From positions 1,674,001-1,738,000 of the forward strand of contig NC_010676.1 in the NCBI RefSeq assembly GCF_000020125.1: DNA of 64,000 nucleotides. The letters are read 5' to 3'. The DNA comes from Paraburkholderia phytofirmans PsJN (GTDB lineage Bacteria; Pseudomonadota; Gammaproteobacteria; Burkholderiales; Burkholderiaceae). The position numbers and the translations under genes are program-made. This document shows positions 1 to 64,000 of this stretch, piece by piece (the stretch's first letter is position 1; every line of letters starts with the position of its first letter). Below the pieces are notes generated by a model that did no database searches, was not told where the DNA came from, and saw only the letters and a program-made list of their open reading frames with translations.

Positions 1-75
1 GATGATCTCGATGCCGTCGCCCGCGACGGCGACCGGCAGCGACTGTTTAGGCAAACGATGAAAAACGGTGGACAT
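1..75 (-). CDS. Class III aminotransferase, N-terminal fragment
   Basis: Only the first 25 codons lie in the window; the gene runs off the left edge. The translation starts MSTVFHRLPK and reaches VAGDGIEII, which matches the opening of PLP-dependent class III (aspartate or omega) aminotransferases, where this stretch precedes the 'D..G..Y.D..GG' motif. The ATG at 75-73 is the natural start. It reads the same way as the RpiR-type regulator behind it, and a copy of the putative RpiR operator lies about 185 bases upstream, so it may be the regulator's target. Substrate cannot be judged from 25 residues. Confidence 0.7.
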   Translation of the reverse strand, partial: MSTVFHRLPKQSLPVAVAGDGIEII

Positions 76-259
76 GGTGTTTCGGTTTCCTGTGGCTGCG
101 GCAAGCGCCTAAGCACCTAAGCGCCGGTTCGTTCAGATGCCGTGCAGGCGATGAAGATGTCGAATGCGCGCTGCCCTTGCCGGTAAACTTTCATCGGCAC
201 ACCTGCTTCGACGTCGCCGTCACACCCACTCAACAATCGGTACGTATTTATACGTTAAA

Positions 260-273
260 ACAACATTTGTTGT
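260..273. promoter_or_regulatory. Putative RpiR operator, copy 1
   Basis: ACAACATTTGTTGT is an inverted repeat with 6-base arms. Its other strand contains GACAACAAATGTT, which recurs exactly at 1236-1248 upstream of the RpiR gene. It lies upstream of the aminotransferase starting at 75. The function as an operator is inferred from this repetition and placement. Confidence 0.5.
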
Positions 274-348
274 CAAACGATGTAACGCCGATCCAGATGG
301 AGATGTCCCGCTTTCACGAAAGACCTCAGCCCAATCAGAGACGAATGT

Positions 349-1203
349 TCAAGGCACGTATGCGCCCTTCGCGTGCAGCGACTGCTCCGCGATGGCGAGT
401 TGTTCGACTGCATCCGCGCCTTCCAGCGCGAGCAGATGCGCGACCAGCGACTCGGCCAGCGCCGTAGCCGCCACCAGCGACGGAAAGAACGACGGGCTCT
501 CGTGCGAAAAGATCAGCACCTTGTCGGCGTTCAAGGCGATCGGCGAGACGGCGCTGTCGGTGATGGCAATCAGCTTGCTGCCTTTTTCCAGCGCGGCTTC
601 GGCCACGCGCGCGGCCTCCACCGAATACGGCGCGAAACTGATCACGATGGTCGCGCTGTCACGCTCGATGGTGCGCAGTTGCATTTCCAGCGTGCCGGCC
701 TCGCCGTTGAGCAAGGACACCGAGGAACGGAACAGCCGGTAACCGTACACGAGACCGAACGCCACCGCGTAACAGGACCGGAAGCCGGCCACATGAACAT
801 GCGGCGCGCGCCGCAACAAACGCGCGGCTTCAACAATCACACGGCCGTTATGCGCGGCGGTGACCTCGAGGTTGTGCTGCTGCGCGACCAGCAGGTCGTT
901 CGCCAGCGCGTCTTTCGATTTGACGAGCGAGCGGGCGCGGCTCGTGAGCGGCTCGGGGCGCGTGCGCACGCGCGCGACGAACAGGTTACGCAATTCGTTC
1001 CACCCGGGGAAACCGAGTTGCTGCGACAGACGCACCAGCGAGGCCGGTTGCACCTGCGCCCGTTCCGCCACTTTGCGCATGGACGAGACCGCGACCTCGT
1101 CGGGATGATCGAGCAGGAAACCCGCTCCCATCTGGAACTGCGGACTCAGTTCGGAAAAGCGCGCCCGGATCAGGGCGGCGAGCTGGTCGAAACTGTCTGG
1201 CAT
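349..1203 (-). CDS. MurR/RpiR family transcriptional regulator
   Basis: A 284-residue cytoplasmic DNA-binding repressor or activator. The N-terminal HTH_6 domain (about residues 1-77) contains the 'VSSMRKVAERAQVQPASLVR' recognition region. The C-terminal SIS domain (about 115-250) normally binds a phosphosugar or amino-sugar; GFRSCYAVAFGLVYG and SFAPYSVEAARVAEAA are its ligand-loop segments. I chose the ATG at 1203 because MPDSFDQLAALI is the usual family opening; the frame stays open upstream to 1419 but that stretch is cysteine-rich and not protein-like. A 13-base motif 33 bases upstream is repeated before the aminotransferase at 75, suggesting autoregulation plus control of that gene. Confidence 0.9.
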   Translation of the reverse strand: MPDSFDQLAALIRARFSELSPQFQMGAGFLLDHPDEVAVSSMRKVAERAQVQPASLVRLSQQLGFPGWNELRNLFVARVRTRPEPLTSRARSLVKSKDALANDLLVAQQHNLEVTAAHNGRVIVEAARLLRRAPHVHVAGFRSCYAVAFGLVYGYRLFRSSVSLLNGEAGTLEMQLRTIERDSATIVISFAPYSVEAARVAEAALEKGSKLIAITDSAVSPIALNADKVLIFSHESPSFFPSLVAATALAESLVAHLLALEGADAVEQLAIAEQSLHAKGAYVP

Positions 1204-1235
1204 GCGGAGGTACCGGGCAAGCGGTCGATAAGGAT

Positions 1236-1250
1236 GACAACAAATGTTAC
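1236..1250. promoter_or_regulatory. Putative RpiR operator, copy 2
   Basis: GACAACAAATGTTAC lies 33 bases upstream of the RpiR start codon and shares 13 contiguous bases with the reverse complement of the site at 260-274. This is the expected position for autoregulation. Confidence 0.5.
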
Positions 1251-1382
1251 CACCCGGCACCTCGCATCCAACAGCAGTTCCGGCAGGTGATAGCTGGCAA
1301 ACAATAGCTGTCTTATCGCGATCGATCCTGCCCCAGCCAGCCTTTACAGAACAGGACAGACTGACCCGACCCGACCCGAACG

Positions 1383-2084
1383 CTAAACACGCCTCTGCTG
1401 CAACGCACCCACTATCCACCGCTCCTCGGATGCCTTGAGATGCGTCCGCATGGCAGCCTGCGCTGCAAGTGGGTCGGCGGCCTGTAGCGCCTTAAGAATT
1501 TCTTCATGCTCCCCCACCGCCGCCGACCACGTCTCAGTGCTTTCCGCGTGGCCACGAATCGCCGCGGCGATCGGGTCGTGCCGGCTGTCGAACATTTCAG
1601 CGACGAACCGGGTAAGTACCGAATTGCCCGCCGTCTCTGCGATCAGCATGTGGAATTGGCGGTCGGCATCGATGGGTGACTTTCCTTCCACTGCCAGTCG
1701 TTTCATCCGGTCCACCGTGCGGCGCAATTTGTCGAGCGCGGCTGCCGAAAACTTTCCAGCGGCCAGAACGATGACCGTCCCTTCGATTGCCGCCCTGGCC
1801 TGCATCAATTCCGACGGGCTTTCTCCAAGGGCGGGAATCACGCTTTCGCCGCCCTCGCCTGGATTTCGGACGTAGACCCCGGACCCGATACGTATTTCAA
1901 CCTGCCCGCCGATCTCCAGTGCGATTAATGCCTCACGCAACGAAGGGCGCGATACGCCTAGCCGGGTGGCGAGCTCACGCTCGGGTGGCAGACGCGCGCC
2001 GGGCGCAAGTTCGCCCTCACGGATGAGCGCAAGAATCTGCGTGGCAACAGATTGGTAAAGCCGCTTTGATTCTGTCTGCTTCAT
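1383..2084 (-). CDS. GntR family regulator, FadR/FCD subfamily
   Basis: A 233-residue regulator diverging from the sugar operon at 2326. The N-terminal winged helix (about residues 1-75) shows the GntR hallmarks 'LAPGARLPPERELATRLGVS' and 'RPSLREALIALE'. The C-terminal FCD all-helical ligand domain (about 90-220) carries metal-ligand-type residues D and H in 'DADRQFHMLIAE' and later H residues. FCD regulators typically sense sugar acids or other carboxylates, which fits control of an aldonate pathway. The ATG at 2084 was chosen; a TTG 11 codons upstream is possible. It probably binds the ACTGGCCAGT sites at 2201 and 2273. Confidence 0.92.
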   Translation of the reverse strand: MKQTESKRLYQSVATQILALIREGELAPGARLPPERELATRLGVSRPSLREALIALEIGGQVEIRIGSGVYVRNPGEGGESVIPALGESPSELMQARAAIEGTVIVLAAGKFSAAALDKLRRTVDRMKRLAVEGKSPIDADRQFHMLIAETAGNSVLTRFVAEMFDSRHDPIAAAIRGHAESTETWSAAVGEHEEILKALQAADPLAAQAAMRTHLKASEERWIVGALQQRRV

Positions 2085-2121
2085 TTTCCGGGATTTTTTC
2101 CTGTCACTGGCCCGCAAAAAC

Positions 2122-2130
2122 GGACCAGTC
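2122..2130. promoter_or_regulatory. Degenerate third copy of the GntR operator motif
   Basis: GGACCAGTC, the reverse of GACTGGTCC, is an imperfect version of the ACTGGCCAGT palindrome. It lies about 38 bases upstream of the GntR start, where autoregulation would act. The match is weak. Confidence 0.3.
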
Positions 2131-2200
2131 AGAGTCTAGCATAGCCGCAGAAGCCAATACTGTCCTCGCATTGGGCCTATGCAAGGGTTTTCCTTATTGG

Positions 2201-2210
2201 ACTGGCCAGT
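2201..2210. promoter_or_regulatory. Putative GntR/FCD operator 1 (ACTGGCCAGT)
   Basis: A perfect 10-base palindrome inside the longer shared string ATTGGACTGGCCAGT (2196-2210). It lies 20 bases upstream of the predicted -35 element of the sugar operon and is repeated 72 bases downstream. Assignment to the adjacent GntR protein is by position. Confidence 0.6.
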
Positions 2211-2229
2211 GTGAAAATATGATATTGGC

Positions 2230-2259
2230 TTGACCATTCGGACTGTTCTGCGCTTTAAT
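2230..2259 (+). promoter_or_regulatory. Predicted sigma-70 promoter of the sugar operon
   Basis: TTGACC at 2230-2235 and TTTAAT at 2254-2259 are separated by 18 bases. They match the sigma-70 consensus at 5 of 6 positions each. The promoter sits between the two ACTGGCCAGT palindromes and about 65 bases before the first start codon. Confidence 0.5.
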
Positions 2260-2272
2260 TTCGTCAAATTGG

Positions 2273-2282
2273 ACTGGCCAGT
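2273..2282. promoter_or_regulatory. Putative GntR/FCD operator 2 (ACTGGCCAGT)
   Basis: The second exact copy of the palindrome, within ATTGGACTGGCCAGT at 2268-2282. It falls just after the predicted -10 element, a position where a bound repressor would block transcription. It also argues for the start codon at 2326 rather than an open upstream frame from 2230, since that frame would run through the operator. Confidence 0.6.
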
Positions 2283-2325
2283 TGAACCGCTCGCGGTTTG
2301 GCGATCTGCCGCGAATCCTGACGAA

Positions 2326-3888
2326 ATGGAGACGAGATTGACGAATGCCACGCAGCGCGGGCCCGGTCCCGCGGCTGAGCCTGAGCCGCCTGTATCCCGC
2401 GAGATCTTGCAACTGAAAGGTGTGAGCAAGCGCTTTCCAGGGGTCGTCGCCCTCGATGGCATCGACCTCGATCTGTGCGCCGGCGAAGTCCATGCCGTGT
2501 GCGGCGAAAACGGCGCGGGCAAGTCGACATTGATGAAAATCATTAGCGGCCAGTATCGCGCGGATGAAGGCGTGGTCCGCTACCGCGGTGCGCCCGTGCA
2601 GTTCTCTTCCACCTCCGACGCGCAGGCGGCAGGCATTGCGATCATTCACCAGGAACTGAACCTCGTCCCGCACCTCTCGGTCGCGGAAAACATCTACCTT
2701 GCGCGCGAACCCAAACGCGGCCCGTTCGTGGATTACCGCACGCTGAATAGCAATGCGCAGCGGTGTCTGCAACGCATCGGGCTGAACGTGTCGCCGAGCA
2801 CGCTCGTCGGCGCGCTTTCGCTTGCGCAACAGCAGATGGTGGAGATTGCGAAGGCACTGTCGCTAGATGCGCGCGTGCTCATCATGGACGAACCCACCTC
2901 CTCGCTGACCGAATCGGAAACGGTCCAACTGTTCCGCATCATCAGGGAACTGCGCGCTGGCGGGGTGGCGATTCTTTACATCTCGCATCGGCTCGATGAG
3001 ATGGCTGAGATCGTGGACCGCGTTACGGTGCTGCGCGACGGCCGTCACATTGCAACGAGCGATTTCGCCTCGACCACGGTCAACGAAATCGTGGCCCGAA
3101 TGGTCGGTCGCCCGCTCGACGATGCCTATCCGCCACGCCAGTCCACTCCCTCTAATCAGATCCTGCTGCGCGTGCGCGACCTGCAAAGGACAGGCGTTTT
3201 CGGCCCGCTTTCGTTCGAACTGCGCAAGGGCGAGATTCTAGGCTTCGCGGGTCTGATGGGCGCGGGGCGGACCGAAACCGCCCGCGCGATCTTCGGCGCC
3301 GAGCGGCCCGATTCCGGTTCGATCACGCTCGGCGACGAGCCTGTCACGATCGGTTCACCGCGCGAGGCCATTCGACACGGGATCGCATACCTGTCCGAAG
3401 ACCGCAAGAAAGACGGCCTCGCCCTCTCGATGCCGGTTTCCGCAAACATCACGCTGGCCAACGTCCGGGCCATTTCGTCGCGCGGCTTTCTGCGTTTCTC
3501 CGAAGAAACGGCCATCGCCGAGCGCTACGTTCGCGAACTCGGCATCCGTACACCGACGGTCAAGCAGATCGCGAGAAATCTGTCCGGTGGCAATCAACAG
3601 AAGATCGTCATCAGCAAATGGCTGTACCGCGGCTCGCGCATTCTGTTTTTCGACGAGCCCACCCGCGGTATCGACGTCGGCGCGAAATACGCGATTTACG
3701 GCCTGATGGACAGACTCGCGGCGGACGGCGTCGGTGTCGTCCTGATCAGTTCGGAGCTGCCCGAACTGCTTGGCATGACTGATCGTATCGCCGTGTTTCA
3801 TGAAGGGCGTATCACCGCGGTCCTTGAGACCAGACAGACCAGTCAGGAGGAGATCTTGCACCATGCATCAGGGAGAAGTCATGCTTGA
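2326..3888 (+). CDS. Sugar ABC importer, double ATPase subunit (RbsA/AraG/XylG family)
   Basis: A 520-residue fused pair of ATP-binding cassettes that powers sugar uptake at the inner membrane. The first cassette has Walker A GENGAGKST (about 60-68), signature LSLAQQQ (about 164) and Walker B VLIMDEPTSSL (about 185). The second has the atypical A-loop GLMGAGRTE (about 308), signature LSGGNQQK (about 418) and Walker B ILFFDEPTRGID. A degenerate second Walker A is normal in this family. The ATG at 2326 was preferred because the upstream in-frame stretch spans the operator and promoter. It overlaps the permease gene by eight bases. Pathway context suggests L-galactose or L-fucose as ligand. Confidence 0.93.
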   Translation: METRLTNATQRGPGPAAEPEPPVSREILQLKGVSKRFPGVVALDGIDLDLCAGEVHAVCGENGAGKSTLMKIISGQYRADEGVVRYRGAPVQFSSTSDAQAAGIAIIHQELNLVPHLSVAENIYLAREPKRGPFVDYRTLNSNAQRCLQRIGLNVSPSTLVGALSLAQQQMVEIAKALSLDARVLIMDEPTSSLTESETVQLFRIIRELRAGGVAILYISHRLDEMAEIVDRVTVLRDGRHIATSDFASTTVNEIVARMVGRPLDDAYPPRQSTPSNQILLRVRDLQRTGVFGPLSFELRKGEILGFAGLMGAGRTETARAIFGAERPDSGSITLGDEPVTIGSPREAIRHGIAYLSEDRKKDGLALSMPVSANITLANVRAISSRGFLRFSEETAIAERYVRELGIRTPTVKQIARNLSGGNQQKIVISKWLYRGSRILFFDEPTRGIDVGAKYAIYGLMDRLAADGVGVVLISSELPELLGMTDRIAVFHEGRITAVLETRQTSQEEILHHASGRSHA

Positions 3889-4912
3889 AATCACATCGGG
3901 CCCTAACCAGGCCCTCGACAGGCAGGTACAGCAGCGACGCCGCGACCTGATCCAGAAATTCGCGGCACTGGGCAGCCTTGTGGTGCTGATCGTCGCGTTT
4001 TCGCTAACCAGCGCGGCGTTTTTCTCGGTCGGCAACCTGATGACAGTCGCGCTCCAGGTCACGTCCATCGCGTATCTCGGTGTGGCCGCAACGTGCGTCA
4101 TCATCACCGGCGGCATCGATCTGTCGGTCGGCTCAGTGCTGGCGCTCGCGGGCGTCGCGGCCGCCCTGCTGGTCAAGGCAGGCGTACCCATCCCCGTCGC
4201 GATGCTCGGCGGCATGCTCGTCGGCGCCGCGTGCGGATGGGTCAACGGTATCTGCGTCACGCGTATGGGGCTGCCGCCGTTCATCGCGACCCTCGGGATG
4301 ATGCTGGTCGCGCGCGGTCTCGCCCTGCAGATCACCGGCGCAAGACCGGTCTCGGGGCTGGGCGACGCGTTCGGCGAACTGGGCAACGGCGCCCTCTTCA
4401 GGATCTCCCACATCGGCGCAGACGGTTTTCCGGACACCGTCTTTCCAGGCATTCCGTACCCGGTCGTGATCATGGTGGTTCTGTTCGCGGCTGTCTCCAT
4501 CCTGCTTTCGCGAACGTCGCTGGGCCGTCACATTTACGCGGTCGGCTCGAACGCGGAAGCGGCGCGACTCTCCGGCGTCAACGTGCAGGGCGTCAAGCTC
4601 TTTACCTACGTGCTCTCCGGGCTGCTCGCCGGCGCCACCGGCTGCGTGCTGATGTCGCGCCTCGTCACCGCGCAGCCGAACGAAGGCGTGATGTACGAGC
4701 TCGACGCCATCGCAAGCGCGGTAATCGGCGGCACGTCCCTGATGGGAGGCGTCGGCACGATCTCCGGCACCGCCATCGGCGCATTCGTGATCGGCGTGCT
4801 GCGCAACGGTCTGAACATGAACGGCGTATCGAGCTTTATCCAGCAGATCATCATTGGTGTCGTCATTCTCGGCACCGTATGGATCGATCAACTCCGAAAC
4901 CGGAAGTTGTAA
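3881..4912 (+). CDS. Sugar ABC importer permease (RbsC family)
   Basis: A 343-residue inner-membrane permease with about eight to ten hydrophobic helices. The family motif GGIDLSVGSVLALAGV lies near residue 77, and the C-terminal ELDAIASAVIGGTSL segment forms the cytoplasmic coupling region. The ATG at 3881 overlaps the ATPase stop (ATGCTTGA) and has GGAG five bases before it. An alternative ATG at 3863 with AGGAGG further upstream would add six residues. It forms the membrane channel with the ATPase at 2326 and is fed by the binding protein at 4952. Confidence 0.93.
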   Translation: MLEITSGPNQALDRQVQQRRRDLIQKFAALGSLVVLIVAFSLTSAAFFSVGNLMTVALQVTSIAYLGVAATCVIITGGIDLSVGSVLALAGVAAALLVKAGVPIPVAMLGGMLVGAACGWVNGICVTRMGLPPFIATLGMMLVARGLALQITGARPVSGLGDAFGELGNGALFRISHIGADGFPDTVFPGIPYPVVIMVVLFAAVSILLSRTSLGRHIYAVGSNAEAARLSGVNVQGVKLFTYVLSGLLAGATGCVLMSRLVTAQPNEGVMYELDAIASAVIGGTSLMGGVGTISGTAIGAFVIGVLRNGLNMNGVSSFIQQIIIGVVILGTVWIDQLRNRKL

Positions 4913-4951
4913 TCAGAAGACGAAGTCCCAACCACAATCAAGGAGCGAGAC

Positions 4952-5899
4952 ATGAAAAAGTTATCCGTGCTGGCTGCGGCCGCGGCGATGTGTGCAATGT
5001 TCAGCGCGTACGCGCAGGCGGCCGGCGGCGAAATTGCCGTGATCGTGAAAACGGCGAACTCCAACTACTGGCAGAACGTCCAGAAAGGCGCCACGGCCGC
5101 CATGGCGGATGCGAAGGGTTACACGATGACCTTCCAGGGCCCCGCGGCAGAGTCCGCCATCGCGGATGAAGTCAACATGGTCGAGAACGCGGTGAACCGG
5201 CATGTCGCCGGCATCGTGCTGGCGCCGTCCGATCCCGACGCGCTCGTTCCGGCCATGAAGAAAGCGTGGGAAGCCCATATTCCCGTGGTGCTGATCGACT
5301 CGACCGTGTCCGACGCGGGCAAGCAGTATTACCAGTCGTTCCTGTCGACCGACAACACGAAGGCCGGCGAACTCTGTGCGCAGGCCATGATCGATCGTGT
5401 CGGACAGACCGGCAAGGTCGCGATCATGTCGTACGTGCCGGGCGCAGGTTCGGAAATCGGCCGCGTCGGCGGATTCCGCAAGTACATCACAGCGCATTCC
5501 AAGCTGCAGGTGGTCGGGCCGTTCTATTCGCAATCGCAGATGGCAACCGCGCTGAATCAGACGACCGACGTCCTGTCGGCCAATCCCGACCTCAAGGGCA
5601 TTTTCGGCGCGAACGAGCCGACCGCCGTGGGGATGGGGCGCGCGCTGGCCCAGTCCGGAAAAAGCGGCAAGGTCATAGCAATCGGTTTCGATGGCAACCA
5701 GGACCTGCAAGGGTTCGTTCGCGACGGCACGATTCAGGCAATCGCGGTTCAGAGTTCGTACCAGATGGGCTACAAGGGCATCCAGACCCTCGTCAATGTG
5801 ATCGAACGCAAACCCGTCTCGAAGCAGGTGGACACGGGCGTCATGATGGTCGAAAAACAGAACCTCGACTCATCCGAAGCAAAGAACGTTCTCTACTAA
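4952..5899 (+). CDS. Periplasmic sugar-binding protein (RbsB-like)
   Basis: A 315-residue type I periplasmic binding protein. A Sec signal peptide covers residues 1-23 (MKK, then an alanine-rich core, cleavage near AQA-AG). The mature part begins EIAVIVKTANSNYWQNV, the usual ligand-domain opening, and contains DPDALVPAMKKA and GIFGANEPTAVGM. AGGAG lies about seven bases before the ATG. It delivers the sugar to the permease at 3881. Sugar specificity cannot be read from sequence; the downstream enzymes point to L-galactose, L-fucose or D-arabinose, which share stereochemistry at C2-C4. Confidence 0.93.
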   Translation: MKKLSVLAAAAAMCAMFSAYAQAAGGEIAVIVKTANSNYWQNVQKGATAAMADAKGYTMTFQGPAAESAIADEVNMVENAVNRHVAGIVLAPSDPDALVPAMKKAWEAHIPVVLIDSTVSDAGKQYYQSFLSTDNTKAGELCAQAMIDRVGQTGKVAIMSYVPGAGSEIGRVGGFRKYITAHSKLQVVGPFYSQSQMATALNQTTDVLSANPDLKGIFGANEPTAVGMGRALAQSGKSGKVIAIGFDGNQDLQGFVRDGTIQAIAVQSSYQMGYKGIQTLVNVIERKPVSKQVDTGVMMVEKQNLDSSEAKNVLY

Positions 5900-5967
5900 T
5901 GAAACGCGCCGGCGTGGCGTCTTTTGCGGCCGTCCGCCGGCACCTCCTCCATTCAGACATATCCTCG

Positions 5968-6984
5968 ATGAAAGCCATTGCAACGCACGCGCTGCCACGA
6001 AGCGGATTGGCGATGACCACGCTGGGCCTCGGCTGCTCACAACTCGGCGGACTCTACAAGCCTATGTCCGCCGCGGAGGCCAACGCGCTAGTCGACTGGG
6101 CGTGGGACGCCGGCATCCGCTATTTCGACACGGCGCCGTTCTACGGCTATACGCTTTCCGAGCGACGAGTCGGACATTCGCTGCAGATGCGCGAACGGGA
6201 GCGCTACGTACTGAGCACCAAGGTCGGGCGGCTCATGCGGCCCGATGCCACCGTCCAGCCCGGCGACGACGGATGGGCACACCCCCTGCCCTTCCGGCCT
6301 CGTTTCGACTATACGTTCGACGGCATCATGCGCTCGTACGAAGATAGTCAGCAGCGTCTTGGCATGCAGACAATCGACGTCCTCTATGTCCACGATATCG
6401 GCGCTGCGACGCATGGCGATCAGCATTCACGCTACTGGGAACAACTGACCCGGGGCGGCGGATTCCGGGCGCTCGCAGAACTGCGCGACTGCCACGCCGT
6501 TTCCGCGATCGGGCTCGGCATCAACGAATGGCAGGTCGCCGTCGACGCGATGCAGGAAGCCGATCTCGACCTCATCCTGCTGGCGGGCCGCTACACGTTG
6601 CTCGAACAGGAAGCGCTCGCGCCATTACTCGATCGATGTGCGCGCAACGACACTCGGATCGTCGCCGGCGGCGTGTTCAACTCCGGCGTACTCGTGGGCA
6701 ACGGCAAGTTCAACTACGCCGATGCGCCGGTCGAAGTAGCAGACAGGGTCGCGCGTCTCGCCGCCGTCTGCACCCGGTTCGAAGTTCCGCTCGCCGCCGC
6801 GGCTCTCCAGTTCCCACTGGCGCATCCGGCCGTGGTGTCCTGCGTAATCGGCGCGAGCAGTATTGCGCAGTTGCAGCAGAACATCGCATGGCTCGAAACG
6901 CCGCTTCCGCCCGAGTTGTGGCAAGCCTTGCAGCGCGAGGGGCTGATCGCAGAATCGGCCCCGGTCCCGGAGGTCTGCGCGTGA
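5968..6984 (+). CDS. Aldo/keto reductase, aldose 1-dehydrogenase type (L-fucose/L-galactose dehydrogenase)
   Basis: A 338-residue TIM-barrel NAD(P) enzyme. Catalytic tetrad residues are visible: D and Y in 'DTAPFYGYTLSERRVG' (about 53-68), K in STKVGR (about 84) and H in YVHDIG (about 140). Members of this subgroup (D-threo-aldose 1-dehydrogenases) oxidise L-fucose, L-galactose and D-arabinose to the lactone. The next gene encodes a matching lactonase. The start at 5968 gives the family-typical opening; an ATG at 5899 overlaps the binding-protein stop (TAATG) and would add 23 residues. It likely performs the first oxidative step of the operon's pathway. Confidence 0.9.
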   Translation: MKAIATHALPRSGLAMTTLGLGCSQLGGLYKPMSAAEANALVDWAWDAGIRYFDTAPFYGYTLSERRVGHSLQMRERERYVLSTKVGRLMRPDATVQPGDDGWAHPLPFRPRFDYTFDGIMRSYEDSQQRLGMQTIDVLYVHDIGAATHGDQHSRYWEQLTRGGGFRALAELRDCHAVSAIGLGINEWQVAVDAMQEADLDLILLAGRYTLLEQEALAPLLDRCARNDTRIVAGGVFNSGVLVGNGKFNYADAPVEVADRVARLAAVCTRFEVPLAAAALQFPLAHPAVVSCVIGASSIAQLQQNIAWLETPLPPELWQALQREGLIAESAPVPEVCA

Positions 6985-7853
6985 CGCTCCGAATCGACGC
7001 TCACCAGCACTTCTGGCAGATTGCCGACCGTGAAGGTTACTGGCCGCCGCACACGCTGGATGCCATCTACCGGGACTTCGGTGCGCAGGACCTCGAGCCT
7101 ATCCTCGCGCGATCCAACGTTCAGCGCACAGTGCTGGTCCAGTCACTGCCGACGCCGGAAGACACGCGCTATCTGCTCGATATCGCGTGCGCATCGAGCG
7201 TCGTGGCGGCAGTCGTCGGATGGGTGGACCTGAAATCCGCCGGGGCGCCGGCAAGTCTTGCCATGCTGGCCCGGCAGCCAAAATTTCGCGGCGTTCGACC
7301 CATGCTGCAGGATCTCGACGATGACGGCTGGATCGACGACCCGATGCTCGAACCTGCGGTTGAGGCGATGTTCGAACACGATCTCAGTTTCGATGCGCTC
7401 GTCACGCCTCGCCATCTGCACGCGTTGCTGGCGTTCGCACGCCGGTACCCTCGCCTGCGCATCGTGATCGACCACGCGGCAAAGCCGCCGATCGCGTCCG
7501 GCCGGTCTGAACCGTGGCACGTCGCGATGAGCCGGCTTGCCGAACTTCCCAACGTCCATTGCAAGCTTTCCGGACTCTGGACGGAAGCCGGTCCCCATCC
7601 CGACCTCACACTTGTCGAGCCGTACGTGCGCGCCGTATGTGAGTGGTTCGGCGCATCGCGGCTGATGTGGGGCAGCGACTGGCCCGTGTCCAGACTTGCC
7701 GGCCATTTTGGTGACTACGGCGACTGGCTCGCCTGGTGCGAACAATGCTGTGACCGCTTCCTCGGTCCCGACGCGCACGCCAGCGTTTTTGGCGGCAATG
7801 CATGCCATTTTTACAGAATCGATCATCCGTCCGACGATCGACAAGCCCAATAG
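6981..7853 (+). CDS. Amidohydrolase-family aldonolactonase (COG3618 type)
   Basis: A 290-residue amidohydrolase-2 family protein with N-terminal DAHQHFW (residues 6-12), central DHAAKPP, KLSGL, and C-terminal metal-site motif GSDWPV (about 230). This subgroup includes L-fuconolactonase and L-galactono-1,5-lactonase. It would open the lactone made by the preceding dehydrogenase. The GTG start overlaps the previous stop (GTGA) and has GGAGG seven bases before it, so translation is coupled. Confidence 0.9.
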   Translation: MTLRIDAHQHFWQIADREGYWPPHTLDAIYRDFGAQDLEPILARSNVQRTVLVQSLPTPEDTRYLLDIACASSVVAAVVGWVDLKSAGAPASLAMLARQPKFRGVRPMLQDLDDDGWIDDPMLEPAVEAMFEHDLSFDALVTPRHLHALLAFARRYPRLRIVIDHAAKPPIASGRSEPWHVAMSRLAELPNVHCKLSGLWTEAGPHPDLTLVEPYVRAVCEWFGASRLMWGSDWPVSRLAGHFGDYGDWLAWCEQCCDRFLGPDAHASVFGGNACHFYRIDHPSDDRQAQ

Positions 7854-7866
7854 AGAGGATGCCAAA

Positions 7867-8874
7867 ATGCTTAGCGTCATTTGCGAATCGCCCGGCGTAC
7901 TGCGCCACGAAGAACGCGAACCGCCTCGCCGCGCTGAAGGTGAAGTGCTGCTGCGAGTTCGCCGCGTCGGTATCTGCGGCACGGACATGCACATCTATTC
8001 GGGGAATCAGCCCTACCTGCAATACCCGAGAGTCATGGGGCACGAGCTGTCAGCGATCGTTGCCGAGGCTGATCCCGGCGCGCACGTCGTGCCCGGCGAC
8101 GCCGTCTATGTGATGCCCTATCTGTCGTGCGGAAAATGCATCGCCTGCAGACAGGGTAAAACCAACTGCTGCGTCAACATCAAGGTGCTCGGCGTGCATC
8201 GCGACGGCGCGTTGACGGAATATCTGTCGGTGCCCGCACAGTTCGTCCATAAGGCCGACGGCGTGACCCTGGATCAGGCGGCAATGCTCGAGTTCCTCGC
8301 CATCGGCGCGCACGCGGTGCGGCGTGCCGATGTGGCGGCCGGCCAGCGGGTTCTCGTTGTCGGTGCCGGCCCAATCGGCATGGCGGCCATGCTGTTCGCG
8401 AACCTGCGCGGCGCGCGCGTCGCCTGCCTGGACACGCGAGCCGATCGTCTTGCGTTCTGCCGCGAGCACATTGCCGTGTCGACAGTTCAGATCGGCCCGA
8501 ATGACGTCGATGAATTGTCTGCGCTCACCGATGGCGAGTTCTTCGACGTGGTGTTCGACGCGACGGGCAACGTCAAGGCGATGAACCGCGGTTTTGAGTT
8601 CATCGCCCACGGCGGGAAATATGTGCTGATTTCGATCGTCCCGGGCGAGATCGCATTCTCCGATCCGGAGTTCCACAAGCGCGAGGCGACCCTGCTCGGC
8701 AGCCGCAACGCGACCGCGGAAGACTTCGAAACGGTCCTCGACGCCATGCGCGCGGGCCACATCCCCGACAAAGCGCTCAACACGCACCGCATGAGCCTCT
8801 CGGACGTACCCACCGAGTTCCCGAAACTGATGGAGCCCGGACAAACCGTCGTCAAGGCGCTGGTCGAGTGCTAA
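7867..8874 (+). CDS. Zinc-dependent dehydrogenase, L-galactonate 5-dehydrogenase (LgoD/YjjN) type
   Basis: A 335-residue medium-chain dehydrogenase. Catalytic zinc residues lie in GICGTDMH (about 36) and MGHE (about 57); the structural zinc cysteines are in CGKCIACRQGKTNCC (about 88-102); the NAD-binding motif is VGAGPIGMAA (about 165). The order of motifs ICGTDMH..GNQP, YPRVMGHE, GVHRDGALTEYLSVP and SDPEFHKREATLLGSRNA is the one I recall for E. coli LgoD, which oxidises L-galactonate to D-tagaturonate. This fits between the lactonase and the tagaturonate-reductase-like gene. It starts 13 bases after the lactonase stop. Confidence 0.88.
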   Translation: MLSVICESPGVLRHEEREPPRRAEGEVLLRVRRVGICGTDMHIYSGNQPYLQYPRVMGHELSAIVAEADPGAHVVPGDAVYVMPYLSCGKCIACRQGKTNCCVNIKVLGVHRDGALTEYLSVPAQFVHKADGVTLDQAAMLEFLAIGAHAVRRADVAAGQRVLVVGAGPIGMAAMLFANLRGARVACLDTRADRLAFCREHIAVSTVQIGPNDVDELSALTDGEFFDVVFDATGNVKAMNRGFEFIAHGGKYVLISIVPGEIAFSDPEFHKREATLLGSRNATAEDFETVLDAMRAGHIPDKALNTHRMSLSDVPTEFPKLMEPGQTVVKALVEC

Positions 8875-8901
8875 CCGAACCCCGTGGTGGAATCGTTCGA
8901 G

Positions 8902-10062
8902 ATGAGTGAACCTATTCTTCAGTTTGGCACCAGCCGGTTCCTCCAGGCCCATGTCGCGCTGTTCGTTTCGCAGGCGCTTGAGCGGGGCGACGCAATCGGC
9001 GGCATCTGCGTGGTGCAGACTACCGACAACCCGTCCAGCCAGGCGCGCATCGCCGCACTGGCCCAGGCAGCCAGTTATCCGGTGAAAATCCGCGGCAGGG
9101 AGGGCGGCGCGATCGTGGACACGGTCGTCGATTGCCGCGCCATCCGCGCTGCCTGGATTGCCAATCGCGATTGGGCGACGATACGGCATGCGGCGATTCA
9201 TGACGTGCGCGTGATCGTGTCGAACACGGGCGACATGGGCTATCGCCTCGACGAGCGTGATTCGCCCGCCCTGCTCGCGCGGGAGGGTCAGGCGCCGCAC
9301 AGCTATCCCGCGAAGTTGCTCACGCTCCTTCATGCACGGTGGCGTGAACGGCCTGACTCGGGCATCTCGATCTTTCCGTGCGAACTCGTCGCCAGCAACG
9401 GCGACACGCTGCGCGATCTGGTGACCGGCCTGGCTCGACAATGGGTGCTGCCCACGCCGTTTGTCGCCTATCTGTCGCAGCGATGCATCTGGGTCAACTC
9501 GCTGGTCGACCGCATCGTATCGGAACCGATCGAACCGGTAGGCGCGGTGGCCGAACCCTATGCGCTGTGGGCGATCGAGCGGCGCGCGGGCATGGAACTG
9601 CCGTGTACGCATGAACACATCGTAGTCACTGACGACCTGAGCAGCTACGAGCAACTCAAGCTGTTCTTTCTGAACCTCGGGCATACGTGGCTCGCTGACC
9701 AATGGCTCGCGCAGCGCCGAAGCGCGACCGAGACCGTCTTCGATGCGATGAACGATGGGCCGCTACGCGACGGCATCGAGGCTGTGTGGGACAACGAAGT
9801 GTTGCCCGTCTTCAGTGCGATGGGTTTGCGCGCTCGCGCCGTGCAGTACGTCGCGAGCGTGCGCGAACGGTTTCTCAATCCGTACCTCGATCACCGCATC
9901 GCGGACATTGCCAACCACCATGTCGAAAAGGTCCGGCGGCGAATCCTGCCGCTGATAGAGCTCGCCGACTCGCTGTCAGTCGGATCCGGTCAGACGCGTC
10001 TGCGCGAAACGCTCGCACGGCATGGACTGACGTCCTCAACGCAAAGGGCGGACGCATCATGA
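8902..10062 (+). CDS. Mannitol dehydrogenase family oxidoreductase, probable tagaturonate reductase (UxaB/UxuB family, short form)
   Basis: A 386-residue long-chain polyol-type dehydrogenase. The opening 'ILQFGTSRFLQAHVALFVSQ' matches the family's N-terminal nucleotide-binding motif; FPCELVASNGDTLR and the catalytic K region in NEVLPVFSAMG and YVASVRERFLNPYLDHRIADI follow. E. coli UxaB and UxuB are about 480 residues, so this is a compact variant. In pathway order it would reduce D-tagaturonate to D-altronate, the substrate of the next enzyme. The ATG at 8902 is preferred over GTG codons at 8884 and 8887. Its stop overlaps the uxaA start by four bases. Confidence 0.85.
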   Translation: MSEPILQFGTSRFLQAHVALFVSQALERGDAIGGICVVQTTDNPSSQARIAALAQAASYPVKIRGREGGAIVDTVVDCRAIRAAWIANRDWATIRHAAIHDVRVIVSNTGDMGYRLDERDSPALLAREGQAPHSYPAKLLTLLHARWRERPDSGISIFPCELVASNGDTLRDLVTGLARQWVLPTPFVAYLSQRCIWVNSLVDRIVSEPIEPVGAVAEPYALWAIERRAGMELPCTHEHIVVTDDLSSYEQLKLFFLNLGHTWLADQWLAQRRSATETVFDAMNDGPLRDGIEAVWDNEVLPVFSAMGLRARAVQYVASVRERFLNPYLDHRIADIANHHVEKVRRRILPLIELADSLSVGSGQTRLRETLARHGLTSSTQRADAS

Positions 10063-11585
10063 CAGATCAGACAATCGTCATCCTTCACAACGAGGACAAC
10101 GTAGCGGTGGCATTGCGGGCGCTCGAGGCGGGCACGCCGGTTGAAGCGGGCGGGCAACGGGTCGTCGTCAGAGGTTCTATTGCGGCCGGCCACAAGCTGG
10201 CTATCCGGCGCATCGCGCGCGGCAGCGCCGTGACCAAATATCGGCAGACAATCGGTATCGCGCTGGCCGACGTCGAGCCGGGCGAGCACGTGCACGTCCA
10301 CAACGTCGGCATGCCGGAGCATCATCCGCATCGCCCCACGCACAGCGATGCGGTTCGCAGTCTCGCACCCGTGGACCGGCCGGGAGCGTTTCAGGGGTTC
10401 GTGCGTGCGGATGGTCAGGTTGGAACACGCAACTACATCGGGGTGATCGCCAGCGTCAACTGTTCCGCGAGCGTGTGTCACGCGATCGCGGACGCCTTCA
10501 AGGGCGACGCAATGGACCCGTTCAGCACGGTGGATGGCGTCGTCGCGATTACCCATCAGAGCGGGTGCGGAATGTCCGCCACGGGTGACGGCATGGCCTT
10601 GCTTCGGCGCACGCTGACCGGCTACGCCTGCAACCCGAACTTCGCGGGCGTGCTGCTGGTGGGCCTTGGTTGCGAGGTGAACCAGGTGAGCGGTCTCACG
10701 AGGTCCCTCGAAGCCGGCAGCCCTGCCCTTGTCGAAACACTTGTCATACAGGATGAAGGCGGCGTACGCGAGACAGTGGCGCGCGGTATCGCCATCGTCC
10801 GGGAGATGCTGTCGGCGGCCAGCCGCATACGGCGCATCGAGGTCCCTGCCGCGCGTTTGAAAGTGGGGCTGCAATGCGGCGGCTCGGACGGCTATTCGGG
10901 AATCACAGCGAACCCCGCTCTCGGCGCAGCCGTCGATCTCCTCGTGCGCCATGGCGGCACGGCGATCCTCTCCGAAACGCCAGAGATCTACGGCGCGGAA
11001 CATCTGCTGACCGCACGGGCGGTATCGTCCGACGTCGCGGGGCGACTGCTCGACAAGCTGCGCTGGTGGGAGCGGTATGCCGCCGAAGCAGGCGGCGACA
11101 TGAACAACAATCCCTCGCCCGGCAACAAGGCGGGCGGCATCACGACCATTCTTGAAAAATCGCTGGGCGCGGTTTCGAAAGGCGGAAGTACCGCGCTCAA
11201 CGCGGTCTACGAATATGCCGAGCGGGCGTCGGAATCAGGTTTGGTCTTCATGGACACGCCGGGCTACGACCCTGTGTCCGCAACCGGTCAGATTGCGGGC
11301 GGTGCCAATCTGGTCTGCTTTACGACCGGGCGTGGTTCGGTGTTCGGTTCAAAGCCGGTGCCGACCATCAAGCTCGCGACAACCACGGGCTTGTTCGAGC
11401 GGATGCGCGCTGATATGGATTTCAATTGCGGTCAGATCGTAGATGGTTCGCTCACCGTCGAACAGGCCGGCGCGCAGGTATTTCAACTCATGCTGGACAT
11501 TGCGTCGGGTACGAAGACCCACAGCGAACAGAACGGCATGGGCGATCGTGAGTTCGTGCCCTGGCTGCGCGGCGCGATCATGTAA
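10059..11585 (+). CDS. uxaA: Altronate dehydratase family protein
   Basis: A 508-residue protein with an N-terminal SAF domain (about 1-95) and a C-terminal UxaA dehydratase domain. Conserved segments include GQVGTRNYIGVI, HQSGCGMSATGDG, VGLGCEVNQV, LQCGGSDGYSGITANPA, NNNPSPGNKAGGITTILEKS and MDTPGYDPVSATGQ. It dehydrates D-altronate to 2-keto-3-deoxy-D-gluconate with a metal cofactor. The start codon overlaps the preceding stop (ATGA). Length and motifs are complete. If the true substrate is a 6-deoxy sugar, the product would be the 6-deoxy analogue. Confidence 0.93.
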   Translation: MTDQTIVILHNEDNVAVALRALEAGTPVEAGGQRVVVRGSIAAGHKLAIRRIARGSAVTKYRQTIGIALADVEPGEHVHVHNVGMPEHHPHRPTHSDAVRSLAPVDRPGAFQGFVRADGQVGTRNYIGVIASVNCSASVCHAIADAFKGDAMDPFSTVDGVVAITHQSGCGMSATGDGMALLRRTLTGYACNPNFAGVLLVGLGCEVNQVSGLTRSLEAGSPALVETLVIQDEGGVRETVARGIAIVREMLSAASRIRRIEVPAARLKVGLQCGGSDGYSGITANPALGAAVDLLVRHGGTAILSETPEIYGAEHLLTARAVSSDVAGRLLDKLRWWERYAAEAGGDMNNNPSPGNKAGGITTILEKSLGAVSKGGSTALNAVYEYAERASESGLVFMDTPGYDPVSATGQIAGGANLVCFTTGRGSVFGSKPVPTIKLATTTGLFERMRADMDFNCGQIVDGSLTVEQAGAQVFQLMLDIASGTKTHSEQNGMGDREFVPWLRGAIM

Positions 11586-11668
11586 CAAGCGCGGCTTGCT
11601 GCAATCGATTGAAACTCCGACGCGGCGCAGGAATCTCAGACTCCCGAGGGGATCAGGAACCGTTTCCC

Positions 11669-11974
11669 ATGGACACAAACGCACCCGAATCGACGCCGCA
11701 GGATGGCGTGAAAGAGTTCCGCCTGTCAGCGCAGCAGAGACGCCTGCTTGGCGAGGCGCTTGCGCTGCTGATCGACACACGCTCGCGCGCGCTGGACGTG
11801 GCGGTTCAGGTCTGTCGACGTCGAGGCAGCGCCGTTCCCGACGTGCACGACTTTCAATTGCCCGCGATCATCGAACTGCAAAGGCGGCTGGAAGGAACGC
11901 GCGAGCGGTTGGACGACATGCTTCCACCGAAGTTGTCCGTGTTTGCAGCTAACGGGACGTGCGATCTTCAGTGA
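11669..11974 (+). CDS. Small protein of unknown function in the sugar operon
   Basis: A 101-residue frame between uxaA and the mutarotase, in the same orientation. The translation begins MDTNAPESTP and has a charged helical middle (FRLSAQQRRLLGEALALLID) and an ELQRRLEGTRERLDDML segment. No signal peptide, membrane helix or known motif is visible. Codon use resembles the neighbours. It could be an unrelated small helical protein. Function unknown; I am moderately sure it is translated. Confidence 0.5.
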   Translation: MDTNAPESTPQDGVKEFRLSAQQRRLLGEALALLIDTRSRALDVAVQVCRRRGSAVPDVHDFQLPAIIELQRRLEGTRERLDDMLPPKLSVFAANGTCDLQ

Positions 11975-12021
11975 AAATTGCGCCTGTGCACGGCCCGCTT
12001 CCCATCACATAAGGAGTCGCT

Positions 12022-12363
12022 ATGCGGTACTGCTTCGCACTGGATCTGAAGGACGACCAGGCGCTTATCGAGAGTTACGAAAAATATCACCGCGACGTCT
12101 GGCCTGAAGTGCTGCAGCATCTGCGCGAGCATGGCGTGGTGGGTATGGAGATTTTCCGACTTGGAACCCGCCTGACGATGGTCATGGAGACGGACGACGT
12201 CACGTTTGACGGCGACAAGATGGCCCGAGCCGCCGAATCGAACCCGGTGATTCGTGATTGGGAGGATTTGATGTGGAAATTCCAGGCGCCCACGCCGTGG
12301 ACGCCAGCGGGCGAGAAGTGGGTTTCGATGCGCCAGATATTTGACCTACGCAAACAGCCGTAA
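12022..12363 (+). CDS. L-rhamnose/L-fucose-type mutarotase (RhaM family)
   Basis: A 113-residue ferredoxin-fold mutarotase. The key histidine region 'YEKYHRDVWPEVLQHLREHG' (about 19-38) and C-terminal WKFQAP and MRQIFDL segments match the RhaM/DUF718 family, which equilibrates sugar anomers after uptake. AGGAG precedes the ATG by five bases. It ends the operon and would supply the anomer used by the dehydrogenase at 5968. Family members act on L-rhamnose or L-fucose; L-galactose is a plausible substrate since it differs from L-fucose only at C6. Confidence 0.88.
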   Translation: MRYCFALDLKDDQALIESYEKYHRDVWPEVLQHLREHGVVGMEIFRLGTRLTMVMETDDVTFDGDKMARAAESNPVIRDWEDLMWKFQAPTPWTPAGEKWVSMRQIFDLRKQP

Positions 12364-12549
12364 GTCGGGCATGGCCACAGATGGCGGCAAAGACGGCAAC
12401 GCGAGGCGTGACCCCACCAATGTTGGTTGTAGCCCAAAATCGCAAACGAATCGGATATCGAGTCGGTCGTCCGCGCGAGACACCAGCGTCGGTATCGGCA
12501 TTAAGAGCAGCGTCAGCGCGTTAACAATGCAGCTAGTTTCAGGTCGCCG

Positions 12550-12906
12550 TTAATGCTTTCGCAGGTGCGCCTCAATTTCGCGCGCATCTAAGGCCGAGAG
12601 ATCTTCGCTGATCTCTTCGAAAGTCAACCGACGCGTCTCCTCGCTTAGATGCGCGTGCAGCATCCCGAGGAATTTCGGCTCGGCGGCAAAACGCAATCGC
12701 TGATACCGCTGATGAAGCCGTCCCTGTTCGATGTAGTCGGCGACGGTCCTTGCGAATTTCTCGCGATCCTTCTCGCTCAGCCTACCTCCACTTGGAACGA
12801 CATTGACGAGGTCTTCGATTTCCCGCAAGTCCAGTTTAAGTCCCGGTGTTTCGAAGATTCGTGCACGGCTGCCGTCGGCAACGACAACCCAGGTAGTGCC
12901 AGCCAT
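12550..12906 (-). CDS. Host attachment family protein
   Basis: A 118-residue protein whose opening TWVVVADGSRARIFE is characteristic of the Host_attach family (named after an Agrobacterium attachment protein). 'LSEETRRLTFEEISEDLSAL' near the C-terminus is also family-typical. The fold resembles release-factor eRF1 domain-like proteins; biochemical role is poorly known. The ATG at 12906 gives the normal family start. It is convergent with the mutarotase and lies downstream of the OYE gene on the same strand. Confidence 0.85.
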   Translation of the reverse strand: MAGTTWVVVADGSRARIFETPGLKLDLREIEDLVNVVPSGGRLSEKDREKFARTVADYIEQGRLHQRYQRLRFAAEPKFLGMLHAHLSEETRRLTFEEISEDLSALDAREIEAHLRKH

Positions 12907-12994
12907 GGTGCGCCTCTCAGCGTGATTGGTCGCCGGCTGGGCCGCCATCGCAAGTCGTCGCGTGACGCCAGCGAGCCCGCCGGCCAACGATAGC

Positions 12995-14209
12995 CTATCT
13001 CCAACGTCCATCGATGACGGACCGTGGGGCCTCTCCGCGCTCCTGCGCGAGCGATGGATAATCGGTATATCCGCGCTCGCCGCCTCCATAAAACGTGGAC
13101 GGATCCGGTGAATTGAGCGGAGCGTGCAATCGTAAGCGTTCCGGCAGGTCCGGATTGGCGATGAACAAGCGTCCGAATGCGATCAGGTCCGCGTTGCCCT
13201 CCTCGAGCCATCGTTCCGCACTGCCACCGTCGAACCCGCCCGCGACCATCAGCACTCCACGATAAGTTCGCCGCACCATCTCGCTCATGCGTTTGGCGCG
13301 CTCCGTGAAAGCGACATCCTCACTGGTCGCCGCCAGCGCGGGATTGACGATGTGCAAATACGCCAACCCGTATTGATTGAGCTTCTCGAGGACGTAAGAA
13401 AAGGTCGCCTCGGGATCGTCGTCATGCATGTCGTTGAAGGTGCCCAGAGGCGAGAGCCGCACGCCGACCTTTTCCGGTCCCCACACGTCGCAAACCGTCT
13501 CGATCACCTCCAGCAGGAGCTTGGCCCGGCGCTCACGCGACCCGCCGTATGAGTCCGTGCGGCGGTTTGTGCCGGACAGCAGGAACTGGTCGAGCAGATA
13601 GCCGTTCGCTGCGTGCACTTCGACACCGTCCATGCCAGCCGCCTTTGCGTTGCGCGCACCCCTGAAGTACTGTCGCACGAGATATGGCATCTCTTCGACC
13701 TGCAGCGCGCGGGGCGTAATGCAGGGCGCGACGACACCTTCGCCGCGCTCGTTCTCGATGAACGCCTCCGCTTTTGGCTCGACCGCAGACGGCGCTACCG
13801 GCAGCATTTCATCGGGCTGCAACGAGGGGTGCGATATGCGTCCGACGTGCCAGAGCTGCATGAACATCAATCCGCCCGCCTCGTGCACGGCGTTCACCAC
13901 GAGCCGCCAGCCTTCCACCTGTTCGCGACTATGAATCCCAGGCGTCCACGCATAGCCCTGTCCTTGCATCGACACCTGCGTCGCCTCGCTGATGATGAGC
14001 GCGGCCGATGCACGCTGGGCGTAATAGCACGCGTTGAGCTGAGACGGTATGTTGCCTGGCTGGCTGGCGCGCGAGCGCGTCAGCGGCGCCATCACAGCAC
14101 GATGGCGCAGGTTGTACGGTCCCACCTTGACTGGTTCGAAGAGCTTGCTCAGCGCGATTCTTTCGTCGTGCTGCCCAGCTTCGGCGGGCGCGATTTCGGT
14201 ATTCGGCAT
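12995..14209 (-). CDS. Old yellow enzyme family alkene reductase (NemA-like)
   Basis: A 404-residue FMN-dependent TIM-barrel reductase for activated alkenes, maleimides or nitroesters. Visible: LFEPVKVGPYNLRHRAVMAPLTR at the N-terminus, LWHVGR, the catalytic H and N of the motif GVEVHAANGYLLDQFL (about 200), SYGGSRERRAKLLLEV, and the C-terminal GGGERGYTDYPSL. AAGGAG precedes the start. Electrophile detoxification fits the stress genes that follow on the right. A second, wrecked gene of the same family lies at 33200. Confidence 0.93.
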   Translation of the reverse strand: MPNTEIAPAEAGQHDERIALSKLFEPVKVGPYNLRHRAVMAPLTRSRASQPGNIPSQLNACYYAQRASAALIISEATQVSMQGQGYAWTPGIHSREQVEGWRLVVNAVHEAGGLMFMQLWHVGRISHPSLQPDEMLPVAPSAVEPKAEAFIENERGEGVVAPCITPRALQVEEMPYLVRQYFRGARNAKAAGMDGVEVHAANGYLLDQFLLSGTNRRTDSYGGSRERRAKLLLEVIETVCDVWGPEKVGVRLSPLGTFNDMHDDDPEATFSYVLEKLNQYGLAYLHIVNPALAATSEDVAFTERAKRMSEMVRRTYRGVLMVAGGFDGGSAERWLEEGNADLIAFGRLFIANPDLPERLRLHAPLNSPDPSTFYGGGERGYTDYPSLAQERGEAPRSVIDGRWR

Positions 14210-14482
14210 AAATCTGCTCCTTGCGTTTCTGGCTCGGCCCGAAAAGTACTGTCATGGACACTTCGAGACGTCGGCGTCAGATCACATCGACATGTTTCCG
14301 CCCTCAGTCAGTCTAGCCATGATCCGCGCGTGCTTCTTTCCGGTTTCTGCCGAGATATGTCACGATCCTGTCGCCACGCGGTCCATCGCTCCATCGGGGC
14401 CGGATCTGGTCCTGCCATGCCCTTAGCTACTGTGCCCTTTCGAGAGATTCGCGACCGGGACGCGGGCGCAAGCGTTGCAGCC

Positions 14483-14725
14483 TCAATCCGGCAGAACGAA
14501 CTCGGTGCGCATGTCTTCGACAATGCGCCGGATCTCGTGGGCAAAGTCGGTGCCCTCCTTATTGAGCGGCACCATATTCCAGTTCCTGCCGGCGGCATCG
14601 GGCGGGTGCCGTTCGGGCAGCGGTATGCGCACGCGCAGTCCTTCCGGCATGTCCGCGCTTATTTTTGCCACGCGACTTTGCGTTTCATCACGAATCTGCT
14701 CGGCAGAGGAAACAGTCTTCGGCAT
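14483..14725 (-). CDS. Small conserved protein of unknown function
   Basis: An 80-residue protein beginning MPKTVSSAEQIRDETQSRV and ending IVEDMRTEFVLPD. No signal peptide or membrane segment. I do not recognise a family. A 3'-terminal remnant of a close paralogue is found at 25446-25560, including the identical ending EDMRTEFVLPD, which shows that the reading frame was a real protein. Its upstream region (about 14775-14800, with AAGTCTAGT) is also similar in the two places. Confidence 0.65.
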   Translation of the reverse strand: MPKTVSSAEQIRDETQSRVAKISADMPEGLRVRIPLPERHPPDAAGRNWNMVPLNKEGTDFAHEIRRIVEDMRTEFVLPD

Positions 14726-14879
14726 GGGCGTTCTCCATTGCAACGGGCCGCATGGCTTCGTTCTCGAGCGCGGACGCGCCGACTCTTCAAGTCTAGTTCG
14801 TATTGGCGGAATGTTTGAACCGTTGCGCGCGTTTGAGTGCTCGACGAAACGGGTGCCCTGCGTCACCCAACGCGCAAGG

Positions 14880-15518
14880 TCAATGGAGCGAGGCCAATGC
14901 GTCGGCTATCGGTTGACTGCCACCGGCAAACCCGACGATCTTGTTGACAAGGCCCACCCTGAGCGCTTCGAGCACGACTTCGGCAACATCCTCACGCGCA
15001 ATGGGGGCACGAGCGGACTGCGCGTCGGCCACGATTTCAATTGTCCCGGCACCCGGCTCCATGGTCAGTGTGCCGGGACGCAGCACGAGATAATCGAGCC
15101 CACTGCCGATCAGATAATCGTCCGATGCGCGCTTCATCTGCGCGTAATGCCGAAGCTCATCTGGCGCGCGCTCAGGGGCGTATGCCAGCAAGGTGCTGAC
15201 GACGATGAAGCGATCCGCGCCATTTTGCTTCGCATAATCGACCGCCTTGATGATCGCGTCCCGATCGATCTGACGCTCCTGCTCGGCGCCCTCGGTTTCA
15301 GCGGATCCAGCGGCAAAGATAACTGTCTGAACCCCCGCGAGCGCCGCGCCGAAGTTCTGCGTCAGGTCGACGATCACGGGACTCGCGCCGAGGCCTTCGA
15401 AATGGGCTCGCCGAGCCTCGTCGCGCAGCAACGCACGAAACGGAGTGCCCGCACGGTGCAACTTTTCCGCCACCAGCCGGCCGGTGCGGCCGGTGGCGCC
15501 AATTAGTGCAATGCTCAT
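14880..15518 (-). CDS. NAD(P)H-binding atypical SDR protein
   Basis: A 212-residue Rossmann protein of the NmrA/YwnB-like type. It opens MSIALIGATGRTGRLVAEKL with the GxxGxxG nucleotide-binding loop, followed by FIVVSTLLAYAPE and a YAQMKRASDDYL region in place of the classic YxxxK. Such proteins act as NAD(P)H-dependent quinone or sugar-nucleotide reductases, or as redox sensors. The ATG at 15518 starts directly at the Rossmann strand; seven extra residues are possible from 15539. Substrate unknown. Confidence 0.85.
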   Translation of the reverse strand: MSIALIGATGRTGRLVAEKLHRAGTPFRALLRDEARRAHFEGLGASPVIVDLTQNFGAALAGVQTVIFAAGSAETEGAEQERQIDRDAIIKAVDYAKQNGADRFIVVSTLLAYAPERAPDELRHYAQMKRASDDYLIGSGLDYLVLRPGTLTMEPGAGTIEIVADAQSARAPIAREDVAEVVLEALRVGLVNKIVGFAGGSQPIADALASLH

Positions 15519-15620
15519 CGCGTCTCTCCGAGAAGGCATGTCAGCGGCGTGCCGCGCTTTCGCTGTGCTGAAGCGGCGCGTCGAGAAGCTCGTTCTGTTG
15601 CTTTCCAGTACCCACGACGA

Positions 15621-15821
<201 letters not shown>

Positions 15822-15928
15822 CTAGTGCAGCGGCGTTACGTGCAGGCAATCACCGTCATTGGAAGGTGAGATCGTCACCTTCATTACGCAGATCGAAAAT
15901 CGCGGCCTCGACGACATTCAAATCGATG

Positions 15929-16078
15929 TCATTGATCTGCCGGGCGGCGATTTTCCGGCCTCCGGATACGGTCGTATCGGTCTTCGCAAGTTAAGCGTGA
16001 GCACGCTCCAGTGTCGAACTGCGTGTCGATGTGATCGAAGTCCACACGGAACAACGCCTGAATTGCCGGGATGCTCAT
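15929..16078 (-). CDS. Possible 49-residue coupled ORF, maybe frameshifted
   Basis: The ATG at 16078 overlaps the DUF1269 stop (ATGA). It encodes MSIPAIQALFRVDFDHIDTQ and ends at 15929. In another frame the sequence continues as a plausible protein tail (INDIDLNVVEAAIFDLRNEG, stop at 15856), so either this is a short peptide or a longer gene broken by a frameshift around 15950-16000. No family recognised. Confidence 0.3.
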   Translation of the reverse strand: MSIPAIQALFRVDFDHIDTQFDTGACSRLTCEDRYDRIRRPENRRPADQ

Positions 16079-16605
16079 GCTGTCGTGCCACTGCTGTTCA
16101 GGTCCTCTAGCGCCTTCTTCAGGCGTTCCTCCTGATCGTTCGTGAGAGATGTCTTTAATACCTTACCGCCGAAAGGCTTCAGCTCCGGCAAGACCTTGTC
16201 GAAATTCACGCGACGCACGAGGATGAAGAGCGCCGATGAACCCGGCTCAATGTTCTGACCCGTCGAACACATGAAATCGTCATCGATTCCATAGTCTGAG
16301 AGCGCGCCCGACAGCGCGCCCGTGCCCGCACCGATGGCCATGCCTGTTGCCAACCCGGCGAGCGGATTGAGCAACATTACCCCAACCAGTGCACCAAACA
16401 AACCACCCCAGGCCGCGCCGCTGAGCGCGCCGAACTTGACGAGATCGACCGATTGCTTGAGGTGTATTTTTCCCTTCGCGCTGCGGACGACGATGCAGGC
16501 ATCCTCAAGGTCGATCAGGTGTTCCTTTTGCATCTGCTGGAGCTTGGTCAGCACCTGGTCGGCCGTGTCTTCGCCTTTGAAACTTACAACGACTAGATCG
16601 CTCAT
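16075..16605 (-). CDS. DUF1269 family membrane protein
   Basis: A 176-residue protein. The N-terminal MSDLVVVSFKGEDTADQVLT segment and DACIVVRSAKGKIHLKQS match DUF1269, followed by glycine-rich membrane-inserting helices (about 60-105, 'GALSGAAWGGLFGALVGVML') and the C-terminal SSALFILVRRVNFDKVLPEL. Its molecular role is not established. It is common beside stress genes in Burkholderiales. The ATG at 16605 follows GGAG (GGAGCAGATCC), about seven bases upstream. Confidence 0.85.
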   Translation of the reverse strand: MSDLVVVSFKGEDTADQVLTKLQQMQKEHLIDLEDACIVVRSAKGKIHLKQSVDLVKFGALSGAAWGGLFGALVGVMLLNPLAGLATGMAIGAGTGALSGALSDYGIDDDFMCSTGQNIEPGSSALFILVRRVNFDKVLPELKPFGGKVLKTSLTNDQEERLKKALEDLNSSGTTA

Positions 16606-16900
16606 GGATCTGCTCCTTTTCTCTGGGAGAAGCCGAGCTTCTTCGGCGGCAAGGTTGAATTCATCCTCGGCGCCGCGCGCTTGCTGGTCAGCCGCGCCGC
16701 AAAGCAACTGCGGTGCCAGCCAATCTTGCATGTCCCGCCCGGCGCCTACCCTGAGATATTCGGGGCCATTGACGCGATGACGATTACATCAAGATTAGAT
16801 TCTTGCCGGTTGCGCTTCTTCCTCATTCTTGCAAGACGTGTCGGATCTCTGCGCTTCTGTTGCGCGGCTTTCAGATTGCTCTCGCAACTTCGCCAATGAA

Positions 16901-17728
16901 TCATCTGCCGACGGCCCGATGAGCAAGTCGGAATGCGCGAGGCGTCACACCGGTGTATCGATGAAACACGTCGGTGAAATGCTGCTGAGTCTGAAACCCC
17001 GCACGCGCGCCAACGTCAACCAACGGAATGGCCTCCTCGCATAACATCGCCCTGGCGAATTTCACTCGTTCGAGTGTCACATATAGATGGGGCGGGTTAC
17101 CGGTCGCAATCTTGAAGACGCGTGCAAACTTTGAAGCACTCATGTGCACCAGAACTGCGAGTTGCTCGACCAAAATGGTTTCGGCTATGTTCTCATGAAC
17201 GAAGGCTTGAATACGAGCCAGCTTTTGACGCGTAATCGGCATGTCCGGCTCCTCCGCGCCTGCACAGTGCCCGTAGCGCAGAGCGATGTGCATCGAAATG
17301 ACATCGGCAAAAGCGTCGGCGCAGGCGGTGTCGATAAGATCCGCGCTATTCAAAGCACCCAATGTATCTGCGGCCTCGCGCAGGAACGGATCCCAAAACT
17401 TCGACCATTTCGGAACGATGCCAAACGATTCTTGCGAGACTTGCCCAAGTACGCTCGGTTTGAGTGCGATAACCCATCCCTTTGGATCGTGGTCGGCGCT
17501 CGTGGCCAACGGCGTCGCACAAGGAATAATTGCGACAAATGGCGCACTTATCAGGATGGATTGACTCGTTCCGATGTCGTCGCAGCCCGCAGCCTGCACA
17601 ACAGTGCTGCCCGTCGGTATAACGAGCCGGAATCCCTGCGTTAAATTCGGCGCGTCATCGGTGAAAACGACGTTCATCGGTTGGCAGCGTAACCCGTGAT
17701 CCGGGGTCGATCTAGTTGCTTGCTTCAT
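16901..17728 (-). CDS. AraC family transcriptional regulator
   Basis: A 275-residue regulator. The C-terminal half holds two helix-turn-helix motifs: 'LAVLVHMSASKFARVFKIAT' (about 200) and 'IPLVDVGARAGFQTQQHFTD' (about 240), with the family ending FHRYTGVTPRAFR. The N-terminal part (about 15-150) is a cupin-like sensor with no obvious ligand motif. It reads away from the stress block; whether it controls the DUF1269, HdeD or other genes is unknown. Confidence 0.9.
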   Translation of the reverse strand: MKQATRSTPDHGLRCQPMNVVFTDDAPNLTQGFRLVIPTGSTVVQAAGCDDIGTSQSILISAPFVAIIPCATPLATSADHDPKGWVIALKPSVLGQVSQESFGIVPKWSKFWDPFLREAADTLGALNSADLIDTACADAFADVISMHIALRYGHCAGAEEPDMPITRQKLARIQAFVHENIAETILVEQLAVLVHMSASKFARVFKIATGNPPHLYVTLERVKFARAMLCEEAIPLVDVGARAGFQTQQHFTDVFHRYTGVTPRAFRLAHRAVGR

Positions 17729-18039
17729 GATGAGCAGCAGTCTCCGTTTCGCCTGGTCACATAGCTAAGCTTACGTCGAATTCAAGGCTGTCTGAGGCGA
17801 TTTCGTAATATGGGAAAAAAGAAAGCGATGCAATCCAACGCTCCTGAAGGCATTTTGCAAGCCAATACTTACGCCAAGGTATTGCGCAGCGTTCGACGCG
17901 GATCAGCTTCGCGAAGCGGCATGTCATGCGCGCCGCACGCGCGTCCGCGATCTGTGACCATCGGATCAGACCTGGCGTGGGCAGACTCCTGAGCGCCGTT
18001 TGACGCTCAATCAGGTTGCCCCCGCGAAGCTAGACTGTA

Positions 18040-18390
18040 TTGAGCAGCGGCTGCTCGCCGAGCGCGACATTGCCAGGAAACCTTGGCGGGGGCGCCGATG
18101 ACTTCACACGTGCGATTGCTCGAAGCGATCTTGCGTCTTGTCACGATGGCCGGCATGTCGTTCGAACTACACGGTTTTACTGGAGGCAGCACCGACGCCG
18201 CCGTGCGATTCAAGGCGTCATTACGGGCGTCGGTTTTATCGGCGCCAGGGTGATCCTGCAAAACCGCTCGACCGGAAGAATCAGTGGCTTGACCACGGCG
18301 GCTACGATCCCGGTCACCGCCGCGCTCGCGCATTGTATGTGGCATCGGCGCATGGAACATTCCGGGTATTGCCACCGCGCGTCACATGCG
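18040..18390 (+). pseudogene. MgtC/SapB family pseudogene
   Basis: Fragments of an MgtC-type membrane protein are spread over three frames. ERDIARKP (about 18060) and LVTMAGMSFELHGF (about 18140) precede a switch to GVITGVGFIGARVIL and GLTTAATIPVTAAL (about 18215-18330), and a last switch to CGIGAWNIPGIATA (about 18335-18375). At the first clear break the sequence GTGCGATTCAAGG lacks one base. At least two frameshifts make it non-functional. MgtC normally supports growth in low magnesium and acid. It lies directly before the PRC-barrel gene, within the stress block. Confidence 0.65.
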
Positions 18391-18417
18391 TCGATCACGC
18401 ACGATGTAACAAATATG

Positions 18418-18852
18418 TCACCGATGCTCGTCGTAGTCGGACCTCGGCTTAGGCGTCGTGGGCACCTTTGCATATTGAAACGCGGGCAGCGCCTTGATCG
18501 CATCTTTCGTCGCACCGGCGAGCACCAGTTTGCCGTTGTTGAAATCGAGCTGCTCGATCGGAATGGCCACGTCGTGATGCGACACCCCTAGAAACTGGTT
18601 CGCGGCGATGATCGCAAACGATACCGACCGGTCCGGTGCCACGATAATGTCATGAATGACGCCGACGCGCTCGCCCTTCTCGTTGAAGACCGGTTTATCC
18701 ATCACCGACTTCCTCACGCTCCAGCCCGCCACGATCGCGGCCGACTCTTCCACGCTGACACCTAGCGGCTGGGCGCCGGCCACCTGGGCGTGCGCCTCTA
18801 GCGGAAGCACGAGCGACGACGCGAGCAACCATACAAGCAGATTTGGTTTCAT
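18418..18852 (-). CDS. Exported PRC-barrel domain protein
   Basis: A 144-residue secreted protein. Residues 1-22 form a Sec signal peptide (MKPNLLVWLL..., cleavage near AHA-Q). The mature part contains a PRC-barrel: 'VFNEKGERVGVIHDIIVAPD' and 'VAIPIEQLDFNNGKLVLAGA'. PRC-barrel proteins in this setting are found beside envelope stress genes; ligand unknown. It ends next to the mgtC remnant. Confidence 0.85.
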   Translation of the reverse strand: MKPNLLVWLLASSLVLPLEAHAQVAGAQPLGVSVEESAAIVAGWSVRKSVMDKPVFNEKGERVGVIHDIIVAPDRSVSFAIIAANQFLGVSHHDVAIPIEQLDFNNGKLVLAGATKDAIKALPAFQYAKVPTTPKPRSDYDEHR

Positions 18853-19147
18853 GAGATACCCTTCGTTCGGGTGTTGCGGTGGGAGACCAGGCCAGCAATG
18901 ATCACGCTAATGCCAGACAGTGCCTGGCATAAGTTCATGTTAGAACCCCTCACGGCAAGCCGCTATAAAAATAATTACGATGAATCGGCTTATTTTGGTG
19001 CATCCCGGATGCCAATCCGGATGTCGTTCAGCAGGCATCCTGAATGAACGCAGGATCGCGAAACGCACGGCAGAAACTCGAAAGAATCGCAGATGCGCTG
19101 AGCCTAGACTGAAGTTCATCACCTGACGGTACAGCCTGGAGTCCCAC

Positions 19148-19723
19148 ATGGATGAACTGCTTGGACGCGCTTGGTGGATGCTCATCCTGCGTGGCACGGT
19201 CGCGCTGCTGTTCGGCACTCTGGCGCTATTCTGGCCCGGTCTCACTCTGCTATTGCTCATCACCCTCTTTAGCGTCTACGCGATCGTCGGCGGCATTGTT
19301 GCGATTGTCGCGGCCATCCGCTACCGCGTGACGCACCGCGGCTGGTGGGTGCCCTTGCTGCTCGGCATCTGCAGCATCGCCGCCGGTGTGATAGCCGCGC
19401 TAGTGCCGGGCATTACTACGCTCGTGCTGGTCGCCGTCATTGGCGCAAACGCGATGATTACCGGCGTATTCGATCTGATCGCAGCAACGCGGCTGCACAG
19501 GCGTCTGCGCAATGCGTGGATGCTGGTGCTCACCGGAGTGCTATCCGTGCTGTTCGGCATCTTCGTGCTGCTCTTTCCGGGCGCGGGTGCACTAGCGCTC
19601 GTCTGGCTGATCGGCGTGTATGCGTTGTTCACCGGCGCGCTGCTGGTCGTGCTCGGCATCACTGCGCGTGCCTGGCACCAGGATGGTCTGACCGCCGAGC
19701 CACACGCGCCATTACATCCGTAA
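19148..19723 (+). CDS. hdeD: HdeD family acid-resistance membrane protein
   Basis: A 191-residue inner-membrane protein with six hydrophobic helices arranged as three DUF308 hairpin repeats. The opening WWMLILRGTVALLFGTLALF and later WMLVLTGVLSVLFGIFVLLF show the repeat. HdeD in E. coli contributes to acid resistance at high cell density, and HdeD homologues are a standard part of the tLST/LHR stress islands. It starts the co-directional run HdeD, Hsp20, ClpK. The mechanism is not known. Confidence 0.9.
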   Translation: MDELLGRAWWMLILRGTVALLFGTLALFWPGLTLLLLITLFSVYAIVGGIVAIVAAIRYRVTHRGWWVPLLLGICSIAAGVIAALVPGITTLVLVAVIGANAMITGVFDLIAATRLHRRLRNAWMLVLTGVLSVLFGIFVLLFPGAGALALVWLIGVYALFTGALLVVLGITARAWHQDGLTAEPHAPLHP

Positions 19724-19897
19724 ACATACGGCTCACGGGTACTTTTATCGGTCACCAGGTCAAGGCCGCAGCCAGCCCCGCGTCCGCACTCGCGGCGCGC
19801 CCGCGGACGATGCGCGCCGGCCGCGCCCCTCGCATTCGAGGCCGAATGGACTGCCAGTAATCTCCGCTGGTCCAGCCTCAGGTCCGGCGCTGGCGCA

Positions 19898-19909
19898 CTT
19901 TACGTAAGG
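19898..19909 (+). promoter_or_regulatory. Possible RNA hairpin covering the hsp20 ribosome-binding site
   Basis: CTTT-ACGT-AAGG can fold with AAGG of the Shine-Dalgarno AAGGAG paired to CUUU (one G-U pair). This resembles the logic of four-U RNA thermometers that control Hsp20 genes. The stem is only four pairs, so this is weak. Confidence 0.25.
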
Positions 19910-19917
19910 AGAATCAC

Positions 19918-20553
19918 GTGCCGCTCGATCTCGACAAATGGAATCCGTTCCGGTTTTTACGCTCGCACCCTGCGCAAAAAAACGCAGCGGGCCGCGCCGA
20001 TGCGCCGCGCACCAGCCAGCAAAGCGCGCAGCAAAATGGGCAGCAGACCGGCGGCATGCCAATGGATAACGGGGCACCGATGGCAACCGCTGCTGCGCCG
20101 GTAGCACTTGCGCAGGCCCCCTGGCCGCTACCCGATCCGATTCATCTGTTTGCCGAATTGATCCGTGATCCGTTCGGCGGCCGTGGGCCGCTCGGAAGCT
20201 GGTTCGGCGACTTCAGTGCAAGCGAGTTTCAACCTCGAATCGACGTCACCGACGAAGGCGACGCACTGCGTATCGTCGCCGAATTGCCGGGCATGACCCG
20301 CGACGACGTCGAACTCGAAGTGATTGAAGACATGCTGATTATCAGCGGCGAAAAGCGTTTCGAATCGACGAGCGAAGAACAGGGATGCTATCGGGTCGAG
20401 CGGTCGTTCGGACATTTTCAGCGTGCGGTCCCGCTGCCCGCGGGCGTCGATCTCGACCGGGCAGACGCAAGATTCGAGAACGGCGTGCTGACGCTGCGCG
20501 TCCCCAAAGCGGTCAGAGAACCGGCGGCGAAGCGGCGCATCGAGATCAAATAA
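19918..20553 (+). CDS. Hsp20/alpha-crystallin small heat-shock protein
   Basis: A 211-residue chaperone with a long, glutamine- and alanine-rich N-terminal arm (1-95) and an alpha-crystallin domain (about 102-200). Visible core: FQPRIDVTDEGDALRIVAEL, PGMTRDDVELEV, ISGEKRFE, FQRAVPLPAGVD, and ENGVLTLRVPKA. The C-terminal IEIK tail matches the oligomerising IXI motif. It holds unfolding proteins for the disaggregase encoded next. The start is GTG at 19918 with AAGGAG eight bases before. A small heat-shock protein before ClpK is the canonical tLST order. Confidence 0.93.
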   Translation: MPLDLDKWNPFRFLRSHPAQKNAAGRADAPRTSQQSAQQNGQQTGGMPMDNGAPMATAAAPVALAQAPWPLPDPIHLFAELIRDPFGGRGPLGSWFGDFSASEFQPRIDVTDEGDALRIVAELPGMTRDDVELEVIEDMLIISGEKRFESTSEEQGCYRVERSFGHFQRAVPLPAGVDLDRADARFENGVLTLRVPKAVREPAAKRRIEIK

Positions 20554-20776
20554 CCCCATCGGTACTCCGGCGTCAGGCCTATCGTGAAACGACTCGTCAG
20601 CTTTCGCGGTCTCGATCACTCGACTCATGCCGGCGTCGAGCAGCAGATTGGCGAATAGGCCACGCACTATCTGAAGCGGCGCGCTGCGCACCGGCGAACA
20701 AACAGCTGAACAGATTTTTTCCACCACCCATACCCGCCCGGGAAGCCATACCCTCACGGACGAAAAGGAGATCATC

Positions 20777-23611
20777 ATGGCCGAGTGCAGTGTTTGTGGA
20801 AAACCCGCGACCTCGCAGATCACGATCACCGAAAACGGTCAGCGCCGTCAGCTGATGTTGTGCAACGAGCACTACATGGAGTTTATGGCCCGCAATCAGC
20901 GCCGCCTGTCGCCGCTCGAGTCCCTCTTTCACGGCGGACTTTTCGACAGTCTGTTCGACGACATGTGGCCACCGATTGAAGGCGGCCGCGGTAACCGGTC
21001 ACGCATCGGACGCGCGCCCGGACAATCCGGCGGAGCGGATCAGGCTACAGGCGCCGGTAGCGGACAAATGGGCGATTCAGCGGGCGCGCACCCAGGCGGC
21101 CGGACGCGCCGGCATCGCCGGGCGCGTGAAGCGGTGGATCTGCAGACGTACCTGAGCCAAAGCGGGCTGGACCGCCTGCAAGCCGCGGCGCAGGCAGCGG
21201 TCGAATTTGGCAAGAACGAAGTCGATACGGAACACCTGTTGCTGGCGCTCGCCGATAACAATGTGGTGCAGGAAATCCTTCGCGAATTCAAGCTTGATCC
21301 CGAAGAGATCAAGAAGACCGTCGACCAGACCGCGCCGCGCGGCACCCGCAAGGAGCCGAGCGACAATGAGCAGATCGGCGTGTCGCCACGCGCCAAGAGT
21401 GCGTTGGAAAATGCGTTGAGGTCGTCGCTGGAACTGGGTCACAACTATGTCGGACCAGAGCATATTCTGATTGGGCTTGTCGAGGAAGAAGACGGCTTTG
21501 CAGGCGAATTGCTGCGCAAGCTCGGACTGTCGCCACAATCGATGCGGCAAAAATCGGTCAAGGTGGTCGGCAAGGGTGCCGAAGACGGCAAGATGGAAGA
21601 CCGCTCCACCACGCCCACGCTCGACAAGTACGCGCGCGATCTCAGCGCACTCGCGCGTCAAGGCAAGCTGGATCCCGTGATCGGCCGTGACAAGGAGATC
21701 GAAACCACCATTGAAGTGCTCGCGCGGCGGCGCAAGAACAATCCGGTACTGATCGGCGAACCCGGTGTGGGTAAGACCGCTATCGTCGAAGGTCTGGCGC
21801 AACGCATTGCTCAGGACCAGGTGCCGGAAGTGCTGCGCGGCAAGCGCGTGGTCGAACTGAATATCAACAGCGTCGTGGCTGGCGCGAAGTATCGTGGCGA
21901 GTTCGAGGAGCGCGTCAAGCAGGTACTGGATGAGATCATCGAGAACCAGGACCGTCTGGTTGTATTTATCGACGAACTGCATACGATTGTCGGCGCCGGC
22001 CAGGGCGGCGGCGAAGGTGGCCTCGACATCGGCAATGTCTTCAAGCCGGCGCTCGCTCGCGGTGAGTTGCACCTCGTAGGTGCGACCACGTTGAACGAAT
22101 ACCAGAAGTACATTGAAAAGGACTCGGCATTGGAGCGGCGCTTTCAGCCCGTCATGGTGCCCGAGCCTAGCGTCGAGGAAACGGTCGAGATTCTGCGTGG
22201 CCTGCGCGACCGGCTCGAAGCACATCACAAGGTGAAAATCACCGAAGAGGCGATCGCTGCCGCGGCAAAGCTTTCGGACCGTTACATTGCTGCACGCTTT
22301 CTGCCAGACAAGGCGATCGATCTGCTCGATCAGGCCGCAGCCCGCGTGCGCATTTCGTCGAACTCGCGCCCGCAGCCATTGCACGATGTCGAAGCGAGCA
22401 TCCGCCGCATCAAGCAGGAACAGCACGCGGCCAGCGCTGCGAAGGAATTCGATAAAGCCAAGGAACTGGAAGGACGGCTAGTCGCGGAACAAAAGCGCCT
22501 GCATGAGGCCACTGAAACATGGAAGAAGGAGCGCGGCACCAGTTCGCAGGAAGTGACGGCCGAAGACATCGCGCAGATCGTTTCGTCTCTCACGGGCGTA
22601 CCGTTATCTGAACTCACGGCCGAGGACCGTGAAAAGCTGTTGCGACTGGAAGACCATCTGAAGGAACGCGTAGTCGGCCAGGATGAAGCCGTCTCCGCCG
22701 TCGCCAAAGCGGTGCGGCTTTCGCGCGCCGGTTTGACAGAGGCCGGCAAGCCGACTGCAAGCTTCCTCTTTCTTGGGCCTACGGGTGTGGGTAAAACCGA
22801 ACTCGCGAAGGCGCTAGCCGCTTCGGTGTTCGGCGACGAGAACGCGCTGGTGCGCATCGACATGAGCGAGTATTCCGAGCGTCATACGGTGGCGCGGCTG
22901 GTCGGCGCGCCGCCCGGATATGTCGGCTACGAGGAAGGCGGGCAACTCACCGAGCGCGTGCGGCGCAGGCCATATTGCGTCGTGTTGCTCGACGAAATCG
23001 AAAAGGCGAACTCGGAGGTGCACAACCTCTTGCTGCAACTGTTCGACGAAGGGCGGCTCACCGACGGCAAGGGACGTCTGATCGATTTCACCAACACGAT
23101 CATCATCGCCACCAGCAATATCGGCTCACAGCTGATTCAGGAAAACATGAAGGCCGACGCGAAGCAACTCGACTACCCCGAACTGCGCGACCGGTTGATG
23201 GAATTGCTGCGGCATCATTTCAGGCCCGAGTTCCTGAATCGGGTCGATGAAGTCGTCGTGTTCCATGCACTCGGCAAGGAGCAGATTCGCCGTATCGTAG
23301 ACCTGCAACTTGCGCGCGTACGGCGTACGGCGTTGGCCCAAGGCATCGATCTTTCGTTCGACGACGGGTTGCGCGATCATCTTGCACAGATCGGCTATGA
23401 CCCCGAGTTCGGTGCGCGGATGCTCAAGCGCAAGATCCGTCTTGAAGTGGAATCGCAACTCGCCGACGCGCTGTTGCGAGGCGACGTGCGCGATGGCGAC
23501 AAGGTCACGATGACCTACGACTCAGGTTCACGCTCTGTGCTTGTGCAAAAGGGAGCATCGCCCACTGAAGCGCCCAGCGAGGCGTCACAGCAGGCACCCG
23601 CACACGCGTAA
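20777..23611 (+). CDS. clpK: ClpK/ClpG-type AAA+ disaggregase
   Basis: A 944-residue Hsp100 ATPase. N-terminus: a zinc-finger-like module with C4, C7, C29 and H32, then a low-complexity linker and a Clp_N double repeat (about 125-265). D1 Walker A GEPGVGKT is at 327-334 with Walker [10 protein letters not shown] short UVR-like coiled coil ([14 protein letters not shown], about 552) replaces the long ClpB M-domain. D2 Walker A GPTGVGKT is at 667-674. The D2 stretch between TSNIGSQ and FRPEFLNR lacks the IGF/VGF-type ClpP-docking tripeptide, so it probably works without protease, as known for ClpG. AGGAG precedes the ATG. Such genes confer heat tolerance. Confidence 0.93.
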
Positions 23612-23630
23612 CGCTGGCACGACTGAGAAC

Positions 23631-23661
23631 GCGACGCCGCCCGCCCGTGCGGAGGCGTCGC
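23631..23661. terminator. Hairpin between convergent clpK and zinc-finger genes
   Basis: GCGACGCC (23631-23638) and GGCGTCGC (23654-23661) form a perfect 8-base-pair stem with a 15-base loop. It sits between the clpK stop (23611) and the convergent stop at 23664. No T-run follows on either strand, so terminator function is uncertain. Confidence 0.4.
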
Positions 23662-23663
23662 CC

Positions 23664-23936
23664 TCACGATTCAAGTTCACCCACTACGATCTCATCGCGA
23701 TAGCACCAGATCCACGTTTCGCCGGGTTCGATTGAACGTACCAGCGGATGACCGGTCGCGTGAAAATGCTTGCTTGCATGCCGGTTGGGCGACGAATCGC
23801 AGCAGCCGACGTGTCCGCAAGAAAGACAAAGCCTTAAATGTACCCACGGCTGGCCAAGCTTCACGCAGTCCTCGCAATAGTTGATGGACGTGCGGAGAAT
23901 GCGGGCTTCGCCCAGGTGCGTGCAACCAGGGGTCAT
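23664..23936 (-). CDS. UBP-type zinc finger protein
   Basis: A 90-residue protein made almost entirely of a zf-UBP domain. Metal ligands are seen in CEDCVKLG, LCLSCGHVGCCDSS and HASKHFHATGHPLV, ending WIWCYRDEIVV. In eukaryotes this fold binds ubiquitin C-termini; the bacterial role is unknown. Such stand-alone genes commonly neighbour the thioredoxin-reductase-like gene that lies upstream here on the same strand (58 bases apart), so the two are probably co-transcribed. Confidence 0.9.
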   Translation of the reverse strand: MTPGCTHLGEARILRTSINYCEDCVKLGQPWVHLRLCLSCGHVGCCDSSPNRHASKHFHATGHPLVRSIEPGETWIWCYRDEIVVGELES

Positions 23937-23994
23937 GATCGTGCTCCTCGGACAGGTATGCGCTGACGTGCGGGGATCAAGATTGCGCTCGTGC

Positions 23995-25236
23995 TCAGGC
24001 GCTACTCAGATAGCGATGCACCAGCGCCACAGCCATTGCCCCCTCGCCGACTGCCGACGCCACGCGCTTGATCGACGCGTGACGCACGTCGCCCGCTGCG
24101 AATACGCCGGGCATGCACGTTTCCAGATGCAGCGGCGCGCGTTCGAGAGGCCAATTCAGGTTCGCCTGATATTCCTGCAGATCAGGACCGGTTACGAGAT
24201 AGCCGCCTTTATCGCGAACGATGCCGACCTCCTGCGCCCACTCCGTCTGCGGCACGCCGCCAATGCAGACGAATAGCCAACTCGTTTTTACTGTGCGGTC
24301 CCGAGCGGTTCGCGCATCGGTCAGCGTGATCTCCTGCAATACGTCATGACCTGCGAGCGCGGTAACTTCGGTGCACGTACGCACTTCAATGTTCGACGCC
24401 GATGTGATGCGATCCACCAGGTATTGGGACAACGTGTTCCTAAGCGATGCATCACGCACGAGCATATAGACGCGGTTGGCGGACTGTGAAAAATGCATGG
24501 CGGCCTGTCCCGCCGAATTGCCGCCGCCCACCACATATACGTCTTCGCCATGGATCAGCGTGGCCTCACTGGCGCCAGCGCCGTAATAAAGGCCTGCACC
24601 TAGAAAGCGCTCTTCACCTGCCAGGCCTAGCGTGCGATATGCGACGCCGGTCGCGCAGATCGACGTGCGCGCTGTGATACGCGTGCCGTCTTCCAGAGAC
24701 ACGATGCCTTGGCCCGGAGGGAACTCCGCGTGCACGCCAGCGCGCGCCAGCAGGATTTCGGCGCCGAACTTGACGGCCTGGTCGCGCGCCCGTTCAGCGA
24801 GCTCCGCGCCGCTCACGCCCTGTGGAAAGCCCAGATAGTTCTCGATCTTCGAACTGCTGCCTGCCTGACCGCCCACTGCCCAGCGCTCCACCAGTACGGT
24901 ATGCAGTCCCTCCGATGCACCGTACACCGCGGCGCTCAATCCCGCCGGCCCTGCGCCGTAAATCGCCAGATCGTAGGCCTCGCGCGACGGATTTGCAAAC
25001 CAGCCGAGCTTCTCCGTGATTTGCCGGATGGTGGGACATTCCAGCCGCGTTCCGTCATGGAAGACGCAGACCGGCAAGCGCGAATCGGAAAGGTGCTGCA
25101 CATGCGCCAGTTCCTCCGCTTCCTTATCGCTGCCCAGTTCGATCCATTCGAACGGTATGTCGCAGCGATGCAGGAAGTCGCGTATCGCGTAGCCATTTGC
25201 ACTGCGCATGCGTCCATAGATCCTGACCATGAACAT
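23995..25236 (-). CDS. Thioredoxin-reductase-like FAD oxidoreductase lacking the redox CxxC
   Basis: A 413-residue flavoprotein. An N-terminal glutaredoxin-like domain (about 1-80, MVRIYGRMRSANGYAIRDFL) has no CxxC. The TrxR part shows FAD motif YGAGPAGLSAAVYGA, 'VGGQAGSSSKIENYLGFPQG', NAD(P) motif VVGGGNSAGQAAMHFS and C-terminal GVFAAGDVR. Where true TrxR has CATC, this protein has YYGAGASEA. The family is known without the disulfide; partners are unclear. The ATG at 25236 has AAAGGCGG before it; an ATG at 25257 lacks a ribosome site. tLST islands carry a thioredoxin-type gene at the comparable place. Confidence 0.88.
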   Translation of the reverse strand: MFMVRIYGRMRSANGYAIRDFLHRCDIPFEWIELGSDKEAEELAHVQHLSDSRLPVCVFHDGTRLECPTIRQITEKLGWFANPSREAYDLAIYGAGPAGLSAAVYGASEGLHTVLVERWAVGGQAGSSSKIENYLGFPQGVSGAELAERARDQAVKFGAEILLARAGVHAEFPPGQGIVSLEDGTRITARTSICATGVAYRTLGLAGEERFLGAGLYYGAGASEATLIHGEDVYVVGGGNSAGQAAMHFSQSANRVYMLVRDASLRNTLSQYLVDRITSASNIEVRTCTEVTALAGHDVLQEITLTDARTARDRTVKTSWLFVCIGGVPQTEWAQEVGIVRDKGGYLVTGPDLQEYQANLNWPLERAPLHLETCMPGVFAAGDVRHASIKRVASAVGEGAMAVALVHRYLSSA

Positions 25237-25445
25237 GCTATCCGCCTTTGAGGACATTCAGGAGTGACTTTCGCTTCTCGCCCTTCACAAGCAGACCACC
25301 GCGCCAGGATAACGGCGGTTGGCCGTATTCGTGCACCATAGGCTCATCCTGGATCGGCGTCTTTCGCGATCCTGCCGGGCTTCATCCGCTTTCTGCTGAT
25401 GGCTCCATCGCCGTATTCGTTCTGCTTTGGTTTCGCATCAAGGCG

Positions 25446-25560
25446 TCAATCAGGAAGCACGAATTCGGTGCGCATGTCTTCGATCACTTTCCGGGCATCC
25501 TCTTCGCAATCTGCGCTCAGGTCATTGAGCGGCACGCGCCTGTGATTGAATAGCGCATAC
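25446..25560 (-). pseudogene. 3' remnant of the 80-residue small gene at 14483
   Basis: Reading leftward, the frame gives VPLNDLSADCEEDA then RKVIEDMRTEFVLPD and a stop at 25446. This aligns with VPLN...RRIVEDMRTEFVLPD at the end of the 14483 gene. The first ~50 codons and a start are absent. The flank at 25590-25605 (AAGTCTAGT) resembles the upstream region of the intact copy, as if an internal piece had been deleted. Confidence 0.65.
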
Positions 25561-26206
25561 GTTCCTCGTGCGCGAGCACGACGGCGACGCTTTAAGTCTA
25601 GTCACTAATCCGGGGGATGTAGGGATAATCGCTCCCTTCCGCGGACTGCATCAACGGAGGGCGCGGTGCGAAATGGCTCTTCGGAGAAGCGCGCAAACGC
25701 CACAGGGGCCAGATCCTCTCCAGGCCAGCGCGTATCGTATCCAAGACCAGCAGCACACCAGCGGCAAGAGCCATGCGCGAGGCTGCATCGAACCGTGCGT
25801 CAAGCGAGGCCTCCTAAGACCTGCATGGGTCGTATGTGCGGTTGACGGCCGGTCGGCGTATCCTCGGCGCGGCGGATGGTGAGGCATCCCTGTCGCGCCG
25901 CCAAAAACGCGTATTCGCTATTGCGCTCGTTGGGGTACAGTGCATGAACCTGCTGTTTCAAACGTGGTATCTCTTCGACTACATGACAGGAACCGGTATC
26001 GGAAGCGCGAGATAGTGCGACCTCCGTTATCAATACCTGAATATGTCTGTCCGCTGTGCGCAGCTATCCGCAAAGAAGCCGCGCAAACGCGAAGGACCGT
26101 AGCATGTGCGTTAATCGACCTTCGAATGAATTGTTCACGGCGCATGTGCGATCCGTGCGCGCCTGGTGCGTTCGCGGCGCGGCGACGGCCGTCCGGGAGT
26201 CAAATC
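25561..26206. other. Long gap before psiE, no convincing gene
   Basis: This stretch of about 650 bases holds only weak frames. One, on the minus strand at 25598-25774, gives 58 residues (MALAAGVLLVLDTI...) with an open frame before it and could be another decayed gene. No RNA, repeat or promoter stood out. Confidence 0.4.
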
Positions 26207-26773
26207 ATGGAAAGTAAGAAAAGCTGGCTACGCAAGGATCTCGACGCGTTGCGTCTGCAGTGGGACATGCTCAGCTTTTATGAACGATTCGAGCAGCTTG
26301 TCGCACATGTGCTGAGCGTCGTGATTTCCATCATTATCCTCGTGTCGCTCTGGCAGCTGATTCACGCGGTGATTGCATTGCTGGTTTCGGACGCGCTGAA
26401 CCCGCTGGATCACGAGGTGTACCAGACCGTCTTCGGTATGGTCATGACGCTGCTGATCGCGATGGAATTCAAACATTCGATTACGCGCGTGATGGCACGG
26501 CGCAATCACATCGTGCAGGTCAAAACGGTGCTTCTGGTTGCGCTGCTGGCTATCGCCCGCAAATTCATCATTCTCGATCCGGCCAGTGCGCCCGCCAAGA
26601 TCGCGGCGCTTGCATTCGCGCTGATCGCCTTGGGGAGCGTCTACTGGCTGATGCGGCAGCGCGATGACCCGGTCGACGCGACGAGCGCCGCGCAAGCGGA
26701 GCGTGATCGCGTGGCGCATGCGCAACGACAGCAAGGGGGATCGCCAGGTGAAGGCGGCCAGACCGGCAATTGA
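26207..26773 (+). CDS. psiE: PsiE family membrane protein
   Basis: A 188-residue protein with four transmembrane helices (about 28-50, 68-90, 100-118, 124-142). The core 'FEQLVAHVLSVVISIIILVS', VFGMVMTLLIAMEFKHSI and ARKFIILD matches phosphate-starvation-inducible PsiE. The C-terminal tail is hydrophilic and gln/arg-rich. PsiE is a constant member of tLST/LHR islands, so its presence 3 kb from clpK supports that reading. The ATG at 26207 has GGGAG before it; the open frame upstream is not protein-like. Confidence 0.88.
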   Translation: MESKKSWLRKDLDALRLQWDMLSFYERFEQLVAHVLSVVISIIILVSLWQLIHAVIALLVSDALNPLDHEVYQTVFGMVMTLLIAMEFKHSITRVMARRNHIVQVKTVLLVALLAIARKFIILDPASAPAKIAALAFALIALGSVYWLMRQRDDPVDATSAAQAERDRVAHAQRQQGGSPGEGGQTGN

Positions 26774-27020
26774 AATAAGTCGCCGATCTCGTCACGTGAT
26801 GAGCGCACCGCCCGCCTGTACTTTTCCGCTCGACGTCTCGATCAGTTCCTTGATTTCTTTCGCGGCCACCGACGCCGCGCATCGCGGACGCGAAACGCAG
26901 CAAGTGTTCCGCGCTGCAGAGTGCGACCACAATCGTATCCGGCGCATGTATATTTATGCTGTGGCCTGGGCGAATGAAGCTCGACGATGCGCCTTATCGT
27001 TTGAGGGTCGTGGGTTTGTC

Positions 27021-27809
27021 CTATGAGGCCTGACCATTGCCCCATGACGATGGAAAAAAACCGTGATATCTGAAGGCTTTATCTGCGGTGGGTTCGTCGG
27101 GATCAGCAAGCGCTCCGACAGACGCAAGCGTCTCCATCGTCATGGAACGATTGGACACAAACGTCCATTGAGTCGATTCGTCATCCGGAAGCGGTGACAC
27201 GCAACACTGCGCGAGGGCAGCTAGCAGCGCTTCGCGGTCCGGTGTATGAATGACGAAGCCCTCGTTCGCGAGCGCGGCATGATCCAGTCCGAGCTCACGG
27301 CAAATCCGCATCCGTAACGGCGCTTCTGACTGAGCGGCGAGACGCGACTGCCGGATGAGTTGATCGGTCGTCGCATCGACAAGGACGCCTTGCCGTTGTA
27401 GCGGTATGGTTTGCCATGCTTGCGGCGGACAGGCCTTGTTTTGCGGCACCAATGGTACGAACGGATTGATTTCCGCCGGGTAGATTCTGCACACCAGCGG
27501 GCGTTCATCGTAAATACCGCACAGCATGTCGGCGCGCAGATTGGGACACGCTCCGGCGAACGCCGCAGTCAGAATGATCGAGACGCGCACCGGTAACGTT
27601 CCGCTCATGACGGGTGACGAACGCACCCGTTTGTACGCAGCCTGCGCATTGTCGGGCTCCGGCTCGACCGGCCATGGAATAGCTTCGCAGAGAAGTTCAA
27701 CCTGTCCTCCACGTTTTAGCCAATCGATCGCTTCGGCGATTGTCAGCGGCAGGCGCAAATCATGGCAGCACTGGCCACATGTCGTACAGGCAAAGTTGAT
27801 ATCGTCCAC
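27021..27809 (-). CDS. YkgJ family cysteine cluster protein
   Basis: A 262-residue soluble protein with a CxxCxxCC motif at the N-terminus (FACTTCGQCC, residues 6-15), a central C in ACPNLRADMLCGIY and ERPLVCRIYP. These cysteines define the YkgJ/Fli-B-like family, thought to bind an Fe-S cluster or zinc. The start is GTG at 27809 with AAAGGA eight bases upstream. No partner genes are apparent; function unknown. Confidence 0.8.
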   Translation of the reverse strand: MDDINFACTTCGQCCHDLRLPLTIAEAIDWLKRGGQVELLCEAIPWPVEPEPDNAQAAYKRVRSSPVMSGTLPVRVSIILTAAFAGACPNLRADMLCGIYDERPLVCRIYPAEINPFVPLVPQNKACPPQAWQTIPLQRQGVLVDATTDQLIRQSRLAAQSEAPLRMRICRELGLDHAALANEGFVIHTPDREALLAALAQCCVSPLPDDESTQWTFVSNRSMTMETLASVGALADPDEPTADKAFRYHGFFPSSWGNGQAS

Positions 27810-28147
27810 GCTGTTTGTCCTTTGAGGTTCGGGTGCGTCGTGCTTAGTCGGACCCACGCCGAAATTCTTACAGGGACAACAGTGAAAAAGTTGAGGCGTC
27901 GTCGACGATCGCCTGGACGCGTTGAACGACCGCTGCCGACCTTGGCGGAATGCAACACATGCGCGGCAGCACCCGTCGGATCGCTCACCGCTTCGAGAAG
28001 GCAAAATTGAACTAACAAAACGGCTACTTATCCCAACAATTTGCCAACTACGTGGATTAGAACGGGACGAGGCTTGCCTCCGACCTGGGTCGGACACTCC
28101 CTCCTCGCGGCCGATAAAGCAGCGCATGCGCAGTCACGGCGTCGCGC
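27810..28147. other. Gap with nothing recognisable
   Basis: No gene, RNA, strong repeat or promoter could be supported in this stretch between the YkgJ gene and the small membrane protein gene. Confidence 0.4.
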
Positions 28148-28495
28148 TTATTTCTGTCGAGTTTCGTCGTGGAACTCAACGTCTTCGACCACGCCGTCGA
28201 TATCCATGCGTTGGCCCGCGCGTTCGTGCACCTGTTGCTCGTGTGTTTGCCGTGCGCGCATGGCTTGCTGGTGTAGTTGTTTGCGCAGATCTCGCGTTTT
28301 CCACCAGACAAAACCGCCGATCACAATGCCTGCTCCAAGCACCACCGCGAACAGCACGAGCGAAACGGCGAACCCCACAACGAGTAGCGCGGCGCCTATG
28401 ACCGCGGCTAATACCTTTGCCAATAAGCTCGGCGGACCAGGACGCATAGTTGCGCCACTATGCCTGAGCCTTTCCTGTCGCTTGTCGAATTGCAT
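28148..28495 (-). CDS. Small two-helix membrane protein
   Basis: A 115-residue protein with one long hydrophobic region (about 23-62, 'LLAKVLAAVIGAALLVVGFA' and VLGAGIVIGGFVWWK) forming two membrane helices, then a charged coiled tail (RARQTHEQQVHERAGQ) and an acidic end. GGAG lies five bases before the ATG at 28495. No family is recognised; similar short proteins are common near stress genes in Burkholderiales. Confidence 0.6.
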   Translation of the reverse strand: MQFDKRQERLRHSGATMRPGPPSLLAKVLAAVIGAALLVVGFAVSLVLFAVVLGAGIVIGGFVWWKTRDLRKQLHQQAMRARQTHEQQVHERAGQRMDIDGVVEDVEFHDETRQK

Positions 28496-28940
28496 CGCAT
28501 CTCCAATCGCGGTTTCCCGGGGTGGTCTCCCGGGGTGGTTTCAAAGGTGAAGCGCAATAGCGCGATAAATGTTTCGAGGTTTGAGCTTGATTTGCCGATA
28601 CGAGGGCCGTCCCGTTCGAACAATGCCGTCCTGTTATCGCTCAGTATGCACCGAAGATCCGGTCGAGCGCCGCAAGGCTGGCCTCACGTCGATCTGTATC
28701 TGGCCATAGTACTTAATGTAATGAGAGGCCGGCAACACATCTGGCTCGCGCGCTCATTGGAACAGTGCTTCGCGAAATGGCCTCGTATTGCCTTTCCGCG
28801 TGGTCTTTATTTTTGCTTAGAAATTTTCACATTTTCTGCAGGACTTTACGTTCGACGCATTCCTACACTTCATCCATCTGCAAACAGTACTTCCAGCTTC
28901 AATCTGACCTCTTTAAACGGAGTCGTCATGAACACGCCGT
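28496..28940. other. Gap with nothing recognisable
   Basis: About 445 bases with frames that lack start signals and family motifs. Base composition is lower in GC around 28795-28880 than the neighbours. No RNA gene or repeat identified. Confidence 0.4.
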
Positions 28941-29861
28941 CTAGCCTTCGAGCGCGATGTTGAGCCGCGCTTCGAGGAACTGCACAAGCGCACGCACCTT
29001 GCTGGAATGGCGCCGATTGGGCAGATACGCCGCGTAGACGATTGCATCACCGGGATGAGGGCTTGCGACGAAGTTCTCAAAGAGATGCATCAGGCGTCCC
29101 GAGCGAATCTCCGCGCTGACGAGCCATTCCGGCAGCAAGGCAATGCCCTGCCCGGCGAGGACCGCTTCGTAAAGCATGTCGAGACTGTTCGATAGCAGGT
29201 GACCGCGCACTTCGACGCGCTCCTCCGCGCCGTCGCGCCGGAAGGTCCAGACCTGGCGCGAACGGTAGCCGCCGCCGTAGGCGACACGAAGGCACTCGTG
29301 GGAATCGAGCGCTTGCGGGTTCTGAGGTGTGCCGCAGCGTTCGAGGTAAGCGTGGCTTGCCACGACGTAACGCGGGTTGTCCGCCAGTTTCCGCACGATC
29401 AGGTTGGCATCGCGATCCGGCCGGCCGATCCGGATCGCGATATCGATCCGGTCGAGCGCGAGGTCGGCGAAATGATCCGCCACCACCACGTCGAGGAACA
29501 GCCGCGGATTGGCAGCGAGGAATGCCGCAAGATGCGGCGCGAGCCGCAACCGGCTGTAAGTGGAAGGCACCGAAATCCGGAGCGATCCGACCGGCGAAGC
29601 GCCACTGTCGAAGACGCTCTCGTCCGCCTCGGCCAGATCGTCGAGCACCTTGCCGACCTGTTCGACGTAAGCAATCCCCGCGTCGGTCAGGCTGACCTTG
29701 CGCGGCGTGCGGGTCAGTAGAGCAGTGCCCAGGGATGCTTCGAGCGAATCCATGAGACGCGTCACCGAGGAGGTAGCGACACCGAGACGCTGAGCGGCCT
29801 TTGAGAAGCCTCCGGCGTCGGCGACTTCCAGCAATGTATTCAGAGCAAGGAGTTTGTCCAT
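28941..29861 (-). CDS. LysR family regulator
   Basis: A 306-residue regulator. The N-terminal winged helix shows 'LLEVADAGGFSKAAQRLGVA' and SSVTRLMDSLEASLGTALLTRT; the C-terminal part is a type 2 periplasmic-binding effector domain. It diverges from the DsbA-like gene at 29980; the 118-base gap holds a near-perfect LysR palindrome. It most likely regulates the DsbA-like, monooxygenase and MFS genes. ATG at 29861 gives the usual family start. Confidence 0.92.
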   Translation of the reverse strand: MDKLLALNTLLEVADAGGFSKAAQRLGVATSSVTRLMDSLEASLGTALLTRTPRKVSLTDAGIAYVEQVGKVLDDLAEADESVFDSGASPVGSLRISVPSTYSRLRLAPHLAAFLAANPRLFLDVVVADHFADLALDRIDIAIRIGRPDRDANLIVRKLADNPRYVVASHAYLERCGTPQNPQALDSHECLRVAYGGGYRSRQVWTFRRDGAEERVEVRGHLLSNSLDMLYEAVLAGQGIALLPEWLVSAEIRSGRLMHLFENFVASPHPGDAIVYAAYLPNRRHSSKVRALVQFLEARLNIALEG

Positions 29862-29883
29862 GTTCGGCTCAGGCGAGGAATTG

Positions 29884-29900
29884 GTTGCGTTCAACGCAAC
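29884..29900. promoter_or_regulatory. Putative LysR operator, inverted repeat GTTGCGTT-c-AACGCAAC
   Basis: Perfect 8-base arms around one base, containing a T-N11-A LysR signature. A half-site AACGCAAC recurs at 29935-29942. Both lie in the divergent gap between the LysR gene and the DsbA-like gene. Confidence 0.6.
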
Positions 29901-29979
29901 GCGAGATTGCATTTTATCCTCATTCTGCAAACACAACGCAACGTTTAAGCTACCTGCGTTACCTGGAGAAAGGTGCAAC

Positions 29980-30633
29980 ATGCAGAACATTCAAGTTGAA
30001 ATCGCGTATGACTTCATCTGCCCGTGGTGCTGGATCGGCCAGCGCAATCTTGCTGGCGCGCTGGCGGAATCGGGTGTCGCTGAAGCCGTTTCGATTCGTT
30101 ATGTGCCGTTCGAGTTGAACCCGTTCATGCCGGCCGAAGGCATGGATCGACGCAGTTATCGCACTCGCAAGTTCGGCAGCTGGGCCCGCTCGCAGGCGAT
30201 GGACGCGCAGGTCGCCGCCGCCGGCCTCGCGGCCGGCGTGCAGTTCAACTACGACCGTGTGCTACGCACGCCGAACACGCGTCTTGCGCATCGCCTGATG
30301 CAGTTTGCCCAGGAGCACAACGATCCGCGCAAGACGGCGGCGCTATACCAGGCGATCTATGCAGCCTATTTCTCGGAAGGCCGCGACATCGGTTCACTGG
30401 ACACACTCGTGGCGCTCGCGGGAACGCACGCCCTGGACGAGCAGGCAGCCCGCTCCTTTCTGCTATCGGAGGCGGGCGAGACCGCTGTGAAAGAGGCTCG
30501 CGATCGGGCCGACAGGCTGGGCGTGCGGGCCGTGCCCACCACCGTGATCGAAGGCGAGATGATCAGCGGCGCGCAGCCGCCGCTCGTCTTCGCACAAGCG
30601 TTGCGGGTCGCCTTGCAAGGGAGCGCAGCATGA
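29980..30633 (+). CDS. DsbA family oxidoreductase (FrnE-like)
   Basis: A 217-residue thioredoxin-fold protein with the active-site CPWC in YDFICPWCWIGQRNL (residues 11-20) and the cis-proline loop VRAVPTTVIEG near the C-terminus. There is no signal peptide, so it is cytoplasmic, like FrnE and the 2-hydroxychromene-2-carboxylate isomerase group. Its role may be disulfide or glutathione-linked isomerisation. The stop overlaps the start of the FAD monooxygenase by four bases, so the two are co-translated. Confidence 0.9.
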   Translation: MQNIQVEIAYDFICPWCWIGQRNLAGALAESGVAEAVSIRYVPFELNPFMPAEGMDRRSYRTRKFGSWARSQAMDAQVAAAGLAAGVQFNYDRVLRTPNTRLAHRLMQFAQEHNDPRKTAALYQAIYAAYFSEGRDIGSLDTLVALAGTHALDEQAARSFLLSEAGETAVKEARDRADRLGVRAVPTTVIEGEMISGAQPPLVFAQALRVALQGSAA

Positions 30634-31697
30634 CATTCCCCAACAAGCTTCGCGCCGTCGTGATCGGCGGTTCGCTGGGCGGACTGCTGAGCGCCGCCAC
30701 CCTGCGCGCGGCCGGCTGGGAGGTCGACGTGTTCGAGACTTCGCCGAACCAGCTCGAAAGCCGTGGCGGCGGCGTGGTGCTCCAGCCCGACGTACTGGAG
30801 GCGCTGCACTTTGCCGGCATCATGTTGCCCGATCCACCCGGTGTGCCGTCGGGCGAACGCATCTATCTGGACCAGCGCGACGAAATCGTCGAGCAACTCT
30901 ACATGCCGCAGATGCAGACCTCATGGAGCCTGCTGTACCGCGCCCTGAAGAACGCCCTACCCGCGCAGCATCTGCATTCCGGCGAGACGTTCCTTGACTT
31001 TCGTGCCGAAGGCGATCGGATCGTCGCGCTGTTCCACAGCGGCCGCGCTGAAGAGGCGGACCTGCTGATCGGCGCGGACGGCATCCGCTCAACGCTCAGA
31101 AGCCGCTTGCTGCCCGAGGTAGTGCCCGCCTATGCAGGCTATGTGGCGTGGCGCGGACTGATCGAGGAAGCTGATCTGCCCTTGCATGCCGCCGACGTTC
31201 TTCGCGACCGCTTCGCGTTCCAGCAAGGCGACGGCCATTCGGCGCTCTCCTACCTGATTCCGGGTGAAGAAGATTCGACCGTGGTCGGCGAGCGGCGCTG
31301 GAACTGGGTGTGGTACCGCAAATACAGCCGCGAGCAGCTCGACCAGTTACTGATCGACCGTCACGGCGCGGTGCGGCCTTTTTCATTGCCGCCTGGCTCG
31401 ACCAAGCCCCTCGACATCGCCCGCTTGCGAGACGACGCGAAGCTCATGATGGGGCCGACGTTTCGCGCGCTGGTGGACGCCACCGACGATCCATTCATGC
31501 AGCCGATCGTCGATCTGCGCTCGCCGAAGATGGTGTTCGGCCGCGCGGTTCTGCTCGGCGACGCCGCTTCGGTGCCGCGTCCGCACACTGCCGGCAGCAC
31601 GGCGAAGGCCGCTGCGAACGCTCACTCGCTGGCGCTGGCGCTGCTGTCGGCACAACGAAGCGGCTCGACCATCGATCCAGCGCTCAAGCATTGGTAA
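30630..31697 (+). CDS. FAD-dependent monooxygenase truncated by an early stop
   Basis: A 355-residue aromatic-ring-type hydroxylase. FAD motif VVIGGSLGGLLSAATLR (about 10), ADLLIGADGIRSTLR (about 145, the DG motif) and VLLGDAASVPRP (about 307, the GD motif) are all present. The reading frame ends TAA at 31695 after ALKHW. The same frame then continues SQQLQRGRHMTDLGISLGN to a second TAA at 31778, which is the expected family C-terminus. A single G-to-T change (GAA to TAA) explains this. The core domain is complete, so some activity may remain. Confidence 0.85.
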   Translation: MTFPNKLRAVVIGGSLGGLLSAATLRAAGWEVDVFETSPNQLESRGGGVVLQPDVLEALHFAGIMLPDPPGVPSGERIYLDQRDEIVEQLYMPQMQTSWSLLYRALKNALPAQHLHSGETFLDFRAEGDRIVALFHSGRAEEADLLIGADGIRSTLRSRLLPEVVPAYAGYVAWRGLIEEADLPLHAADVLRDRFAFQQGDGHSALSYLIPGEEDSTVVGERRWNWVWYRKYSREQLDQLLIDRHGAVRPFSLPPGSTKPLDIARLRDDAKLMMGPTFRALVDATDDPFMQPIVDLRSPKMVFGRAVLLGDAASVPRPHTAGSTAKAAANAHSLALALLSAQRSGSTIDPALKHW

Positions 31698-31834
31698 AGC
31701 CAGCAGTTGCAACGCGGCCGGCATATGACCGATCTGGGTATTTCGCTCGGCAACCGGCTGATGAAGATCGCCCGGTAAGCACGCCTCGCACGGCCTGGCA
31801 CGCTAACTTCCGTTTTCAAGCTAAAGGAGCTTTC

Positions 31835-33048
31835 ATGTCGACTCAGGCATCCGTTACGACCGGCGGCACCGGTCCCGTCAAACTAACCAGCGCTCTGATC
31901 GCGCTTTTCGCATTCTGCTGCGGCGCGATCGTCGCCAACCTTTACTACGCGCAGCCGATCACCGAGCTGATTGCGCCGGACATCCACATGTCCTCGGGCA
32001 CGGCCAGCCTGATCGTGTCGCTCACGCAGATCGGCTACGCATTCGGGCTGTTCTTTCTCGTGCCGCTTGGCGATCTGCTTGAAAATCGCAAGCTGATGAT
32101 CACCACCGCGCTCGTCTCGATCGTGAGTCTGGCTGCCGCGGCATTCGCTCATCAGCCGGGCTGGTTCCTCGCAATCTCGCTGATGGTCGGCTTCAGCTCC
32201 GTTGCCGTGCAGATCCTCATTCCGCTCGCCGCGCATCTCGCGCCGGACGAGTCGCGCGGCAAGGTGGTGGGCACCATCATGAGCGGCCTGCTGCTCGGCA
32301 TTCTGCTGTCACGCCCGATCTCCAGCATCGTGGCCGGCCATTTCGGCTGGCGCGCAGTCTTTGGCGGAGCCGCCGTATTGATGGCCATCGTGACCAGTGT
32401 CCTCGCGCTGACCATCCCGCGCCGCCAGCCGGAGCATAAGGCGACCTACTTCGAATTAATCGGCTCGCTGGGCCATCTGTTGCGGACAATGCCGGTGCTG
32501 CGCCATCGCTCGCGATATCAGGGATTGATGTTTGCCTCGTTCAGCCTCTTCTGGACGGCTATTCCTATCGAACTGACAAGACAGTTCGGGTTGTCCCAAA
32601 CGGAGATCGGGATCTTCGCGCTGGTCGGCGCGATCGGCGCGACCTCCGCACCGGTGGCGGGCCGCCTGGCCGATGCAGGACACACGGTACGCGCCACGCT
32701 GATCGCACTCGTGGTGGGCGCGCTGGCCTATACGCCTGCCCTGATCCATCCGGCCTGGGGTGTATTCGGACTCGTCGCAACCGGCATCGTGCTCGACTTC
32801 GCCGTGCAGATGAACATGGTGCTGGGTCAACGCGAAATTTACGCGTTGCACGCGGCGAGCAGAAACCGTCTGAACGCGCTGTATATGACGAGCATATTCG
32901 TGGGCGGCGCTTCGGTTCAGCGCTCGCGAGTCCGCTTTATCAGCATGGCGGCTGGCCGCTCGTTGCAGGCGTCGCCACGGCTTTCCCGATCGCCGCTTTG
33001 ATTCACTATCTGGCGATCGGCCGCCCGCACGCCGCGCGTATTGCCTGA
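31835..33048 (+). pseudogene. MFS transporter, frameshifted near its C-terminus
   Basis: A 12-helix drug or metabolite exporter. The first 355 codons are intact: ANLYYAQPITELIAP, GLFFLVPLGDLLENRKLM (motif A region), FGWRAVFGGAAVLM, MNMVLGQREIYAL. After FVGGA the frame turns to arginine-rich nonsense ending at 33001. One base after 32910 is missing: in the alternative frame the text reads FGSALASPLYQHGGWPLVAG through LIHYLAIGRPHAARIA to TGA at 33048, the normal last helix. AAGGAGC lies six bases before the ATG at 31835. The last membrane helix is lost. Confidence 0.8.
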
Positions 33049-33199
33049 TCTGGACGTCGAAGGAACACGCCGGGCGGCCCTGCCGACCGGCTTAATAAAT
33101 TTTCAGCGCGGCTTCAGGAATAAATCCGCCGTGACCGATACGCTAGCCAACAAGTCCCCGGCCTGAGCATCGCTCGATGACCTGCACAAGGAACCGAAC

Positions 33200-33342
33200 A
33201 TGTCCTCCCTTTCGCCTCTGCTGAACAGTTACGACCTCAACGGTCTGAGCTTGCCGAATCGCGCCGTCATGGCGCCGACGACGAGGTCGCGCGCGCCGCT
33301 GCGCGGGCGGCGACAACGCAGGCTATATCGACATCCGTTCCT
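33200..33342 (+). pseudogene. Old yellow enzyme remnant with large internal deletion
   Basis: The 5' part encodes 'SSLSPLLNSYDLNGLSLPNR' and AVMAPTTRSRA, the start of an OYE reductase. Immediately after, in the +1 frame, comes GGDNAGYIDI, the family's C-terminal motif (compare GGGERGYTDYP in the intact gene at 12995). About 1 kb between them is gone. This makes it a dead gene. Its context beside the damaged MFS and monooxygenase genes suggests a decaying cluster. Confidence 0.7.
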
Positions 33343-33460
33343 CGCCGCAGCGGGCCAGCACGCGCGCCCTGACGCGACGCAGCCGTAACGCCGGCGCCGG
33401 AGCGCACGCGACCTATGCGTGTGAATTTTTTTGCCCGAGACATCCGAAGAAGGTGCGTGA

Positions 33461-34738
33461 ATGACTCTTAAGCCCAGATTGCTGTGGGGAGGCGGTGTGG
33501 TCGTGGTGGCCATGCTGATCGCCGCCGTGGCGCTAATGTGGAAACCCGCCATCGCGCCGATCGACGCGCCGCCCGCGGCCTCTTTCGACGCGCAGACCCG
33601 CCTCGCGGGCGCGCGCGTCGTGGCCCTGGGCGACTGCATCGTCTGCCATACCGCGAAAGGCGGCCGGCCGTTCGCGGGCGGTCTGCCACTCGCAACGCCT
33701 TTCGGCACCATCTACTCCACCAACATCACGCCCGATGTGGAGACGGGGATCGGCAACTGGTCGCTCGAAGCCTTCACGCGCGCAGTGCGCTACGGAGTGG
33801 CCCGTGACGGCCATCTGCTCTATCCCGCGTTCCCCTATATTCACTTCACCCGCATGTCGGACGGCGATATTTCGGCTGCCTACGCGTATCTGATGACGCG
33901 TGAGCCGGTTAAAGATACGGCGCCCGCAAACAGGCTGATTTTCCCGCTTAACTTCCGGCCCTTGCTCGCATTCTGGAACGTGCTGTTCCTGCATCCGGGC
34001 CCGCAGGCGGCCGACGCGTCGAAAGACGCCCAATGGAACCGCGGCCGTCTGCTGGTGGACGGACTCGGTCATTGCGCATCGTGCCACTCGCCCCTCAACG
34101 TGATTGGTGGCGAAAAATCAGGTCATGCATTCGACGGCGGTATCGTGGACGGCTGGACCGCACCCGCGCTCAACGCGCTGGGCGGCGCACCCAAGCCCTG
34201 GACACAGGCGCATCTCGTCACCTACCTGCGCACCGGCCGCGCCAGCGAACACGGCGCCGCAGCCGGCCCGATGCTGCCCGTCACGCGCGACCTCGGCACC
34301 GTGCCGGAAGAAGACGTGCAGGCCATCGCCGCGTACATCCTGTCGATCCAGAAGCCTCAGGCCGCTGCCGTGAACACAGCGTCCGGCACCGCACTTTCGC
34401 GCGAGGCGCAAAGCGGCGCAGTTCTGTTTGCGGCGTCGTGCGCGCAATGCCATGGGCCGCAAGCGCCGATGCAATCGATTGGCGAACGCCCCACGCTCGG
34501 ATTCAGTACGGCCGTCAACGCCGACACGCCGCGCAACGCGATCCAGATGATCCTCGGCGGCATCGACTGGCATGGCGAAGACACGCTCAACTACATGCCC
34601 GCCTTTAGCCAGGTTTATGACGACCAGCAGATCGCCGATCTGGCGTCCTACATTCGCGCGACCTATTCGCAGAAGGAACCGTGGAAGGACGTCGACCAGA
34701 TGGTGGCCAAAGTCAGAAAGGAGAACGACGCGCGATGA
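33461..34738 (+). CDS. Tri-heme cytochrome c subunit of a membrane dehydrogenase
   Basis: A 425-residue protein with an N-terminal membrane anchor/signal (about 8-28) and three heme motifs: CIVCH (about 59), CASCH (about 206), CAQCH (about 327). Distal methionine candidates lie in FTRMSDGD, GPMLPV and NYMPAF. This architecture matches the cytochrome subunit that accepts electrons from periplasmic aldehyde or isoquinoline-type molybdoenzymes. It is followed with ATGA overlap by the Fe-S and molybdenum subunits. Confidence 0.92.
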   Translation: MTLKPRLLWGGGVVVVAMLIAAVALMWKPAIAPIDAPPAASFDAQTRLAGARVVALGDCIVCHTAKGGRPFAGGLPLATPFGTIYSTNITPDVETGIGNWSLEAFTRAVRYGVARDGHLLYPAFPYIHFTRMSDGDISAAYAYLMTREPVKDTAPANRLIFPLNFRPLLAFWNVLFLHPGPQAADASKDAQWNRGRLLVDGLGHCASCHSPLNVIGGEKSGHAFDGGIVDGWTAPALNALGGAPKPWTQAHLVTYLRTGRASEHGAAAGPMLPVTRDLGTVPEEDVQAIAAYILSIQKPQAAAVNTASGTALSREAQSGAVLFAASCAQCHGPQAPMQSIGERPTLGFSTAVNADTPRNAIQMILGGIDWHGEDTLNYMPAFSQVYDDQQIADLASYIRATYSQKEPWKDVDQMVAKVRKENDAR

Positions 34739-35247
34739 TCAACCTTACCGTCAATGGCGTACAGCACGCCCTCGATATCGATCCGTCGACGCCGCTACTC
34801 TATGCGTTGCGTAACGACCTGCAGCTTCACGGCGCGAAGTTCGGCTGTGGGATGGGGCAATGCGGAGCGTGTACCGTGATCGTCGACGACAAAGCCGTGT
34901 TCTCGTGCCTGATTCCCGTCGCGTCGATCGGCAACCGCGCGGTGCGCACGATCGAAGGCCTCGGCACCGCCGGCCATCCCGGCGCGCTACAGAAGTCGTT
35001 TATCGATCATCAGGCCGCGCAGTGCGGCTATTGCATCGCCGGCATGATCATGCGCGCGCAGGCCTTGCTCGAGCGCAACCCCCGGCCGACCGAGCAGGAG
35101 TTGCGCGAGCATATGGAGCCCAACCTCTGCCGTTGCGGCACGCATCTGCGCATCCTCGCCGCGATTCGCGAGGTCGCGCATCTGCCGGCCGGCGATACGC
35201 TCTCCAAAGAACCCATGGAGATCGCCAGCGCCGGAGGTACGCAATGA
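34735..35247 (+). CDS. 2Fe-2S subunit of xanthine-dehydrogenase family enzyme (IorA-like)
   Basis: A 170-residue protein with two Fe-S clusters. The N-terminal plant-type ferredoxin cluster is CGMGQCGACTV plus FSC (about 42-62); the second is in QCGYCIAGMIM and CRCGTH (about 98-138). It carries electrons from the Mo site to the cytochrome. Start and stop overlap both neighbours by four bases (ATGA), a strict operon. A family regulator was not seen next to it. Confidence 0.95.
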   Translation: MINLTVNGVQHALDIDPSTPLLYALRNDLQLHGAKFGCGMGQCGACTVIVDDKAVFSCLIPVASIGNRAVRTIEGLGTAGHPGALQKSFIDHQAAQCGYCIAGMIMRAQALLERNPRPTEQELREHMEPNLCRCGTHLRILAAIREVAHLPAGDTLSKEPMEIASAGGTQ

Positions 35248-37508
35248 GTTTCGCGGACGACAAAATCGACGCAGGGCGCCGCCGTTTCATGATGTCCGGC
35301 GCACTCGTGGTGAGCTTCAGCCTCATCCCCGGCATCAAGGCCATGGCTCAGGAAGTGATCGCCGACGAGGGCGCGGCGGTCCACATCGGCAAAGCGACGC
35401 AGGCGCTCGCCGGCAGCCTGAAAACCAACCCCTACCTCGACGCTTGGATCAAGATCAACGCGACGGGCAAAGTGACGGTCTATACCGGCAAGGTCGAACT
35501 GGGCACCGGCGTGCGCACCGCACTGCTGCAAATTGCGTCCGAAGAACTGGACATGGCGCCCTCGCTGATCACGTTTCTGACGGCCGATACCGGCGCTTCG
35601 CCAGACGAAGGACTGACGGCCGGCAGCCATACGATCGCCGACAGCGGCAGCGCATTGCTCAACGCCGCCGCGCAGGTGCGCGGACTGCTGGTCGATGCAG
35701 CCGCCAAACATTTCGGCGTGAGCGGCAGCGCAATGACCGTACACAATGCCGTCATCAGGACGCCTGACGGCCGCGCCATGACCTATGGAGAAGCCGTCGG
35801 ACTCGTCGATCTGCATCGCATGGCAACGCCGGATTCGCCGTTGAAAGACCCGGCAAAATTCGACATGATCGGCACTTCGCTGCCGAGAGTGGATATTCCT
35901 GCCAAGGTCACCGGTGGCCCGAGCTATGTGCAGGACATGATCATGCCGGGCATGGTGCACGCCCGTGTCGTAATGCCGCCCGTCTATGACGCGAAGCTGC
36001 TTGAAACCAATACGCCCGAAATTCTGAAAATGCCGGGCGTGCTCAAAGTGGTCCGCAACGGCAGCCTGCTCGCGGTGGTCGCCAAGGGTGAATGGCAAGC
36101 GGTGCAGGCACAGCGGGCGCTTGCCGCCGGCAGCCGATGGAGCGCCGGCCGCGCGTTGCCCGACCCCGCCACGGTGCACCGCGATCTGAAACAGATTTCC
36201 ACCGAACACATCGAGATCGCGAACACGCATAACCCGGCCGGCACGCCGGTCAAAACACTGAGCGCGCGGTACACCAAGCGCTACATGATGCACGGCTCGA
36301 TCGGCCCGTCGTGCTCGGTCGCGCTGTTCAAAGACGGCGAGATGACGGTGTGGACGCATTCACAAGGCGTCTATCCCCTGCGCGACGGGCTGGCGGAAAT
36401 GCTGTCGATGCCCAAGGACAAGATCCGTTGCATTCACGTGGAAGGGTCAGGCTGTTACGGCCACAACGGTGCGGACGACGTCGCCGCGCATGCCGCGCTG
36501 ATCGCGCGCGAAATGGACGGCGCACCGGTGCGTGTGCAGTGGATGCGCGAGCAGGAACACACGTGGGACCACTTCACGCCCGCGATGGTCACGGAGGTGC
36601 GGGCTTCGCTCGATGCGAGCGGCACGATCGTCGATTGGGACTACGCGCTATGGAGCAGCTCGCATAACGAACGTATCGTGAATGCCGGGCGGCTCATTCC
36701 CGCCCAGATGCTGGAAAAGCCTTTCGTGCCAGCGCCCTCGGTGCCCATGGTGCAACCGGAAGGCGGCGGCGATCGCAACGCGATCCCGCTCTATTCGTTT
36801 CCAAACATGCACGTGATGAACAATTTTTCGCCGGCCATGCCTTTGCACTCGTCGGCAATGCGTTCACTCGGCGCGCACATGAATGTGTTCTCCATCGAGG
36901 CCATCATGGATGAACTGGCCGCGGCCGCCGGCGCCGATCCGGTCGCCTTCCGGCTCAAGCATCTACACGATCCGCGCGCTCGCGACGTCGTCCAGCTTGC
37001 CGCCCGCAAGTTCGGCTGGCCACGGCCGCCGCGCAAGCGCAATCATGGCGTGGGATTCGCGTTCGGCAAATACAAGAACCTGATGGCCTACGTGGCGATT
37101 GCCGTCGAGGTCTCCGTCGTGCCCGAAACCGGCCAGGTGATTCTGGAACATGCCGAGGTCGCGGTCGACTCGGGCACGATCGTCAATCCGGATGGCATTC
37201 GCAACCAGATCGAAGGCGGGATCGTCCAGTCGGCAAGCTGGACGCTCTACGAAGAACTGAAGTTCGATACCTCGGCAATACGGAGCTTCGACTGGAGCAG
37301 TTATCCGATCCTGCGGTACTCAGCGGCACCGCGCAGCATCAAGGTTCATCTGATCGATCGGCCGGGCGCCCCCTTCCTGGGCGCCGCCGAAGCATCCATG
37401 GGTCCAACCGCGGGCGCGCTCGCCAACGCGTTGTTCGATGCAACGGGAAAGAGATTGCGCGACATGCCGCTCAGCGGCGACAGTTTGCGTCGGCAAATCG
37501 ACGTATAG
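35244..37508 (+). CDS. Molybdopterin-binding catalytic subunit (IorB / aldehyde oxidoreductase family)
   Basis: A 754-residue subunit of the xanthine dehydrogenase family. A twin-arginine signal 'RRRFMMSGALVVSFSLIPGI' at about 12-31 indicates Tat export. Mo-cofactor segments include GKVELGTGVRTALLQIASEE, GSGCYGHNGADDVAAHA and C-terminal 'LGAAEASMGPTAGALANALF', where the E is the catalytic glutamate position. Substrate may be an aldehyde or N-heterocycle; the family names do not decide it. It forms the periplasmic complex with the 2Fe-2S and cytochrome subunits upstream. Confidence 0.93.
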   Translation: MSFADDKIDAGRRRFMMSGALVVSFSLIPGIKAMAQEVIADEGAAVHIGKATQALAGSLKTNPYLDAWIKINATGKVTVYTGKVELGTGVRTALLQIASEELDMAPSLITFLTADTGASPDEGLTAGSHTIADSGSALLNAAAQVRGLLVDAAAKHFGVSGSAMTVHNAVIRTPDGRAMTYGEAVGLVDLHRMATPDSPLKDPAKFDMIGTSLPRVDIPAKVTGGPSYVQDMIMPGMVHARVVMPPVYDAKLLETNTPEILKMPGVLKVVRNGSLLAVVAKGEWQAVQAQRALAAGSRWSAGRALPDPATVHRDLKQISTEHIEIANTHNPAGTPVKTLSARYTKRYMMHGSIGPSCSVALFKDGEMTVWTHSQGVYPLRDGLAEMLSMPKDKIRCIHVEGSGCYGHNGADDVAAHAALIAREMDGAPVRVQWMREQEHTWDHFTPAMVTEVRASLDASGTIVDWDYALWSSSHNERIVNAGRLIPAQMLEKPFVPAPSVPMVQPEGGGDRNAIPLYSFPNMHVMNNFSPAMPLHSSAMRSLGAHMNVFSIEAIMDELAAAAGADPVAFRLKHLHDPRARDVVQLAARKFGWPRPPRKRNHGVGFAFGKYKNLMAYVAIAVEVSVVPETGQVILEHAEVAVDSGTIVNPDGIRNQIEGGIVQSASWTLYEELKFDTSAIRSFDWSSYPILRYSAAPRSIKVHLIDRPGAPFLGAAEASMGPTAGALANALFDATGKRLRDMPLSGDSLRRQIDV

Positions 37509-37692
37509 AGGCGCTGGGAGCGAATGCAAGGTGCTCTGTATAAGACGGTTGCAGGGCTCGTTCCACCGGGAAACCGGTATCGTGGACATTCGCAGAACGT
37601 ACCTGGCCAATCCGCCGCCGATTCCCAATCTCCGTTCGCACGCGGGCGCATCGGCAATGGATCGATCGAGACCCTTCGAGGTATGCGCCTGA

Positions 37693-38598
37693 TCAGCCCG
37701 AGGCTCCAAACAATTGCACCATCACGGCACGCAGCCACCGATTGCCCGCTTCGTGGTGATACCTCGCGTGCCAATGTTGCCGAACGGCAAAACCGTCCAC
37801 GGGAACCGGGCATGGATGGACCGCCAGATCATTGACCTTCGCCAGCGTCTCGCCGATGTGTCGCGGCAACGTGGCGATCAGGTCGGTGCTCCTGATAATT
37901 GCTCCGAGCCCGAGAAAACCCGGTAGCTCCAGCACGACATCGCGTTCGACGTGGGCGCGCGCCAGCCCCTGTTCCAGCAACTGCGCGCCCGTCCCCGCCG
38001 TAATCGCGACATGCCCCTCCGCGCTGTATTGCTTCAGCCTCAACCTCGCGCGCAGCCGCGGGTGATGGCGATTCGTCAGGCACACCCAATCCTGTGTGTA
38101 TAGCTGCTGCTGATAAATCCCACCGCCCAGCCAGGGCACGTGACCGATCGCGAGGTCGGCTTCACCCGATTCCAGCGCGCGCTCCGTGTTGCCGTCGATT
38201 CTGGCGGCTTCAAGACGAACGCCCGGTGCCTGCGCGCGGACATGCGCCAGCATCCGCGGAAGCAACGTGATGTGACTGGCGTCGGTCATGCAGATACGGA
38301 ACCGCCGTTTTGCGGTGGCCGGATCGAAGGCGATTTCCCACGCCACGAAGCGCCGCAGCGATTCGAGGATTTCCCGGCATGGACCAATGAGCGCATCGGC
38401 TTGCGGCGTGGGCGCCATGCCGCCCGGCGTGCGGATGAATAACGGGTCCTGCAGATGCTCCCGCAATCGACCTAACCAGATGCTGACGGTCGGCTGACTC
38501 TGTCCAAGCTGCTCGGCCACGCGGGTGACGCTGCGCACGTCGTAGAGCAGATCGAACAGCTGCAATAGCTTCAGATCGGGGAGTTCAGTCGATTCCAT
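37693..38598 (-). CDS. LysR family regulator of the adjacent CoA operon
   Basis: A 301-residue regulator. HTH: LYDVRSVTRVAEQLGQ then SQPTVSIWLGRLREHLQDPL (about 20-50). The effector domain follows from about residue 95 (RRFRICMTDASHITLLPRM). This grouping resembles PcpR/NodD-type regulators. It diverges from the five-gene operon at 38694 and the 95-base gap has a LysR box, so it almost surely controls that operon. Confidence 0.93.
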   Translation of the reverse strand: MESTELPDLKLLQLFDLLYDVRSVTRVAEQLGQSQPTVSIWLGRLREHLQDPLFIRTPGGMAPTPQADALIGPCREILESLRRFVAWEIAFDPATAKRRFRICMTDASHITLLPRMLAHVRAQAPGVRLEAARIDGNTERALESGEADLAIGHVPWLGGGIYQQQLYTQDWVCLTNRHHPRLRARLRLKQYSAEGHVAITAGTGAQLLEQGLARAHVERDVVLELPGFLGLGAIIRSTDLIATLPRHIGETLAKVNDLAVHPCPVPVDGFAVRQHWHARYHHEAGNRWLRAVMVQLFGASG

Positions 38599-38604
38599 GG
38601 CTGT

Positions 38605-38619
38605 ATTGTCTGACGCAAT
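38605..38619. promoter_or_regulatory. LysR box ATTG-N7-CAAT
   Basis: ATTGTCTGACGCAAT fits the T-N11-A dyad of LysR regulators. It lies just upstream of the LysR start at 38598 and within the divergent promoter region of the operon at 38694. Confidence 0.6.
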
Positions 38620-38693
38620 GACACCATTGTATCCATTGCATTGCCGATATGAACGCCGAATCGTATCGTGGTCTCCACATTAAGGAGACGGCA

Positions 38694-39665
38694 GTGAAGA
38701 TTGCGATTCTGGGCGCAGGCGCACTGGGCTGTGCGATTGGCGCGGCGCTCACCGAAGGCGGCAACGAGGTCTGGCTGCTGAACCGGTCGGTGGCCCACGT
38801 GGCGGCCATGCGACGCGATGGTCTGCGGGTGGACGATCCCAATGGTTCCCGCCAGGTCAGCGTCCGGGCCACCACGCGGGCCGCGGAGGCCGGCGCCGTG
38901 GATCTGGTCGTCGTGCTGGTCAAGTCGTTCCACACCGAAGCCGCGATGCGCGGCGCCATGGAGCTGATCGGACCCGAAACGCGGGTCCTTTCGTTGCAGA
39001 ACGGCCTTGGGCACGAAGATGTTCTCGCCGACATCGTGGGCCGGGAGCGGGTGCTGGCCGGCAAAACATACGTAGGCGGAGTGATGCGCAGCCCGGGGCA
39101 CATCGAGTCGGGCGTCGCCGGCAAGGCCACTTACATTGGCGAACTCGACGGTCAGGTCACGTCCCGCGCTATCGCGATTGCCGATACCTTCACTGCCGCC
39201 GGACTGGCCACCACGGTCAGCGACAACATCGTCGGCACGATGTGGGACAAGCTCCTGGTCAATGTGGCAACCGGCGCGCTGACGGGCACCACGGGTCTGA
39301 CCTACGGCCAGCTCTATGACGAACCACTTCTGAAGGCGACCGCACTCGCAGCAGTCGCCGAAGCGATGGCCGTCGCCCGGGCCGCTGGTGTGACGCTTTC
39401 CACCACGGATCCCGAACGAGCGTGGACCCTCGCCGGCGAAGGACTGTCCCCTGCCTTCAAGACCTCGATGCTGCAAAGCCTCGAAAAAGGCTCCATCACC
39501 GAAATCGACTTTATCAACGGCGCGGTCGTGCGCTGGGGAAAACGGCACAGCGTGCCGACCCCGGTCAACACGACGCTGGTGGCCTGCATCAAGGGCATCG
39601 AGCGTGCCATGACCGACCGACAACACAGCAACACGTTGCATGGGACCAAGGAGACAACCGCATGA
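38694..39665 (+). CDS. Ketopantoate reductase family dehydrogenase
   Basis: A 323-residue NAD(P)H enzyme of the PanE fold. Rossmann motif ILGAGALGCAIG (about 5-16), LVKSFHTEAA, and catalytic K/N in MWDKLLVNVATG (about 183-194) are conserved. GTG start at 38694 with AAGGAG seven bases before. In this operon, a branched 2-keto or 2-hydroxy acid reduction is more likely than pantothenate synthesis, because panB and other pan genes are absent. Its stop overlaps the VOC start by four bases. Confidence 0.88.
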   Translation: MKIAILGAGALGCAIGAALTEGGNEVWLLNRSVAHVAAMRRDGLRVDDPNGSRQVSVRATTRAAEAGAVDLVVVLVKSFHTEAAMRGAMELIGPETRVLSLQNGLGHEDVLADIVGRERVLAGKTYVGGVMRSPGHIESGVAGKATYIGELDGQVTSRAIAIADTFTAAGLATTVSDNIVGTMWDKLLVNVATGALTGTTGLTYGQLYDEPLLKATALAAVAEAMAVARAAGVTLSTTDPERAWTLAGEGLSPAFKTSMLQSLEKGSITEIDFINGAVVRWGKRHSVPTPVNTTLVACIKGIERAMTDRQHSNTLHGTKETTA

Positions 39666-40054
39666 ACGGCAGCAAGGCGTATCTGGAACATGTCGCCATC
39701 TGGGTGAAGGACATTCACTGGCACATCCGCTTTTTCGAAGACGTGCTCGGCATGACGATGCGCGAAGTCGACGGCACGCGCGAGGAACCCCGGCAGTACT
39801 GGACGCTTGGCGGTCTGCAATTCATCCATAACCCGGATCATGACGCGCCTGAGGGCCGGCTCGGCCACCTGGGCGTGATGTGTGAAGACATGGAGGCCGC
39901 GCTGGCCGCTGCACAACGATACGGCGTCAGCGAAATGCCACAGGGGCGCAACTGGTTGCGCCTGCCGGACGGCCTCGCCGTCGAACTGATCCAGGCGAAG
40001 CCGGCCTCGTGCGTCGCGCGGGCACTTGAGATCGACCCACGCGCGGAGGTGTGA
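39662..40054 (+). CDS. VOC superfamily (glyoxalase/dioxygenase-fold) protein
   Basis: A 130-residue vicinal-oxygen-chelate protein with beta-alpha-beta-beta-beta modules: HVAIWVKDIHWHIRFFEDVL at residues 10-29 and LGHLGVMCEDMEAALAAAQR (about 61-80), ending LPDGLAVELIQ. H10, H64-type and E residues could bind a metal. Members are isomerases, epimerases or lyases. It is translationally coupled to its neighbours. Reaction unknown. Confidence 0.82.
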   Translation: MNGSKAYLEHVAIWVKDIHWHIRFFEDVLGMTMREVDGTREEPRQYWTLGGLQFIHNPDHDAPEGRLGHLGVMCEDMEAALAAAQRYGVSEMPQGRNWLRLPDGLAVELIQAKPASCVARALEIDPRAEV

Positions 40055-40055
40055 C

Positions 40056-40514
40056 ATGACGATCGTCGATAAATACTGGGACGACGCCACCGAAGGCGAC
40101 GAGTGCGTGAGCCCGTCCTACACGGTGACCAAAGAACGCATTCTGGCCTATGCCGAACTCACTGGCGATCACACGCCGGTGCATGTGGACGAAGAATACG
40201 CGAACGCGAGCCACTTCGGTTCGATCGTGGCACACGGCCTGTTTGGACTGTCTATCGCCGATGGGCTCAAGACTCAAAGCGACTACCGTTTCCTTCCGGG
40301 CATGTCGCTCGGCTGGACCTGGGACTTCAATCTGCCCATCAAGGTCAATGACGTGCTGCACGTGAAATTCCGCGTGGGCGCGATGCGGGCGAGCAAGAGT
40401 CGACCCGGCTGGGGCATCGTTGCGTTGCCGTCCGAGTTGATCAATCAGGACGGCCAGGTCGTCCAGCATGGTGAGCATCGCCTGATGGTGCCGCGCCGAC
40501 CGGGAGCGTTCTGA
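40056..40514 (+). CDS. MaoC family enoyl-CoA hydratase-like dehydratase
   Basis: A 152-residue hot-dog fold protein. The catalytic hydratase motif is in YAELTGDHTPVHVDEEYA (about 32-49, D and H) followed by FGSIVAHGLFGLSIADGL. It would hydrate or dehydrate a CoA thioester made by the CoA transferase encoded next. The start comes one base after the VOC stop and its stop overlaps the CoA transferase start (TGATG). Confidence 0.9.
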   Translation: MTIVDKYWDDATEGDECVSPSYTVTKERILAYAELTGDHTPVHVDEEYANASHFGSIVAHGLFGLSIADGLKTQSDYRFLPGMSLGWTWDFNLPIKVNDVLHVKFRVGAMRASKSRPGWGIVALPSELINQDGQVVQHGEHRLMVPRRPGAF

Positions 40515-41734
40515 TGCAAGCCCGTCCTTTAGAAGGTATTCGCGTCGTCGACTACAGCCACTTTCTGGCAGGTCCGTACGTGGGACGGTGTCTCGCGGCG
40601 CTCGGCGCCGAAGTCATCAAGGTGGAGCGCCCCGGCAACGGCGACGCGGGGCGCCAGCATGCCACCGTGCTCGATGACGAACAAAGCGGCTACTTCCTGC
40701 AACTCAACATGGGCAAGCGGGGCGTCAGCGTCAACATGAAGGACCCGCGCGGCAAGGACTTCATGCAGCGCCTGTGCGATTCGGCGGATGTGTTCGTCGA
40801 GAACTACCGGCCAGGCGCTCTGGACAAGCTCGGGCTGGGCTATACGGAGCTGTCCGCGCGAAATCCGCAACTGGTGTACTGCTCGATCTCCGCCTATGGC
40901 CATACGGGACCGGATGCGCATCGCGCCGGCTTCGGCCTGATTGCAGAAGCGAAGAGCGGCATCATGCAGATGATCGGCACTCCCGGCGAGCCGCCGCCGC
41001 TGATGCGCATTTCGCTCGGCGACATGTACACGGGCATCCACGCCGTGGCGGCCATCAACGCCGCGCTGCTCGGTCGCGTGAAGAGCGGCCGGGGGCAGCA
41101 CATCGACATGGCGCTCTACGACACGCTGGTGTCGATGCACGAGTACGCAGTGCAGTGCTACACGCTGCAAGGCGTCGTTCCGGAACAGACTGGTCACGAC
41201 ATGCCCACTTCGACGCTCTACGGTGTGTTCCGTGCCGCCGATGGCGACCTCGTAATCGCGGCGCAGGTGGACGACGCGTGGAAACGCTTTGCCGGCCTCG
41301 TCGAGGCCCATGGCGGACCGTCCGGCTTCGGAGCCGACACGCGCTTCCATGACGGCGCGGGGCGCAATGCCAACCGGTTGGAGATTCTGTCCGTGGTCCA
41401 GCCCTGGGTTGCCAGCCGGCCGGTGGCCCAGGTGCTGGCACTGCTCGATGGCATCGACGTGCCTTGCGCGAAGGTACAGCGCATCGACGAAGTGCTCGCC
41501 GATCCGCAGATCGTCGCGCGGGGCATGGTGGTCGAGCAGCAGCATCCGCGCTACGGCACGCTGCGTCTGCCGAATCTGCCGTTCCGTTTCTCCGATTGCG
41601 ATACGACGATCCGCGAGGTCGCGCCCGACCTTGGCCAGCACAACGCGGAAGTCGCGCGTTCACTGGGCTTCGGCGCTGCCGAAATCTACGCCATGCAAAC
41701 CGACGGCGTGCTGTTTTCAAACGCGAGGCCATGA
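40514..41734 (+). CDS. Family III (CaiB/BaiF) CoA transferase
   Basis: A 406-residue enzyme. Opening LEGIRVVDYSHFLAGPYVGR, then VIKVERPGNGD, and the catalytic aspartate region SLGDMYTGIHAVAAINAAL (about 165-183). It transfers CoA between carboxylic acids, thus activating the operon's acid substrate. CoA donor and acceptor are not predictable. It overlaps both neighbours by one to four bases. Confidence 0.93.
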   Translation: MQARPLEGIRVVDYSHFLAGPYVGRCLAALGAEVIKVERPGNGDAGRQHATVLDDEQSGYFLQLNMGKRGVSVNMKDPRGKDFMQRLCDSADVFVENYRPGALDKLGLGYTELSARNPQLVYCSISAYGHTGPDAHRAGFGLIAEAKSGIMQMIGTPGEPPPLMRISLGDMYTGIHAVAAINAALLGRVKSGRGQHIDMALYDTLVSMHEYAVQCYTLQGVVPEQTGHDMPTSTLYGVFRAADGDLVIAAQVDDAWKRFAGLVEAHGGPSGFGADTRFHDGAGRNANRLEILSVVQPWVASRPVAQVLALLDGIDVPCAKVQRIDEVLADPQIVARGMVVEQQHPRYGTLRLPNLPFRFSDCDTTIREVAPDLGQHNAEVARSLGFGAAEIYAMQTDGVLFSNARP

Positions 41735-42567
41735 TGACTGACCAGTACTCGGTGATCGGCAACCCGATCGGCCACACGAAATCCCCGTTGATTCACGGTC
41801 TCTTTGCACAAGAGACGCAGCAGGACATGTCCTATACCGCCATCGAAGGGCCATTAAGCCCGCACGAGGCGTTTGCCGAGACCGTCAACGCTTTCAGGGC
41901 CGCGGGCGGCAAAGGGATGAACGTCACGGCGCCCTTCAAGCTAAAGGCGTTCGCGATGGCCGATGAGCGCAGTGAGCGAGCGCAACTGGCCGGAGCAGCG
42001 AACGCGCTGAAGTTTGAAGACGGCCGGATCGCGGCGGAAAACTTCGACGGCGTGGGACTGGTGCGCGATATCGAAGTCAATCTGGACCTGCCGATGGCCG
42101 GCAAACGCGTCCTGGTCCTTGGCGCCGGCGGTGCGATGCGCGGGGCGTTGCTTCCCTTCCTCGCGGCGCGGCCCGTTGAACTGGTCATTGCAAACCGCGA
42201 CGTGGCCAAAGCCGAGGCGCTGGTGGCGCAAATCGGAGCACGCGCCTCACTTATCGCCTGCGGTTACGAAGACCTTGCGGCGATGAGCGGCTTCGACCTG
42301 GTGGTGAACGCCACGTCGGCCAGCCTCACCGGTGAGTTACCGCCGGTTCCCCCGAATGTGTTCAACCCGAAAGGAGCGGCCTACGAACTGGCCTACGGCA
42401 AGGGGCTGACTCCCTTCCTGCGCCTCGCGCGCAATGCGGGCGTGCTGGGCATCGCGGATGGTGTCGGCATGCTGGTGGAACAGGCGGCGGAAGCATTCGC
42501 ATGGTGGCGTGGCATCCGGCCCAGAACGCGGTCCCTCATCGATCAGCTTACCGTTCCCCTCGATTGA
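41731..42567 (+). CDS. Shikimate dehydrogenase family protein (AroE-like)
   Basis: A 278-residue NADP-type dehydrogenase. Substrate-domain motif GNPIGHTKSPLIHG (about 9-22), catalytic lysine in NVTAPFKLK (about 65-73), catalytic aspartate in ENFDGVG, Rossmann motif VLGAGGAMRGAL and C-terminal DGVGMLVEQAAEAF are all present. Catalytic residues are conserved, so shikimate or quinate-like activity is possible. Being the last gene of a CoA-acid operon, it may serve a non-biosynthetic hydroxyacid. Start either of two ATGs (41731, 41734). Confidence 0.9.
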   Translation: MMTDQYSVIGNPIGHTKSPLIHGLFAQETQQDMSYTAIEGPLSPHEAFAETVNAFRAAGGKGMNVTAPFKLKAFAMADERSERAQLAGAANALKFEDGRIAAENFDGVGLVRDIEVNLDLPMAGKRVLVLGAGGAMRGALLPFLAARPVELVIANRDVAKAEALVAQIGARASLIACGYEDLAAMSGFDLVVNATSASLTGELPPVPPNVFNPKGAAYELAYGKGLTPFLRLARNAGVLGIADGVGMLVEQAAEAFAWWRGIRPRTRSLIDQLTVPLD

Positions 42568-42883
42568 TCACGTGGCATCATTCGGTTTTCGCGGAAATCG
42601 TCAAAGGACAGATTTCTGGATTCGGAATGCAGAGCTATCTGCTCGCTTTGCGCGCGGCCGTCGCGGAGATCGACACGAAGTAAACGGTCGAGGCGTTCAA
42701 CCGGCCCGCAATCGGTCGGGCAAAAAACCTACATTTATTTCCGGCGATGCCGTTATCGCGGCTAGTGGCAATTTTTTCCAGCTTCGAACGGCTCACCGCA
42801 ATCGCCAGACTATCCCCGACGCCTTCGATGAAAGGCCCTGATGTCGCGACCGTTGAACCGGGCACATTCATAAGAATCTTACC
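42568..42883. other. Gap with a possible gene tail
   Basis: A frame ending at 42683 reads VKGQISGFGMQSYLLALR then AAVAEIDTK and looks protein-like but has no start or known family. It could be the 3' remnant of a lost gene. The rest shows nothing recognisable. Confidence 0.3.
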
Positions 42884-44365
42884 GTGTCTGTTTCCATTTC
42901 CAACGGAAAGCTGGCTGTATGGGCAGGACGACATTCCTTGATCGTCGGCGTTCTGGGCACTTTAATGGCGCTCGCGGTGACAGCAATCAGCCTCGCCACG
43001 CTTCAGGCCGCGAGGAACCAGGCACTCGACCATGCACACGACACGTCTGGAAACGTGACCTCAGTCCTCGTCAGCAACATCGAGCGGACCTTTGAAACGT
43101 CCGACAATGCCCTTCTGACATTGATTGCCGCCTGGCAGAATCCTGCCGTGCAAAGCATGGACTCCGCAGATCGGCATAAGATTTTCTTTAGCAGTACCTC
43201 GGCCAGGTACTTGACGGGTGCGGGCGTTACAGACAGTAGCGGCTCGTTAATCGATGGATGCTGCGCGAATTCCCATCACTGGAATTTTAGTGACCGGGAC
43301 TATTTCGTGGTTCACCGCGAGTCGCCAAACGCGGGGCTTTATCTGTCATCGCCTTACCGTGCACGGTCGAGAAGCGGAGTCGAAGCCATCGCGTTGTCCA
43401 GACGTGTCAATCAGCCCGACGGCTCATTCGGCGGTGTCGTCATGGTCGCGATCGACCTTGCCTATTTCCGTCAGCTTCTCTCAAAGCTCGATGTGGGCCC
43501 TCACGGCGTAAGTGCGATCGTCCGTACCGACGGTACGGTAATAGCAAGAAATCCCCCTCTCAGCACGGCTCAGACGATCAAATCGGCGACTTTTTTCTCG
43601 CGTATGGTGAACCACGATTCCGGTTTCTATGCCGCGCGATCGTCTATCGACGGAACCGTTCGTCTATATACCTTTCAGCGTATTCCCGGCACGCCCCTCA
43701 TCGCCGTCGTCGCACCCGCGGAAACCGATATATTGGCCGGCTCCAGACGCATGGCCTGGATGGTCGGCGTCTCCACCGCAACCATCGGCATTGCGTTTTG
43801 CGTAGTGGTATGGCTGCTTGCGTTTGCGCTCCGGGAGCATGTGAAGACACAGGTCCTGCTGACCGAGCTTACCCAGACAGACCCGTTGACCGGTGTCAGA
43901 AACCGCCGTGCCCTTGATGAGTTTCTGGAAAACGAGTGGGAGAGGCTTCGCCGCAACGAGAGCTGCCTGTCGGTGCTTTTCATCGATGCCGACCATTTCA
44001 AGCAATACAACGATAGTTACGGCCACGCACAAGGCGACCTCGCATTGAAACATCTTGCCGCGTGTATCAGACGGCATGCGTGCCGCCGTGGCGACCTTAC
44101 CGCGCGGTACGGCGGCGAAGAATTCGTCGTTGTGTTGCCCGACACCGATGAAACTGGCGCGATGCAAGTGGCCGAAGCGATACGCCATGAGGTCGAATCC
44201 GGGCCAATCCATCTTTCCGAATCGCTGGCACGGTTTACGGTGAGCATCGGCTGCGCCACTGGCCGACGTGCGTACCCTCGATCGCTTGCTGAGCTGACAA
44301 ATAAGGCCGATTCCGCGCTGTATGCGGCTAAACGCGGCGGCAGAAACGCTGTCGTGCCTGGTTGA
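42884..44365 (+). CDS. Membrane-bound diguanylate cyclase with Cache sensor
   Basis: A 493-residue signalling protein. TM1 about 17-40, periplasmic dCache-like sensor (about 45-280, including WNFSDRDYFVVHRESPNAGL and SLPYRARS-type segment), TM2 about 290-312, then a GGDEF domain (about 325-490) with active site RYGGEEF (about 405). An RxxD inhibitory site (RRGD) stands five residues before it, so product inhibition is likely retained. It makes c-di-GMP. The start is GTG at 42884, without a clear ribosome site. No partner gene adjacent. Confidence 0.9.
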   Translation: MSVSISNGKLAVWAGRHSLIVGVLGTLMALAVTAISLATLQAARNQALDHAHDTSGNVTSVLVSNIERTFETSDNALLTLIAAWQNPAVQSMDSADRHKIFFSSTSARYLTGAGVTDSSGSLIDGCCANSHHWNFSDRDYFVVHRESPNAGLYLSSPYRARSRSGVEAIALSRRVNQPDGSFGGVVMVAIDLAYFRQLLSKLDVGPHGVSAIVRTDGTVIARNPPLSTAQTIKSATFFSRMVNHDSGFYAARSSIDGTVRLYTFQRIPGTPLIAVVAPAETDILAGSRRMAWMVGVSTATIGIAFCVVVWLLAFALREHVKTQVLLTELTQTDPLTGVRNRRALDEFLENEWERLRRNESCLSVLFIDADHFKQYNDSYGHAQGDLALKHLAACIRRHACRRGDLTARYGGEEFVVVLPDTDETGAMQVAEAIRHEVESGPIHLSESLARFTVSIGCATGRRAYPRSLAELTNKADSALYAAKRGGRNAVVPG

Positions 44366-44646
44366 GCAAGCAACGAAGCGGGCTGCCACGGCGGGTAATT
44401 CGCCGCTCCAGCGAGTCGCCGCCGACGAGCGCGCCACATAAAATGCTGCGCGAGGCACGCCAAACGCAGTTTTCGTACTCTTTTGAAATTTTTTTCGAAC
44501 GTCGTAGTGTGACCTCGCTCACGTAACATAAGACTCAATCGGGCCGTGTAGCGCCCGTGAAATCTTGCTGATTCGTGGGCTCTTCGAGCCGACCGCAAGC
44601 TTCTCGACACCACCAGGCTCAAGACGGATTTATCGAGGACACATAG

Positions 44647-45708
44647 ATGGTACGGGCTGCACGAGGATACGCTGCCACATCAGCGACGACGCCGTTGAGT
44701 CTGTTCGACTTCCAGCGCCGCAGCCTCCGAAACGATGATGTCGTGATCGAGGTGCTGTATTGCGGTGTTTGTCATTCGGATCTGCATACCACGCGCAACA
44801 ATTGGGGCAACGCCAGATACCCTATCGTGCCGGGCCATGAGATCGTCGGAAGGGTCAAGGAGCTCGGCGCCGAAGCAACGCGTTTCACGGTAGGAGACTA
44901 CGTCGGCGTGGGTTGCATGGTCGATTCCTGCCAGCATTGCAAGACGTGCCGGAATGGCTTTGAACAATATTGCGAAAGCGGCGCGACCTCGACCTACAAC
45001 AATACCGACCGGCACGATCAGTCCCGTACGCAAGGCGGCTATTCCGACCAGATCATCGTGTCGGAAAAGTTCGTCCTCAGAATGCCGGATAACCTGGATC
45101 TCAAGGGCGCGGCACCGTTGCTGTGTGCCGGCATCACCACGTATTCGCCGTTGCGTCACTGGAATGTCGGTGAGGGCTCGCGGGTTGCCGTCATCGGACT
45201 CGGCGGGCTCGGTCATATGGCCATTAAACTGGCCAGCGCAATGGGCGCGGACGTGACCCTGATTACGCGATCGGCGGGCAAAGAAACGGATGCCCGCGCA
45301 CTGGGCGCCCGTGATGTCGTGCTGTCGAGCGATGTCGAACAGATGGCGGCGGCAAAGAGCCGCTTTGATCTGATCATCGACACGATTCCGTATCAACACG
45401 ACCTCAACCCTTATGTCGCCACGCTCGATTCCGGCGGCACGCTGGTGCTGGTGGGATATTTCGGTCCCGTCGAACCGGCGCTGAACTCTTCGCCGATGGT
45501 GTCCAAACGCAAAACTGTGGCGGGCTCGTTCATCGGCGGGATTGCAGAAACCCAGGAGATGCTCGATTTTTGCGGCAAGCATGGCATCACTTGCGAAATA
45601 GAAATGATCGATATTCAACAGGTCAACGAAGCCTTCGACCGGATGCTCAGAAGCGACGTTAAATACCGGTTTGTGATTGATCTTGGCTCGCTGAAGTCCG
45701 AGATCTGA
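44647..45708 (+). CDS. Zinc-dependent alcohol dehydrogenase (YahK/CAD type)
   Basis: A 353-residue medium-chain dehydrogenase. Catalytic zinc: CGVCHSD (about 39) and GHE (about 65); structural zinc: CQHCKTCRNGFEQYC (about 98-112); nucleotide motif GLGGLGHMAIK (about 181). It is close to cinnamyl-alcohol/aldehyde reductases that reduce many aldehydes with NADPH. It lies 25 bases before the GNAT gene and may be the first gene of the following operon or an aldehyde-detoxifying neighbour. Confidence 0.92.
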   Translation: MVRAARGYAATSATTPLSLFDFQRRSLRNDDVVIEVLYCGVCHSDLHTTRNNWGNARYPIVPGHEIVGRVKELGAEATRFTVGDYVGVGCMVDSCQHCKTCRNGFEQYCESGATSTYNNTDRHDQSRTQGGYSDQIIVSEKFVLRMPDNLDLKGAAPLLCAGITTYSPLRHWNVGEGSRVAVIGLGGLGHMAIKLASAMGADVTLITRSAGKETDARALGARDVVLSSDVEQMAAAKSRFDLIIDTIPYQHDLNPYVATLDSGGTLVLVGYFGPVEPALNSSPMVSKRKTVAGSFIGGIAETQEMLDFCGKHGITCEIEMIDIQQVNEAFDRMLRSDVKYRFVIDLGSLKSEI

Positions 45709-45733
45709 AGTCCATGAGTGGCAAGGAAATCCA

Positions 45734-46636
45734 ATGAACAATACTGGTGCCGTGAACGCTACGCCTTCATCGCAAGCGCTTCACTATCGAAACTTCACTG
45801 CGGCGGATATTCCGACGGCTCATACTCTGTCGATGGTATGTGGTTGGCCGCACCGTCCAGAGGACTGGCAGTTCGCCGCTGAGCAGGGAACGGGATTTGC
45901 CGCCGAAGAAAACGGCGTGGTGATCGGCACGGCGTTGTGCTGGAAGTACGGCACGGAGCGCGGCTCGCTCGGTCTCGTGATCGTGTCGCCGGAACATCAG
46001 GGACGCGGCATTGGCCGCAAGCTGATGGAGTCGTTGCTCGAAGAACTGGGACCGCGCATTACGTTCCTGCACGCCACGCCGGCAGGCCGTCCGCTCTATG
46101 AAAAGCTCGGCTTCAACGTGTGCGATACGCTCCAACAGTTTCAGGGCAACGTCGGCGAAACTCTGCCTGTCACGCTGCCCGACGGTGAACGGCTGCGTGC
46201 CGCGACTACCGCCGATTTCCCCACGCTCATCGAACTCGCGACGCGCGCTTCGGGCCTTGAACGAAAAACAATGCTGTCCGCGTTGCTGGAAATGGGCGAG
46301 AACGTGGTACTCGAACGTGACGGCGAGATCATTGGCTTCTCGAATCTTCGACGCTTCGGCAGAGGACTCGTGATCGGTCCGATGGTCGCGATGCGCTCAC
46401 CCGACGATCTTCGTGCGAAAGCCTTGATCGGCTACTGGCTGAACAGCCGCGAAGGTCAATTCATTCGAATCGACGTGCCCTCGGGCTCGAGTCTGGCCGA
46501 CTGGCTGGTTGCACAAGGAATGAAGTGCGTCGATACCTCGGTGAAGATGGTTCGCAACGCACCCGCCGCCGCGCATCAAGGCGCCCCCGATCCGGTCTAC
46601 CGGTTGTACGGGCTCGTTAGCCAGGCGATGTTCTAG
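45734..46636 (+). CDS. GNAT family N-acetyltransferase, two-domain
   Basis: A 300-residue protein with an N-terminal GNAT domain (about 17-140) whose acetyl-CoA loop is VSPEHQGRGIGRKLMESL. A second degenerate GNAT-like half (about 150-285, ERLRAATTADFPTLIELATR) follows, as in DUF4081/Acetyltransf_18-type proteins. It acetylates an amine. Directly downstream is an amine-oxidase-like flavoprotein, aldehyde dehydrogenase and an amidohydrolase, which suggests that it protects an amino group during catabolism. Confidence 0.87.
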   Translation: MNNTGAVNATPSSQALHYRNFTAADIPTAHTLSMVCGWPHRPEDWQFAAEQGTGFAAEENGVVIGTALCWKYGTERGSLGLVIVSPEHQGRGIGRKLMESLLEELGPRITFLHATPAGRPLYEKLGFNVCDTLQQFQGNVGETLPVTLPDGERLRAATTADFPTLIELATRASGLERKTMLSALLEMGENVVLERDGEIIGFSNLRRFGRGLVIGPMVAMRSPDDLRAKALIGYWLNSREGQFIRIDVPSGSSLADWLVAQGMKCVDTSVKMVRNAPAAAHQGAPDPVYRLYGLVSQAMF

Positions 46637-46704
46637 GCGTTGCGACAAGCACACTTGCCGACAGACGATCACCCGACACGCGACTCACGAAGGAGCTTTC
46701 ACAG

Positions 46705-48030
46705 ATGCGCGTACCGTTGACCCGCATTGATTCCACCCCGACGCTGCCCGATAGCGCCGACGTCGTCGTGATAGGCGCGGGCATTGTCGGCGTATTCACA
46801 GCGTGGTTTCTCGCGAAGCGCGGCCTCAAAGTCGCGCTTATCGAAAAAGGCGTGGTAGGTGGCGAGCAGTCCAGCCGGAACTGGGGCTGGTGCCGGCAAC
46901 AGAACCGCGATGCGCGCGAATTGCCGATTGCGACCGAAAGCCTGCGACTGTGGCAGCAGTTCGAAGACGAATCCGGCGAATCCGCCGGTTTTCGCCGCAG
47001 CGGCCTGCTGTATCTGAGCAATGACGACGACGAACTCAGCGGATGGACGCGCTGGTGCGAATTCGCCCGCACTGCTGGCGTCAAGACCGAAGTGCTCGGC
47101 AGCAAACAGGCCAACGAGCGGGCTGCCGCAACCGGGCGCAACTGGAAAGGCGGCGTGTTCGCGCCGACCGACGGCACGGCCGACCCGGCCAACGCCGCTC
47201 CGGCCGTGGCACGCAGCATCATCAAGCTGGGCGGCACGGTTCATCAGAACTGCGCGGCACGTGGAATCGAAACCGAGGGCGGCAGGGTCAGCGGTGTGGT
47301 GACCGAGCAGGGCGTGATCCGTACTAAGACCGCGGTCCTGTCGGGCGGAGCATGGGCCTCGACGTTTTGCCGGCAGCTCGACATCCGCCTGCCCCAGGCG
47401 ACCATTCGCTCGTCGGTCATGTCGGTCTCGCTGCCGCGCGGTACGTTGCCGGACGCGCTGCACACGAAGGGCATCACCATTACACGGCGCGGCGACGAAG
47501 CGTATTCGCTCGCCATCAGCGGACTGGCCAAGTTTGACCCGACGTTGCAAAAAGCCCGCTACGCAAAAGACTTCCTGCCGATGTTCGCGAATCGCTGGCG
47601 CAGTCTCAGCCCGGGCGGTCTGGAAGGCGTGCGCTCGGGCCATGAAGGCATGACCCGCTGGCGGCTCGATCAGCCTACGCCGATGGAAAAGATGCGCGTG
47701 CTGGACCCGAGCGTCGATGAAGCCACCCTCACCGAGATTCGCAGGCGTGCCATCGATCTGTGTCCGGTGATCGGCGAAGGACGCGTGGCCGCCTCATGGG
47801 CCGGCTATATCGACATGACGCCTGACGGCATCCCCGCAATCGGCGAAACGCAGTCGCTGCCCGGCTTCGTGCTGGCTGCGGGCCTGAGCGGCCACGGCTT
47901 CGGCATCGGGCCGGGATGCGGTCATCTCGTGGCGGATATGGTCACGGGCGTGACGCCGATCGTCGACCCTGAGCCTTATCGTCCCGAGCGGTTCGACAAA
48001 TCGGTGTGGGGCAAGGTCGCCGACTTCTGA
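46705..48030 (+). CDS. FAD-dependent amine/amino-acid oxidoreductase (DadA/PuuB type)
   Basis: A 441-residue flavoprotein of the DAO family. FAD motif VVVIGAGIVGVFTAWFLAKR (about 13-32), followed by EQSSRNWGWCRQQ where a covalent or close FAD contact is typical, and C-terminal GHGFGIGPGCGHLVADMVTG (about 398). Family members oxidise D-amino acids, glycine derivatives or gamma-glutamylputrescine. Between a GNAT and an ALDH it would convert an amine to an aldehyde. AAGGAGC precedes the ATG. Confidence 0.9.
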   Translation: MRVPLTRIDSTPTLPDSADVVVIGAGIVGVFTAWFLAKRGLKVALIEKGVVGGEQSSRNWGWCRQQNRDARELPIATESLRLWQQFEDESGESAGFRRSGLLYLSNDDDELSGWTRWCEFARTAGVKTEVLGSKQANERAAATGRNWKGGVFAPTDGTADPANAAPAVARSIIKLGGTVHQNCAARGIETEGGRVSGVVTEQGVIRTKTAVLSGGAWASTFCRQLDIRLPQATIRSSVMSVSLPRGTLPDALHTKGITITRRGDEAYSLAISGLAKFDPTLQKARYAKDFLPMFANRWRSLSPGGLEGVRSGHEGMTRWRLDQPTPMEKMRVLDPSVDEATLTEIRRRAIDLCPVIGEGRVAASWAGYIDMTPDGIPAIGETQSLPGFVLAAGLSGHGFGIGPGCGHLVADMVTGVTPIVDPEPYRPERFDKSVWGKVADF

Positions 48031-48100
48031 CGATTTCGACTTCTATTTGCGCGCTTTCGCCTGGCGCGAGCGCACGGTATCGACGCAAGGATAAGCTGCA

Positions 48101-49558
48101 ATGAAATCACCCGTTCTTCATTTGACGCAGGCTGGCCATCTGGACCGTTTCTTCATCGACGGCGAATGGATCGCGCCTGCGGGCACGGAACGCGCCGCCG
48201 TGGTCTGCCCTTCCACCGAAGAGACGCTCTGCGAGATCCCGTTGGGGAACGCCAGCGACGTCGAGCGCGCGGTGCAGGCCGCGCGCAAAGCATTCGTGAG
48301 TTGGTCGATGACGTCGCCCAAAGAACGCGCCGCGCTACTCGACCGCGTTCACGCCCTCGTCCTCGAACGCGCCGAACTGTTCGCGCTTGCCCTGTCGATG
48401 GAAATGGGCGCGCCAATCAGCTACGCGCGCAGTGCCCACGTGCCGCTCGCGGCCGAACATATCCGCGTCGCACGCGACAACCTCGCCACGTACCCGTTCG
48501 TCGCCCAGCGCGGCACCACCGCCATCGCCCGCGAACCGATCGGCGTGTGCGCGCTCATCACGCCGTGGAACTGGCCGATCTATCAGATCACCGCGAAAGT
48601 CGGGCCGGCATTGGCTGCCGGCTGCACCGTCGTCCTTAAGCCCAGCGAGTTGTCGCCGTTGAGCGCCCTGCTGTTTGCCGAGGTCATCGCCGATGCGGGT
48701 GTTCCTGCGGGCGTGTTCAACCTCGTGAGCGGCACGGGCCCCGAAGTGGGGACGGCGCTGTCGTCCCATCCGCAGGTCGATATGGTGTCCATCACCGGTT
48801 CGACGCGAGCGGGCGTGCTGGTCGCCCAGGCGGCCGCGCCGACGGTCAAGCGCGTTGCCCAGGAACTCGGCGGCAAGTCACCCAACATCGTGTTGCCTGA
48901 TGCCGATCTGCCGCGTGCGGTCACGCTCGGCGTAGCGGCCGCGTTTCGCAACATGGGGCAGTCATGCAGCGCGCCGACGCGGCTGATCGTCCCGCGCAGT
49001 GTGATGGCCCAGGTGGATGAACTCGCCGTGGCGGCGACGAAGCAGATGATCGTCGGCGATCCGTTCGCCGAGGCGACGACCCACGGTCCGCTTGCGAATC
49101 GCGCGCAGTTCAGCCGGGTGCAGCAGATGATCGAAGCGGGCGTGGACGACGGCACGAAGCTGATCGTGGGCGGTCCAGGCAGACCCGCCGGTTTGAATCA
49201 AGGCTTCTACGCGCGCCCGACAATCTTCTCGGATGTACGCACGGACATGCCCATTGCCCAGCAGGAAATCTTCGGGCCCGTCCTCGCGATCCTCGCATAT
49301 GACACGGTGGAAGAAGCCATCACCATCGCGAACGACACCGTGTACGGGCTTGGCGCGCATGTCCAGGGCACGGATAAAACGCTGATGCGCCAGGTCGCCG
49401 CACGCATCGAGTCAGGCCAGGTGCATCTGAACTACCCGGCGTGGGACCCGCAGGCCCCGTTTGGCGGCTACAAGCAATCCGGCAACGGCCGCGAGTACGG
49501 GATCGAAGGAATGGAAGAGTACATGGAAGTGAAATCGATCCTCGGGTACTACAATTAA
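48101..49558 (+). CDS. NAD(P)-dependent aldehyde dehydrogenase
   Basis: A 485-residue ALDH. Visible motifs: ITPWNWPIYQITAKVGPALA, catalytic glutamate in QELGGKSPNIVL (about 256), catalytic cysteine in NMGQSCSAPTR (about 289), and LNYPAWDPQAPFGGYKQSGN at the C-terminus. It would oxidise the aldehyde produced by the upstream flavoprotein. Spacing to both neighbours is about 70 bases. Confidence 0.95.
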   Translation: MKSPVLHLTQAGHLDRFFIDGEWIAPAGTERAAVVCPSTEETLCEIPLGNASDVERAVQAARKAFVSWSMTSPKERAALLDRVHALVLERAELFALALSMEMGAPISYARSAHVPLAAEHIRVARDNLATYPFVAQRGTTAIAREPIGVCALITPWNWPIYQITAKVGPALAAGCTVVLKPSELSPLSALLFAEVIADAGVPAGVFNLVSGTGPEVGTALSSHPQVDMVSITGSTRAGVLVAQAAAPTVKRVAQELGGKSPNIVLPDADLPRAVTLGVAAAFRNMGQSCSAPTRLIVPRSVMAQVDELAVAATKQMIVGDPFAEATTHGPLANRAQFSRVQQMIEAGVDDGTKLIVGGPGRPAGLNQGFYARPTIFSDVRTDMPIAQQEIFGPVLAILAYDTVEEAITIANDTVYGLGAHVQGTDKTLMRQVAARIESGQVHLNYPAWDPQAPFGGYKQSGNGREYGIEGMEEYMEVKSILGYYN

Positions 49559-49626
49559 GCGATCGCAAGACGTCACGCAGTGACGTCGACAACCTGAAGC
49601 TGTCAGCTTTCGAAAAGGTGCTGAGA

Positions 49627-50817
49627 TTGGAAACCGCCGACATTCCCGAGACATCGCTAACCGCGCATCAGCCGCATTGGGCAAAGTTGCGCCGCGACCT
49701 TCATGCTCATCCCGAGTTGCGCTTCGAAGAACACAGGACGGCCGACGTCGTCGCGCGTGAGCTCGAGGAACTCGGTTATACGGTATCGCGCGGACTGGGC
49801 GGAACGGGCGTCGTGGCTAGCTTGCCGGGCGCGAATCCGGATTGGGGCATCGTGCTGCGTGCGGACATGGATGCGTTGCCCATCCACGAGGCCAACGATT
49901 TCACGCACGCGTCGTGCACGCACGGGATCATGCACGCGTGCGGGCACGACGGCCACACGGTGATGCTGCTCGGCGCCGCGCGCATTCTGAAAGGCATGCC
50001 GCAATTACCGGGCAGCGTTCATTTCGTGTTTCAGCCGGGAGAAGAAGGCGGCGCGGGCGCGCGAAAGATGATCGACGAGGGTCTCTTTGAGCACTATCCC
50101 ACCGAGGCGGTGTTCGGCATGCACAACTGGCCTGGATTGCCAGGCGGGCATTTTGGCTTGCGGGTCGGCCCGATCATGGCGGCCGGTTCGCGCTTCAAGA
50201 TTACCGTCACAGGCAAGGGCGCTCACGCGGCACAGCCACATCTTGGCCTCGATCCTATCCCGCTCGCCTGTTCGATGGTGCTGCACTGCCAGACCATCGC
50301 AGCGCGACACAAGGACCCTGTCGATCCCGCCGTGATCTCCGTCTGCATGATCCACGCGGGCGACACCGACAACGTCATTCCGGATAGCGCCGAGCTGCGC
50401 GGAACGATACGCACGCTTTCATCGGAACTTCAGCAGAAATTGCAGCGCGACATCCAGTTGATGTGCGAAGGGCTGGCGGCCGCTCACGGCGCTCAGGTCG
50501 AAGTCACGTTCTTCCAGTACTATCCGGCGACCATCAACACGCGGGCCGAGACCCAACTATGCGAAGCCGTGATTCGCGAGACTTTCGGCGATGAACGTAC
50601 GCACGCCGACGTGCCGGCCAACATGACATCGGAAGACTTCGGCTTCATGCTGGAAGAGCGGCCCGGCACGTATGTGCTGATCGGGAATGCCCATGCCGGC
50701 ACGGCCGCACCGGGTTTGCACAACCCGAAGTACGACTTCAACGACGAGATCATTCCAGCGGGCGTTCAATACTGGATTACGTTGGCACGGCAATACTTCC
50801 AGACTCGTGCCGATTGA
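49627..50817 (+). CDS. M20 family amidohydrolase (hippurate hydrolase/aminoacylase type)
   Basis: A 396-residue metallo-amidohydrolase. Metal-binding motifs: RADMDALPI (about 77), HACGHDGHTVMLLGAA (about 98) and QPGEEGGAGARKMIDEG (about 136); GKGAHAAQPHLGLDPI is the lid-domain H. It cleaves N-acyl groups from amino acids or amino-acid-like compounds. No ATG is available near the family start; TTG at 49627 has AAGG eight bases upstream and gives the correct length. Context suggests it removes the acyl group introduced by the GNAT. Confidence 0.9.
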   Translation: METADIPETSLTAHQPHWAKLRRDLHAHPELRFEEHRTADVVARELEELGYTVSRGLGGTGVVASLPGANPDWGIVLRADMDALPIHEANDFTHASCTHGIMHACGHDGHTVMLLGAARILKGMPQLPGSVHFVFQPGEEGGAGARKMIDEGLFEHYPTEAVFGMHNWPGLPGGHFGLRVGPIMAAGSRFKITVTGKGAHAAQPHLGLDPIPLACSMVLHCQTIAARHKDPVDPAVISVCMIHAGDTDNVIPDSAELRGTIRTLSSELQQKLQRDIQLMCEGLAAAHGAQVEVTFFQYYPATINTRAETQLCEAVIRETFGDERTHADVPANMTSEDFGFMLEERPGTYVLIGNAHAGTAAPGLHNPKYDFNDEIIPAGVQYWITLARQYFQTRAD

Positions 50818-50938
50818 TAACCGGAGAACATCAATCGTTCAGAAGATTGCACTTATCGTTTTACCGTCCAAGGGCCAATATTCCTGAAAGGACCAGAAGC
50901 GGACCACCGCAACGTCCGGCATTTCAGGAGACACATCG

Positions 50939-52237
50939 ATGCACCCCTCGCCCTCTACCCTTACGCCGGCACGTTCAAAGGCTGCGGCGGTTTTCCGCGT
51001 AACGGCCGGAAACTTTCTGGAGCAGTTCGACTTTTTTCTGTTCGGCTTCTATGCGACCCAGATCGCCAACGTCTTCTTTCCGGCCGCGAGCGAATTTGCC
51101 TCGCTGATGATGACCTTCGCGGTCTTCGGCGCCGGTTTTCTGATGCGCCCGCTGGGCGCAATCGTACTCGGCGCTTACATCGACGACGTGGGCCGCCGCA
51201 AGGGTCTGATCGTGACGCTCTCGATCATGGCGACCGGCACCATCCTGATCGCGTTCGTACCGGGCTACGCGACCATTGGCCTTGCGGCGCCCGCGCTGGT
51301 GCTGATCGGGCGGCTCTTGCAGGGCTTTTCCGCGGGTGCGGAGCTGGGCGGCGTCTCGGTGTACCTGGCCGAGATGGCCACGCCCGGCCGCAAAGGCCTC
51401 TTCACGAGCTGGCAGTCCGCGAGCCAGCAGGTGGCGATCGTCGTGGCCGCGGCCCTCGGCTTCGCGCTCAACCAGTCGCTGGACGCCGCCACCATCGCGG
51501 CGTGGGGATGGCGCGTACCGTTCTTCGTCGGCTGCATGATCGTGCCGTTCATCTTCATGCTGCGTCGCAATCTGCAGGAAACCGAGGAATTCAAGGCCCG
51601 TCAGCATCGCCCGAACATGAAGGAGGTCTTGCGCACGCTGGTCGAGAACTGGACCGTCGTGATTGCAGGCATGATGCTGGTGGCGATGACCACCGCGAGC
51701 TTCTATCTCATCACGGTCTACGCACCGACTTTCGGCAAGACGGTCCTGCACCTGAGCACCGCCGACAGTTTGCTCGTGACCCTATGTGTCGCCGTATCGA
51801 ACTTCGTGTGGCTGCCGATCGGCGGAGCCCTCTCCGACAGGATCGGTCGCCGGCCGCTGCTCGTCGCCATGACGCTGCTCGCCATCCTGACCGCATACCC
51901 GGCATTGTCGTTTCTCGCTCACGCGCCGAGCTTCGTCAACATGCTGCTCGCACTCCTTTGGCTCTCGTTCATGTACGGCATCTATAACGGCGCGATGGTC
52001 GTCGCGCTGACGGAAGTGATGCCGGCGCAGGTACGCGTCGCGGGCTTCTCGCTCGCCTATAGCCTCGCGACGGCAGTATTCGGCGGTTTCACGCCGGCGA
52101 TCTCCACAGCACTCATTCACATGACCGGCGACAAGGCTGCACCCGGCTACTGGATGAGCTTCGCCGCGGCGTGCGCCCTTCTTGCGACATTCGCCCTGTA
52201 TCGCCGCCGTGCAGCGACGCTAACTCCCGCGCACTAA
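50939..52237 (+). CDS. MFS metabolite:H+ symporter (MHS family, citrate/tricarballylate type)
   Basis: A 432-residue 12-helix importer. '[20 protein letters not shown]' (about 23) is the MHS/CitA-type first helix; [20 protein letters not shown] is motif [14 protein letters not shown] the second copy. CitA and TcuC take up tricarboxylates. In this operon it may import the carboxylate-bearing amine or an acid intermediate. AGG lies upstream of the ATG. Confidence 0.92.
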
Positions 52238-52292
52238 TTCGTCTCTGGTTCTGCATGTTTGCAGACACACGCAATCCGACACGGCTACCATC

Positions 52293-53075
52293 ATGAAAAA
52301 ACTGTTTCTGAAATTTTGCGCGGCAACGCTCGTTGCAACCTCGGCCGCGGCGGCAAACGTGCAGGCCGCCGACCTGCACGTCATGAGCTCGGGCGGTTTT
52401 ACGGCGGCGTACAAGGTGCTCGGTCCCAGGTTCGCGTCCGAGACGGGCAACACGCTGGACACCGCGCTGGGTCCGTCAATGGGCAAATCGCCTGAAGCGA
52501 TCCCCAACCGGCTTGAACGCGGCGAACCCGCGGATGCCGTCATCATGGTTGGATACGCACTCGACGATCTGATCAAGCAAGGCAAGGTCATTCCTGGATC
52601 GCGGGTCGATCTGGCGGATTCGCGCATCGGCATGGTCGTGCGCGAAGGCGCGACGAAGCCTGATATCAGCTCCCCGGACGGGCTCCGGCAGACCCTGCTG
52701 CATGCGAAGTCGATCGCCTACTCGGACAGCGCAAGCGGTGTCTATATCGAGCGGGAGTTGTTCAAGAAGCTCGGCATCGAAGATCAGGTCAAGTCGAAGG
52801 CGAAGATGATCCCGCGCATTCCAGTCGCCTCGGTGGTGGCGAACGGCGATTACGAAATCGGCTTCCAGCAGGTGAGCGAGTTGCTGCCCGTCAAGGGTGC
52901 GACCTTCGTCGGGAAGATTCCCGAGTCACTGCAATCGGTCACGCGTTTCGCCGCCGGCATTCCTGTCGGTGCACAGCATCCGAAGGAAGCGAAAGCCCTC
53001 CTCGACTATCTCGCTTCGCCCGGCGTACAGACAGACGTGAAATCGACCGGGCTCGACACCGTTTCCTCTCATTGA
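52293..53075 (+). CDS. Orphan periplasmic substrate-binding protein (ModA-like fold)
   Basis: A 260-residue exported protein. Signal peptide 1-25 (cleavage near VQA-AD). Mature part opens LHVMSSGGFTAAYKVLGPRF as in type 2 solute-binding proteins related to molybdate-binding ModA. No ABC permease or ATPase is adjacent. It could act as a sensor or chemoreceptor partner, or have a remote transporter. Last gene of the co-directional run. Confidence 0.85.
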   Translation: MKKLFLKFCAATLVATSAAAANVQAADLHVMSSGGFTAAYKVLGPRFASETGNTLDTALGPSMGKSPEAIPNRLERGEPADAVIMVGYALDDLIKQGKVIPGSRVDLADSRIGMVVREGATKPDISSPDGLRQTLLHAKSIAYSDSASGVYIERELFKKLGIEDQVKSKAKMIPRIPVASVVANGDYEIGFQQVSELLPVKGATFVGKIPESLQSVTRFAAGIPVGAQHPKEAKALLDYLASPGVQTDVKSTGLDTVSSH

Positions 53076-53115
53076 CGCGGACCTGAACGAAGGCTCGCTT
53101 CAGGCGGCCTTCCTC

Positions 53116-54417
53116 TCAGGTGCCCGGCGTATTCCTCGCGGAGCGGTCCGCGCCGCCCGGCGCCATCGCCCCGAGCATCTGCGCGAGACGCGTACGATCG
53201 CAAGCCCCTTCCCACATCGAAACGAAGATCACTGCGCAGGCGTTGCTGATCACGCTCGTCAGGGCGCGCGCCTCGGACATGAAACGGTCGATGCCGACCA
53301 GTAGCGCCACTCCCGCTACGGGCAAATCGGGAATCACTGTCAGCGTCGCGACCAGCGCCACGAGTCCGCTACCCGACACGCCGGCCGCCCCTTTTGAGGT
53401 AAGCAGCATAACCGCGAGCATTATCGCGATTTGCGGCGCGGTAAGCGGCACGTCGCACGCCTGCGCTATGAACACCGAGGCGAGTGTCAAATAGATCGCG
53501 GTGCCGTCGAGATTGAACGAATAGCCGGCGGGCAGCACAAGTCCCACCACCCCCTTGTCGCAGCCGAGCGCCTCCAGCTTCGCGATCAGGCGCGGCAGCA
53601 CCGGCTCCGTCGACGACGTCGCGAGAACGATCAGCAACTCCTCGCGCAGATAGCGCAGCAGCCGCCAAAGCGCGAACCCGTGGAGCCGCGCAAGCGGGGC
53701 GAGCACCAGTGCAACGAACAGCAGGCACGCCACGTAGAAGGACACCATCAGCATGCCGAGTGAGCCGACCGAACGGATGCCGAAGCGGCCCACCGTGAAC
53801 GCCATCGCGCCGAATGCGCCGAGCGGCGCCAGTCGCATGATCATCGCGAGGATGCGAAAGAGGGTCTGCGCGATGCCGTCGATGAGAGCGAGCACCGGCC
53901 TGCCCGCCTTCGGATAGGCATTGAGCGAAAAACCGAAGAGCAGCGAGAGAAGCAACACCGGCAACACCTCGCCCTTGTCGAGGGCGCCAAGCATCGTCTC
54001 AGGGATGACATTCAGCGCGAATGCGACCAGGCCGCGAGGCTGCGCGTGCTTGCCATATTGCGCGAGGATACTTGTGTCGAGATGCTGCGCGTCGATGTGC
54101 ATACCCGCGCCGGGCTGGAGCACGAAAGCGGTGACGAGGCCAAGTGCGAGCGCCACGGCGGTCAGCAAATAGAAGAGCCCCAGCGCCTGAAAGATCGTGC
54201 GCGCGATCGCCTTCCCGCTCGCGAGCGACGTGATCCCCGAGACGATAGTGCAGAAAACGATCGGCGCAATCATCATCTTCACCAGACCGACGAACGCGTC
54301 GCTGAAAGGTCTGAGACGCGCACCGACTTCAGGCAGGAAATGACCGAGCGCGATGCCGAGCACCACGCCCAGCAGGACCTGCACATAGAGTGAACGAAGC
54401 GGTTTCGCCACCCTCAC
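53116..54417 (-). CDS. dctA: C4-dicarboxylate:cation symporter (DctA family)
   Basis: A 433-residue membrane transporter (SDF family). Visible: VGLVKMMIAPIVFCTIVSGI (about 42-61), the serine-rich reentrant loop (VLATSSTEPVLPRLIAKLE; more usual SSSE), AGYSFNLDGTAIYLTLASVF and SKGAAGVSGSGLVALVATLT with substrate-binding residues. Normally imports succinate, malate, fumarate or orotate. The GTG start overlaps the LysR stop (GTGA), so regulator and transporter are translated from one message. Convergent with the binding-protein gene. Confidence 0.92.
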   Translation of the reverse strand: MRVAKPLRSLYVQVLLGVVLGIALGHFLPEVGARLRPFSDAFVGLVKMMIAPIVFCTIVSGITSLASGKAIARTIFQALGLFYLLTAVALALGLVTAFVLQPGAGMHIDAQHLDTSILAQYGKHAQPRGLVAFALNVIPETMLGALDKGEVLPVLLLSLLFGFSLNAYPKAGRPVLALIDGIAQTLFRILAMIMRLAPLGAFGAMAFTVGRFGIRSVGSLGMLMVSFYVACLLFVALVLAPLARLHGFALWRLLRYLREELLIVLATSSTEPVLPRLIAKLEALGCDKGVVGLVLPAGYSFNLDGTAIYLTLASVFIAQACDVPLTAPQIAIMLAVMLLTSKGAAGVSGSGLVALVATLTVIPDLPVAGVALLVGIDRFMSEARALTSVISNACAVIFVSMWEGACDRTRLAQMLGAMAPGGADRSARNTPGT

Positions 54418-55382
54418 GATGCGGTCTTCCCGCCTGGCTGCTTTTTCGCTGGCGCGTCATTGTCCGACGCGTCGCTCTTTGCGACGCCGCCGCGCCTCAT
54501 CTCGACAACGGCTTTGTGAAACTCCAGCGCGGCCGGTGTAAGCGGACGTCCGCGGCGTGTCACGATGCCCACTCGCCGCTTCACCACCGGTTCGACGAGC
54601 GGCACGCTTGTGAGGATGGGGTGTTCGCGTCCGGGCATGGCCATCGACGGCACCGCGGCGACGCCCAGCCCCGCTTCGATCAGACCGAGCATGGTGGTGA
54701 CGTGGCGCGTCTCGCAGACGCTCGGTGCACGCGGCGCTACCGCCGAAAGCGCCTGGTCGAGCAGAAGGCGGTTGCCGGAAGTCTTGTCAAGAGACACGTA
54801 CTGGTGCTCGTAAAGCTCGTTCCATGTCACGCGTTTCTTGAGGGCGAGCGGGTGGTCACGACGGCAAGCGGCAACGAAGCGCTCCTGCAGCAGCACCTTG
54901 AACTCGACCTCGGACTCCTGGCTGCCCATGAAACTCACGCCGAAGTCGGCCTCACCGCTGATGACGGCACCAAGCACCTCATTCGCGCTCGAATCCAGCA
55001 GCTTGACCCGGATGCGCGGAAAGCGGCGATGATAGCTCGCGATGACGTTCGGCAAAAAATAGTAGGCGACCGAAGGCACGCAGGCGATCGTCACATGGCC
55101 CATTCGGCTGGAAGAAACATCGCGGATGCCGAGCAGTGCGACGTCCAGATCGTTGAGCAGTTGTTCCGCGCTCGGGGCGAACACACGGCCCACGGTGGTG
55201 AGCGTGACACTGCGCGTGGTGCGCTCGAAAAGACGCACACCGAGCGCCTCCTCGAGTTTTTCGATGCGGCGGCTTAAGGCCGGCTGCGAGATGCTGACCG
55301 CCTCGGCGGCCTTGCGGAAGCTCCCCAGCTCCACCACCGCGCGAAACGCCTGCAAGTCGTTCAAATCGAAGTTGACGCCCAC
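54414..55382 (-). CDS. LysR family regulator coupled to dctA
   Basis: A 322-residue regulator. HTH: LGSFRKAAEAVSISQPALSR and RIEKLEEALGVRLFERTTR (about 20-60). The effector domain follows; a lysine/alanine-rich tail (about 300-322) is extra. It starts with GTG at 55382, preceded by GGAGAG eight bases upstream that is partly inside an inverted repeat. Overlap with dctA suggests control of dicarboxylate uptake and itself. Confidence 0.92.
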   Translation of the reverse strand: MGVNFDLNDLQAFRAVVELGSFRKAAEAVSISQPALSRRIEKLEEALGVRLFERTTRSVTLTTVGRVFAPSAEQLLNDLDVALLGIRDVSSSRMGHVTIACVPSVAYYFLPNVIASYHRRFPRIRVKLLDSSANEVLGAVISGEADFGVSFMGSQESEVEFKVLLQERFVAACRRDHPLALKKRVTWNELYEHQYVSLDKTSGNRLLLDQALSAVAPRAPSVCETRHVTTMLGLIEAGLGVAAVPSMAMPGREHPILTSVPLVEPVVKRRVGIVTRRGRPLTPAALEFHKAVVEMRRGGVAKSDASDNDAPAKKQPGGKTAS

Positions 55383-55391
55383 GGATCACTC

Positions 55392-55410
55392 TCCACATTT
55401 TCGATGTGGA
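55392..55410. promoter_or_regulatory. Inverted repeat overlapping the LysR ribosome-binding site
   Basis: TCCACAT-tttcg-ATGTGGA is a perfect 7-base-pair inverted repeat. On the transcript of the LysR gene it could fold so that the GGA of the Shine-Dalgarno GGAGAG is paired. It may be an operator or a translational switch. Confidence 0.45.
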
Positions 55411-55676
55411 CATTTTGCCTCACGCGGCTCATGAATCAACTCGAGTGGGTCATTGCGCGACAACGGTGCTTCGATGGAGAGGAGCGGTATCGTGATTGCA
55501 GGCTAAATTTTGTTTGCAACTGTGATTTCGAAGCACGCGAGTCGCAGGCCAGACTGGTTTGCGAGCCGCGCGCCATGAACCTACTACGACCTCTTTATAT
55601 CGATCATCTCGCCTGCGCCACCTGAACAGCTACGATTTGCGAGCCAACCCAGGCCAGGCGTGCTTTCAGCGCGTGT

Positions 55677-57950
55677 TCAAAGAAGCGCGATCACCCGCAC
55701 GTCGCCCTGCTCCGCCGAGGCCACGACCTTATCGCCGATGCGGCGGAACGTGATCGACACCGAGGCATCGCCCACCCGCAGGTCGCCCACTTCGAGCCAG
55801 TCGATGCCTTCGGGCAGCATCGGCTGCTCGATCAGCACTTCGCGCCGCTCGGCGTCGATCGTGATGCCCAGACACGCTTCGAGCATCATGAATGGCGAGC
55901 CCGCTGCCCATGCCTGCGGCAGACAGGCGACCGGATACGCGGTGGGCGGCTCGCCGCGCCGCCGTGGAAAGCCGCAGAAGAGTTCAGGCAAGCGCATGTC
56001 GAAGTTGACCGCCGCCTGAAACAGCGCCTGCAACAGACGCACCGCCGCTGCCTTGCCGCCGTAGCGCGACAGGCCGCGCGCGCAGAGCGCGTTGTCGTGC
56101 GGCCAGACTGAGCCGTTGTGGTACGCCATCGGGTTGAAACGCGACTGGCTCGCGGCCAGCGTGCGCACACCCCAGCCGGTGTGGAACAGCGTGGAGTCGA
56201 GCGCGCGCACCACCGATTCGCCACGCTCGCGCGAAGGCAGACCGAAGGCCAGCAAGTGTCCCGCGTTCGAGGCCATCACGCGGCACAGGTCGCCGTGTCC
56301 GTCGAGCGCGATGCCGTAGAAACCGGCCTCCTCCATCCAGTACTTTTCTTCGACGCACTGGCGGATTTTCTTCGCCCGCTCGCTGTATTGCTCCGCCGCG
56401 TCATGCAGGCCGCGCAGCTTCGCGAAGTGCGCCATGGTGTCGAAGGCGGCGCTCGCGTAGGCCTGCACTTCGACGAGCGCAATCGGGCCGTCGGGGAAGC
56501 GGCCGTCGGCGTGGAAGACAGAGTCGTGGCTGTCCTTCCAGCCTTGATTCGCGAGACCGCCGTCCGATTCGCGCTGATAGTCCAGCAGGCCGTAACGGTT
56601 CTTGTCGCACACGCCCGCGACCCACTGCGCCGCGCGCTCCAGCGCCGGCCACAATTCGTCGATCAATGCCAGGTCGGATGTGCGTGCCGCATAGGCGCCA
56701 GCCAGCACGATGAACAACGGCGTGGTGTCGACGCCGCCGTAGTACAGCGCGAACGGCACTTCGCCGGTGGCGGCCATCTCGCCCTTGCGCATCTCGTGCA
56801 TGATCTTGCCGGGCGCGGCATCGCGAAACGGCGAGTTCTCGCGCGCCTGATGTTCGGCGAGAAAGCGCAATACGCCCGCGGCCAATTGCGGCTGCAGCCA
56901 AAGCGTCTGAAGCGACGTGATGACCGCATCGCGGCCGAACGGCGTGGAGAACCACGGAATGCCGGCATACGGATACGGACCGGTCACGAGGTCCGTGGTC
57001 AGGAGGCCAAGGTCGGCGAGCGAGCGGTCGATCCACGCATTGAACAGCGGATTGCTCGAACGCACGCGCGCGGTGACGCGGCGGCGCTCGCGCATCACGA
57101 GGTGGGCGTCGACGAGCGCGGCGCGCACAGCCGCGCGGCCGACACGCGGACGCTCGGCGTCGATCTGCGACAGGTGCGCTTCGCTCAATGCATGCGTGGG
57201 CTGCGAGACGCCGGCAATCGGCTTGTCGGTCTGCGCCACGACCTGCACCGACACCGACAGATAGATCGACACACACGCCTGAGCCGGCAGCTTGACGGTG
57301 TAATCGGCGCGGTCGGCGAACAGTTTGTCCGGTTCGGGCGAGAAAGCGATCCGCACATTGCGCGCCACGTCGTCGAGGCCCACGTAGCCGAGCAGCACTT
57401 CCCGATTCTCGACGCGCGCCGGTTCGACGCGGCCCTGCTTTTCGCGCTTCAGGCCGCGCACTTCGAACATGTCGCGAAAGTCGCTGGCGAACGAGATGGA
57501 CAACGGCACCACGGCGTCGCTCGTGCCGTAGTTGGTGAGTTCGATGGCTTCGTTGAGCACGGTGCCCGACAGCACCCGCACGCGCTCGACGTGGATCACG
57601 CCCTCGGGCGTGCTGTCACCGCCGAGCGGCGGCAACGGACGATTGGTCAGATGCGCGGTGAACGACGTATTGTCGCTGCTGACGCTGCCTGATAACAGCG
57701 ACGGCGCGCGTCCGCCGAAAGTGAGGCGCAGTTGCGAGAGAACCCGGGTGTCGTTGACGAACAGGCCGTCGTCGTGGCCGGTAATATCGCCAAGCGGATC
57801 GTTGACAATGAAGGTGTCGCCCGACTTCAGCACATGCTGAGTGGCGCTCGCCACATTGAGGTTTTCTGTCGGGATGAATGCGCCGTCCGGCTCGGGTTCG
57901 CGGTGATCGATTCCGCCCGAAAGGCCGCCGAGGGCTTCTGGCTGCTGCAT
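55677..57950 (-). CDS. Glycogen-debranching-type glycosidase (amylo-alpha-1,6-glucosidase family)
   Basis: A 757-residue protein. N-terminal glycogen-debranching-enzyme domain (about 35-235; VLKSGDTFIVNDPLGDITG and DGLFVNDTRVLSQLRL) and a C-terminal (alpha/alpha)6 barrel with WFSTPFGRDAVITSLQTLWL (about 345), NQGWKDSHDSVFHADG (about 490, catalytic acid region) and NPMAYHNGSVWPHDNAL. Such stand-alone enzymes in Proteobacteria degrade alpha-glucans or act on compatible-solute glycosides. ATG at 57950 has AGGAG eight bases upstream, better than the GTG at 57959. No glg or tre genes adjoin. Confidence 0.9.
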   Translation of the reverse strand: MQQPEALGGLSGGIDHREPEPDGAFIPTENLNVASATQHVLKSGDTFIVNDPLGDITGHDDGLFVNDTRVLSQLRLTFGGRAPSLLSGSVSSDNTSFTAHLTNRPLPPLGGDSTPEGVIHVERVRVLSGTVLNEAIELTNYGTSDAVVPLSISFASDFRDMFEVRGLKREKQGRVEPARVENREVLLGYVGLDDVARNVRIAFSPEPDKLFADRADYTVKLPAQACVSIYLSVSVQVVAQTDKPIAGVSQPTHALSEAHLSQIDAERPRVGRAAVRAALVDAHLVMRERRRVTARVRSSNPLFNAWIDRSLADLGLLTTDLVTGPYPYAGIPWFSTPFGRDAVITSLQTLWLQPQLAAGVLRFLAEHQARENSPFRDAAPGKIMHEMRKGEMAATGEVPFALYYGGVDTTPLFIVLAGAYAARTSDLALIDELWPALERAAQWVAGVCDKNRYGLLDYQRESDGGLANQGWKDSHDSVFHADGRFPDGPIALVEVQAYASAAFDTMAHFAKLRGLHDAAEQYSERAKKIRQCVEEKYWMEEAGFYGIALDGHGDLCRVMASNAGHLLAFGLPSRERGESVVRALDSTLFHTGWGVRTLAASQSRFNPMAYHNGSVWPHDNALCARGLSRYGGKAAAVRLLQALFQAAVNFDMRLPELFCGFPRRRGEPPTAYPVACLPQAWAAGSPFMMLEACLGITIDAERREVLIEQPMLPEGIDWLEVGDLRVGDASVSITFRRIGDKVVASAEQGDVRVIALL

Positions 57951-58103
57951 CAGGGTCACTCCTATGGGTTCGCTGTTGCGTTCGGTCTACATCCGGTTGC
58001 TACCTGAGTCGCTTCCGATTGTAGAGGGTCTGTCCGCATCAGACGAACTTATCACAGGGGAGTTTCGGTTTTTTTTCAGTGGCACAGGACGTGCAGAGGA
58101 AGG

Positions 58104-58132
58104 GCGCGGCGCTCCTCGTGAGAGCGCCGCGC
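58104..58132. terminator. Strong hairpin downstream of gltA
   Basis: A perfect 11-base-pair inverted repeat, GCGCGGCGCTC (58104-58114) and GAGCGCCGCGC (58122-58132), with a 7-base loop, 30 bases beyond the gltA stop. No T-run follows on the gltA strand, so it is either a terminator of atypical kind or an mRNA-stabilising stem. Confidence 0.5.
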
Positions 58133-58161
58133 GGGCGTCGGGCGGGTGACTCCCCGACGCT

Positions 58162-59460
58162 TTAGCGTTTGGCCAGCGGCGTGGCTTCGCGTTGCGATTC
58201 GCCGACGAACAGCTGACGCGGACGGCCGATCTTCTGTTCCGGATCGGCGATCATTTCGTTCCACTGCGCAATCCAGCCGACCGTACGTGCCATCGCGAAG
58301 ATACACGTGAACATGGCCGTCGGAATGCCGAGCGCGCGCTGCACGATACCCGAATAGAAGTCGACGTTCGGATAGAGCTTGCGCGACACGAAGTATTCGT
58401 CTTCTAGCGCGATCTTTTCGAGCGCCATGGCGAGCTTGAACAGCGGGTCGTCGTGCAGGCCCAACTCTTCCAGCACTTCGTGGCAAGTCTCGCGCATCAG
58501 CTTTGCGCGCGGATCGTAATTCTTGTAGACGCGGTGACCGAAGCCCATCAGCTTCACGCCGGAATCCTTATCCTTCACCTTCGCGATGAATTCGGGGATG
58601 TTGTCCACCGAGCCGATTTCTTCCAGCATGTTCAGCGCGGCTTCGTTCGCGCCGCCGTGCGCCGGGCCCCACAAACATGCGATACCGGCCGCGATACACG
58701 CGAACGGATTCGCGCCCGACGAACCGGCGAGACGCACGGTCGAGGTCGATGCATTCTGCTCGTGGTCCGCATGCAGGATCAGGATGCGGTCAAGCGCGCG
58801 CACCAGCACGTCGTTGACCTTGTACTCTTGCGCCGGGCTCGAGAACATCATGCGCATGAAATTCGCGCTGTACGACAGGTCGTTCTTCGGATAAACGAAC
58901 GGCTGACCCACGGTGTATTTGTACGCCATCGCCACCAGCGTGGGCAGCTTCGCGATCATGCGGATGGCGGAGATATCGCGGTGCAGCGGATTGCCGATGT
59001 CTAGCGAGTCGTGATAGAACGCCGACAGCGCGCCGACCGCGGCGACCAGAATCGCCATTGGGTGCGCGTCGCGGCGGAAACCGCGGAAGAAGAAGTGCAT
59101 CTGGTCGTGCACCATCGTGTGCTGCGTGACGGTCTTGACGAACTCTTCCTTCTGCTGCGCGTTCGGCAATTCGCCCTTCAGCAGCAGGTAGCAGGTTTCG
59201 AGGAAGTCGGCGTTCTGCGCCAGATTGTCGATCGGATAACCGCGGTACAGCAGCTCGCCTTTGTCGCCGTCGATATAGGTAATTTCGGAGTTGCATGCCG
59301 CCGTCGACATGAAGCCCGGGTCGTACGTGAACTTGCCGGTCTGGCCGTATAGCTTGCGGATGTCGATCACATCCGGTCCGAGCGTGCCCTGATAAATCGG
59401 CAAATCAATCGTCTGGTCGCTGTCGGAAAAGCTCAGCGTTGCGTGTGTCTTCGAGTTCAT
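58162..59460 (-). CDS. gltA: Citrate synthase
   Basis: A 432-residue type II (gram-negative) citrate synthase, condensing oxaloacetate with acetyl-CoA. N-terminal beta domain to about residue 60; '[20 protein letters not shown]' with HGGANEAAL (catalytic H about 265), [15 protein letters not shown] (catalytic H about 306) and [16 protein letters not shown] (catalytic D about 362) are all conserved. Hexameric enzymes of this class are NADH-inhibited. sdh genes usually near gltA in Burkholderia are not visible here. Confidence 0.97.
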
Positions 59461-59716
59461 CTACACGTTCCTTTTACTTTCACATCGCACACGTGCCGGC
59501 ATGCTCGATCGTCGTAAGCGCTTTGGCATGCTCAGGCTCCGCTCGGCATTTTAAGGTCCCGTGGTCCTCCTATTGCGACGATTGACCGCAACAATGCATC
59601 TCGGCTGGCGCAACATTGGTTACCGGCATTTCCTCCTACAAGGCCCGGCGTCGCGGCGATAGCGGCTGCGCGCCGCCCTGCACGCACTGCCAGCAAAATG
59701 AAAGCTGAGCGCTTAC

Positions 59717-59733
59717 CGCAACAATGTGTTGCG
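59717..59733. promoter_or_regulatory. Inverted repeat CGCAACA-atg-TGTTGCG
   Basis: Perfect 7-base arms around 3 bases in the gap between gltA and the gene at 59871. The left part (ACCGCAACAATG, 59715-59726) is repeated exactly at 59585-59596. It may be a two-site operator for gltA, the rightward gene, or both. Confidence 0.45.
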
Positions 59734-59815
59734 ACAGGCGGGCTGCGAAGGCAAGGGGGCATCTGCGATACTGCATTCGTGTTTTGCTTCCCCTGCGAAC
59801 ACATCGCTGTATTTG

Positions 59816-59842
59816 GCCCGCCGTCCTGCGGCGGGCTTTTTT
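59816..59842 (+). terminator. Rho-independent terminator in the leader of the gene at 59871
   Basis: GCCCGCCG (59816-59823) pairs perfectly with CGGCGGGC (59829-59836) around TCCTG, followed by TTTTTT. It ends only 28 bases before the ATG at 59871. It could end a short upstream transcript or act as an attenuator for that gene. Confidence 0.8.
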
Positions 59843-59870
59843 AATCAGCCAGAAGAACAGGAACGACCAC

Positions 59871-60272
59871 ATGAACGCCTCGCTCGAAACGCTATTTCCG
59901 GATCACGTCCACACCGACGAGAACATCGTCACCGCGCTGAATCACCAGGACATTGTCGTCGCGCTCTCGGCAGCGCTGAAGACGCAAGACGTGGCGGTGT
60001 TGCATATGCTGTACCCGCGTACCGACGCGCGCACGCATCGCAGCCTCGATGCGCTCGTGGATGTGCTGCACGGCCACGGCCTGCATGAAGTCGCGGATCT
60101 GATCGCGCAGGAAGCGCACTATCTGCTGTTCAAAGACCCCGTGAAGGCGTGGAAAGCGTTCCACGAAATTCGCAACGACTCGCTCGCGATCGGCGTGCAT
60201 CTGTACTATCACGGCCTCGTCGGCGAGGCGGCGGAACGCGCGCTCGATAAAGACGCGCATCGCAAGGCATAA
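59871..60272 (+). CDS. Conserved hypothetical protein
   Basis: A 133-residue soluble, histidine-rich protein beginning MNASLETLFPDHVHTDENIV and containing ADLIAQEAHYLLFKDPVKAW. No signal peptide or membrane helix; mostly alpha-helical. I do not recognise its family. It has neither start-proximal family signature nor operon partner. Regulation may involve the terminator-like stem just upstream. Codon usage is like the neighbours, so it is very likely a real gene. Confidence 0.7.
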   Translation: MNASLETLFPDHVHTDENIVTALNHQDIVVALSAALKTQDVAVLHMLYPRTDARTHRSLDALVDVLHGHGLHEVADLIAQEAHYLLFKDPVKAWKAFHEIRNDSLAIGVHLYYHGLVGEAAERALDKDAHRKA

Positions 60273-60392
60273 GCTCGAGCGTTTGAAGGGTTGCCGGGAT
60301 CGAGCCAGCTTGCGGAGCATCGTCGCGAGCGCGAGCCACCCGGCGCGGTGCTGTCGTGCATTGATTGCACGTTTATTACGCGCTCATTGCGC

Positions 60393-61316
60393 TCATTGCG
60401 CTTGTTGCCCGCTCACTGACCGAATGAATTCGTCGACGTAGCGATTGAACGCCGACGGATGCGCAAGGTTCATCCCGTGCGAAGCGCCGCGCACCGTTTC
60501 GCGGCGCGCATCCGGCAGCCAGTTTTGCAGCGCGGCCACGGTACGGTGAAACATCTCGGGACTTTTTTCTCCGTCGATCAGCAGAACCGGGCAGCGCACC
60601 TCGGCGGCTTGCTCGGGAACATAGGCGGGCAACGGATCGCGGAATTGACGCGCGAGCGTGTGCGCGTTGTCGGTTGCCATTCTGCGAAAACCGGGCGTGC
60701 TCATTGCCCAGAATCCGGGCCGGCTCACCGAGTCGACGAACAGTTGCAGGCCCGCCTCCACGTCCCCGCTTTCGATGAGTTGCGCCGCTTTCGCGCGCAA
60801 CGCATTGACCGGCTCCGGCAAACTCGCGGGCGAGCGTCCGGCAATCTGCAACGGACCGCCCGGGTCGGCGAGCGTCAACGTCCGCACGTGTTCAGGATGA
60901 CGCCGCGCGGAATGAAACGCCACGCAACCGCCGCGCGAATGTCCCACCACGTGCGCCGGCCCCACGCCGAACCGCTCGATGAATTCCGCCACTTCGTTCG
61001 CGTGCTCGCTCCAGCTGAACGGCAGGCCGGGCTCGGTATCGGTATCGGCCGCCGGCCAGTAGTGCGTAAGACTCACCGCGACACAACGATAGTGCTTCGA
61101 TAGGCCCGCGAGTTGCGGTTGCCAGTAGCGGTAGTCGCACAACGAACCGTGCACGAACAGCAGCAGCTCACCTTCGCCGGCTTGCACGTAAGGCATGCGC
61201 AAACCGTTTCGCAGTTCGATGAAAGATGCCGAAGAAGACGCAGCGCGCACAGATTGATTCACGAGTAGTTGCGGGTAGCCCGGCAGCGCCTGAGCGCGGC
61301 GCTGTCGGCTCGACAT
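60393..61316 (-). CDS. Alpha/beta hydrolase
   Basis: A 307-residue hydrolase. The oxyanion hole is in FVHGSLCDYRYW (about 51-65), nucleophile elbow GHSRGG (about 127), late aspartate in LLIDGEKSPEMFH (about 243) and catalytic H in GASHGMNL. Members cleave esters, lactones or dihalogenated compounds; substrate not predictable. A GTG start at 61343 would add nine residues; neither start has a clear ribosome site. Confidence 0.87.
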   Translation of the reverse strand: MSSRQRRAQALPGYPQLLVNQSVRAASSSASFIELRNGLRMPYVQAGEGELLLFVHGSLCDYRYWQPQLAGLSKHYRCVAVSLTHYWPAADTDTEPGLPFSWSEHANEVAEFIERFGVGPAHVVGHSRGGCVAFHSARRHPEHVRTLTLADPGGPLQIAGRSPASLPEPVNALRAKAAQLIESGDVEAGLQLFVDSVSRPGFWAMSTPGFRRMATDNAHTLARQFRDPLPAYVPEQAAEVRCPVLLIDGEKSPEMFHRTVAALQNWLPDARRETVRGASHGMNLAHPSAFNRYVDEFIRSVSGQQAQ

Positions 61317-61488
61317 GGAATGAGGGAAAGGAAACGCGCACACGTCCCTGAATCTGGGACGTGAAGCGTATTGTCACATAGCCGGTGGAGCGGCGTAGCA
61401 GGCTGCTTCAGAGCGTGCGTTAGCGGCCGGGCGCGAGCATGGCGATGGCATCAGCGCCGCATCAGCGCGGCAAGCCCCGCGCGCAAAC

Positions 61489-62541
61489 TCATTCGTAAGC
61501 GAATTCATCCAGCAGACCGGCGGTGGCCGCCGTGCCCGCGCCGCGCACCGCGCAGGTCAGCGGTTCATCGGCGACGCGCACGTCGAGGCCGATTTCGTCC
61601 GTCAGGCGGCGGCTCAGGTTGCCGAGCAGCGCACCGCCGCCCGTCAGCACGATGCCGTTGCTGGCGATGTCGGTCACCAGTTCGGCCGGCGCCTCCTCGA
61701 GCCCGCGCTTGACCGCGCCGATCATCTGACGCAGCGGACCTTCGATCGCATCGGCGATATCGTGGTTGCTCAGTTGAACCGTGCGCGGCAGGCCGTCGTC
61801 GACGCTGCGGCCGGTCGCGTTCATATGCTCGCGCGGCACGTCGCGCATGGCCGAGCCGATGTTTTTCTTGACGTGTTCAGCGGTCTGTTCGCCGAGCAGC
61901 ACGCCGTACAGATTGCGCACGTAGCTCACGATCGCCATGTCGAAGCTATCGCCGCCCACGCGGATCGAGCCGCTATACGCCATGCCGCCGAGCGCGATCA
62001 CGCCGACTTCCGTCGTGCCGCCGCCGATATCGACCACCATCGAACCGGTCGCCTCCGACACCGGCAAACCGGCGCCGACCGCCGACGCCAGCGATTCGCC
62101 GATCAGGCTCACCTTCCACGCGCCGGCCGCCACGGCCGCTTCCTTGATCGCGCGGCGCTCGACCTGGGTCGCGCCGGCCGGCACGCACAAGGTGAACGCG
62201 GCGCGGCGGCTGAACAGCGGCCGCGGGCGCGCCATCTCGACGAATTGCTTGATCATGTGTTCGGCGGCGGAGAAGTCGGCGATCACGCCGTAGCGCATCG
62301 GCCGCACCGCTTCGAGGTTGGTCGGCGCGCGGCCCAGCATCTGGCGCGCCTGGGTGCCGACCGCGGCGACGCGCTTTGGCCGGTCAGCCGTGTCTTTCTG
62401 GAAGCACACGACGGACGGCTGATTCAGCACGATGCCGCCGTCGTCGGTATAGATCAGGGTGTTGGCCGTGCCGAGGTCCACCGTCACGGATTGACGGAAC
62501 AAGCGATCGAAAAGCGGGTAATGCGGCGTCGGTCTGGCCAT
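61489..62541 (-). CDS. MreB-like actin-family protein (second MreB)
   Basis: A 350-residue rod-shape-determining protein homologue. Actin-fold phosphate-1 motif VDLGTANTLIYTDDGGIVLN (about 20), connect region and phosphate-2 VVDIGGGTTEVGVIAL (about 165), and adenosine motif GIVLTGGGALLGN (about 295) are all intact. An N-terminal amphipathic stretch (YPLFDRLFRQ) could bind the membrane. No mreC, mreD or rodA follow, so it is a paralogue away from the canonical locus. ATG at 62541. Confidence 0.92.
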   Translation of the reverse strand: MARPTPHYPLFDRLFRQSVTVDLGTANTLIYTDDGGIVLNQPSVVCFQKDTADRPKRVAAVGTQARQMLGRAPTNLEAVRPMRYGVIADFSAAEHMIKQFVEMARPRPLFSRRAAFTLCVPAGATQVERRAIKEAAVAAGAWKVSLIGESLASAVGAGLPVSEATGSMVVDIGGGTTEVGVIALGGMAYSGSIRVGGDSFDMAIVSYVRNLYGVLLGEQTAEHVKKNIGSAMRDVPREHMNATGRSVDDGLPRTVQLSNHDIADAIEGPLRQMIGAVKRGLEEAPAELVTDIASNGIVLTGGGALLGNLSRRLTDEIGLDVRVADEPLTCAVRGAGTAATAGLLDEFAYE

Positions 62542-62741
62542 GGAAAGGCTCTGATGTGTCGCTGATGTGTCGTATCCGCCCGTACCGGGCAGTCTGGAAA
62601 ATGCGCCCCCGGTCACCCGAGCCGCTTGGGCCGCCCTGTCGGGCGTTCCGCGGTCCGCGCGGCGGGGGTGATTTTCATGCTTATGAGCAGTTAACGGCAA
62701 GCAGATCAGAATCTTTAGCGCCGCTTTTCGATCTGAGCGTG

Positions 62742-63401
62742 TCAGCCGCGCGACAAAGCGCCCAGCGCGTGTTCCAGCGCCTCCTGGCCGAGCGCGACGC
62801 CGTCGGCGTTGATCGTGTGGCCGATGCCGGGCAGCGCATAGGCGTCGACGGTATAGCCGGCGCTGCTGAAAGCGTCGGCGGCGGATTCGAGTTCCTGCAC
62901 CGGGATCACCTCGTCGTCCTCGCCGTGGATCAGCGTGAGCGCGGTGCCGTTTTGCGCGACGATCACCGAGGCGAGCCGCCCCGAATACGCGACCACACCG
63001 GCCGCGCCTTCCGCGCTGGCCGCCACGTGGTGCATCGCCATGATCGAGCCTTGCGAGAATCCGACCAGCGCGAGGCGCCCGAACGACACCTGCCAGTGCG
63101 CGAGTTCGGTTTCGAGCATGCGCCGCATCGCCGGATAGGCCGCGGCGACGCGGGCCTCGCGATTGCCTTCGTTGACGTCACGCAGGCTGAACCACTGGCG
63201 CCCGCCGAAGCCGCCGTCGAAGGCGTCGGTGCCGTCAAGCGAGGTGAAGGCCACGTCGGGCAGGCTCTCGCTCCAGATGTCCGCCAGCGGCATCAGATCG
63301 CGCGCATTGCTGCCGACGCCGTGCATCAGCACCACCAGCCCTTTGGCAGGCGCGCTCACCGGCGCGCGCCGCCAGCCGTGTTCGAATTGCTCCCAGGCCA
63401 T
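62742..63401 (-). CDS. Phospholipase/carboxylesterase family hydrolase (YpfH-like)
   Basis: A 219-residue alpha/beta hydrolase. LVVLMHGVGSNARDLMPLAD (about 22-41) is the oxyanion region, GFSQGS the nucleophile elbow (about 114), IHGEDDEVIP (about 159) the acid and GIGHTIN (about 192) the catalytic H. Esterases of this group are broad-specificity. It is in the same direction as the mreB paralogue, but separated by 200 bases. Confidence 0.92.
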   Translation of the reverse strand: MAWEQFEHGWRRAPVSAPAKGLVVLMHGVGSNARDLMPLADIWSESLPDVAFTSLDGTDAFDGGFGGRQWFSLRDVNEGNREARVAAAYPAMRRMLETELAHWQVSFGRLALVGFSQGSIMAMHHVAASAEGAAGVVAYSGRLASVIVAQNGTALTLIHGEDDEVIPVQELESAADAFSSAGYTVDAYALPGIGHTINADGVALGQEALEHALGALSRG

Positions 63402-63679
63402 ATTCGTTCCTTTCTCTCTTGATTCGTGGATGGTCGTCCCGCACGCGCGGATGCACGGTGTCGTTATGGATAGCGCCGTGCGCTGCGTGCAGCCTCAGCC
63501 GCGAGCATACGCTGCCGGATTTGTTTTCGCCCCCGCCTTTGCGCGCGCCGATGACGTCCAAACGTGAATGCAGGTATGCTTTTGCGAGCATTCAGCGGAC
63601 CTGCGGCCCGGCGCATCGCACCGGCATGAAATACAACCTCAACGCAGCCAGTCCGCGGCACACCGATCCGGAGAACCGC

Positions 63680-64000
63680 TTGAGCCAGCCCCCTTCAGCG
63701 CCCGCCGCGGCGCCGCCCGCACCACCGCCGCCGCTGAAGGGCGGCCAGCTGGTGCTCGCCACGATTGCCGTCGCGCTCGCCACCTTCATGAATGTGCTGG
63801 ACACGTCGATCGCGAACGTTGCGATTCCAACCATTTCGGGCAACCTCGGCGTCTCGGTGGATGAAGGCACGTGGGTCATCACCGTGTTCGCCGCGGCCAA
63901 CGCCGTGTCGATCCCGCTCACCGGCTGGCTCACGCAACGCATCGGCCAGGTGAAGCTGTTCGTCGGCGCGATCCTGATGTTCGTGCTGGCGTCTTGGTTG
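63680..64000 (+). CDS. EmrB/QacA family MFS exporter, N-terminal part
   Basis: Partial; the gene continues past the right edge. A proline-rich N-terminal tail is followed by the first helices, with the DHA2 family motif D in NVLDTSIANVAIPTISGNLG and TWVITVFAAANAVSIPLTGW. EmrB-type pumps export drugs or organic acids together with an EmrA periplasmic adaptor. A TTG start at 63680 has GGAG seven bases upstream; an in-frame ATG at 63626 has no ribosome site. Confidence 0.88.
   Translation, partial: MSQPPSAPAAAPPAPPPPLKGGQLVLATIAVALATFMNVLDTSIANVAIPTISGNLGVSVDEGTWVITVFAAANAVSIPLTGWLTQRIGQVKLFVGAILMFVLASWL

What the first reader, a model, noticed from the sequence alone, without database searches (positions are those of the whole stretch)
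2326..12363. Operon that encodes a nearly complete oxidative L-galactose (or L-fucose) route through tagaturonate and altronate
Enzymes appear in pathway order: aldose 1-dehydrogenase, lactonase, LgoD-like dehydrogenase, UxaB/UxuB-family reductase, UxaA dehydratase, mutarotase, plus a dedicated ABC importer. L-galactose would go to lactone, L-galactonate, D-tagaturonate, D-altronate and 2-keto-3-deoxy-D-gluconate. I recall a comparable L-galactose route from Bacteroides vulgatus; I know of no description in beta-proteobacteria with its own transporter. KDG kinase and KDPG aldolase are not in the window. L-fucose is an alternative substrate, which would give 6-deoxy intermediates.
Basis: partly seen in the sequence, partly recalled or inferred. 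Interest (0 to 1): 0.75.

Follow-up and report, generated by a model that had tools for sequence, protein, structure and literature searches.

The report
Operon for eating L-galactose
A soil bacterium carries a self-contained set of genes that most likely imports the plant sugar L-galactose and breaks it down by a route already reported from related bacteria, so this is a well-made new example rather than a new pathway.

Summary
Variants of it recur in Paraburkholderia, Trinickia and Burkholderia, with a TTGGNCTGNCCA operator-like site in the promoter. L-galactose is the best substrate. The same genome has a separate L-fucose operon with paralogous reductase and lactonase (56% and 50% identity), matching a cluster type that is L-fucose-induced in P. 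mimosarum; D-arabinose has another cluster there. A Sphingomonas cluster pairs homologous enzymes with a FucP symporter, and a Neorhizobium cluster joins a homologous importer, reductase and lactonase to both L-fucose genes and this branch. C5 oxidation and re-reduction followed by phosphorylation at C6 does not suit L-fucose or D-arabinose. KDPG aldolase and a candidate KDG kinase are elsewhere in the genome. Every substrate remains inferred. New member of a known kind.

The parts
1383..2084 (-). FadR/GntR-family regulator (FCD domain), divergent from the operon
   Evidence: Pfam GntR + FCD; best NCBIfam models UxuR, NanR and ExuR, all below cut-off; in 77 of 90 related loci
2197..2208 (+). 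operator-like site TTGGACTGGCCA
2225..2236 (+). operator-like site with one mismatch, TTGGCTTGACCA, overlapping a possible -35 element
   Evidence: for the site; promoter reading by eye
2269..2280 (+). second exact operator-like site TTGGACTGGCCA
2326..3888 (+). CUT2-type sugar ABC transporter ATPase
   Evidence: Pfam ABC_tran; RbsA/XylG/AraG-like, below NCBIfam cut-offs
3881..4912 (+). ABC transporter permease
   Evidence: Pfam BPD_transp_2
4952..5899 (+). periplasmic sugar-binding protein
5968..6984 (+). aldo-keto reductase, proposed NAD(P)-dependent L-galactose 1-dehydrogenase
   Evidence: Pfam Aldo_ket_red; the five best PDB matches are all named L-galactose dehydrogenase; 56% to the AKR of the genome's L-fucose operon
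6984..7853 (+). COG3618 amidohydrolase, proposed L-galactono-1,5-lactonase
   Evidence: Pfam Amidohydro_2; NCBIfam L-fucono-1,5-lactonase 192.6 bits, cut-off 400; PDB 4dlf E 1.6e-39
7867..8874 (+). zinc MDR dehydrogenase, proposed L-galactonate 5-dehydrogenase
   Evidence: Pfam ADH_N + ADH_zinc_N; cysteines 88, 91, 94, 102 and GICGTD/GHE motifs
8902..10062 (+). short (386 aa) UxaB-like reductase, proposed D-tagaturonate reductase
   Evidence: Pfam Mannitol_dh and Mannitol_dh_C; NCBIfam tagaturonate reductase 208 bits, cut-off 359, against 45.5 for fructuronate reductase; K-x4-N-x2-H motif at 253, these residues invariant in the six aligned sequences
10059..11585 (+). UxaA/GarD-family dehydratase, proposed D-altronate dehydratase
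   Evidence: Pfam SAF + GD_AH_second + GD_AH_C; NCBIfam galactarate dehydratase 383.8 bits, cut-off 730.9
11669..11974 (+). conserved 101-aa protein, function unknown
   Evidence: no Pfam match; 12 of 90 related loci; dN/dS 0.12-0.48 in 11 of 12 pairs, dS saturated in the twelfth
12022..12363 (+). RhaM-family mutarotase, proposed L-galactose mutarotase
   Evidence: Pfam rhaM 106 bits; NCBIfam YiiL 22.7 bits, far below cut-off 99.6

Best explanation
[quoted passage not shown] The ABC importer brings in the sugar and the mutarotase balances its anomers. The AKR oxidises C1 to L-galactono-1,5-lactone and the COG3618 enzyme opens it to L-galactonate. The zinc dehydrogenase oxidises C5 to D-tagaturonate, the short UxaB-like enzyme re-reduces C5 with opposite stereochemistry to D-altronate, and the UxaA-family enzyme dehydrates this to KDG. 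KDG is then phosphorylated and split to pyruvate and glyceraldehyde 3-phosphate by enzymes encoded elsewhere in the genome. Shown: the genes, their families, synteny, the conserved operator-like site, the separate L-fucose-type and L-rhamnose-type operons, KDPG aldolase beside edd. Inferred: the substrate of every step, the kinase, transport specificity, regulation.
For: Families and order. AKR: the five best PDB relatives are L-galactose dehydrogenases; AKR and lactonase are 56% and 50% identical to those of the genome's own L-fucose operon. A P. mimosarum AKR 43% identical to this one (taken to be A19U_RS0129385 from its place beside a UxaA-type dehydratase) acts on D-arabinose, L-fucose and L-galactose (PMC6336799 section 13). 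A Sphingomonas cluster holds homologues of AKR, ZnADH, UxaB-like, RhaM, split UxaA and a distant (28%) amidohydrolase with a FucP symporter that scores over a curated cut-off. A Neorhizobium cluster has binding protein 76%, AKR 56%, lactonase 56%, ZnADH 51%, UxaA 51% identical to the window's, together with SDR and FAH genes 60% and 68% identical to those of the L-fucose operon. Separate L-fucose operon in this genome: heteromeric UxaA-type dehydratase, SDR, FAH hydrolase, AKR, lactonase, ABC; its six enzymes are 68-85% identical to P. mimosarum counterparts, a cluster type reported as L-fucose-induced there. P. mimosarum carries the present operon as a further, separate cluster. Lower route: Eda and Edd over NCBIfam cut-offs; kinase 60% identical to one directly behind UxaA in Diaphorobacter.
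Against: No enzyme was assayed. NCBIfam scores for lactonase, UxaB-like and UxaA proteins are all below their curated cut-offs, and UxaA's best model is galactarate, not altronate, dehydratase. L-glucose is the C4 epimer and the 43P L-gluconate route uses the same kind of C5 epimerisation, so sequence alone does not fix C4. I recall that the 4wut binding protein was solved with D-fucose; both tools cut the title before the ligand, so this is unverified, but if right it would not simply fit L-galactose. 18 of 90 related loci have the importer without AKR in the locus, and 36 have neither. The kinase candidate scores 182.6 against a cut-off of 400.
Confidence: 0.8

Rival explanations
1. The operon degrades L-fucose through 6-deoxy analogues of tagaturonate and altronate.
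For: AKR and lactonase are paralogous to those of the L-fucose operon; an AKR of this kind accepts both sugars; the Sphingomonas and Neorhizobium clusters mix both branches.
Against: The genome has a separate L-fucose operon of a kind known to be L-fucose-induced. This operon lacks the SDR and FAH hydrolase of the L-fucose route. 6-deoxy-KDG has no C6 hydroxyl for KDG kinase (established chemistry).
Confidence: 0.07
2. The substrate is L-glucose/L-gluconate or another C4 epimer, going through 5-keto-L-gluconate and D-idonate as in Paracoccus 43P.
For: 43P uses the same sequence of C5 oxidation, C5 reduction and dehydration of the aldonate (PMC12632266 introduction); its dehydratase type is UxaA-family (PMC6336799 section 8). 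Related UxaB-like genes sit with amino-acid-type ABC importers in Diaphorobacter and Rhizobium.
Against: AKR and lactonase belong with enzymes of L-galacto-configured sugars; NCBIfam prefers tagaturonate over fructuronate reductase for the UxaB-like protein (it has no 5-keto-L-gluconate reductase among its matches); FucP association. PMC12632266 presumes L-glucose is absent from nature.
Confidence: 0.06
3. The importer and dehydrogenase pair mainly serve an aldonate or polyol, and AKR, lactonase and mutarotase are accessory.
For: 36 of 90 related loci have neither the CUT2 binding protein nor AKR, and 18 have the importer without AKR. Of six tested genomes whose locus lacks AKR, two (G302, G308) have no AKR of 54% identity or more anywhere.
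Against: In the other four (G303-G306) such an AKR exists elsewhere in the genome (8 of all 10 tested genomes), and 9 of 10 have a full-length UxaA relative of 53% or more. The window operon has AKR, lactonase and mutarotase intact.
Confidence: 0.05

Closest known systems
L-galactose route of Acidovorax avenae ATCC 19860 (Watanabe, Fukumori and Watanabe 2019, doi 10.1111/mmi.14259; title seen; abstract recalled; full text not held)
   Same: beta-proteobacterium; L-galactonate epimerised at C5 by two dehydrogenases to D-altronate, then a D-altronate dehydratase-family enzyme (recalled)
   Different: There, as I recall, it overlaps with an L-fucose route and KDG goes on without phosphorylation; here L-fucose has a separate operon and the lower steps look phosphorylative. 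I could not compare the A. avenae genes directly.
lgu cluster of Luteolibacter sp. LG18 (PMC12632266; abstract, introduction, discussion and passages read)
   Same: L-galactose dehydrogenase grouped by its authors with GALDH_ARATH and BVU_0219, L-galactonate dehydrogenase, D-tagaturonate reductase, D-altronate dehydratase, then KDG kinase and aldolase, supported by enzymes and gene disruption
   Different: Verrucomicrobiota; kinase outside but aldolase inside the cluster; also uses L-glucose through a C4 epimerase; no lactonase or transporter is named in the cluster in the passages read; sequences not compared here
L-galactose route of Bacteroides vulgatus (BVU_0219, BVU_0222; mentioned in PMC12632266; original paper not read)
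   Same: L-galactose and L-galactonate dehydrogenases
   Different: different phylum; genes not compared here
lgn operon of Paracoccus 43P (L-gluconate; PMC12632266 introduction)
   Same: C5 oxidation, C5 reduction, dehydratase, KDGal kinase and aldolase
   Different: C4-epimeric substrates; the aldose dehydrogenase gene lies in another cluster; sequences not compared here
L-fucose operon of the same genome (about G000:C1:3277865-3287003, in L138) and P. mimosarum cluster 2
   Same: paralogous AKR and lactonase, ABC importer, UxaA-superfamily dehydratase
   Different: heteromeric dehydratase, proposed to act on the aldonate directly, then SDR and FAH hydrolase; no C5-epimerising dehydrogenase pair

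Membership tests
Oxidative L-galactose pathway via tagaturonate and altronate | aldose 1-dehydrogenase of the L-galactose/L-fucose dehydrogenase AKR type | tested here: met
   family level only
Oxidative L-galactose pathway via tagaturonate and altronate | dehydrogenase pair that can invert C5 of the aldonate (zinc MDR plus UxaB-like) | tested here: met
   family level only
Oxidative L-galactose pathway via tagaturonate and altronate | UxaA-family dehydratase acting on D-altronate | tested here: inconclusive
   family met, but best NCBIfam model is galactarate dehydratase, below cut-off
Oxidative L-galactose pathway via tagaturonate and altronate | KDG kinase and KDPG aldolase in the genome | tested here: inconclusive
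   aldolase over cut-off; kinase only a candidate below cut-off
Oxidative L-galactose pathway via tagaturonate and altronate | activity on L-galactose and L-galactonate, induction by L-galactose | not testable with these tools
   needs enzyme assays and mutants
Oxidative L-galactose pathway via tagaturonate and altronate | orthology to the Acidovorax avenae ACAV_RS08155 cluster | not tested
   A. avenae was not among the 80 loci kept of 579 confirmed
Non-phosphorylative L-fucose pathway | L-KDF 4-dehydrogenase (SDR) and FAH-family hydrolase in the operon | tested here: not met
   none of the operon proteins has an SDR or FAH domain; both are in the separate operon in L138
lgn-type L-gluconate operon | preference for 5-keto-L-gluconate and D-idonate over tagaturonate and altronate | not testable with these tools
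   C4 stereochemistry cannot be read from sequence here

The most novel reading that the evidence does not exclude
Burkholderiaceae divide three sugars of the same ring configuration, L-fucose, D-arabinose and L-galactose, among three separate operons with homologous AKRs, and this one is the dedicated L-galactose regulon, with a CUT2 importer specialised for L-galactose, a FadR-type repressor reading TTGGNCTGNCCA, and a previously unnamed 101-aa protein as an extra component.
Probability: 0.45. Interest if true: 0.45.

Novelty: new member of a known kind. Interest (0 to 1): 0.3.

Why it matters
L-galactose occurs in plants and algae (general knowledge), and I know of few transporters for it. 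The operon names a candidate importer, regulator and operator for it in a widespread group of plant-associated bacteria, and P. mimosarum NBRC 106338 carries it beside studied L-fucose and D-arabinose clusters, so the division of labour can be tested in one strain.

Tried and rejected
L-fucose as the main substrate: rejected because of the separate L-fucose operon and the missing C6 hydroxyl. D-arabinose: rejected because it has no secondary C5 hydroxyl to epimerise and has its own cluster in P. mimosarum. L-rhamnose: a separate operon with a RhaS-type binding protein and L-rhamnonate dehydratase, both over cut-off, is at about G000:C1:1.885-1.896 Mb. The idea that the FadR-type site marks a wider regulon including the kinase: 9 exact matches in the genome, 2 of them in this promoter, reversed-pattern control 11; of the other 7, 6 lie inside called ORFs and 1 between ORFs, so no regulon beyond the operon is supported. 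Single-sequence structure of the binding protein was poor (pLDDT 38); with 17 sequences it was 88.9. The RpiR-type regulator at 1203-349 gave no match of 80 bits or more in the 80 related loci, so it is not counted as part of the operon. Three paper searches combining L-galactose with Burkholderiales or Acidovorax terms found no open paper describing the operon: the first two listed nothing; one search listed 5 papers, of which PMC12370193, PMC13406643 and PMC6336799 were looked at by passages or sections and PMC11293516 and PMC10079672 were not opened.
Full report
Observation. The operon is present as described. Gene starts and ends were fixed from the ORF lists and a script and families from Pfam and NCBIfam. 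From 2326 to 12363 on the + strand: CUT2-type ABC ATPase, permease, sugar-binding protein, aldo-keto reductase (AKR), COG3618 amidohydrolase, zinc MDR dehydrogenase, a short UxaB-like protein, a UxaA/GarD-family dehydratase, a 101-aa ORF and a RhaM-family mutarotase. A FadR/GntR regulator (2084-1383) points the other way. Residues expected of working enzymes are there: DAHQH in the lactonase, structural-zinc cysteines in the dehydrogenase, K-x4-N-x2-H in the UxaB-like protein (that these motifs mark metal sites or catalysis is recalled). In the dehydratase, cysteines 170, 205 and 273 have the same spacing as Cys173, Cys208 and Cys276 of the D-arabinonate dehydratase of PMC6336799 (section 8 read); its Cys134 has a possible counterpart (135) that does not keep the spacing.

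Distribution. The window's genome has 8.2 Mb in three contigs. The closest of four proteins found for the 101-aa ORF is from Paraburkholderia sp. BL18I3N2 (96%), so the host is probably a Paraburkholderia. Of 300 genomes of the order (own included), 27 have a match to the UxaB-like protein at E 1e-3 and 7 a match better than 1e-100; one of the seven (G119) has an in-frame TGA. With eleven plasmid loci added and one dropped (L143, gene cut by the edge), 90 loci were scored: ZnADH 79, FadR 77, binding protein 51, UxaA 46, AKR 36, lactonase 22, RhaM 14, 101-aa ORF 12. Of 33 loci with both AKR and importer, 20 score for the lactonase, 19 for UxaA and 10 for RhaM; five (L036, L038, L042, L043, L064) score for all of them, but the lactonase of L036 lacks its middle. 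The set seen in the window is thus a core with dispensable members. The tree of the UxaB-like protein puts the window in a well-supported group of 29 Burkholderiaceae rows, all with the importer, 23 with AKR in the locus (window included); over the whole tree the four context labels need at least 18 changes, so AKR and importer have come or gone many times.

Regulation. Between FadR and the ATPase gene the window has two exact TTGGNCTGNCCA sites and one with a mismatch. At one mismatch or fewer, 43 of 45 intergenic regions (window included) have a site, against a mean of 0.6 and a maximum of 3 in 20 base-shuffled sets. The motif was derived from these same, related sequences, so the figure shows conservation, not binding. 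Genome-wide the exact pattern is no commoner than its reversed control (9 against 11).

Substrate. Four lines point to a sugar of L-galacto configuration. First, the AKR's five best solved relatives are all named L-galactose dehydrogenase, at low similarity. Second, the same genome holds a separate operon (in locus L138, G000:C1:3270000-3289000) with ABC importer, heteromeric UxaA-type dehydratase, AKR, COG3618 lactonase, SDR and FAH hydrolase; its AKR and lactonase are 56% and 50% identical to those of the window. In P. mimosarum NBRC 106338 the counterparts of that operon are 84% (large dehydratase subunit), 76% (small subunit), 75% (AKR), 68% (lactonase), 85% (SDR) and 84% (FAH) identical. 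PMC6336799 assigns a heteromeric L-fuconate dehydratase to that strain (section 8) and states that its L-fucose and D-arabinose clusters are induced only by their own sugar (section 13); I matched clusters by gene content, not by locus tag. The strain also has an AKR beside a UxaA-type dehydratase (L163), which I take for its D-arabinose cluster, and the window-type operon as a further cluster (L164). Third, a Sphingomonas parapaucimobilis plasmid carries ZnADH, RhaM, UxaB-like, split UxaA, AKR, amidohydrolase and SDR together with a FucP symporter, which scores 369.7 bits against a cut-off of 280.4 in one NCBIfam model and 346 against 427 in another; its amidohydrolase is only 28% identical to the window's. 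FucP is described as also carrying L-galactose and D-arabinose with lower efficiency (PMC13406643, passage). Fourth, a Neorhizobium plasmid has binding protein, AKR and lactonase 76%, 56% and 56% identical to the window's, with SDR and FAH 60% and 68% identical to those of the L-fucose operon and a gene its depositors name fucD, next to UxaA (51%), ZnADH (51%) and a gene named uxuB on the other strand. The gene named rhaM there does not match the window's RhaM at E 1e-8, and the gene named fucD reaches no NCBIfam cut-off.

Why L-galactose rather than its neighbours: the dehydrogenase pair oxidises and re-reduces C5, which in L-galactonate gives D-tagaturonate and D-altronate (established chemistry). 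D-arabinonate has no secondary C5 alcohol. L-fuconate would give 6-deoxy products without a C6 hydroxyl for the kinase. The C4 epimer L-glucose cannot be excluded by sequence: Paracoccus 43P runs a parallel route through D-idonate (PMC12632266 introduction). NCBIfam favours tagaturonate reductase (208 bits, cut-off 359) over fructuronate reductase (45.5) for the UxaB-like protein, which is a weak pointer.

Lower pathway. KDPG aldolase and phosphogluconate dehydratase lie side by side on contig 3, both over NCBIfam cut-offs. A PfkB-family kinase at C3:2566294-2567244 is 60% identical to a kinase that directly follows UxaA in a Diaphorobacter cluster; its best NCBIfam model is KDG/KDGal kinase but below cut-off (182.6 of 400), so it is a candidate.

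Operons with parts missing. In ten genomes chosen from the loci (L035, L037, L041, L045, L048, L053, L055, L061, L066, L096), 8 of 10 have an AKR of 54% identity or more somewhere and 9 of 10 a full-length UxaA relative of 53% or more; in 7 of 10 such an AKR lies beside a UxaA-superfamily match of 34-37%, the arrangement of the L-fucose operon. L041, from a symbiont assembly, has no AKR match better than E 7e-6 and only pieces of UxaA; L066 (Pseudomonas) has AKRs of at most 42% identity. So missing steps can mostly, but not always, be supplied from elsewhere.

Results against. The binding protein's nearest structure is 4wut from Agrobacterium vitis (72% identity). I recall that its title says bound D-fucose; both listings cut the title before the ligand. 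If true, it needs explaining, since D-fucose is not of the L-galacto series. The model used was AlphaFold2 with 17 sequences, mean pLDDT 88.9; rmsd to 4wut was 5.0, perhaps from open and closed domain positions (a guess).

Known work. The abstract of Watanabe, Fukumori and Watanabe 2019, as I recall it, describes an L-galactose pathway in Acidovorax avenae in which L-galactonate is epimerised at C5 by two dehydrogenases to D-altronate and dehydrated by ACAV_RS08155. I saw its title in reference lists and the authors' earlier remark that ACAV_RS08155 is an L-galactonate dehydratase in an unidentified L-galactose metabolism; the paper is not held. Luteolibacter LG18 uses an equivalent set of enzymes with disruption evidence (PMC12632266). 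The finding is therefore a new member of a known kind. What may be new is the dedicated CUT2 importer, the operator and the separation from L-fucose and D-arabinose catabolism. I did not find these described in the searches, which cover open-licence papers only and of which I opened only the papers cited here.

Noticed in passing
window 11669-11974: A 101-aa ORF without Pfam match is conserved between UxaA and RhaM (12 of 90 related loci) and under purifying selection; in L075 and L088 it stays beside RhaM although no UxaA is in the locus. Its role is unknown.
   Followed up: partly
L138 (G000:C1:3270000-3289000): The genome has a separate L-fucose-type operon with a heteromeric UxaA-type dehydratase.
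   Followed up: yes
L137 (G000:C1:1880000-1899000): An oxidative L-rhamnose-type operon with RhaS-type binding protein, RhaM, lactonase-like amidohydrolase and L-rhamnonate dehydratase.
   Followed up: partly
L041, L045, L053, L055: Relatives that have importer, ZnADH and UxaB-like gene but no AKR, lactonase or UxaA in the locus; all four keep an operator-like site.
   Followed up: partly
L036:8396-8954: The lactonase gene of this close relative lacks about residues 151-249, and L035 has no lactonase match between AKR and ZnADH, so the lactonase seems dispensable.
   Followed up: partly
L119 (Sphingomonas parapaucimobilis plasmid): A cluster that seems to join L-fucose and L-galactose degradation with one split UxaA-type dehydratase (63% to the large subunit of L138) and a FucP symporter.
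   Followed up: partly
window 349-1203: An RpiR-family regulator next to the FadR gene gave no match of 80 bits or more in the 80 related loci, so it probably belongs to another system.
   Followed up: no
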